Assembly (NCBI GenBank): GCA_024277445.1
Contig: JAJRVE010000120.1
Span: 1 to 37,993 of the forward strand
DNA: 37,993 nucleotides
Source: Campylobacterales bacterium
Lineage (GTDB): Bacteria; Campylobacterota; Campylobacteria; Campylobacterales; Sulfurimonadaceae
Direction: 5' to 3'
Positions within the stretch are counted from its first letter, which is position 1; the number at the start of each line of letters is the position of its first letter. Both the position numbers and the translations under genes were made by a program. The notes beneath the pieces were generated by a model that was not told where the DNA came from, did no database searches, and was given only the letters and a program-made list of their open reading frames with translations. Of this stretch, positions 1-37,993 are shown one piece after another.

Positions 1-350
1 ATGGTACCTTTTCTCTAGGGTTAACTGCTTATATTTCATGCGACTTCTTTCTTTTTGGTCGAATAAAGATTAGCAGATATACTGTTAACCCGCTCTTTCA
101 ACCTCTTTCAAAAAAATTGCACTTATGATTAGAATTGGCGATATTATAAATAATTATACAATATATATTAAAAGAAATGATAACTTTGTGATATGATTAA
201 AAGTATTGAAAAAATATTGTATTTTTTGTTACAGATATTAAAGAACTCTATCTCGTAAATAAAACAACTCCTAAGGAAGAGTACCAATTTTAACTATTCT
301 GAGCCCTTAAAATCGAATTAGTAAGTTTTAGAGGTGCCCATAAATGATTG

Positions 351-1589
351 CTAGAGAAGGCTTGTGTTTTTAAGATATGTAGTGCTGTCTTTTAATTTAA
401 ACGACATAAATAGTGCAAATAACAGTACTAATAGCGTGAGCGTATAGAGTTGAGTATAGCTTCCAAAATGTAAAACCACTCCCCCTAAGATAGAGAAGAA
501 CATCCCAAACGAAATGATATTGATTTGTAGTGCGACGTACATGGGGCGTTTTTCAGGTGGTGCTAGGATTAAGATGAGGTTACCTGAGGCGATGCGGTTT
601 CCGTCTGTGGCCGCACCGACGATAAAGAAGATAGCGATGTACTCATAAAGAGAAGAGGCATTAAAGGCGATGATGATGGCAAGTATGTGCAGTGAAAGTG
701 CGATGTTTGCCGTGAGGCGGTTGAAACCACTGCCACTGATCTTTCCCCAGACTAAGTTACTGAGCATCGCACCGACCATCTGGGCAGTAATGAGTGTACC
801 GATGGCGACACCAGTGAGATGGATGCTCTCTTGTGCTTGGAGAATGATGAAGGGCAGGGCAATAAGGTAGCCGTAGGCAAAAAGAAAGGTCGTGATCTGT
901 ACTTGTAGGTCTTTGTCACTTTTGAGAAGTGCCATGGCATTTTGCAAAAACTTTTTAAAGGAGTTCTCTCTTGGTGCGATCTTCTCTTTGGGTGGTTCTT
1001 CAACACTACCAAACGCCATATAGCCTAAGCCCATTACAAAGGCACTGACCATAAAGAGATAGCCAAAGCTTTGCGGTGCAGGAAAAACTTCTAAGATGAA
1101 ACCTGCAAGTGCCCCACTGAGTAGTCCACCTAATGCGCTGAAAAATTGACGATAGGCCATAGTTTTACCACGAAACTTATGACTAAAGATCTTGGCAACA
1201 ATGTCTTTAAAGTAGATCGCCCCAAACCCTGCACTAAACGAGAAGATGAAGAGGCCAATACCGATGGAAAGTAGGCTGAGGTTAGGATGGCTATCACCAA
1301 AAAAAATGATGGCAACACCGATGAAAAACCACGCTAAAAAGCGGATGAAGAAAACCCGTCTTAGGTAAGGAAGCATGAGTGGGTAACTCTGTGCTTTAAA
1401 GGCGGCAAAGAGTTGCACGACAATAGCACCACCACGAAGCAAGGCGGCAAAAAAACCGACTAAGAGTGAACTACCACCAAAGTAGTTGACGATGAGTGGC
1501 AAGATCGTAGCAGGTTCAGCTATGGTCGTCCCGATGGTTAGAAAAAATCCGTGCAGGATGTTTTTGACGTGGTTGGAAAACTTATCCAT
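351..1589 (-). CDS. MFS-type membrane transporter
   Basis: Long ORF with about 12 hydrophobic segments. Track ORF starts at 1613; the internal ATG at 1589 (MDKFSNHVKNI) gives less overlap with the upstream gene. Confidence 0.75.
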   Translation of the reverse strand: MDKFSNHVKNILHGFFLTIGTTIAEPATILPLIVNYFGGSSLLVGFFAALLRGGAIVVQLFAAFKAQSYPLMLPYLRRVFFIRFLAWFFIGVAIIFFGDSHPNLSLLSIGIGLFIFSFSAGFGAIYFKDIVAKIFSHKFRGKTMAYRQFFSALGGLLSGALAGFILEVFPAPQSFGYLFMVSAFVMGLGYMAFGSVEEPPKEKIAPRENSFKKFLQNAMALLKSDKDLQVQITTFLFAYGYLIALPFIILQAQESIHLTGVAIGTLITAQMVGAMLSNLVWGKISGSGFNRLTANIALSLHILAIIIAFNASSLYEYIAIFFIVGAATDGNRIASGNLILILAPPEKRPMYVALQINIISFGMFFSILGGVVLHFGSYTQLYTLTLLVLLFALFMSFKLKDSTTYLKNTSLL

Positions 1590-2478
1590 TGACCATCGCG
1601 AAACCATCATCAACAGAAGCCGCCTTTTCGGTCACAAAAAGATAGACAGCAGCATTAAGCTTGGCGAGTTTTACGTACTCCTCTGAAGGCTCTGTCAGCT
1701 TTTGTACAGAGTCCTCAAGCGTGATAGCATCCCATGACTTGTTGTAGTGAACGCCATAATGTTCAGGGTCGATAATAAACTCTTCAACCTCTCCCTCCTT
1801 AGCAATCCACAGGCGCCCTTTACTAAAGAGTTCAGGGGTTCCTTCATTGCCTTGGATGAGTGCAAAACGCTTGTAGCGATCGCCAAAGATATCAACATAC
1901 TTTGTAACATAGGGCTTGTGAAACACACCCGTAATAGCATACTCGCTTTGCGCAATACGTGGTAGCTTTTCAATGGTGGTTAGACCAGTACGAAGTCCAA
2001 GACGTTGACGGATGGTGGTGAGTTTATGAAGTTTAGGGATGAACTCTTTACGATCAAAGTAGTGAACATTGTCTGGAAGCGTAGTAGCGCTAACGATATC
2101 TTTAATCGTGATACCTTTTTTGGCAGGGAGCAGTTCATCGCCAGTGAGCACAAGGTTAAGACCATGCGGTGCTAAGGCTTCGGCCACAAGCGGAAAGATG
2201 TAGGGGTTTTTCGCTTTACCATCAAAAGGGTAGCCGAGTTCTATGGAGTTGGCAACGGCTTGATGTTTTATGTTTTTGTCACAAGCGTGTAAGGCACCCA
2301 CAAACTCGTCGCGCGTCTCAGGCTTCAGTCGCCAGCCAAGTAAAAATGCTGCGATCTGTTCAGGATAAACAGACTGATCTAACATCTGTGTCATCATGTC
2401 TTTAGCCTCTTCAAGGCTAAGGTCTCGGTTGCTTTTTGGACCAGTACCAACCGCGTGTATATAGGTGTGAAAATTCAT
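1582..2478 (-). CDS. Glycosyl transferase family 3 / anthranilate phosphoribosyltransferase-like protein (TrpD2/YbiB type)
   Basis: MNFHTYIHAVGTGPKSNRDLSLEEAKDMMTQMLDQSVYPEQIAAFLLGWRLKPET resembles the N-terminal domain of this family. The track ORF runs to 2715, but the first ~79 codons look non-coding; the likely start is the ATG at 2478. Confidence 0.7.
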   Translation of the reverse strand: MNFHTYIHAVGTGPKSNRDLSLEEAKDMMTQMLDQSVYPEQIAAFLLGWRLKPETRDEFVGALHACDKNIKHQAVANSIELGYPFDGKAKNPYIFPLVAEALAPHGLNLVLTGDELLPAKKGITIKDIVSATTLPDNVHYFDRKEFIPKLHKLTTIRQRLGLRTGLTTIEKLPRIAQSEYAITGVFHKPYVTKYVDIFGDRYKRFALIQGNEGTPELFSKGRLWIAKEGEVEEFIIDPEHYGVHYNKSWDAITLEDSVQKLTEPSEEYVKLAKLNAAVYLFVTEKAASVDDGFAMVNG

Positions 2479-2666
2479 CGTTTCTCTTTTGTAGATAATA
2501 TATAGGTGCTCTTTATTGGTTCTGAGTTTAACAAAATTTTGACGATAAAACCCTTGATATAGGTCATTATCACTATATATATTTGCTTCTTGATACATAT
2601 CCCCTAATAACGAAATAGAAAATAAGTAGCAAACGTGAGATATCGTAAAATACGAAGAAAGAAGCA

Positions 2667-2710
2667 CGAAAGCGTCACTTTCTGTTATCACCCACAAGGT
2701 GACACTTTCG
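2667..2710. repeat. Inverted repeat (CGAAAGCGTCAC ... GTGACACTTTCG)
   Basis: 12-nt arms at 2667-2678 and 2699-2710 with one mismatch, directly upstream of transposase-like fragments; possible transposon-end or terminator relic. Confidence 0.5.
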
Positions 2711-2725
2711 TCCAAGGACAGAAGT

Positions 2726-2800
2726 ATGGCACAAGGCGTTTTAAATTTTTCTGTAGAAGCGACAGATGAACGATTAACACCAAGATCAGAAGAGATTTAA
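2726..2800 (+). pseudogene. Truncated transposase N-terminus (possibly IS1380-like)
   Basis: ORF of 24 codons, MAQGVLNFSVEATDERLTPRSEEI*, then stop. Resembles the start of IS1380-type transposases; family assignment from memory only. Confidence 0.4.
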
Positions 2801-2864
2801 TCTGGCTACACTTTATAGGACACAGGAATGGTAGAATTTCTATAGGAAGTAAAAAGGACAGAAG

Positions 2865-3044
2865 ATGGCCGGAAAAGGTAGAACATATACACAGGAGTTT
2901 AGAGACTCAGCAATACAACTTGCACTAAACAGTGAGAAGTCAGTGTTGACAGATCAGTCTCGTGTCATCTACATTAGAGGTAGAATACCGATAGTAGTTC
3001 TTGACACGTGTCATATAAAGTTAGATAAATTTCTCCTAAAATAA
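2865..3044 (+). pseudogene. IS3-family OrfA-like transposase fragment
   Basis: MAGKGRTYTQEFRDSAIQLALNSEKSV has the typical IS3 OrfA start (YTxEFRxxAIQLAL), then continues into unrelated sequence and stops at 3042-3044. Confidence 0.6.
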
Positions 3045-3072
3045 GAGATAGTAATACAAGATAGGAATCCAT

Positions 3073-3906
3073 ATGTCTCAAGTCGTTCTCATTACCGGTG
3101 TTAGCTCTGGTATAGGAAAAACATCAGCTCTTTTGTTGGCGGAACGTGGTTATATTGTTTATGCCGGAACACGTACACCTGATAAGTTTGAGACAAATAC
3201 AAAAAACCTGCACGTAATACAACTTGATATAACCGATACAAAAAGTATTCAAACTGCTGTTCAACACATCTATAAAGAGCAGAAAAAGATAGATGTGTTA
3301 GTAAACAACGCGGGTTATGGTTTAGTCTCAACGGTAGAAGATGTAACAGAAGCGGAGATGTTTGAACAGTTTAACGTCAATGTCTTTGGTGTGTTTCGTG
3401 TCTGTAAAGAGGTGATCCCCCTTATGAGAGAGAATAACTTTGGTGTCATCATAAATATCAGCTCATTTCTTGGAAAGATTGGACTTCCTCTCTTGACCTT
3501 TTATAACTCAAGCAAGTATGCAGTCGAAGGTATAACAGACTCGCTTCGATATGAACTTAGAGACTTTAACATTAGAGTACACTCCATAATGCCGGGCTTT
3601 TTTAATACCAATTTTGCCAAAAGTAATTTAGTGACAAACGCTGCAACCTTTGAGAAAAACTCTCCGTATTCAAAACTTGTCTCTAATCTTGCACCCAATA
3701 TTGTTGAGCAGATCAATAATGGAAATGATGCAGGTGAAGCAGCTGAACTCATTGTTAAGATGATAGAAGACGAAGCATCTCTTGCGAGAGAAACAGTGGG
3801 TGATAAGGCAAGTAAGTTCATTCCTATGCGGCGCGAGCTCAGCGATGAAGATTTTGAGCGAAGAGTGAGAGAATATTACAAGCTTGAGGACAATCATGGT
3901 CTATAG
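3073..3906 (+). CDS. SDR family oxidoreductase
   Basis: TGVSSGIGK, NNAG and YNSSKYAVEG motifs of classical short-chain dehydrogenases. Confidence 0.88.
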   Translation: MSQVVLITGVSSGIGKTSALLLAERGYIVYAGTRTPDKFETNTKNLHVIQLDITDTKSIQTAVQHIYKEQKKIDVLVNNAGYGLVSTVEDVTEAEMFEQFNVNVFGVFRVCKEVIPLMRENNFGVIINISSFLGKIGLPLLTFYNSSKYAVEGITDSLRYELRDFNIRVHSIMPGFFNTNFAKSNLVTNAATFEKNSPYSKLVSNLAPNIVEQINNGNDAGEAAELIVKMIEDEASLARETVGDKASKFIPMRRELSDEDFERRVREYYKLEDNHGL

Positions 3907-3914
3907 AGGTAGCC

Positions 3915-4844
3915 TTGATGGATAGCTTTTTTTTCAACATCACAGACAGACGTTACAAACTCAGCCAGTTATATAAAAAAAAAGATGAACATGTCATACG
4001 TGTTGATATTTCTAACGGTCTAATCTTTTTTGATGTTGCACTCTCTTTACAAGAAGAGAAAATCATTGAGGTTGAAAATCTTGATCGCATGAATTTCATA
4101 GTTGCTGTACGTCAGGGAAAATGCCGAATTGAAGATAAGATAGAAGTTAAAACATTTACGCTGCATCAAAACAATACTTATCTCTTTGCATCCTCACGAC
4201 AAAAGCTGAAAATCACAATAGAAGTGTCAAAAAATGTAGAGGTCTTTGTCCTTTTTGTTGCATACTTTTTTATAAAAAGGTATTTGAGCGATAATGCGTA
4301 TGAGCCTATAAATTTTTTATATAAGAAGTTACAAGCAGAGGTGAGTCTTGAACTTTTGAATGAGACACCGACGGATGCCTTAAGTCTTTATCTCATAGAT
4401 AAGATCGTCAATGCAAAAGATAGTGAAAAGATGAACAGCATTATTAGTGAACATCGTGCTGTTGAGTATATGATACACCGTTTTTCGCTTTTAGAACATA
4501 TTGACGAAAATGTGTTTACGCAAGAAGAGGTCGAGATTGCAACACATGCAAAGCAGATCATTTTACAAAACTATAAAAATCCACCAACGATTAAAGAACT
4601 TGCGCATCTCTGTTCGACCAATGATTTTAAACTCAAAAAATATTTTAAAAAAGTTCATAAAACGACGATTTATGGGTATGTACAAAAACTTCGTTTGAAA
4701 AAAGCAAACTTATTGCTTCGTGAAAAGTTACTTAGTGTCAAAGAGATTGCAACGGAAGTCGGTTATAAACATCAAGGGCACTTTAGCGCTATTTTTTTTA
4801 AGACTTATGGCGTTTATCCCAAGGATCTAAAAATATCCGTTTAG
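3915..4844 (+). CDS. AraC family transcriptional regulator
   Basis: C-terminal double HTH (IKELAHLCSTNDFKLKKYFKKVHKTTIYGYVQKLRLKKANLLL...VKEIATEVGYKHQGHFSAIFFKTYGVYPKDLK). Confidence 0.85.
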   Translation: MMDSFFFNITDRRYKLSQLYKKKDEHVIRVDISNGLIFFDVALSLQEEKIIEVENLDRMNFIVAVRQGKCRIEDKIEVKTFTLHQNNTYLFASSRQKLKITIEVSKNVEVFVLFVAYFFIKRYLSDNAYEPINFLYKKLQAEVSLELLNETPTDALSLYLIDKIVNAKDSEKMNSIISEHRAVEYMIHRFSLLEHIDENVFTQEEVEIATHAKQIILQNYKNPPTIKELAHLCSTNDFKLKKYFKKVHKTTIYGYVQKLRLKKANLLLREKLLSVKEIATEVGYKHQGHFSAIFFKTYGVYPKDLKISV

Positions 4845-4889
4845 CGATAGATATAAATCCCTTTAGTGATAAAAGAAGTAAATAAATAC

Positions 4890-4904
4890 TACTATTTAAT
4901 AGTA
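4890..4904. promoter_or_regulatory. Palindrome TACTATT-T-AATAGTA upstream of the second SDR gene
   Basis: Perfect 7+1+7 inverted repeat, 35 bp before the ATG at 4939; possible operator. Confidence 0.3.
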
Positions 4905-4938
4905 ATATGTTGATAATAAATAGTTCAAAGGAATTACA

Positions 4939-5754
4939 ATGTCAAAAGTAGTTTTAATCACAGGGGCAAGTTCGGGAATGGGTGAGGCGACAGCACGTCT
5001 TTTACATGAAAATGGATATAAAGTTCATGCAGGAACTAGAGACAAAGACCTTGATACTCCGAAGATAGTCGGTGTCAATAATATCTATTTAGACGTGACA
5101 GATACAGAGTCCATGAAAACAGCGGTAGAGGCCATTATGATGCAAGAAAAATGTATTGACGTACTTGTGAACAATGCTGGTTTTGGGCTTCTCTCGACAG
5201 CAGAAGATGCAACGGACGAAGAGATCTTTAAACAGTTCGATGTCAATGTTTTTGGTTTGATGAAGATGACAAGAGAAGTAATCCCGCATATGAGAGAAGC
5301 AAAGTCCGGTGTCATCATCAACATAAGCTCATTTCTTGGAAAGATGGGACTTCCTCTTCTTAGTCACTATAATGCATCAAAATATGCTGTTGAAGGCTTT
5401 GTAGACTCGGTTCGCTTTGAACTGAACCCATATGGTGTTCGTGTTCATGCTATTCAAGCAGGTCTGTTTGGGACAAACTTTTTGAAAAAAGGGCTTGTGG
5501 CTAATGCAGCTACAACAGCATAAGAGTCTCCCTACAAATCACTGGTATCGCATTTTGTTCCTATAGTCGCTAAGGCGATCAATGAAGGACCTAACCCTTT
5601 ACCTATTGCTGAGGCAGTTAAGAGTATTATAGAAGATAAAAAGGCACCGATATCAACGCCTGTAGGAGGAGAAGCTACAACGTTTATTCCTATGCGAAAA
5701 GAGTTAAGTGATGAGGTCTTTGAACAAAAAATAAAAGAGACTTTTGGCCTCTAA
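4939..5754 (+). pseudogene. SDR family oxidoreductase interrupted by one in-frame TAA
   Basis: ORF 4939-5523, then the same frame continues ESPYKSLVSHFVPIVAKAINEG...FIPMRKELSDEVFEQKIKETFGL* to 5754, collinear with the C-terminus of the 3073-3906 paralog. Confidence 0.8.
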
Positions 5755-5789
5755 TTGACGCTGGACAAACATTTTTTAAAGGAACTAAT

Positions 5790-6869
5790 ATGAGATATGT
5801 ATTGATTCTAATGTTAAGTTTGACATTTGTATATGCACAAACTTCTCAGGAATTAAGAGAAAAAGCACTTTCTAAGGGTCTTGTCTCAATGCCAACAAGC
5901 TTTGCGCAGCTAAAGCGTGAGGTGGATGATGTGACAAACCCCATGAGTGTTGAGAAGATCTACTTAGGTAAGAAACTCTTTTTTGACAAAAACCTCTCTA
6001 AAGACAGAACCATCGCCTGTGCCACCTGTCATAAACTAGACGAGGGTGGGGTGGACGGTAAACCTACGGCTATTGGTTACCATAGTCTTCCAAACCCTTC
6101 GCATCTTAACTCACCGACGGTTCTAAACACTGCTTACTCAAAACACTTCTTTTGGGATGGTCGTGTGAGTACGCTTCGCGAACAGGCACAAGGCCCGACA
6201 GTCGCCCCTTTTGAGATGGCTTCTTCTGCTGAATTGATAGAAGAGCGTATGCAAGAAAATGAGGAGTATGTGAGACTGTTTAAAAAATTATTTCCAGGAA
6301 AACGTACCCTAACCTTTGGCAACATGGCTAAGGCGATAGAAGTGTATGAGAAGACACTGATCACTCGGGGTACTTTTGATGAATTTTTAGATGGTAATGA
6401 TACGGCAATGAGTGAAGAGGCGCAGATAGGGCTTAATATGTTTATAGACATAGGCTGTAAAGGGTGTCACTTTGGGCCGGCAGTCGGGGGTCAAAAGATA
6501 CAAAAATTTCCACTACGTGATTACAACAGCATTATCAACCTGACCTTTAGTTATGACGAAAAAACCAACACCCGTGGGCTTGCTAACTTTGCCTTTAACG
6601 TTGAGATGTACCATCCTTATCCTTTTAAGAACAAGGGCGACTTTATGGGTAGAGATGGAAACCAGCTTTTTCGCGTGCCTATCTTACGTAACATCGCCAA
6701 GACAAAACCTTACTTTCATAATGGTGTCATAAAAGATCTGCGAGAGGCACTCTTCTTGATGGGAAGACATCAGGTTGGTGTGGACATGACAGAGCGCCAA
6801 CTTGACTATATGGAAGCCTTTATGAAGTCTCTAAATGGCGAATTGGTGGACTATAACCTAAGTCAATGA
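5790..6869 (+). CDS. Di-haem cytochrome c peroxidase / MauG family protein
   Basis: Signal peptide, two CXXCH motifs (CATCH, CKGCH), FFDKNLSKDRTIACATCH and FHNGVIKDLREAL motifs. Confidence 0.9.
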   Translation: MRYVLILMLSLTFVYAQTSQELREKALSKGLVSMPTSFAQLKREVDDVTNPMSVEKIYLGKKLFFDKNLSKDRTIACATCHKLDEGGVDGKPTAIGYHSLPNPSHLNSPTVLNTAYSKHFFWDGRVSTLREQAQGPTVAPFEMASSAELIEERMQENEEYVRLFKKLFPGKRTLTFGNMAKAIEVYEKTLITRGTFDEFLDGNDTAMSEEAQIGLNMFIDIGCKGCHFGPAVGGQKIQKFPLRDYNSIINLTFSYDEKTNTRGLANFAFNVEMYHPYPFKNKGDFMGRDGNQLFRVPILRNIAKTKPYFHNGVIKDLREALFLMGRHQVGVDMTERQLDYMEAFMKSLNGELVDYNLSQ

Positions 6870-7246
6870 AGCTTCTCTTTATATTTTGTGCATTAATTGT
6901 TACCCTACACGCGGACCATGTTCGGTGGCAAGGCAATTTCGAGAAGGCGCGACAAGAGGCACTAAAAGAGAACAAAGCGATGATGGTCTTTCTCATTACT
7001 CCCGAGTGTTCTATGTGCATGAAGATGCTACGTACTACTTTTATGGATCAAAAGTATATTGCTTACATTAATACTCACTATGTCTCGGTGTTAGTGCAGA
7101 AAGATCAAAAGATGAGTTATCCCATAGAGTTACTTTATACTTTAGAGTACCCCACACTCTTCTTTTTAGACACCAATGAGATCTATACAAAAAAGCCCCT
7201 TTTTGGATATGTTTCACCTCAGAGCTTAGCGAAGCATTTCCCATAA
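6866..7246 (+). CDS. Thioredoxin-fold periplasmic protein
   Basis: Signal peptide, then MMVFLITPECSMCMKM (CxxC) and EYPTLFFLD; start overlaps the preceding stop by 4 bp. Confidence 0.75.
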   Translation: MKLLFIFCALIVTLHADHVRWQGNFEKARQEALKENKAMMVFLITPECSMCMKMLRTTFMDQKYIAYINTHYVSVLVQKDQKMSYPIELLYTLEYPTLFFLDTNEIYTKKPLFGYVSPQSLAKHFP

Positions 7247-7282
7247 GGCTTATGCTACAATTGCATCTATAAAAACTGAGGT

Positions 7283-8752
7283 ATGACCGTGCAAGATTCA
7301 GCAACAAAAACACAAAAATTCATCTTAAAACTTTTTCCAGAGATCATGATCAAAGGCGCATCGGCGAAACGTCAGATGACGGGACAACTTTACATTAATA
7401 TTGTTACTATATTGGGCCGTATTCACAGTGACATCGAGGTCAAGAAGTTTTCTGACAAGATCGAAGTAGTTGCGCCTGTTGTTGTTTTAGACGCAGTCCG
7501 TGTCGCACTACTTGAGACTTCAGGTATCGAACAAGTCTTAGAAGCTTTACAGTTTGATGATATGGATAGCATTGACAAGATCAAGGTCAAAGTAGGTGAA
7601 CTGGTTGCTGATAATCTTGAAGGTAAGACATTTGTTGTACGCGCCAAACGTTCAGGTCAACAAGACTTTAGTTCAACTAACATCGAGCAGACTGTAGGCG
7701 GTTACCTCTTAGCGCACTCGAAGGCAAAGGGGGTTGACCTTAGAAACGCTGAGATAACCATACGTTTGGAGTTGATCCATAAACAGCTTAATGTCATCAC
7801 CAAAAAGTACAAAGGTCTGAGTGGCTTTCCTATCGGTACACAAGGTGATATTTTGTCCTTGATGTCAGGTGGATTTGACTCTACGGTTGCCTCTTACCTG
7901 ACGATGAAGCGGGGCATTAAAACCCACTTCGTTTTTTTTAACCTCGGTGGCGCAGCTCATGAGATCGGGGTGAAGCAGGTTGCGCTTTACCTCTGGTCTA
8001 AGTTTGGCTCTTCGCATAGGGTGAAGTTCATCTCTGTCCCTTTTGAAGGTGTTCTTGAAGAGATCTTCCGTTCAACCGGTCCGACCTATATGGGCGTGAC
8101 GCTAAAGCGTTTAATGTTGATGGCGTCTGAGAAGATCGCAGATGAGATGGAGATCGATGCTCTTTTAACGGGTGAGAGTGTAGCGCAGGTTTCCAGTCAG
8201 ACCTTGCGTAACCTTGCCTTGATCGACAAGGTAAGTAACAAGCTCATCTTACGTCCGCTCTCTACGATGAACAAACCAGAGATCATGGGCATAGCCGATG
8301 ACATTGGTACCCGCCATTTTGCAGAGAGTATGCCAGAGTATTGTGGTGTTATCTCACAAAACCCGATTACTCATGGTTCGTTTAAACGGATGGAAAAAGA
8401 GGCGAAACGTTTTAACTATGAGGTCTTAGACAAGGCGGTAGAAGATGCTCAACATATCTACGTCGATGAGATACTTGCAGATGTCAAAGAGATGGCGGCG
8501 ATAGAGGTAGTAGAAACGCTAGACGACACGAAACATGTGGTCATCGACATACGTGCAGAAGATGAGTGCATCGAGACCTCTTGTGAAAGTATCAAGATAC
8601 CCTTTTACAAACTCAAAAAAGCCTTCGCAGACCTACCCAAAGATAAAGAGTATCTTCTCTACTGTGAAAAAGGCATTATGAGCCAACTGCATGGGCAGTT
8701 TTTAAAAGATGCGAAGATCTGTGAAAACATTAAGGTCTATCGACCTCAATAG
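7283..8752 (+). CDS. thiI: tRNA 4-thiouridine synthetase ThiI with C-terminal rhodanese domain
   Basis: THUMP-like N-terminus, PP-loop LMSGGFDSTVASYL, MPEYCGVISQNP, C-terminal rhodanese-like VVIDIRAEDE...LLYCEKGIMS. Confidence 0.92.
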   Translation: MTVQDSATKTQKFILKLFPEIMIKGASAKRQMTGQLYINIVTILGRIHSDIEVKKFSDKIEVVAPVVVLDAVRVALLETSGIEQVLEALQFDDMDSIDKIKVKVGELVADNLEGKTFVVRAKRSGQQDFSSTNIEQTVGGYLLAHSKAKGVDLRNAEITIRLELIHKQLNVITKKYKGLSGFPIGTQGDILSLMSGGFDSTVASYLTMKRGIKTHFVFFNLGGAAHEIGVKQVALYLWSKFGSSHRVKFISVPFEGVLEEIFRSTGPTYMGVTLKRLMLMASEKIADEMEIDALLTGESVAQVSSQTLRNLALIDKVSNKLILRPLSTMNKPEIMGIADDIGTRHFAESMPEYCGVISQNPITHGSFKRMEKEAKRFNYEVLDKAVEDAQHIYVDEILADVKEMAAIEVVETLDDTKHVVIDIRAEDECIETSCESIKIPFYKLKKAFADLPKDKEYLLYCEKGIMSQLHGQFLKDAKICENIKVYRPQ

Positions 8753-8755
8753 CGC

Positions 8756-9127
8756 TTAATACTCTTCTTCACCTTTGAGCTCTTCTTCGATAGCATCTAT
8801 AAGATCATCGGCATTAATATCACCACTCTCTTCCATGATGATAATCTTGTCTTTACTAAAGGTGATGGTCGCACTAGCACTGTCGTCGCCATCAGCACGT
8901 TCAGCAATAATAGCATTGGACTTAAACTCGATCATCTTTAAGCCTTGCGCCTCTCCCGCTTTCATAATCGCTTCGTGAAGTTTTTTGTTGGTTGTGTGAC
9001 CTTCAAGACGAAGTTCTGTTCCACCACTCATGGATTCATCAGCTGTTTGGGTGTTACCACCGCCACATCCTGTTATGAGTAGTAGTGTTACGGCCGTTAC
9101 CATGGTTAATTTGATCATTTTTTGCAT
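8756..9127 (-). CDS. Small lipoprotein of unknown function
   Basis: Lipobox LLITGC after a hydrophobic N-terminus. Confidence 0.6.
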   Translation of the reverse strand: MQKMIKLTMVTAVTLLLITGCGGGNTQTADESMSGGTELRLEGHTTNKKLHEAIMKAGEAQGLKMIEFKSNAIIAERADGDDSASATITFSKDKIIIMEESGDINADDLIDAIEEELKGEEEY

Positions 9128-9252
9128 TTTTTCCTCTTTTCTTGACTTTTGTCATTACGATAAAAACGTTCAATGATATAATAATCCCAATCAAATAGAT
9201 TTGATATACCTCAAGGGCATCTCTAAAAGCCCTTAATACTAAGTGAGTAGAG

Positions 9253-9456
9253 ATGACAACACTTGACCTTGTAATGATCTTAGTCTACACCTTTCCGATG
9301 TTTCTTTTTGCAGTTGCTCCCGCGTTAAAGTTGGGTGATTACTTAGAAGCGCATTATGGACTTTCCGAGAAGAACAAACGTGTAGTGATGGTCAGTGGTA
9401 CCATTGTTGTCGCGTTGAGTTTAGCAACCTTTTTACAGTTTGCACATATCTACTAG
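9253..9456 (+). CDS. Small membrane protein of unknown function
   Basis: 67 aa with two hydrophobic segments, just upstream of the Sel1 gene in the same direction. Confidence 0.5.
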   Translation: MTTLDLVMILVYTFPMFLFAVAPALKLGDYLEAHYGLSEKNKRVVMVSGTIVVALSLATFLQFAHIY

Positions 9457-9467
9457 GAGTATGGCGG

Positions 9468-10157
9468 ATGCGATTATTAGTAATTTTGAGTTTTGTGACG
9501 ATGATGTTGTTTGGTGCTTCTTTAGATGAAGCACTTAGTGCGTTTAAAAGTAAGCAGTACGAAAAAGCCTTTACACTTTATGAAGTAGAGGCAAAAAAAG
9601 AGGATACCAAAGCACAACGTGCCTTGAGTTACCTCTACTTTAATGGTCTTGGTGTTGAACAAAACAAGGAAAGAGGCTTTTACTGGCTGAACAAGGCTGC
9701 TTACAACTTAGATACGGTGGCTGAGTATGACCTAGGTATGTTTTACCTGCGTGGTACCTACACTAAGCCAAAATTAGACAAGGCGCTCTTCTGGTTGCAA
9801 CGTGCAGCCGATCTGAACCATCCACAAGCCCAATACAACCTCGCCTTGATGTACTACAGTGGTGATGGAACTGATATTAATACGACGAAGGCTGTTATCT
9901 ATCTTGAAAAAGCGGCTGAAAACGATGATGCTAAGGCACAAGCAGTACTTGGACGTATCTACATGCAGCAGATGCAGTTTGACAAGGCACTTCCTTGGCT
10001 CAAACAGTATGCGAAAAGTGGTGATGTTGAAGCGGCTTACTTGGTCGCCGAGATCTACTGTTCTAAGGGTGAGGGTACTAAGGCTACACCTTGGTTAGAT
10101 CAGGCTATAAAGGGTGGCTATGAGAAGGCTAGGGAATTAAAGAAGAGTTGTCCATAA
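9468..10157 (+). CDS. Sel1/TPR-like repeat protein, secreted
   Basis: Signal peptide and repeated A-x(4)-L-x(3)-Y-x(2)-G-x-G motifs. Confidence 0.85.
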   Translation: MRLLVILSFVTMMLFGASLDEALSAFKSKQYEKAFTLYEVEAKKEDTKAQRALSYLYFNGLGVEQNKERGFYWLNKAAYNLDTVAEYDLGMFYLRGTYTKPKLDKALFWLQRAADLNHPQAQYNLALMYYSGDGTDINTTKAVIYLEKAAENDDAKAQAVLGRIYMQQMQFDKALPWLKQYAKSGDVEAAYLVAEIYCSKGEGTKATPWLDQAIKGGYEKARELKKSCP

Positions 10158-10241
10158 CTTATGCGTGTTAGGTGCAGATAAATCAGCACTTTTGATATGC
10201 GTGATGGAACCGCTGACTCGTCTGTGGCTAAGTAAATTAGC

Positions 10242-10976
10242 TTACTGCTTGAACCAGTTGAGTTGTTGACGTAGTTCCACAACCTTGCCAACAACAATGA
10301 GTGCTGGAGTAGGGATGCCCTCTGCTTTTTTGGTAATGTCTGAGAGTGTACCTATGACCACTTTTTGATCTACGGTAGTTCCTTTAGAGATAACTGCACA
10401 TGGGTAATCTGCAGGTTTACCGATCTCGATAAGCTTTTCACTGATCATTGGCAGGTTGTGTAGACCCATTAAAAAGATAATCGTATCATCGGTCTTAAAG
10501 TTGTTCCAAGGGATCTGCGAGGTTGTTTTGTTCGGAGACTCATGGCCTGTTACTACACGAAAAGAGACCGCCACACCACGATGGGTGACGGGGATACCCG
10601 CGTAAGCAGGTGCGCTAATAGCAGAGGTAATACCAGGGATGATCTCAAACTTTATATCTCGTTCAAAAAGGTAGGCTGCTTCTTCGCCACCACGACCAAA
10701 CACAAAAGGATCACCACCTTTAAGACGAACCACATTGTCATGCTTTAGGGCGTTTTGGTAGATGGTCTCGTTGATCTCATCTTGGGGCATGATGTGTCTA
10801 CCATCTTCTTTACCGACATAGACAAACTCACAACCACTCTTTGCTTCTTTAAGGATGTCTGGGTTTGCTAAACGGTCATAGATGATGACATCTGCCTCTT
10901 TGACCACGCGAAACGCCTTCATTGTTAACAGTTCCATGTCGCCTGGACCAGCGCCAGTAAGATAGACTTTACCCAT
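10242..10976 (-). CDS. cobA: Uroporphyrinogen-III C-methyltransferase (SUMT; NirE role possible)
   Basis: GKVYLTGAGPGDMELLTMKA, DPFVFGRGGEE, PGITSAISAPAYAGIPVTHR; located downstream of nirF. Confidence 0.92.
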   Translation of the reverse strand: MGKVYLTGAGPGDMELLTMKAFRVVKEADVIIYDRLANPDILKEAKSGCEFVYVGKEDGRHIMPQDEINETIYQNALKHDNVVRLKGGDPFVFGRGGEEAAYLFERDIKFEIIPGITSAISAPAYAGIPVTHRGVAVSFRVVTGHESPNKTTSQIPWNNFKTDDTIIFLMGLHNLPMISEKLIEIGKPADYPCAVISKGTTVDQKVVIGTLSDITKKAEGIPTPALIVVGKVVELRQQLNWFKQ

Positions 10977-11077
10977 AATATTTCCCTTGGTGTAGCTTCT
11001 TTTTAAAGTGTATTAGTGTACTTGAATTTTCTATATGAACTTCTTGACCTATGTCTATAAAACAGACAAAAAGAGCG

Positions 11078-12214
11078 TCACTTCGCCTCTTCGTAGAGAA
11101 AGATACCTGATGGTTTTTGTATTTGAAAGATCTCACGAGAGAGGTACCACTCTTTTGTGTTGATGACAGCGACTTTGTTGGTGTCATTAACCGAGACATA
11201 AAGGTTCGGGCGTACTTCTGACCATCGGACGTGGAGTACTTTACCATCAAATTCAAAACGCTTAATGATCTTCAGTGTTTTTGTGTCGATGATCTGGATG
11301 ACAGGAAACTTCTTACCACTAAAGGTGACGGCTAAGTACTTCTTGTCAGGTGAGAGTGCTGTAAAGACAGGTAAACCCTCAGTATCGATCTTCTGTACAA
11401 ACTTAAAGTCAGGCGTATAGACGAGAACCTTGTTGTTTCCAACGGCAGGGATAAAGACGTAACCGCCACCGATGCTCCAAAAACCAAAGTGAGGGACTTT
11501 AAGAACGGGTTTTCTATCTTCTAACAAGATATTGATCTTGGTGTACTTCATGGTGTCTAAGTTGACAACACCAAAGAAGTCGCTTTTGAAAAAGCCGGTG
11601 ATGAAGTTGTTATCTTTAATCATGGCATCAAAGGGCATAACCCCAACATCTTCAAACTCTTTATAGATAACAAACTTTGGCAAGCCCTTACAGTAGTTAG
11701 TGTCTTTTAAAACAGTGATCTTATCGTTGTCCATTTGTGAGAAGATAAGGTACTCTTTATAGGTCTTAATACCGACATTTTTTGAACCCGTTTCAAACGA
11801 CTGGAGTGGGTTTAGGTCTCTGTCTAAGATGTCAACACTCTTTTTAGCATAGTTGGCTACTGCCAAAAAGTTTTTAGTGATGGTAAAACCAATAGCACTG
11901 TCACTGGTCTTGTGCTCTTTAACAATAACCTCTTTTTCAGGATCAAACTTCACTACCCAACCATCACGACTGATGACATAACCATCTTTACCATCAAACT
12001 TCACCACACCGTGGTTCATGTTGTGCATACCTTTGATATGCCCTTTTGGTAGACCGTTTTCGATGACGGCGAGTGAACTGCTCTCACGTTCAACAACAAA
12101 GATCTTTTCATTGGTGTTGAGTGTTGAGAGTATAGGGTTGAGTTGTTGTGCCTGTGCACTCATAAATCCTGCACCGAGTAAGACAGTGCTTAGTAGTAGT
12201 TTTTTTAACATCAT
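11078..12214 (-). CDS. nirF: NirF-like haem d1 biosynthesis beta-propeller protein
   Basis: Signal peptide, cytochrome d1-like propeller, position after nirJ. Confidence 0.75.
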   Translation of the reverse strand: MMLKKLLLSTVLLGAGFMSAQAQQLNPILSTLNTNEKIFVVERESSSLAVIENGLPKGHIKGMHNMNHGVVKFDGKDGYVISRDGWVVKFDPEKEVIVKEHKTSDSAIGFTITKNFLAVANYAKKSVDILDRDLNPLQSFETGSKNVGIKTYKEYLIFSQMDNDKITVLKDTNYCKGLPKFVIYKEFEDVGVMPFDAMIKDNNFITGFFKSDFFGVVNLDTMKYTKINILLEDRKPVLKVPHFGFWSIGGGYVFIPAVGNNKVLVYTPDFKFVQKIDTEGLPVFTALSPDKKYLAVTFSGKKFPVIQIIDTKTLKIIKRFEFDGKVLHVRWSEVRPNLYVSVNDTNKVAVINTKEWYLSREIFQIQKPSGIFLYEEAK

Positions 12215-13332
12215 TATCTCTTTCTCTCTTGTTCAGTTAAGTAACACGATGGATCTTCACTCCATAGGTCTCCGGTGATAGCGTAAGCACGCGCACGTGA
12301 ACCACCATTACAGATGTCAAGTTGCTCGCAGGTTGCACAGATACCGCTGATCTGTTTACGTGGATGGATACGTAACTGGTCCAGAAGCTCTACCCCTTGC
12401 CAAACCTCACCAAAGTCTTGTTCTATGATATTACCAACAGTAAGCGGGAAGAAAGGATCAGGACGAACGTCACCTTCTGAGTTAATGTTAAGCAGTTTAC
12501 GACCAGCACTGTTACCACCCCAGGTCACAAGACGTTTTCGCATGGTCTCTTGGAGTTCAGGGTACTTTTCACTAAAGCGGTTCAAGAACATCACGGCATC
12601 CATCTCCATGTTCCCCGTAACGATCTCGATATCACGACCACTCTCATAATACTCAAAGGCTTTGTCCAAAATAAACGCTACCGCTTTACGACGCTGCTCT
12701 TTAGTAAGGTCCATCTTGAGGTTGTCTAACCCACGACCTGAGTAGACAAGGTGTGAGATGTAGATCTTAGGGATGTTCTCTTTTTCAACAAGATCAAAGA
12801 TGTACTCTAATGAGTTGATGGTGTCTTTAGTCATGGTGAAACGTATGCCCACCTTAGCACCCGTAGAGTTAGCAAGTTTAACGGCCTTCAGGGTCTCTTT
12901 AAAAGCGCCTTTGAGTCCACGGAAGTAGTCATGAGTAGGTTCATCACCATCGATACTGATACCGACGTAGTTGAAGGTGTCAACGATGTGTTGAACATTG
13001 CCCTTGGTGAAGTAGAGACCATTGCTAGAGAGATACGTGACGATGCCGTTATCCTTACAAAAGTCAGCGATCTCAAACAGATCTTTTCGCGTGAGAGGCT
13101 CTCCACCTGAGAAGATAATGAACTTTACGCCGTTGGCTTTCATCTCCAAGATGGTTTTTTTGATCTGTTCGGTTGTCAGTGTGTCGACTTCATCGAGGGT
13201 TGACTTAGAGTAACAGTGCAGGCAAGAGAGGTTACAGCGGTTAGTGAAGTTCCAGATAGCGATGGCACCATCGAGTATGCGTTCGGGCTTGTTTTCAACG
13301 ACGGATGCGATGAGGTTTGTGAGTCTAAACAT
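12214..13332 (-). CDS. nirJ: Radical SAM haem d1 biosynthesis protein NirJ
   Basis: CNLSCLHC motif, GGEPLTR, C-terminal SPASM-like cysteines (CATCEQLDICNGGSRARA). Confidence 0.88.
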   Translation of the reverse strand: MFRLTNLIASVVENKPERILDGAIAIWNFTNRCNLSCLHCYSKSTLDEVDTLTTEQIKKTILEMKANGVKFIIFSGGEPLTRKDLFEIADFCKDNGIVTYLSSNGLYFTKGNVQHIVDTFNYVGISIDGDEPTHDYFRGLKGAFKETLKAVKLANSTGAKVGIRFTMTKDTINSLEYIFDLVEKENIPKIYISHLVYSGRGLDNLKMDLTKEQRRKAVAFILDKAFEYYESGRDIEIVTGNMEMDAVMFLNRFSEKYPELQETMRKRLVTWGGNSAGRKLLNINSEGDVRPDPFFPLTVGNIIEQDFGEVWQGVELLDQLRIHPRKQISGICATCEQLDICNGGSRARAYAITGDLWSEDPSCYLTEQERKR

Positions 13333-13640
13333 TATTTTTTCCCTTTGAAGGTGAGGATATAGTCTGAGATGAGGTTGAGTTCTTGGTCGTTAAGATGAAA
13401 CTGTGTCATAGCGGTACGTCGGTATCCAAAGGCTTTATACATAGACTCTGGTGAGATGATATAGGCTTGGATCTCTTGTTTGCTACGTTTAGAGGCTATC
13501 TCATTAAAAGGCGGTCCAAAGGCTTCGGCTGTTTGGTGATGACATCCCCAACAATAGGTCTCAAAGACCTCTTTACCACTGCTTGGTTGCGCTAGTAAAG
13601 TTGTTGTCCATAAAAGTGTTAGCAAGAGTGCTTTGTTCAT
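13332..13640 (-). CDS. Small c-type cytochrome (NirC-like position)
   Basis: Signal peptide and CWGCHH haem motif; overlaps nirJ. Confidence 0.8.
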   Translation of the reverse strand: MNKALLLTLLWTTTLLAQPSSGKEVFETYCWGCHHQTAEAFGPPFNEIASKRSKQEIQAYIISPESMYKAFGYRRTAMTQFHLNDQELNLISDYILTFKGKK

Positions 13641-13729
13641 CTTTTTTCTTTTTGTTTATCTTATCTTGTAGGTCATACAAGACAGCTGATATCTGTGTAT
13701 TATGGTATGGCAATTTTGGGTAAAAGGGG

Positions 13730-13743
13730 TTGATGAATATCAA
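13730..13743. promoter_or_regulatory. FNR/DNR-type box TTGAT-GAAT-ATCAA
   Basis: Perfect match to TTGAT-N4-ATCAA, ~90 bp upstream of the ATG at 13640 (minus strand). Confidence 0.7.
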
Positions 13744-13837
13744 GGGTAGGGGGATAATGAATTATAATAATAGTTTTTTTGGAATTTTTTGTTTTATATG
13801 ATGGTTTTAATTCTCTTGGTTGCATTTTTCCTTTTTA

Positions 13838-14119
13838 CGATGCGGAATTTAGTTCCGCCCTGTACGGCGCTTTAGCGCTGTGTGGCACTGCCCAAAAAGG
13901 AAACGAAAAAGGCGCCTCTAACGGCTTCGGGGTCGCTAGCTCGCGACTACCTTCATTCCACTTATTGCGTTCCTAAAAATGACAAACTCGCTATTCACTC
14001 AAACAGTGTCGTTTTCTTTACGGAACTTCATTCGTTTCATTCAGCCCTGCAGATGTTAGAGAGAGCTTCAAGTTGTGACGCATTTTATTAATGTGAGAGC
14101 TGCTCGCTCTCATCCCTGC
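13838..14119 (+). repeat. Structured repeat element, copy A (plus orientation)
   Basis: Aligns with the reverse complement of 14218-14473 over shared blocks (AACGGCTTCG, AAACTCGCT, CTGCAGATG, GTGACGCAT, ATCCCTGC); several hairpins. Confidence 0.75.
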
Positions 14120-14217
14120 CTATACACTTTGAAAGTTTTAATTACTATTGTCGTAAAAAATAGTTTAAATTTCGAACTGCTACGACACAACGATAGAACA
14201 ACTGCTGAGCACTTCAA

Positions 14218-14473
14218 GCAGGGATAAAAGCGAGTAGCTTTTACTTTTAAAGATGCGTCACCGCTTGCTCTTCCTTCGAAACATCTGCAGAGCAGAGCGA
14301 AGAGAATGTAACTGCGTTAAAAAAATGGCACTGTCTGAGCTGAAAGCGAGTTTGCCATTTTTAGCAGTGAAGTAAACGAAGCGAAGGAACCCGATAGCTA
14401 TCGGGCTCGAAGCCGTTTCGAGAGCTTTTTTGCTTACTTTTTTTGCGGAGAAAAAAAGTATGAGTGTAGTCAA
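14218..14473 (-). repeat. Structured repeat element, copy B (minus orientation)
   Basis: Tail-to-tail partner of copy A; hairpins at matching positions with compensatory changes. Confidence 0.75.
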
Positions 14474-14599
14474 GGATGTTGAAAATATATCATAAAAAAA
14501 GAGTAGAAAATAAGAAATGAAAAGTATGAGAAAAGAGGTGTGTGAAAATTAATTGAAAGAGGTATCAAAGGAGTTTCCTCCTTTGATGAGAACTAGTGC

Positions 14600-16240
14600 T
14601 TATGCACCTGGGATAGTTTGTCTGTGCTCGATAGAGTACGTAAACGTAGGAGTCGTTAAACCCTTGATATACTTAACAAATTTACCAGTCTTAGCTTCGT
14701 AGATACCGATACGTCCAGCATTCCACTCAGAAACCATTGTCCATTTACCATGGTTCGCAGGCTCAGCGTGTAAGATACGTGGTACAAGTACTTTACCATC
14801 TTTATCTTTGACTGTTGGAACACTCCAGCTATAAAGCGTTTTGTGTGTTACAGGATCAGTAATCTTACCTTTTTTCGTACCTACTTCAAGAATACGGTCT
14901 ACTTCAAGAGACTGCTTGTTGATTAGGTAGATCTTGTTCCAGTTCGTTGGTCCACCAAGAACATTGTCTGCCCATAGGAACGGAGTATGCTCAGATGTAC
15001 CGATAAATAGACCACCACCAGCAGTAGGAATCTGACGAATAACATCGAAGTTATCATCCCAAATCGTTACTTGACCAAGGTTCATGTTAACGGTAGCACC
15101 TAGTTGTTGTCCTAGACCTTCGTTGTACCATGAAGAACCCTGACCTGGGTGTGGCTTAGCAGATGGACCTGTATAGATCTTTGTTACAAGTTTTTTCGTC
15201 TTAAAGTCAACAACACCCATAACATCACTACCTTGTGACGCTTGGAAGAGGTAACGACCAATCTCTTTACCTTCGTTCAAGAAACCATCATGAAGGATCT
15301 TACCAATGTTTGGAATATCACCAACAATTGGATAGTTAGGCTTAGAGTAATCTACGATATATACGTGACCTGCATCTTTAAGTGCAAAAGCAATGTATGG
15401 ACCGTATGGTGTGTCATAGATACCAGCAACACGTGAAGAACCAATATCACCATCTACATTGATAACGCTTGTAGTAGGGTAAACTTTAAGTGGCTCAAGT
15501 GTCATTGCGTCCATAAGAATAGCGCCACCTGGTACGTAGTTTCCTGCCATTAGGTATTTACCATCTGGAGAAACGGCTAGACCACGTGAGTCAGAACCAA
15601 CCTGTACTTCAGCAATCTTCTTTTGACCCGGTGTGTTCAGGTCGAACATGGTTACTAGACCTGAACGAGAGATCGAGTACGCATAACGAGGCTGGCGTTT
15701 GTTAGTTACGGTTACGTGAACCGCGAAACCTGCTGGGTGGCGTGAAAGGATCTTACCTGTAGTACCATCGACAAATGTTACACGCTCAGCATCACGCTCT
15801 GTTACGAAACAGATGTCTGTGTTTTTCTTAACATCTACTGCTTGAGGATATTTCTTCATCAGTGCAGTTCTGTCATTTAGGGTTTTCCAGCCAGCAGTTA
15901 CATTCTCAAGTGTAAGCACTTCGACTTTTCTACCTTTAAAGTGCTGTAGATAATCAACCATCTTGTCCGCATCGCCTTTGTTCATCTTGTTGTTAAACGG
16001 AGGCATCGCAGTACCTGCACGACCTTCTAAGATAGTCTCTGCAAGCATATAGGCATTTTTCTTGTCAATAACATTCGGACGTAAGTCAGAACCAACACCA
16101 CCCTCGTGGTTAGGACCGTGACAACCCTGACACTCTTTTTCAAACATCTTCTCAACGTCCATGTTTGACGTACCAGCGTACAGTCCAGTTGAAATTACTG
16201 CTAAGGCAGCAACTGAAGTAATTATTTTATTGATTTTCAT
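14600..16240 (-). CDS. nirS: Cytochrome cd1 nitrite reductase
   Basis: Signal peptide, CQGCHG haem c motif, then d1 propeller (SISRSGLVTMFDLNTP, VGSDSRGLAVSPDGKY, HPGQGSSWYN). Confidence 0.95.
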   Translation of the reverse strand: MKINKIITSVAALAVISTGLYAGTSNMDVEKMFEKECQGCHGPNHEGGVGSDLRPNVIDKKNAYMLAETILEGRAGTAMPPFNNKMNKGDADKMVDYLQHFKGRKVEVLTLENVTAGWKTLNDRTALMKKYPQAVDVKKNTDICFVTERDAERVTFVDGTTGKILSRHPAGFAVHVTVTNKRQPRYAYSISRSGLVTMFDLNTPGQKKIAEVQVGSDSRGLAVSPDGKYLMAGNYVPGGAILMDAMTLEPLKVYPTTSVINVDGDIGSSRVAGIYDTPYGPYIAFALKDAGHVYIVDYSKPNYPIVGDIPNIGKILHDGFLNEGKEIGRYLFQASQGSDVMGVVDFKTKKLVTKIYTGPSAKPHPGQGSSWYNEGLGQQLGATVNMNLGQVTIWDDNFDVIRQIPTAGGGLFIGTSEHTPFLWADNVLGGPTNWNKIYLINKQSLEVDRILEVGTKKGKITDPVTHKTLYSWSVPTVKDKDGKVLVPRILHAEPANHGKWTMVSEWNAGRIGIYEAKTGKFVKYIKGLTTPTFTYSIEHRQTIPGA

Positions 16241-16293
16241 CTCTTCTCCTTTGAGATCAATGAGAAAGTAAAGTTACCAACTCATTTAAACGG

Positions 16294-16325
16294 CAATAAA
16301 CACTATTAAAATATAGTATTTATTG
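16294..16325. promoter_or_regulatory. Inverted repeat CAATAAAcACTAT-taaaat-ATAGTaTTTATTG upstream of nirS
   Basis: 13-nt arms with a single mismatch, ~54 bp upstream of the nirS ATG. Confidence 0.5.
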
Positions 16326-16338
16326 TCTACACTTAGAC

Positions 16339-16392
16339 CTAAGGTCTATCCTCTGTACAATTATATATTTTTGTACACAAGATAGACCTTAG
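16339..16392. promoter_or_regulatory. Long stem-loop between the 50-aa ORF and nirS
   Basis: CTAAGGTCTATC-ctct-GTACAA-ttatatattt-TTGTAC-acaa-GATAGACCTTAG: 12 bp + internal loop + 6 bp. Confidence 0.6.
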
Positions 16393-16405
16393 CCTAACTT
16401 GGAGT

Positions 16406-16424
16406 GGTGTGGGAAACCCACACC
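16406..16424. terminator. GC-rich stem-loop GGTGTGGG-AAA-CCCACACC
   Basis: Perfect 8-bp stem, 10 bp after the stop of the 50-aa ORF (minus strand); no clear U-tract, so could be a processing site instead. Confidence 0.4.
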
Positions 16425-16434
16425 CTTGAAGGTC

Positions 16435-16587
16435 TTAACCTTCGTTTTCGATACGCTTCTTCTCTTGGAAATAGATCCAGATCATCGGTAAGATGATCAC
16501 TGTGTGAAGAAAGATCGTTAGGGTCAATGGACCCTGGTTTAGCCACCCGAAGAAACTCGGGATAACGTCTGTAAATGGTTCAAACAT
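16435..16587 (-). CDS. 50-aa single-TM protein between norB and nirS (absent from the ORF track)
   Basis: Reverse-strand translation MFEPFTDVIPSFFGWLNQGPLTLTIFLHTVIILPMIWIYFQEKKRIENEG*, with AGGAGA upstream and 11 bp after the norB stop. Confidence 0.7.
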   Translation of the reverse strand: MFEPFTDVIPSFFGWLNQGPLTLTIFLHTVIILPMIWIYFQEKKRIENEG

Positions 16588-16598
16588 AATAGTTCTCC

Positions 16599-18035
16599 TT
16601 ATCTTTCGTGTACTGGGTTTTTACCAGTAGTAAGAAGGTCTTTTGCAAGAAGTAAGAAACCTAAGAATGTAACAACACCCATAATAAGTCTCCAGTCCAT
16701 ACCTTGCGCAAACCACATACCCGCTTGACCATCAAAGTAACCTGCCCATGTAGCACCCATTTGAGCACGTGAGACAAGAACTTGAACATAACCAGCGATA
16801 GTAAGTGCAACTGTCATACCCATAACACCACCAACGATCAGAGACACTGCCCAGATAGATGACTTAGTATTGTTCATAACTTTAATGTTGTTCTTACCTT
16901 GAACCGCGATATACATCATACCGATCAAGATCGTTGCATATGCTCCGAAGAACGCAAGGTGACCGTGAGCCGATGTAAACTGTGTACCGTGTGTATAAAG
17001 GTTTACCTGTGGTAGTGTGTGGAAGAATCCCCAAACACCAGCACCAAGGAAGTTACCAAACGCATTGAACACGAACCATGTAAAGGCCGGCTTGTTTTGG
17101 ATAACTGATCTAACACTGTCTTCATCAGTATGCTCAGCATTCATCTCAGCACCTTGAGTTTTACCCCAGTCATAAAGAACGTGTACGAACATCGCAACAA
17201 GTGGTAGAGGCTCTAGTGCAGAGAATAGTGCTCCAATTTCCCACCAGTACTCAGGTGTACCGATCCAGAAGTAGTGGTGACCCATACCGAGGATACCTGA
17301 ACCAAATAGCATTGCTACTTCGATCCATAACCACATCTCAACAACTTTACGGTGCGCACCGATCATAGTAATCAAACCATAAGCAGCGATTGCACCAACA
17401 AATACTTCCCAAGTTGCTTCAACCCATAGGTGAATTACCCACCACCACCAGTACTGATCTACTGAGATGTTGTCTGTAAAGAACATACCTGCAAGGTAAA
17501 GACCAGCAAACGCGATCATGTCAGCCATAAGTACTGTAACAATACCTGTCTGCTTACCTTTAATACCTGTTAGGAATAGGTTGGCAACAAAGCCAAGCGC
17601 TACAACAACGATACCAAAGTCAGCCCAACGTGGTGCTTCGATATATTCGCGACCTTCCATAATGAACCAAATAGTTGTCTCATCTGCGGGCCCGACTTGA
17701 ACGAAGATATATACAAGTACAACAACAGCGATAGCTGCTACAAAGATCCAGTAAAGAAGTTTACCGATCTTAATACCAACGGTGTCAATTCCTGTCTCAT
17801 CTGGTAGTAACCAGTAAACAGAACCAAACATAGCAAACACCATCCATACAACAAGTGCGTTGATGTGTAGTGTTCTTGCTACTGAAAAGTCTAAGATCTC
17901 AAAAAGAAATCCTGGCATAACGTATTGAATTGCTGCAACAAGACCAAAAAGAAGTTGTGCACCAAAAAGGATAAACGCAAACGTAAAGTACCACGTTGCT
18001 AACTGTTTTGATTCATTTAAAGTACTACTTGCCAT
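16599..18035 (-). CDS. norB: Nitric oxide reductase subunit B
   Basis: Twelve-TM haem-copper oxidase fold; HLWVEATWEVFVGAIAAYGLI and GMGHHYFWIGTPEYWWEIGALFSALEPLPL. Start set at ATG 18035 (MASSTLNESKQ) rather than track start 18086. Confidence 0.93.
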   Translation of the reverse strand: MASSTLNESKQLATWYFTFAFILFGAQLLFGLVAAIQYVMPGFLFEILDFSVARTLHINALVVWMVFAMFGSVYWLLPDETGIDTVGIKIGKLLYWIFVAAIAVVVLVYIFVQVGPADETTIWFIMEGREYIEAPRWADFGIVVVALGFVANLFLTGIKGKQTGIVTVLMADMIAFAGLYLAGMFFTDNISVDQYWWWWVIHLWVEATWEVFVGAIAAYGLITMIGAHRKVVEMWLWIEVAMLFGSGILGMGHHYFWIGTPEYWWEIGALFSALEPLPLVAMFVHVLYDWGKTQGAEMNAEHTDEDSVRSVIQNKPAFTWFVFNAFGNFLGAGVWGFFHTLPQVNLYTHGTQFTSAHGHLAFFGAYATILIGMMYIAVQGKNNIKVMNNTKSSIWAVSLIVGGVMGMTVALTIAGYVQVLVSRAQMGATWAGYFDGQAGMWFAQGMDWRLIMGVVTFLGFLLLAKDLLTTGKNPVHER

Positions 18036-18678
18036 GAACTGCTCCTTTGATTTTTCCGAAGTTTCTTGGGAAACCATTTGTATCAATAGATGACATATGT
18101 TTCAAGAAAGCAACCAAACCTTTAGCCTCTTCAGCAGTAATACCAAGATTTGGCATCATGCGTTCATGAGTAGGGTACTGAGATGGATGTTGTAAAAACT
18201 CTGCCATCGCTTCTTCTTTAGTTGGCTTACCTGTCATTGCTTGTAGTGAACCTTCTGGTCCCCAAGCTGGGTCAAGCCATGCTTTAGTAAGGTCTGGAGC
18301 ATAGTATGCGCCGTTTCCAAGTAGGGTGTGACAGTTCATACAGTTTTTCGCCTGTGAACCTAACTTACCTAAGTGGAGTAGTGCGCCTGCTTCTTCTTCT
18401 GACCAGTCGTCACGACCAAAGAAAAGCTCTTTTTCACCGATCACAGGTACTTCGTGGCCACGTTTAGCGTCCATTTCGTATGTAATCTTATAATTGATGA
18501 CGGTAGGTCCTGGAACCCGCTTCGTCACACCGTTTTTTAAGTCTTCATCGCTACCCATAGAGATTTGCATTGACGTATCAAACGTTAACCAAATCAATAG
18601 AATTGCTGCGAATCCTGTTACCCACGCTGCTGAACGTTGCCAGAAACGATTGTCACTCCATACAGATCTATTAGCCAC
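18025..18678 (-). CDS. norC: Nitric oxide reductase subunit C (cytochrome c)
   Basis: N-terminal TM, CMNCHTLLGNGAYYAPDLTKAWLDPAWG. Confidence 0.93.
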   Translation of the reverse strand: MANRSVWSDNRFWQRSAAWVTGFAAILLIWLTFDTSMQISMGSDEDLKNGVTKRVPGPTVINYKITYEMDAKRGHEVPVIGEKELFFGRDDWSEEEAGALLHLGKLGSQAKNCMNCHTLLGNGAYYAPDLTKAWLDPAWGPEGSLQAMTGKPTKEEAMAEFLQHPSQYPTHERMMPNLGITAEEAKGLVAFLKHMSSIDTNGFPRNFGKIKGAVHGK

Positions 18679-18696
18679 TGTATCCTCCTAAGTGTA

Positions 18697-18720
18697 TTAG
18701 TAAAACTCTCATTTTACTAA
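18697..18720. promoter_or_regulatory. Inverted repeat TTAGTAAAA-ctctca-TTTTACTAA upstream of norC
   Basis: Perfect 9-bp arms between the 108-aa ORF stop and norC. Confidence 0.45.
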
Positions 18721-19043
18721 TGTTCATTTTCTTCATGTACTTGATGCTGCATGTGATAGACCGCATGAGGAAGTAACAAGTACCCAATCATCGAAACTAT
18801 CAATGCTTTTGCCGTAAACTCACCGACATGCATCAGGCTTCCCATAATATAGAGACAGTACGCGGTAAAAAGCCAAAAGAGATAAGCAATAGGCATTGCC
18901 CAGCTCTTAAGCATCTTTACTTTGACTGCCGTATATATTCCAACATAAAATCCCCCAAATAGCATTGCCAATACAGAAGAGACAAATATTGGTAGAAAGT
19001 CGTCTAAAGCGATTTCTGGTCTGATTAAAGATGGATCCAACAT
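18717..19043 (-). CDS. 108-aa membrane protein at the head of the nor block
   Basis: Three predicted TM segments; same strand and directly upstream of norC. Confidence 0.7.
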   Translation of the reverse strand: MLDPSLIRPEIALDDFLPIFVSSVLAMLFGGFYVGIYTAVKVKMLKSWAMPIAYLFWLFTAYCLYIMGSLMHVGEFTAKALIVSMIGYLLLPHAVYHMQHQVHEENEH

Positions 19044-19112
19044 TTATTACTCCTTGCATTGTAATACTATTTCAGGCTGTACGGAGTTTATTACTTTTCT
19101 AAAAGTGAGTTC

Positions 19113-19126
19113 TTGATGTAAATCAA
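19113..19126. promoter_or_regulatory. FNR/DNR-type box TTGAT-GTAA-ATCAA
   Basis: Perfect TTGAT-N4-ATCAA ~70 bp upstream of the ATG at 19043. Confidence 0.7.
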
Positions 19127-19297
19127 AAGTAAATGAAATAGTGAAAAGTATTTTGTTTTTATGGCTGTTTTTATCGTCAATGAGTAAAAATAGATGAAAA
19201 AGATGCGAGCTTTAAAAGTATTAGTGATGAAGTTCTTATATAAAGTAAGTGAGTTAGTATAGTTTGAAGAAGTGTGAGGCAAGAGCCTCAAGAAAGG

Positions 19298-20392
19298 TTA
19301 GCGTTTAAGATCGTAGGCAACACGGTTACGTTTGTCACGTAAGACAAGACGATGTTTAGAGAGACGTTCTACTTTATAGATACGGTGTATGTCTGTCTCG
19401 CGTGAATGCAGGTTACGTTGAACTTTTTTAATACTTAGCATGAAGATGCTCTCTTCACTTTTCCATGTTCCAGAAATCGTTAATGTACCATCATCTTCTA
19501 TCTGCTCAAGCGAGAAGCTCGTGTCCTCTTTAATGATAAGGGTAATAACTTTCTCGCTACTGACCTGTTTCCATGTACCAATCAACTTCTTGTTTGAGAC
19601 AGTCAGTGGAGCAGCTGCTACTGCAACTGGTGCAACGACAACTGCTTTTGGTGCTACTTTAGGCGTAGCTACCTTCTTTGGAGTGGCCTTTTTAGGGATA
19701 CTCTTCTTCGGTGTTGCTTTTTTAGCTTTAACCTGTTTCTTAGGTGCTTTTTTCTTAGCAGCAGCGGCTTTTTGACGCTTTTTCTCGGCGGCTTTAGCTT
19801 GTTGTGCTTTTTTCTCTTTAGCTTTCTTAGCAGCTAGCGCGTCACGTTTTTTCTTCTCAGCAGCTGCTTTCTTGCGTGCTGTCTCTTTAGCTGCAGCATC
19901 TTTTTTTGCTTTCTCTTTAGCCGCAGCTTTCTGCTTCGCACGTTTTTTGGCAGCGATAGCATCTGCTTTTTTCTTTTCTTGAGCAACTTTTTTAGCGGTT
20001 ACAGCAGCAGCCGCTGCGGCAACGGCCGCATTTTGTTTAGCGATGGCATCTGTTTTCGCTTTTGCTTCAGCCGCTTTTTTCGCATTGGCCGCATCTATCT
20101 TGGCTTTCTCTTTTGCTTTTTGTTTAGCAAGTGCATCTGCTTTTGCTTTCTCTTTAGCGGCAATAGCACGTTGACGTTCAGCATCAAGATACTCATAGAT
20201 ACGCTCTTGAAGAACATCATCTCTATCGATGGCCTCATAGCCCCCACCAGCAATAGCTTCAACCATCTGCGTGTCATGCGTTTTCATCGCTTTAAGTAAC
20301 GCGCCTTTTAGTTTAGCTTCTTCACTAACAGCAGAAACAACTTGTGTAAAAAACAAAGAGTTGAGTAATAAGATAAGAAAGGTAATACGCAA
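19298..20392 (-). CDS. Secreted Lys/Ala-rich coiled-coil protein with a C-terminal lipocalin-like domain
   Basis: Signal peptide, ~170-aa K/A-rich segment (TolA-like), C-terminal LIGTWKQVSSEKVITLIIKEDTSFSL...GTWKSEESIFML. Confidence 0.7.
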   Translation of the reverse strand: MRITFLILLLNSLFFTQVVSAVSEEAKLKGALLKAMKTHDTQMVEAIAGGGYEAIDRDDVLQERIYEYLDAERQRAIAAKEKAKADALAKQKAKEKAKIDAANAKKAAEAKAKTDAIAKQNAAVAAAAAAVTAKKVAQEKKKADAIAAKKRAKQKAAAKEKAKKDAAAKETARKKAAAEKKKRDALAAKKAKEKKAQQAKAAEKKRQKAAAAKKKAPKKQVKAKKATPKKSIPKKATPKKVATPKVAPKAVVVAPVAVAAAPLTVSNKKLIGTWKQVSSEKVITLIIKEDTSFSLEQIEDDGTLTISGTWKSEESIFMLSIKKVQRNLHSRETDIHRIYKVERLSKHRLVLRDKRNRVAYDLKR

Positions 20393-20662
20393 GATAGGCT
20401 CTCTTTTTGACTCTTATAGAAGTAAAACTACTCACTACAAAAGTATAAAATAAATTTTTGTGCACATAAAACGGTGTTTTGTGTACCCTGTAATGATACT
20501 ATTCTAACATAAAATGTAGATGATTTCCACATGAATTATTACAAAATTCTATAGATTAGTTTCTAGTGTCTGTTTTTTAGGCAGAAAATCAAGCTAAATG
20601 TCAACATAGTGGGGTAAAATCACAGCACTAAATATAAGTATTGAACACTTTTGGAGATATAT

Positions 20663-22576
20663 ATGGTTTTATTACAAGAAGCTTTTGAAAAACGCAGTGC
20701 TAAGGTAAACAAGATCGAAAAGGTTAAAGCCCTTAAGACGCCTAAAGAGGCGTTTGAACAACTTGAAACCTATGCACGTGAAGGTTATGATGCTATTCCT
20801 GCAGAAGATCTCTCTTACTTTTTAAAGTGTTTTGGCCTTTATGACCGTCCACAGACACCTAAACAGTTTATGATTCGTGTGCGTATCCCTGGTGGACAGT
20901 TAAACAACGACCAAGCAGTTGTTCTTGGCGAACTAGCACGAGATTATGGTCAAGATTATATTGATATTACTACCCGTCAGCAGATTGAGTTTCGTTACCT
21001 TAATATCGAAGATATCCCGACGATTTTCAAGCGTATGGAAGAGATTGGCATCTCTTCTTATCAGACAGGTGTTGACAATTTCCGTAATATCGTAAATGAT
21101 CCTTTGGATGGTGACAGCTTGGATGTTATCTTACCTTCACAGCCATTGCTTGAAAAACTGCAAGCAAAGTTTCTTTATAACTATGAGTGGATCAGTGTTA
21201 TGCCACGAAAGTTCAACACGAGTATTACGGGTTCTCTCTCCAACCGTTCTAATGCCTTTGGTCAAGACTGCTGTTTTGTCTTGGCACAAAAAGATGGTCG
21301 TTATGGCTATAACCTCTATCTTGGTGGTAAAGTAGGCCAAATCGCTAAAAATGCTGATATCTTTTTAAAAGATGAAGATGAAGTTTTAGCCGCTTATCAA
21401 GCGATTATCGAGATGTTCCGTGACTATGGTTATCGTGATAACCGTAACAAAAACCGTCTATTCTTCTTAATTCAAGATGTTGGTATGGAGAACTTCTCTG
21501 CTGCGATTCGTGAGAAGTCTGGTGTTGCTTTTGCAAACGCGGGTGTTACGATGACACAGATGGATTTTGCTGATCCAGATCAGGGTAAGGTACAACTGCG
21601 TAACGGCACGTACGGCGTTCATGTCGTTGTTCCATCAGGAATCTTTGGCGGTCAAGACCTTATTAATGCGGCAGAGGCAGCGAAAACCTATGGTGACGGA
21701 CGCATTCGTTTTGATGTGGAGCAGAGTCTCTACCTTATGGGTGTTGAAGAGAGTAAGTTAGAAACACTTTTTACCCATAAACTGTTCGAAACATATAAAA
21801 GTGTTAATACTCCATACTTTAACCATATGATCGCTTGTGCGGGAACAGAGCACTGTCCTTTCGGTGTGATCCCAAACAAACCAGATGCCATCGTTATGGC
21901 AAATTACTTGAGTGAGCATGTGCCACTTGGTGATGACTCACGCATTCGTATGTATTGGTCAGCCTGTGTTAAGGGTTGTGGTATCCACGGTGTTGCAGAT
22001 GTTGGTTTTGAAGGATGTAAGGCTAAGGTAGATGGAAAAAGCGAGTACGGTGTACACATTATACTTGGCGGTAAACTAACAGGTGAGGGTGTTGAAGGTC
22101 ACGCTGTATTAAAAAGTATCCCTCTTCGTTTCGCTCCACAACTTGTTGCGCCATTGATGCAAGAGTACAAGCGTCTAAAAAAATCAGGCGAGACCTTTGA
22201 GCAGTTCAATGATCGCGTTCTTAGCAATTACTCACGTGCAGCAGTAGCCTTTATGATGCGTCTTAAAGCTTACCTTACGAGTAAAAACATAACGTTAGAC
22301 TTTGGTTTCAGAAGCGATGTGACAACGGGTAAGTTCGAGCAGTTTGAACTCTTCGACTTTGGTCGTAAACTCTACTACCAACTCCTAGAAAAAGAGGCAT
22401 ATCAATCATACGATATGTTTAAACCAACACTAAAATCCAAGTTAGACTTACCACACAAGACAGACCCATCTATCGACGAAAACCTATCAGAACTCATCTA
22501 CAAAATGATCCACCCAGATGAGGCTAAACGTGCTGAAGTGTTTACGGAACTTAATGAACTGGTTGCTATCTATTAG
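20663..22576 (+). CDS. Siroheme [4Fe-4S] nitrite/sulfite reductase
   Basis: TRQQIEFRYL, CAGTEHCPFG...CVKGCGIHGVADVGFEG. Start ATG at 20663 (track start 20651). Confidence 0.88.
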   Translation: MVLLQEAFEKRSAKVNKIEKVKALKTPKEAFEQLETYAREGYDAIPAEDLSYFLKCFGLYDRPQTPKQFMIRVRIPGGQLNNDQAVVLGELARDYGQDYIDITTRQQIEFRYLNIEDIPTIFKRMEEIGISSYQTGVDNFRNIVNDPLDGDSLDVILPSQPLLEKLQAKFLYNYEWISVMPRKFNTSITGSLSNRSNAFGQDCCFVLAQKDGRYGYNLYLGGKVGQIAKNADIFLKDEDEVLAAYQAIIEMFRDYGYRDNRNKNRLFFLIQDVGMENFSAAIREKSGVAFANAGVTMTQMDFADPDQGKVQLRNGTYGVHVVVPSGIFGGQDLINAAEAAKTYGDGRIRFDVEQSLYLMGVEESKLETLFTHKLFETYKSVNTPYFNHMIACAGTEHCPFGVIPNKPDAIVMANYLSEHVPLGDDSRIRMYWSACVKGCGIHGVADVGFEGCKAKVDGKSEYGVHIILGGKLTGEGVEGHAVLKSIPLRFAPQLVAPLMQEYKRLKKSGETFEQFNDRVLSNYSRAAVAFMMRLKAYLTSKNITLDFGFRSDVTTGKFEQFELFDFGRKLYYQLLEKEAYQSYDMFKPTLKSKLDLPHKTDPSIDENLSELIYKMIHPDEAKRAEVFTELNELVAIY

Positions 22577-22697
22577 GTTTAAAGCGGGCAGTGCTCTTGC
22601 CCTTTATTACAGTTAGTTAAGAGATGGGTATATAAACCTGTTGACTCTGTGCAAAATGTCATATTAATACCTTCAAAATAAAACAAATTAGGAAGTC

Positions 22698-23633
22698 ATG
22701 TTTAGTATATTTAGCTCTGAAACGGCGACAACAGCTGTAAACATTATAGTTATTTTGGGGTTTTTACTCAGCGTGGCCTATCTCTTCGTTTGGATCTTAC
22801 GAAAAATACGTCCTGAAGTTGTGGATGAACGGTTTACAAAAAAACTAGAGACATCAACAAGTAAGCAAAATATTTTTGCTTTTGCATCGGTTGTTCTCGC
22901 ATCTACACTATTTGATCTGTTCAACGATAGCAATTACAAGATGATTTGGATTGTGATTATTATCTCTATCTTGACCATTTTGTTCCATTTCATTTACGAC
23001 AAAGTCGCGCATACTAATGAAGCAATACGTCATCAACATGAATACAATACCCATTTGACGCTTATTGAAAAGATCATGCAGTGTAAAGGCTATAACCTTA
23101 TCCTTAATGCCGTTGCCATTGAAAAGATAGAGAACCGTTCAGAAGAGATATATATTTTTACAGAAAACTTAACGACCGACATACCTAAAGATGCCATCTC
23201 AGACTTAAAAGATGATCATGACAATATTGGACTTTTTGCTGACTTGGTTCAAGTTAACATTCCTAAAGGTAAAAAGTACACCTATTTTTTGAAAAACAAT
23301 CTTGAAAATATTGCCTATATCAAAGATTACTACGCTTATCACCTTTCAAGTCATAATTTACGTGCTTATGCTAAAAATATCGCTTTTTACCTTGTTGAGC
23401 CACAAGACTTTACCTTCTTTTCTGAGCTCTACCACTATAAAGATGATCTCATGCATGACATGTCATTTGAATGGCTACCTTCATTGGGAGAACTTGGTGA
23501 TCCAGATAAGCAGTTTTATTTGGAGTTGAGTTCCTCACAGGTTCAAAACATCAATGAGATTATCGTTGAGTTGAAAAGTAGTGCATTACGTTTTAAGCAT
23601 CAAAGTATAGAAGGAACAGCAGATGAGTCATAA
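22698..23633 (+). CDS. Membrane-anchored protein of unknown function (paralog 1)
   Basis: Three N-terminal hydrophobic segments; C-terminal domain related to the next gene product. Confidence 0.65.
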   Translation: MFSIFSSETATTAVNIIVILGFLLSVAYLFVWILRKIRPEVVDERFTKKLETSTSKQNIFAFASVVLASTLFDLFNDSNYKMIWIVIIISILTILFHFIYDKVAHTNEAIRHQHEYNTHLTLIEKIMQCKGYNLILNAVAIEKIENRSEEIYIFTENLTTDIPKDAISDLKDDHDNIGLFADLVQVNIPKGKKYTYFLKNNLENIAYIKDYYAYHLSSHNLRAYAKNIAFYLVEPQDFTFFSELYHYKDDLMHDMSFEWLPSLGELGDPDKQFYLELSSSQVQNINEIIVELKSSALRFKHQSIEGTADES

Positions 23634-24300
23634 TTTTTTTCTTGATGTTGTTATTATTGTTTTTATACAATCGGTCTTACTTTTAATATATCTATTATTT
23701 AACCGAAAGTTTAAGCGTAAGAATGACCCTCTTCATGAGAAGTTAAATGTTCTCAACGCTATTTTAAGCTCTACTAAGCATGATAAGATTTTACAGCTTG
23801 ATAAGATCAAAGAGTTAGAACTTGGCTCTAGTGAAGTATTTGTCTTTTCAAAAGACCTTTATCGAGATGTTCAAAACAGTGGCCAGTTTTCTAAAGATAT
23901 GCACAATGTGGGTACCTTTTATCAGACCGTTAAACAAAATATAGCTGAAAACAGTGCACGCTATACCTATTTTTTAAAACAAGATTCTCACTTAAAACAT
24001 TTTTTACACAGTTTTGACGAAGCTTATAAAGATATAGATACCCTGCATGATAAAGTCTCATTTTACATCATACCTTCAGAGAAATATTTTTTTTATGATG
24101 AGATATATCTTTATAAGTCAGCGGATGGTGAATACACTGCGTATGAGTTTTTACCTTCTATTTCTGATGAAGAACAGCAGGTATTGTTCTTTTTAGAACT
24201 AGATGAAAAACAAGTAATACGCTTGATCTCCATTAAAGATAGCCTTATAGAAAATTATCCTCATCAAGATATTAACATGCTTGTTCAAGATGGGAACTAG
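23623..24300 (+). CDS. Membrane-anchored protein of unknown function (paralog 2)
   Basis: One N-terminal TM; shares YTYFLK, FY(I/L)(I/V)P, E(I/L)Y, (F/W)LPS and F(Y)LEL blocks with paralog 1; overlaps it by 11 bp. Confidence 0.65.
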   Translation: MSHNFFLDVVIIVFIQSVLLLIYLLFNRKFKRKNDPLHEKLNVLNAILSSTKHDKILQLDKIKELELGSSEVFVFSKDLYRDVQNSGQFSKDMHNVGTFYQTVKQNIAENSARYTYFLKQDSHLKHFLHSFDEAYKDIDTLHDKVSFYIIPSEKYFFYDEIYLYKSADGEYTAYEFLPSISDEEQQVLFFLELDEKQVIRLISIKDSLIENYPHQDINMLVQDGN

Positions 24301-24555
24301 ATGGAAGAACTTAGTCTTGCAGATGCCATTGGAGCAGTTGGTGTGTCCATTGTAATAGTTGCGTATTTTTTACTGCAAATTGAACGACTCAACACTAAGG
24401 GGATGACATTTTCTCTTTTAAATGTCATAGGTTCTTTGTTGATTTTGTACTCATTAATGCATAATTGGAACTTCGCTTCTGTTCTGATTGAAGTATTTTG
24501 GATACTCATTAGTTTACTTGGGATCATCCGATACTATATACATAAAAAAACGTAA
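24301..24555 (+). CDS. Small membrane protein, CBU_0592-like
   Basis: 84 aa, AIGAVGVSIVIVAYFLLQIERLNTKGMTFSLLNVIGSLLILYSL; starts directly after the previous stop. Confidence 0.65.
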   Translation: MEELSLADAIGAVGVSIVIVAYFLLQIERLNTKGMTFSLLNVIGSLLILYSLMHNWNFASVLIEVFWILISLLGIIRYYIHKKT

Positions 24556-24660
24556 TCATAAAATAAACAGTTATAAGCTTACTCACTTTTAGCTCTGTAC
24601 TTTTAGTCACAGAGATAATTCTGCGATACCGCTACTATTGCAGTAAAAAAGGAATAGTTC

Positions 24661-25889
<1,229 letters not shown>

Positions 25890-25898
25890 GGAATTAAA

Positions 25899-26114
25899 AT
25901 GAGAACAGAAGAACTAACAGCAAAAGCACTACAAACAGCAAACATCGACCCTTACCAACTGGCTATCGCCGTGGCTAAGCGTTCAGAAGACCTACTTAAC
26001 GGTGCTAAAAGCAAGTTAAACGTAGACCTTAAGACAATGAAAGCAGCAGACCTTGCATTGATGGAGATCGCTGAAGGCGTTGTCTCTATCAAAGGTTTTT
26101 TCGACAAAGAGTAA
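25899..26114 (+). CDS. rpoZ: RNA polymerase omega subunit
   Basis: 71 aa; YQLAIAVAKRSEDLL...ADLALMEIAEGVVSI; between pyrH and spoT. Confidence 0.85.
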   Translation: MRTEELTAKALQTANIDPYQLAIAVAKRSEDLLNGAKSKLNVDLKTMKAADLALMEIAEGVVSIKGFFDKE

Positions 26115-26222
26115 CCCTTTTGGGGCACTTGCCTCATCCTCCTTCCACCCCACATAAAAATCATAATATTTTTTAATTTACCCCTGCTATAATTCACGCT
26201 ATATATTTAGATTAGGATACTC

Positions 26223-28376
26223 ATGGATCAAGTAGACATTACTGCCATACAAAAGGTAAGTTCAGTTGCAGAAGCGACGATCTTACTGCATGACGCTATC
26301 AAGAGCAATGAAGCCATCGATGACGCCTTAGCTTTTGCAACAGAAGCGCATGTCGAGCAGTTTCGTAAAAGTGGTGAGCCTTACATTATCCATCCTATTT
26401 TAGTGGCATCTATTGTTGCCAAGATAACGGAAGATGAGTCCATGGTTATCGCAGCACTTCTACATGATGTTGTGGAAGATACCCCGGTCACTATCGAAGA
26501 GGTACGAACTCGTTATGGTGACGATGTAGCGCACCTGGTAGGGGGGTTGACTAAGATCGACAATCTGCGTGATCAAAACCTTATTAGCTCAATTTCAGAT
26601 GAAAAGCTCATCGTTTCGGCACTCTCTTTTCGTAAAATGCTTTTGGCTTCCATCGAAGATGTCCGTGTGCTAGTGGTGAAGCTTTGTGATCGTCTGCATA
26701 ACATGTTGACACTCGATGCCTTGCCTCCGCATAAACAAGAACGCATTGCCGAAGAGACACTGGTAGTTTACGCACCGGTTGCCCACCGTTTGGGTATCTC
26801 ATTTGTTAAAAACCTCTTAGAAGATTTGAGTTTTAAGTATGTCTTTCCTCATGAAGAGATGGAGATCGAGAAGTATTTGAGTGAGAACTACCATGCCATC
26901 GAGTTGAAGCTAAATGCCTTTCAACAAGAAGTGACCAAACTCATCTTACAAAATGGTTTTATGCAGACCGATTTTCAGATCAAAAGTAGGGTAAAACACC
27001 ATTACTCCATCTACCTGAAACTACAGCGTAAGGGGATCGGAATTGACGAGATCCTTGACCTTTTAGCAGTACGTATATTGGTCAAGAACCCAGTTGACTG
27101 TTACAAGATTTTAGGTCTAGTACACCTTCACTTTCAACCTCTCTCTTCACGTTTTAAAGACTACATTGCGATTGCAAAAGAGAATGGTTACCAGACGATC
27201 CACACGACTATTTTCCATCAAAGCTCTATTTTGGAAGTACAAGTACGTACTTTTGAGATGCACCGAACAGCTGAACTCGGTGTTGCGGCGCACTGGAAGT
27301 ATAAGAGCGGTGGCAACACCATCAACCTTGACTGGTTAAACAACCTTCAGTACCAAGATGAGTCAGCAGAAGACTTTTATGAGATGATGAAAAATGATCT
27401 TTACTCTGAAGACATTACGGTCTTTTCGCCAAAAGGAAAACCTTTTACTCTCCCACGTGGCGCAGTTGCGCTTGACTTCGCTTACGCTATCCACTCAGAG
27501 ATCGGTGATAGTGCAGAGTACTGTCTAATCAACAAAGAACGTGGTTCTCTCCTTAGTGAACTTCACAATGGTGACATAGTCGGCATACAGACAGCAGAAG
27601 AGAAGATAACTCGCTGTTCTTGGCTTGATGCTGTGAAGACAACACGTGCTAAGAGTAATATTCGTACGAACTGTAACCAGCGGATTCGCGCTATTGATTC
27701 GCAGAGTGGTTTGATGATCTTAGTGGGTATTTTAGATCTAAAGGTATCGCGACTTAAAGAGTGGTGTCATGACAATGGTAACATCGATAACCGCGTACGT
27801 TTAGCGCGAGACCTTGACTACCTTAAAGAGATTGTGAACAGCTATGTGCATGACATTCAGGCGAGAGGGCGTTTTACCCGCTTTTTGACGGCGCACCGTT
27901 TTAAGTTAAAAGAGTACCACTTTGGTTCACTCGAGATCTTCTCAAACCAAAATGTCTCTGACGTAGTTTTTGACTACTGTTGTCACCCTAAAACAGGCGA
28001 TGAAATCGTAGCCTTTAAACAAGATGGTAAGGCCCATGTGCATCATAAGATGTGTAAACACGCAGCCAAGATGATGGAAGAAGAGCAGAAGATGTACTTT
28101 GTGCGTTGGCGTAAAGAGCGCATCTTCAACTACCATATGATCGTTAGTATGCATAATGCAAAGGGCTCACTCGCAGGCTTCTTGACCTATCTCGCTAAAA
28201 TCAATATTGAGATTAACAGTATTGAACTTGGAAAAGAGAAAGAGGAACACATTCGTTATTGTGAACTCGAATTTCAGTCCTCTGAGGGCGATCTTAACCG
28301 TATACGTGGTAAAATAGAACAGAAGATTAAAGTAATACAATTTTTCCGAACTGATGATGCATATCGAAGTAACTAA
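26223..28376 (+). CDS. spoT: RelA/SpoT bifunctional (p)ppGpp synthetase/hydrolase
   Basis: HD motif LLHDVVEDT, synthetase ENGYQTIHTT, TGS GVALDFAYAIHSEIG, C-terminal ACT-like. Confidence 0.95.
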   Translation: MDQVDITAIQKVSSVAEATILLHDAIKSNEAIDDALAFATEAHVEQFRKSGEPYIIHPILVASIVAKITEDESMVIAALLHDVVEDTPVTIEEVRTRYGDDVAHLVGGLTKIDNLRDQNLISSISDEKLIVSALSFRKMLLASIEDVRVLVVKLCDRLHNMLTLDALPPHKQERIAEETLVVYAPVAHRLGISFVKNLLEDLSFKYVFPHEEMEIEKYLSENYHAIELKLNAFQQEVTKLILQNGFMQTDFQIKSRVKHHYSIYLKLQRKGIGIDEILDLLAVRILVKNPVDCYKILGLVHLHFQPLSSRFKDYIAIAKENGYQTIHTTIFHQSSILEVQVRTFEMHRTAELGVAAHWKYKSGGNTINLDWLNNLQYQDESAEDFYEMMKNDLYSEDITVFSPKGKPFTLPRGAVALDFAYAIHSEIGDSAEYCLINKERGSLLSELHNGDIVGIQTAEEKITRCSWLDAVKTTRAKSNIRTNCNQRIRAIDSQSGLMILVGILDLKVSRLKEWCHDNGNIDNRVRLARDLDYLKEIVNSYVHDIQARGRFTRFLTAHRFKLKEYHFGSLEIFSNQNVSDVVFDYCCHPKTGDEIVAFKQDGKAHVHHKMCKHAAKMMEEEQKMYFVRWRKERIFNYHMIVSMHNAKGSLAGFLTYLAKINIEINSIELGKEKEEHIRYCELEFQSSEGDLNRIRGKIEQKIKVIQFFRTDDAYRSN

Positions 28377-28394
28377 TAGAGGACGATAGAGAAG

Positions 28395-29594
28395 ATGATT
28401 CAAGAAGCACTACAAGAGATCCAACGTGGCACGGCTGAAATAATAGACAGCGAACGTATCGAAAAACTACTCAAAGCCTACTTTGATGAGGGCAAGACAT
28501 ACACGGTCAAAGCAGGGTTTGACCCGACCGCACCTGACCTTCACTTAGGCCATACCGTGCTTCTACATAAACTGGCGACTTTTCAGAAGTTTGGAGCACG
28601 TATCCAGTTTCTTATTGGTGACTTTACGGCGCAGATTGGTGATCCTACCGGTAAAAGCGAGACGCGTAAGCAGTTAAGCCCAGAGCAGATCCAAGTCAAT
28701 GCTGAGAGTTATAAGACGCAGGTCTTTAAGATTCTTGATCCTGAAAAAACAGATGTTGTCTTTAATGCGACGTGGTTAAACGAGTTAGGTAGTGTTGGGA
28801 TGCTTGAATTGACGACGACCTTTAATGTTGCGCGTATGTTAGAACGTGACGATTTTGAGAAGCGCTACAAGTCACAGACACCTATCTCTATCTCAGAATT
28901 TATGTACCCACTACTTCAAGGTTACGATAGTGTGGCACTTAAAAGTGACATCGAACTCGGTGGAACAGACCAGAAGTTTAACCTCCTTATGGGGCGTCAC
29001 TTACAGCGCACCTATGCGGTAGGTAAAGAACAAGCAGTTTTGATGATGCCTATCTTAGAAGGTCTTGATGGCGTTCAAAAGATGAGTAAAAGCCTAGGCA
29101 ATTACATTGGGGTTGAAGATGCACCAAACGACATGTTCGGAAAAGTGTTAAGTATCTCCGATGAGTTGATGTGGCGTTACTTCGAGCTATTGAGTGCAAA
29201 AAGTCTTAAAGAGATAGAAGAGATCAAAGCGGGCGTTAGAGATGGTTCACTCCATCCTAAAAAAGTCAAAGAGTCATTAGCACATGAGATTACAGCACGT
29301 TTTCACTCTGAAGCGGCAGCAACAGCTGCAAAATCAGAGTTTGACAAAGTCCATGCAAAAAGCCAAATTCCAACCGATATGGCAGAATTTGAGCTAGAAG
29401 GTCCGATTTGGATAGCAAAAGCCTTACAAGAATGTAAGATTGAGCCTTCAACCTCACAAGCACGACGTGATATTAAGCAAGGTGCTGTTAAAATTGACCA
29501 AGTAAAAGTATCAGATGAACAGCTTCAACTTGAGAGCGGTGAATACGTACTTCAAGTAGGCAAGCGCAAGTTTGCACGAGCAAAGGTAAAATAA
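28395..29594 (+). CDS. tyrS: Tyrosyl-tRNA synthetase
   Basis: [28 protein letters not shown]-terminal S4 domain. Confidence 0.95.
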
Positions 29595-30685
29595 TGGCAT
29601 TCGCACCACTAAAAATTGGAAAATACACTATAGATAAACCCATCGTTCAAGGCGGTATGGGTGTTGGTATTAGCTGGGATCAGCTTGCTGGTTCTGTCTC
29701 TAAAGAGGGCGGTCTTGGTATCGTCTCTTGTGTTGGAACAGGTTACTACCAAGATAAAGCATTTTCTAAAAAGCTAGTTTCTGAGCGTCCTTTAGATGCG
29801 GCTAACTTTTATTCAAAAGAAGGTCTAAAAGCGATCTACGACAATGCACGTAAACTCTGTGGCGACAAACCACTCGGCGTAAACATCCTTTACGCGATCA
29901 ACGACTATGGTCGTGTTGTACGTGACGCCTGTGAGATCGGCTTCGACATCATCATCACGGGTGCTGGACTTCCAACGAACATGCCAGAGTTTACAGAGGG
30001 TTATCCGGACGTTGCCCTTGTGCCAATCGTCTCTTCGCCTAAAGCACTTAAGATCATCGCTAAGCGTTGGCAAAAGCGTTATGACCGTCTTCCTGATGCA
30101 GTCATCTTAGAAGGGCCTAAAAGTGGTGGTCACCAAGGCTTTACTTATGAGCAGTGTGCCATGGAAGAGAACCAACTTGAAAACCTTGTTGAACCCGTTG
30201 TAGCAGAAGCTGAAAAATGGGGTGGTATGCCGGTCATCGCTGCTGGTGGTGTTTGGGATAAAACAGACATTGATCAGATGATGGCACTTGGTGCTTCTGG
30301 CGTTCAGATGGGAACACGTTTTATCGGTACACATGAGTGTGATGCACATGCTAACTTTAAAGAGGTTCTTCTTGGGGCTAAAGAAGAGGACATCATCCTA
30401 ATGGGATCACCTGTTGGTTATCCTGCTCGTGGTGTTCGTACGAACCTGACAGGTCTTGTAGAGACACGTACCGGTCCAGACATTAAGTGTATCTCTAACT
30501 GTGTGGCACCATGCAACCGTGGTGTTGAAGCAAAAGAGGTTGGTTTCTGTATTGCTGATCGTTTGAGCGATGCCTATGAAGGTAATAAAGAGTTTGGTCT
30601 CTTCTTCTCAGGAACCAATGGCTATCGTCTCAATGAACTGATCTCAGTAAAATCGTTAATGGAAAAATTGACAGAAGGCGAATAG
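29594..30685 (+). CDS. Nitronate monooxygenase / 2-nitropropane dioxygenase-like FMN enzyme
   Basis: PIVQGGMGVGISWDQLAG, GPKSGGHQGF, VIAAGGVWDKTDIDQMMALGASGVQMGTRFIGTHE. Confidence 0.88.
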   Translation: MAFAPLKIGKYTIDKPIVQGGMGVGISWDQLAGSVSKEGGLGIVSCVGTGYYQDKAFSKKLVSERPLDAANFYSKEGLKAIYDNARKLCGDKPLGVNILYAINDYGRVVRDACEIGFDIIITGAGLPTNMPEFTEGYPDVALVPIVSSPKALKIIAKRWQKRYDRLPDAVILEGPKSGGHQGFTYEQCAMEENQLENLVEPVVAEAEKWGGMPVIAAGGVWDKTDIDQMMALGASGVQMGTRFIGTHECDAHANFKEVLLGAKEEDIILMGSPVGYPARGVRTNLTGLVETRTGPDIKCISNCVAPCNRGVEAKEVGFCIADRLSDAYEGNKEFGLFFSGTNGYRLNELISVKSLMEKLTEGE

Positions 30686-30691
30686 AGCCTG

Positions 30692-32116
30692 ATGCTACGC
30701 CTTGTTATCGCGCTCTTTCTGGCAACAACACTGCTTGTTGCCTCCTCCGCAACAGCTGATCTTGATCGTGCTAAAAAAAACCTCTACTCCTCATCTAAAG
30801 AGAACCAATTTAGCGCCTACGATACCTATAAACGTTACTACATCAAAGCTTTGATTAAGGGTGATACTAAGCAACAAGAGCGTTGTCTTAATGGTATCTG
30901 CATTGCAGGTAAAAAGCTTCGTATTGATGTGCGTGAGTATCAACAAAAACTAAAAAGACTTGAAAAAAGTTCTAATAAAAAAGCTGTTAGCAAAAAACAT
31001 ATCGCTTCACATACAAAGACCGAGAAGATAAAGCCTGCTAAAAAGCGTAAAAGTAAAAAAGTAAAGATACGCTCACAGCATGCGCTTACTGGTTTTAAGT
31101 GGGAAGGTCGCTCTTTGGTGTTAAACTTTGACTTTAACCTCAAGTCAAAAGATGTTAACTACTTTTCACTAAGACCTGAGGGTAAAAAAGGGTACCGCTA
31201 TATATTTGATGTGAATGCGATTGTGCATAAAAAGCCGATCATTAAACATAAAGAGATCAAACGTATCGCCATCTCCCAGCACAAGCCAACGAGTATTCGT
31301 ATTGTTATCGAGAGTAGTAAAAGACTTAAGCCGCGTTTTAAACGTGATGGCAAGCAGTTAGTCATAGACCTGGGTGTCTCAAAAGTGTATGCGCCTAAAG
31401 CTAAAAAACGAACACGCAAAGTGTCACATAACAAGCTGATCGTAATTGACCCAGGCCATGGTGGGCGCGATGGTGGAGCTGTCGGGTACAAACGCCACCT
31501 TGAAAAAGACATCGTCTTGCAGATATCAAAGCGGTTAGCTAAGATCTTAAAAAGTGAAGGCTATCGTGTCCAGATGACGCGTGACCGTGATAAGACGGTC
31601 TCTTTAAAGTATAGGGCGAAGTACGCACGTAAAAATAAGCCTGACCTTTTTATCTCTATCCATGGGAACTCTGTTCCTAAGAAAAATGCACATAAGGCCA
31701 AGGGCATCGAGATCTATTACCTTGATCCTAAACGAGGTTCACAACGTTCAAGCCGTTTAGAGCGTAAAGAGAATGCGGCAGACTATAGTGCGATGACACG
31801 GAGTATGACTGAGCTGTTTGTTTCTACGCAGAGTCGTACCAAGATCCTTGAGTCTACTTTTTTAGCCATAGATATGGGACAAAATGTTGCTGATCGCCTG
31901 CGTGGTAAAAACTACAAGGTGAAAGATGTTCGTGTAAAGGGTGGAAACTTCTGGGTATTAGTGGGTGCAACATCAGCAGCAGTCCTAGTAGAAGTAGGCT
32001 TTGTCTCAAACCCTCAAGAGGTACAACTCTTGATCAAGTCGCGCTATCAACAAGCGTTCGCACAAGGTTTAGCTGATGGGGTTGATCAATACTTTAATAA
32101 CAAAGCACGTCGATAA
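30692..32116 (+). CDS. N-acetylmuramoyl-L-alanine amidase (Amidase_3 with AMIN domain)
   Basis: Signal peptide, AMIN-like region, IDPGHGGRDGGAVG, FISIHGNS, LVEVGFVSNPQE. Confidence 0.92.
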   Translation: MLRLVIALFLATTLLVASSATADLDRAKKNLYSSSKENQFSAYDTYKRYYIKALIKGDTKQQERCLNGICIAGKKLRIDVREYQQKLKRLEKSSNKKAVSKKHIASHTKTEKIKPAKKRKSKKVKIRSQHALTGFKWEGRSLVLNFDFNLKSKDVNYFSLRPEGKKGYRYIFDVNAIVHKKPIIKHKEIKRIAISQHKPTSIRIVIESSKRLKPRFKRDGKQLVIDLGVSKVYAPKAKKRTRKVSHNKLIVIDPGHGGRDGGAVGYKRHLEKDIVLQISKRLAKILKSEGYRVQMTRDRDKTVSLKYRAKYARKNKPDLFISIHGNSVPKKNAHKAKGIEIYYLDPKRGSQRSSRLERKENAADYSAMTRSMTELFVSTQSRTKILESTFLAIDMGQNVADRLRGKNYKVKDVRVKGGNFWVLVGATSAAVLVEVGFVSNPQEVQLLIKSRYQQAFAQGLADGVDQYFNNKARR

Positions 32117-32135
32117 AATAGTTTAGAAGTGCTCT

Positions 32136-32774
32136 TTATTCAAAAAGAACACGAAGTCCTTCGAGGTTCGTTAAGGTGTAGCCGTTAGCCCCTTTTTCCA
32201 AGAGACCAAGGATAGAGAACTTTTTAAGTGTTCTTGAGAGTGTCTCTGGTGTCATATGTAAATCTTCAGCAATCTGGTAATTTTTCAACTCATCAAGTAT
32301 ATGTTCATTTTCAAACAGATATTTTGCAAGACGTGCAGTCGTATCTAAAACGATGTTCAGATCAATAACTTCTTCTAGGTTTTTAACCTTTTTAGAGAGT
32401 GACTTGATAATAGACGAAGAGACACCTGGCTTGTCCATAAACTGCTCTTTAAACTTCTTAAAGTCAATGATAATGACGGTACCATCTGTCTCAAAGGAGG
32501 CAGAAGCAGGAAAAGGTATCTCCTCAAAGGTGGCCATCTCAGCTACAAGGGTTGGCGCACGAAAACGGCGCATGATGACCTCATTGTTCTTGAGGTCTGT
32601 TTTGTAGATCTTAACTACCCCCTCGAGTAGCATGATAAGTGAAGAAGCATCCTCTTTTTCGTAAAAGAGAATACTCCCTTTCGTGTAAGAGACTTTTTTT
32701 GAGATACTCTCTAACTGCTTCATATCGTCCTCATTGAGGTTATCAAAAAAATAACAGTTGTTTAGTTGTGTCAT
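32136..32774 (-). CDS. Crp/Fnr family transcriptional regulator
   Basis: cNMP-binding fold then HTH (YQIAEDLHMTPETLSRTLKKF). Start likely ATG 32774 (MTQLNNCYFF). Confidence 0.88.
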   Translation of the reverse strand: MTQLNNCYFFDNLNEDDMKQLESISKKVSYTKGSILFYEKEDASSLIMLLEGVVKIYKTDLKNNEVIMRRFRAPTLVAEMATFEEIPFPASASFETDGTVIIIDFKKFKEQFMDKPGVSSSIIKSLSKKVKNLEEVIDLNIVLDTTARLAKYLFENEHILDELKNYQIAEDLHMTPETLSRTLKKFSILGLLEKGANGYTLTNLEGLRVLFE

Positions 32775-32837
32775 TATGGCGCTCTTTTGTTCAAGATAAC
32801 AGAGATTATAACATGATGCTAAGCGATTATCCTTCAA

Positions 32838-32853
32838 ATTGACGTAAGTCAAT
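32838..32853. promoter_or_regulatory. FNR/DNR-like palindrome ATTGAC-GTAA-GTCAAT
   Basis: Perfect inverted repeat with FNR-family spacing, in the divergent Crp/Fnr - 114-aa ORF intergenic region. Confidence 0.6.
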
Positions 32854-32911
32854 AGACTATTTTCTCTAACTTTGTAAACTCTGATTATAAACCTAATAAA
32901 TATCATTATTT

Positions 32912-32928
32912 ATCACTATATTAGTGAT
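32912..32928. promoter_or_regulatory. Inverted repeat ATCACTA-tat-TAGTGAT
   Basis: Perfect 7-bp arms in the same divergent promoter region. Confidence 0.45.
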
Positions 32929-32967
32929 TGTAAATGCTTTAAACCAAAGGTTTAAGAAGGATTTTTT

Positions 32968-33312
32968 ATGGAACTATTGCCTCAAGATGCAAAACAGATT
33001 ACAGTTGACGGAAGTACGGTAGATTTTTATACGTATATGAAAGAGAACAACACCTACTATCAGTTTGATACTTCTATGACAGGACCACCAGAACCAATGG
33101 TCAATGCGATGGCAGGTCTTAACCTGATAGACAGTGCTGACAAAAAGTTAGTGATGATCAACCACAAATCACCGGGTGGACTAATCGCCAAAATAGGTGA
33201 AAATTATGATATCGCTGAAGAGGCTGTTGATGGTGGTAAGGTCAAACTTACTTTTTCTTACAAATCAGGAGCAAGTGAGTCAGCAGACCTGAGTGATAAG
33301 AGTTGTCACTAA
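32968..33312 (+). CDS. 114-aa protein of unknown function
   Basis: Good RBS (AGAAGGA) and compact ORF leading the 33333 gene; ends in Cys-His. Confidence 0.6.
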   Translation: MELLPQDAKQITVDGSTVDFYTYMKENNTYYQFDTSMTGPPEPMVNAMAGLNLIDSADKKLVMINHKSPGGLIAKIGENYDIAEEAVDGGKVKLTFSYKSGASESADLSDKSCH

Positions 33313-33332
33313 CACTTTTTTAAGGTTGTAAA

Positions 33333-34577
33333 ATGAGCGGTATAACACGTGACTTTGCACCTCCCTTCAAATTAATAGCACCTTACTTTTTAGTAGGGAC
33401 ACTCTTTTACCTCTTTAGTATTGTCGGACTTTTTTTCTTTGATGCTAAGGTGAGTTATGTTGCGATGAGCACGATCGCATGGGTGCATCTCTACTTACTT
33501 GGTTTTGTGATGATGATCATCTTTGGTGCTATGGCGCAACTAGTGCCGGTTGTTATCGAAGTAGGGCACGCTATGGTCGACTTCTTTTACATTATATGGC
33601 CGATGCTGATGGTGGGAACAGTGATGATGGTTGTGGGCTTTACCTACTCCACAACACTGCTTCCCTTTGGCGGTATCGTGGTCTTAGTGAGTATGATCAT
33701 CTTTGCAGCGGACCTTTTTTTAACCCTGCGTAAAGGTGAACACAAATCAATTGTCGTCTCCGTCATGGGAACAAGTAATACCTTTCTATTGCTCGGGATC
33801 ATTAGTGGTTTTGTGATGTCACTTGCCTTCGCTGGTTTTATAGCAGTTGATCCTGCTGAGTGGTTGAAGGCGCATGTTTTTGCGGTGTTTGGTGGCTATG
33901 TTATCTTAACAATCATGGGTCTCTCTATGGTACTTTTACCGATGTTTGGGCTTTCACACGGTTTTGATGATAAGCCTATGCTGTGGGCCTATCGTTTAAT
34001 GATACTCTCTGTCTCTTCAGTGATGATAGGTTCTCTTCTACATATAACGCTCTTAGAATGGTTTGGTACGGGTGCTATCTTAGTTGCATTGATGGTCTAT
34101 TTTTATCAGATCTACTTGATCGCTAAGACGCGGGCACGTAAAGAGAATGATATCTGGGTAAAGTCATTGGTCTATGCCTTTGTGACTCTCATGCTTTCTA
34201 TCGCCTTTACGGTGGTCTATCTCTTTGGTGGATCGGAAGCGTGGTTAGTGAGTGCGGGGTGGTTCTTGATGGTTGGGTTTGCAGGTTTTCTCATCACAGC
34301 GCATCTTTACAAAATTATTCCATTTTTGGTCTGGTTTGAGCGTTATGCACCTTTGGTTGGAAAACAGAAGGTACCGATGTTACATGAGATGGTGCCAAAA
34401 CGTCAGGCCGATGCACAGATGAACTTTAGTGTTGTGGGTGTGACTCTTGTTGGTTTTGGTCTGCTGTTTGGTGTTGATGCGCTGTACTTTAGTGGTGCCT
34501 CAGCATTGATGGTTGGAGCGAGTTATCTCGTTTATAGCGTCTATACGATGATGCAATATGGAAAGGAAGTCTTATGA
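33333..34577 (+). CDS. Polytopic haem-copper-oxidase-like / NnrS-like membrane protein
   Basis: About 12 TM; histidines within helices (WVHLYLLGFVMMIIFGAMAQLVPV, LKAHVFAVFGGYVILTIMGLSMVLLPMFGLSHG, TAHLYKIIPFLVWFERY). Confidence 0.65.
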   Translation: MSGITRDFAPPFKLIAPYFLVGTLFYLFSIVGLFFFDAKVSYVAMSTIAWVHLYLLGFVMMIIFGAMAQLVPVVIEVGHAMVDFFYIIWPMLMVGTVMMVVGFTYSTTLLPFGGIVVLVSMIIFAADLFLTLRKGEHKSIVVSVMGTSNTFLLLGIISGFVMSLAFAGFIAVDPAEWLKAHVFAVFGGYVILTIMGLSMVLLPMFGLSHGFDDKPMLWAYRLMILSVSSVMIGSLLHITLLEWFGTGAILVALMVYFYQIYLIAKTRARKENDIWVKSLVYAFVTLMLSIAFTVVYLFGGSEAWLVSAGWFLMVGFAGFLITAHLYKIIPFLVWFERYAPLVGKQKVPMLHEMVPKRQADAQMNFSVVGVTLVGFGLLFGVDALYFSGASALMVGASYLVYSVYTMMQYGKEVL

Positions 34578-34897
34578 GTGTAGTTACAGAAGAAGAGGTC
34601 TATAAAGCGATCTCTACCGTTATTGATCCTGAAGTGGGTTTTAACCTTGTTGAGATGGGCCTCATCTATGATGTCACGGTGTTGAAAAATGGGCATGTGT
34701 CGGTTAAGATGACACTCTCTACCAGAGGATGCCCTCTGCATCAGATGATGATACAGTGGGTAGAAGAGGCGGTTCTTCGTGAAACTGAGAGTGAGTTCTG
34801 CGCTGTTGAGATCGTCTGGGAACCAGCATGGAATGTGACGATGGCAGATGAGAGTGTTAAAGAGGCCTTGGCTAAAACAGGGATTGGGGCTAGTTAG
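34574..34897 (+). CDS. MIP18/DUF59 family metal-sulfur cluster assembly factor
   Basis: VYKAISTVIDPEVGFNLVEMGLIYDV...VKMTLSTRGCPLH. Confidence 0.9.
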   Translation: MSVVTEEEVYKAISTVIDPEVGFNLVEMGLIYDVTVLKNGHVSVKMTLSTRGCPLHQMMIQWVEEAVLRETESEFCAVEIVWEPAWNVTMADESVKEALAKTGIGAS

Positions 34898-34920
34898 TAG
34901 TATTTTTTGTTATCATGCTT

Positions 34921-34999
34921 CCTCGTTCCCATGCTTAGCGTGGGAATGAAAACGTTTTGTAGTTTTGTATGCATTCCCACGTACAACGTGGGAACGAGG
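34921..34999. repeat. REPIN-like double palindrome
   Basis: CCTCGTTCCCATGCTTAGCGTGGGAATG...GCATTCCCACGTACAACGTGGGAACGAGG; two 9-bp hairpins (34926-34946, 34974-34994) as an inverted pair. Confidence 0.8.
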
Positions 35000-35022
35000 T
35001 GACGAGAGGGTGTGACTTAGGT

Positions 35023-35688
35023 TTACGCTTCTTCTTTATAGTCTAACTTACCTGCCACAGCCTCTTTTGCATGAATAAGGTTCTCTATCTGTGCCTTGAC
35101 CTTGTCGTAGCGAAACTGCTCTTTAAAGCCTTGTATACGACCACCAGCTGCATTTGGATGTCCACCACCGCCTGCCCACTCTTTAGATATCATTGCTACA
35201 TTGACCTTGTTGTTAGCACGTAAGCTCATGGTTCCACGTGTAGAGACGTCTACGATGAAGTCATACTCAGGGTAGGTGACTAAGAAACCGTTTCCAACAA
35301 TAGAGGTATTGCCCACGTTGTACGATAAAAAGCCTTTGTAGCCTTTATAGTAGATGGTCATGGTCTTCATCTTGGTACCTAGAAGTTTAACGATAAACTT
35401 AGTAGCGAGGTTGTCTAGAGTGTCATCTTGATCTTCACGGAAAAAGTTCTTTTTGAGTGTATGGATCTTCTCATCTAAAACGATGTTAGCACGTTCTTGA
35501 TGGACCATCTGTGCGGCTTCTTTTAATAAAGATACTTTATATTTTCTATCTTCATCTCCAAAGACAACACGGTTGAGCTCACGTGTCTCTGTCACAAGGC
35601 GCATACAGACTTTACCGTATTCAAAGTTTTCAACTTCATCTTGGTGCCAAAGGTCGACAGCATTAACAACATCAACATACTTAGCCAT
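35023..35688 (-). CDS. DHH-family phosphoesterase, C-terminal part (DHHA1 domain)
   Basis: GGGGHPNAAGGRI motif; in frame with the ORF just upstream, separated only by TAA CCA GAG TGG. Confidence 0.8.
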   Translation of the reverse strand: MAKYVDVVNAVDLWHQDEVENFEYGKVCMRLVTETRELNRVVFGDEDRKYKVSLLKEAAQMVHQERANIVLDEKIHTLKKNFFREDQDDTLDNLATKFIVKLLGTKMKTMTIYYKGYKGFLSYNVGNTSIVGNGFLVTYPEYDFIVDVSTRGTMSLRANNKVNVAMISKEWAGGGGHPNAAGGRIQGFKEQFRYDKVKAQIENLIHAKEAVAGKLDYKEEA

Positions 35689-35697
35689 CCACTCTGG

Positions 35698-36099
35698 TTA
35701 ATCTAGTTCAAAATGCTCTTTAGCGTACTCATAGACTAGCTTGGTCGCACACTTCGTGGTGTCAAGAAAGTACCAGTCATATTTGTCAGCAGACTCTTGT
35801 CCACTTCCATGGTGATCACGTAGCGTGATACTGATCTGTTTGCCCTTTTCGTTTAGACGATCCACCTCACGGTTTAACCATTTTGCTTCATCAGCGGTTA
35901 AGTTAAGATCTGTGATAAAGATGAGAGCAGGTTCATTGTTACTCTTTAGTGCTTCTAAGATCTCATTAAGACGTTCGACAACCTCTGCACCATAGTTAGC
36001 GTTATATGAGAAGATGGTGTAGGGTGTATACTCCATGATAAGTTGACAAGAGTAGCCATCAAGATCAATATGTGAGAGGTGATAAATAGTAGGTTTCAA
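35698..36099 (-). CDS. DHH-family phosphoesterase, N-terminal part
   Basis: SHIDLDGYSCQL, FITDLNL, LRDHHGS motifs; ends with TAA at 35700-35698 in the same frame as 35688-35023. Confidence 0.8.
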   Translation of the reverse strand: MKPTIYHLSHIDLDGYSCQLIMEYTPYTIFSYNANYGAEVVERLNEILEALKSNNEPALIFITDLNLTADEAKWLNREVDRLNEKGKQISITLRDHHGSGQESADKYDWYFLDTTKCATKLVYEYAKEHFELD

Positions 36100-36133
36100 G
36101 TGAGTCCTTTAAAAAAGTGCGAATGAAGAAGGG

Positions 36134-36538
36134 TTACTTCTCCATAATATCGGCGAGTGTGAGTTGTTCTAAGAAGTGGTCGATTTTGCCTTGTAGGCGG
36201 TTAAGAAATGGCCAGATGGTACAAGCTGAAGCTTTTTCAGAAGGACAGGTGCTCTCACTAGAGGCACAGTCAAAGACAGCAGGTGACTTCCCCTCAGCCG
36301 CACACATAATAGCGTGAACAGAGATGTCTTTACTCTCCATAGCTAGGGCAAATCCGCCATGTGCCCCTTTGTAAGAGTTTAAGATCCCTTTACGTGCCAT
36401 AGACTGTAATATCTTGGCTAAAAAGCTTTTAGAGATGTCGAGGTCACGTGAGAGTGTCTCTGCATCCATAGGCTTTTCAGCCTTAGCAAGAACAATAAGT
36501 GATAGTAGGGCGTATTCGCTGGCGCGTGTCATTAACAT
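36134..36538 (-). CDS. Rrf2 family transcriptional regulator
   Basis: RASEYALLSLIVLAK, wHTH, KGAHGGFAL; three Cys (CASSESTCPSEKASAC) in the usual Fe-S position. Confidence 0.9.
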   Translation of the reverse strand: MLMTRASEYALLSLIVLAKAEKPMDAETLSRDLDISKSFLAKILQSMARKGILNSYKGAHGGFALAMESKDISVHAIMCAAEGKSPAVFDCASSESTCPSEKASACTIWPFLNRLQGKIDHFLEQLTLADIMEK

Positions 36539-36560
36539 AGTTGCTCATTAAATTAAAATA

Positions 36561-36829
36561 TTACGCCATCAACTAAATATCCAAAACTCAAGAGAGTGAG
36601 AAGAGGTAAAATTCGAGTGGAGAGATATGAGGCCTAGCCGTAGCTAAGCCGACTTATCTATCTGCTTGAAGATTGCCTCTTCTCGCTCTCCCCGTAGGGT
36701 GAGGGTACTTTTGCACATACTCTGCGTTAGACAACCTTCACCGTAGCTATGGCTACGCTGAAGAACATCTGCCTTGATTATATACAAAATTACCCTCATT
36801 GAGATTTGGGTATTTAGTTGGTGGCGTAA
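36561..36829. mobile_element. MITE-like element, copy 1
   Basis: Terminal inverted repeats TTACGCCAYCAACTAAATA...TATTTAGTTGGTGGCGTAA flanked by TA on both sides; ~93% identical by eye to the reverse complement of copy 2. Confidence 0.8.
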
Positions 36830-36904
36830 TAAGTGAATTATATCACAGTGAGCTTGTGTCTGAGACAAAGTTTGTCTGATTAAGAAATGAAGTAGGTTAT
36901 GGGG

Positions 36905-36933
36905 TTGTTAAACAAGAAAGTTTTGGTTATAAT
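36905..36933 (+). promoter_or_regulatory. Sigma70-like promoter of rpsO (TTGTTA-17-TATAAT)
   Basis: -35-like TTGTTA 36905-36910, 17-bp spacer, -10 TATAAT 36928-36933. Confidence 0.55.
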
Positions 36934-36997
36934 TCGCGTTCAACATTTGAGAGCATCTGCTAACTTATGAAATTTATATACCCTTATGGAGGCTATT

Positions 36998-37273
36998 ATG
37001 GCTTTAACTGTGGCGAAAAAACAAGAAATTGTAAGTCAATTTGGAACTAACGACACTGATACTGGTTCAACACCAGTTCAAATCGCACTTATTAGTGCAC
37101 GTATTGTGGAGCTTACTGAGCACCTTAAATCATTCAAAAAAGATCACGCATCACGTCTTGGTCTTCTTAAGCTTGTTGGTCAGCGTCGTCGTTTGATGCG
37201 TTACCTTAAGCGTACAGACAGAGAGTCTTACATGAAGACGATTGAAGCACTTTCAATTCGCGACAACATCTAA
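36998..37273 (+). CDS. rpsO: 30S ribosomal protein S15
   Basis: DTGSTPVQIALISARIVELTEHLKSFKKDHASRLGLLKLVGQRRRLMRYLK; GGAGG before ATG 36998. Confidence 0.95.
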   Translation: MALTVAKKQEIVSQFGTNDTDTGSTPVQIALISARIVELTEHLKSFKKDHASRLGLLKLVGQRRRLMRYLKRTDRESYMKTIEALSIRDNI

Positions 37274-37282
37274 TTCTTCTTT

Positions 37283-37300
37283 ACAACGCTTCGGCGTTGT
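37283..37300 (+). terminator. Stem-loop after rpsO (ACAACGC-TTCG-GCGTTGT)
   Basis: 7-bp stem with UUCG tetraloop, 10 bp past the stop; weak U-tract. Confidence 0.55.
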
Positions 37301-37410
37301 ACCTCTTAACCCCTCACTTTCTTTCCACTTTTATACATTATAAATAGTTATTTAACTAAGCATTACATATCACTTCACAAATCCTTATAAATATGTTATA
37401 AATAGCCTTA

Positions 37411-37680
37411 TTACGCCACCAACTAAATACACAAATCTCAATGAGGGTAATTTTGTGCATAATCAAGGCAGATGTTCTTTAGCGTAGCCGTAGCTACGGT
37501 GAAGGTTATCTAACGCAGAGTATGTGCAAAAGTACCTTCACCCTTCGGGGAGAGCGATAAGAGGCAACCTTCAAGTAGATAGATAAGTCGGCTTAGCAAC
37601 GGCTAGGCCTCATATCTCTCCACTGGAATCTTACCTCTTCTCACTCTCTTGAGTTTTTGTGTATTTAGTTGGTGGCGTAA
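37411..37680. mobile_element. MITE-like element, copy 2 (inverted relative to copy 1)
   Basis: TTACGCCACCAACTAAATACACAAA...TTTGTGTATTTAGTTGGTGGCGTAA, ~25-bp perfect TIRs, TA on both sides. Confidence 0.82.
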
Positions 37681-37706
37681 TAATACGATATAAATATAAT
37701 TTTTGG

Positions 37707-37993
37707 ATGGTTACTGTGAGATATAAAATAGTTCTGTTATTACTAATGTTTATAAGTGATGGAAGTGCAGTTGAACACATCCACTCTAAAAAGGACTATA
37801 CGCCTTTGACCCATAAACTCGCTTGTGCCAAAAGTGAAAAAGATGCGATCATTAAAGTAGATAAGATCCTTGAAAAGATCCTCGACATTCATTCGCCACA
37901 TCTTTACGCTGAAAATGTCTATATCCGTCATAAAAAAAACTCTAAAGGTGCTTTTTGTGTTGAGGGTATTGTGACACAAAAAGGGTTCGATCG
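37707..37993 (+). CDS. Partial secreted protein of unknown function, runs off the window
   Basis: Open frame MVTVRYKIVLLLLMFISDGSAVEHIHSKKDYTPLTHKLACAKSEKDAIIKVDKILEKILDIHSPHLYAENVYIRHKKNSKGAFCVEGIVTQKGFD... to the window end; signal peptide-like start (GTG 37716 also possible). Confidence 0.55.
   Translation, partial: MVTVRYKIVLLLLMFISDGSAVEHIHSKKDYTPLTHKLACAKSEKDAIIKVDKILEKILDIHSPHLYAENVYIRHKKNSKGAFCVEGIVTQKGFD

Follow-up and report, generated by a model that had tools for sequence, protein, structure and literature searches.

The repeat pair and its neighbourhood

Within the window, that is, the whole stretch of 37,993 nucleotides analysed here (contig JAJRVE010000120.1 of a Campylobacterales bacterium), a pair of inverted repeats occupies a gap in a denitrification operon, flanked on one side by the gene of a cytochrome c (13332-13640, minus strand) and on the other by a gene of the cytochrome cd1 type (14600-16240, minus strand). 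A radical SAM gene adjoins these cytochrome genes. A repeat search of the window delimits two inverted arms, 13894-14057 and 14280-14443, which are 164 nt long each and 70% complementary. The original prediction had described this interval as two diverged copies, A and B, in tail-to-tail arrangement, with hairpins in which differences are compensated. All hairpin blocks quoted for the two copies are present at their positions, and both the conserved blocks and the compensated differences are borne out when copy A is aligned to copy B in reverse. The pair comprises the following parts:

13830-14117, plus strand: copy A, a unit with hp0, P1, hp1, P2-hp2 and hp3 (alignment; covariance model match at 13961-14032, plus strand), broken by the small insertion in the next line
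13837-13883, plus strand: REP-like double-hairpin module of 47 nt (GCGGAATTTAGTTCCGC, GGCGCTTTAGCGC), in hp0 at CTTTTT^GG
13916-13922, plus strand: 5' arm of P1 of copy A, CTCTAAC, partner 14055-14061
13932-13947, plus strand: hp1 of copy A, GTCGCTAGCTCGCGAC
13969-14026, plus strand: P2-hp2 of copy A, GTTCC-TA-AAAATGACA-AACTCGCTATTCACTCAAACAG-TGTCGTTTT-CTTTAC-GGAAC, the core found across phyla
14055-14061, plus strand: 3' arm of P1 of copy A, GTTAGAG
14094-14112, plus strand: hp3 of copy A, with the conserved TCCCTGC after it
14150-14186, no strand: inverted repeat GTCGTA...TACGAC at the centre, separating the two tails
14222-14461, minus strand: copy B, the diverged inverted second unit (alignment; covariance model match at 14305-14376, minus strand)
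14277-14282, minus strand: P1 arm of copy B, CGAAAC as read on the plus strand, partner GTTTCG at 14415-14420
14305-14376, minus strand: P2-hp2 of copy B, stem AATGGCA...TGCCATT (covariance model match)
14390-14405, minus strand: hp1 of copy B, CCCGATAGCTATCGGG
14434-14461: hp0 of copy B

The central inverted repeat is also found in other pairs in the copy alignment. The module at 13837-13883 is a separate REP-like insertion and lies outside the repeat unit proper. It occurs further in the same genome (matches to query positions 3-55) and, in the opposite orientation, at a similar site in genome G003 (L247, about 3150-3204).

Covariation and the folded shape of the unit

Homologous copies were collected and a covariance model was built, and covariation is strong in the wider alignment. 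Four helices (P1, hp1, hp2 and hp3) are replaced as whole stems with their complementarity kept in an alignment of up to 42 copies. Perfect Watson-Crick stems are formed by P1 in 38/39, hp1 in 35/40 and hp3 in 32/39 units, compared with maxima of 19, 15 and 19, respectively, in 2000 shuffles of the arms, which take no account of the relatedness among copies. For hp2, 89.4% of cells are paired, both-side changes are seen in 14 of the 17 pairs, and the covariation score is 0.542 versus 0.140 ± 0.015 for shuffled and at most 0.108 for slid controls. P1 is an additional closing stem (13916-13922 with 14055-14061), which covaries too and occurs as CTCTAAC/GTTAGAG, CGAAAC/GTTTCG, CGCAAC/GTTGCG, CGTGGC/GCCACG and CGTGAC/GTCACG; its arms are about 130 nt apart and the other helices lie between them. 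Because of the effect size and this distance between the P1 arms, there is little doubt that pairing is maintained, despite the relatedness of the copies.

Unit lengths fall in all three classes modulo three, and just 6/234 frames across the repeat units are open. The proposal that selection acts on structure rather than on an encoded peptide is thus supported by the wider alignment as well as by lengths and frames: with covariation overwhelming, frames closed and lengths not in threes, it is the structure that is kept. That the two copies encode diverged peptide repeats, or resemble each other in inverted orientation by chance, has a negligible probability, since the frames are closed, the lengths are not multiples of three and the covariation exceeds that of shuffles and slides.

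The multi-helix fold is accompanied by conserved single-stranded blocks in the copy alignment. The unit may fold as RNA or as single-stranded DNA, and either one is compatible with the data. For copy B, the two strands fold equally well; for copy A, folding is not significantly better than that of shuffled sequence on either strand. A choice of strand based on G-U versus A-C mispairs appeared strong at first and was dropped because it was not robust when each distinct stem was counted once.

Reassortment of stem alleles

Each helix has a few discrete stem alleles, which recur in many combinations between copies. Linkage is strong among hp0, P1 and hp3, and hp1 is linked as well, reflecting subfamilies. 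The hp2 stem shows weak linkage. The apical loop is linked to none of the other helices and almost unlinked to the hp2 stem. Stem alleles reassort between copies, and the hp2 tip does so almost freely. These allele combinations are most simply read as short-patch exchange between copies, with independent recurrent change as a possible alternative source.

Covariation could also be generated without selection, by template-switch correction in hairpins combined with short-patch gene conversion between copies. The limited set of stem alleles in many combinations points in this direction, as does the near absence of linkage between apical loop and hp2 stem, which conversion would produce; yet the distant P1 arms match in 38/39 units across the intervening helices, and correction alone leaves unexplained why loops are conserved and stems are free in different phyla (see below). 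We therefore regard this origin as unlikely.

A dispersed repeat family in the genome and the genus

A 651-nt stretch has 75 matches within the same 2.0-Mb genome, which also contains at least 33 covariance model matches to hp2. The unit of about 230 nt occurs in dispersed copies with unrelated flanks, either as singles or as tail-to-tail pairs. It is present in 8/8 genomes of the genus searched, and some other genera of the family carry fewer copies. The copies are intergenic, somewhat commoner at the 3' ends of genes, and lie in both orientations relative to neighbouring genes. The orthologous interval that separates nirS from the cytochrome c gene is 315 nt long and devoid of the repeat in genome G004, and it contains one unit with an inverted REP-like small module in genome G003. 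The repeat has therefore been gained or lost and is no fixed part of the operon. No target-site duplication could be defined, as the flanks at the empty site of G004 are too diverged.

These distributions also bear on whether the repeats constitute a structured RNA family, acting in cis or in trans on the stability, processing or termination of transcripts, with dispersal being secondary. Such a family would be in line with the multi-helix fold and its conserved single-stranded blocks, with the intergenic site inside an operon and with the preference for 3' ends, and ERIC and Correia elements, which change transcripts, provide a precedent (PMC10969869). We nevertheless consider it doubtful, because copies occur in either orientation to neighbouring genes, neither strand folds markedly better, and a scan revealed no promoters above chance and terminator-like sites at about chance level. 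In addition, Rfam 15 returned no match at the gathering threshold in the window and in seven related loci; in E-value mode, all matches of the window were far under the family thresholds and none was credible. A search of phage and plasmid records likewise gave no credible match.

In genome G022, an inverted unit pair encloses a single open reading frame of 263 amino acids (L160, 4745-5990; C1 at about 283.7-285.0 kb), which contains a CxxC and an SEHVPP motif and matches no Pfam family above the cut-off. Its homologues (79% in G945 and 52% in G828) lie between attC-like sites (CTAAC...GTTAG), as gene cassettes. This one case is too little to support the idea that such pairs carry cargo, because both homologues reside in integron-like cassette arrays.

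The hp2 core beyond the phylum

The hp2 core consists of two internal-loop motifs, TA/CTTWAC and AACTC/TCARACA, with the conserved flanks CTAAAAA and TTTTYTTWACG. In Clostridium cuniculi, a 19-mer of the hp2 loop matches about 20 dispersed copies, and it matches others in related Clostridium. The covariance model of hp2 (72 positions, 17 pairs, 40 sequences) matches Clostridium and other Bacillota with E-values down to 7.5e-12, including 27 matches in C. cuniculi; the Clostridium scores arise partly by construction, because 3/40 model sequences come from C. cuniculi or Clostridiaceae, and genomes G207, G210 and G187 are not represented in the model. At E 1e-5, 4/300 sampled Bacillota, C. cuniculi among them, and 1/299 sampled Pseudomonadota passed; at 1e-4, 17/150 Campylobacterota did, a few of the weakest being doubtful. 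These counts are lower bounds because the filters are strict for large samples.

The arms that surround hp2 are unrelated between taxa, and what the taxa have in common is limited to the loops and the pairing pattern; in Bacillota, the cores sit in long palindromes that are otherwise unrelated. The C. cuniculi element of about 685 nt consists of a module, an AT-rich spacer and a second module in inverted orientation, which has a TA/GTTAAG internal loop and a different tip. The closest C. cuniculi copies are 94-97% identical with unrelated flanks, and one subgroup shows 77-80% identity. Copies in the Campylobacterales genus are mostly diverged, and recent amplification is therefore suggested in C. 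cuniculi only. The C. cuniculi copies terminate in inverted-repeat-like sequence, for which neither a duplication nor a parent insertion sequence was established. In two of them (L095, L089), the second module has an extra hairpin of 138 nt inserted into its GTTAAG internal loop.

The two internal-loop motifs act like exchangeable building blocks. In genome G149, TA/CTTAAC is nested within AACTC/TCAAACA, in reverse order, and one group of IMG/VR contigs has TA/CTTAAC in flipped orientation with respect to the tip. A near-identical palindrome with a flipped TTTTCTTAACGG...CCTAAAAA loop is present at L163, L167, L215 and L241 and in similar IMG/VR contigs, many of them predicted proviruses. For AACTC/TCARACA in a paired stem, chance predicts 0.07 occurrences in the 305 kb sampled, where 0 were seen, compared with 15 occurrences in 62 kb of repeat-bearing loci. 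A scan of viral contigs with the loop 19-mer gave 79 matches, many of which are coding coincidences or stand in another context, and only part of them fit the hairpin model. The 19-mer matches in Microbulbifer have no hairpin-model match and were treated as chance.

AACTC/TCARACA and TA/CTTWAC could be the hallmarks of an undescribed class of elements, mobile or regulatory, that is widespread across bacterial phyla, with exchangeable stem alleles and recognition of the folded strand by a conserved machinery; we propose this tentatively. A literature search for the loop sequences yielded no relevant published mention, but it reached few subscription journals, so an earlier description is possible.

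Relation to known repeats

ERIC, bcr1 and NEMIS are short, foldable, MITE-like intergenic repeats (PMC2267715, PMC3733652, PMC10969869). Together with Correia elements and YPAL, they share with the repeat described here a length of 100-250 nt, the lack of coding capacity, an intergenic and dispersed location, foldability and presence or absence between relatives. In kind, the repeat is closest to ERIC, bcr1 and NEMIS; the likeness to ERIC and bcr1 is by kind only, and the unit design differs from that of all three. The repeat is also distinguished from ERIC, bcr1, NEMIS and YPAL by a core common to Campylobacterota and Bacillota, by stems that are exchanged as alleles and by two interchangeable loop motifs in varied orders. 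To our knowledge, ERIC, bcr1, NEMIS/Correia and YPAL are each confined to related taxa.

Integron attC sites are recombination sites that require a folded strand, as the present unit may be too, and are similar in that structure is conserved and sequence free. In contrast to attC, the present unit lacks the RYYYAAC/GTTRRRY core, as P1 can be CGTGGC/GCCACG or CGTGAC/GTCACG without AAC/GTT, and no cassette array is found within the window. REP and REPIN elements with their RAYT resemble the repeat in having inverted hairpin pairs, compensatory stem changes and dimers, but the present unit is about ten times longer and has no RAYT linkage in this genome. REPs are defined by a GTAG or CGTC tetranucleotide beside a hairpin of 20-40 nt (PMC3733652); neither tag is found at hp2, the flanks of which are instead conserved as given above.

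A proposed folded single strand and a putative trans-acting factor

The unit has no coding capacity, occurs in many dispersed copies and is present or absent at an orthologous site, all of which are characteristic of MITEs. The reading that we favour, with a probability of about one half, is that the locus contains an inverted pair of dispersed non-coding MITE-like units, which would be amplified or maintained by way of a folded single strand that a putative trans-acting factor recognises. Conserved loops together with maintained pairing are what a factor that reads a folded single strand needs, and from this we infer its involvement. The unit would be active as single-stranded DNA or RNA, with the helices serving its shape and the factor contacting the two internal-loop motifs. 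Stems could then drift freely as long as they stay paired, while loops could not, and recombination would swap segments between copies. The factor would probably be a transposase or a recombinase and would copy the element or move it. No mobilising gene was found, and the element could be mobile without its folded strand being the substrate.

A weak bias with respect to replication was observed, as the copy-A strand is the leading strand in 25/32 covariance model matches (two-sided binomial about 0.002, not corrected for gene orientation or relatedness); in genome G002 the count is 11/14 matches. This bias fits replication-linked single-stranded DNA, but gene orientation may be its cause.

Mobilisation of a REPIN-like element by a REP-associated tyrosine (HUH) transposase, RAYT, would agree with the leading-strand bias and with the architecture of inverted pairs, and Y1_Tnp genes are present in 10/15 element-carrying genomes tested. 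In genome G207, a RAYT gene (NF047646; L153, 2550-4500) sits between two element copies, amid GTAG-tagged REPs and hp2-type palindromes. This RAYT has its own GTAG-tagged REPs, however, and none of 29 other Y1-bearing loci scanned has an hp2 core within about 1 kb. Moreover, the RAYTs of the present genome (L263, L264; G000) are bordered by short GGGGTCAGGTGA-type ends, and G154, which is complete, and G187 carry the element without a Y1 gene, which makes mobilisation by RAYT quite improbable. The L153 cluster of G207 comprises five copies in 13 kb and is located near ribosomal protein genes.

Concluding remarks

New in this analysis are the recurrence of the hp2 core across phyla and the reassortment of stem alleles between copies. 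Most intergenic repeats of bacteria have been described from narrow groups only, and what mobilises them is a matter of conjecture. With its loops but not its stems kept across phyla, the core provides a covariance model and two motifs that could be used to search for the partner protein. The dozens of stem variants within one genome constitute a natural test set for selection on pairing, and they also inform on how stems change without breaking.
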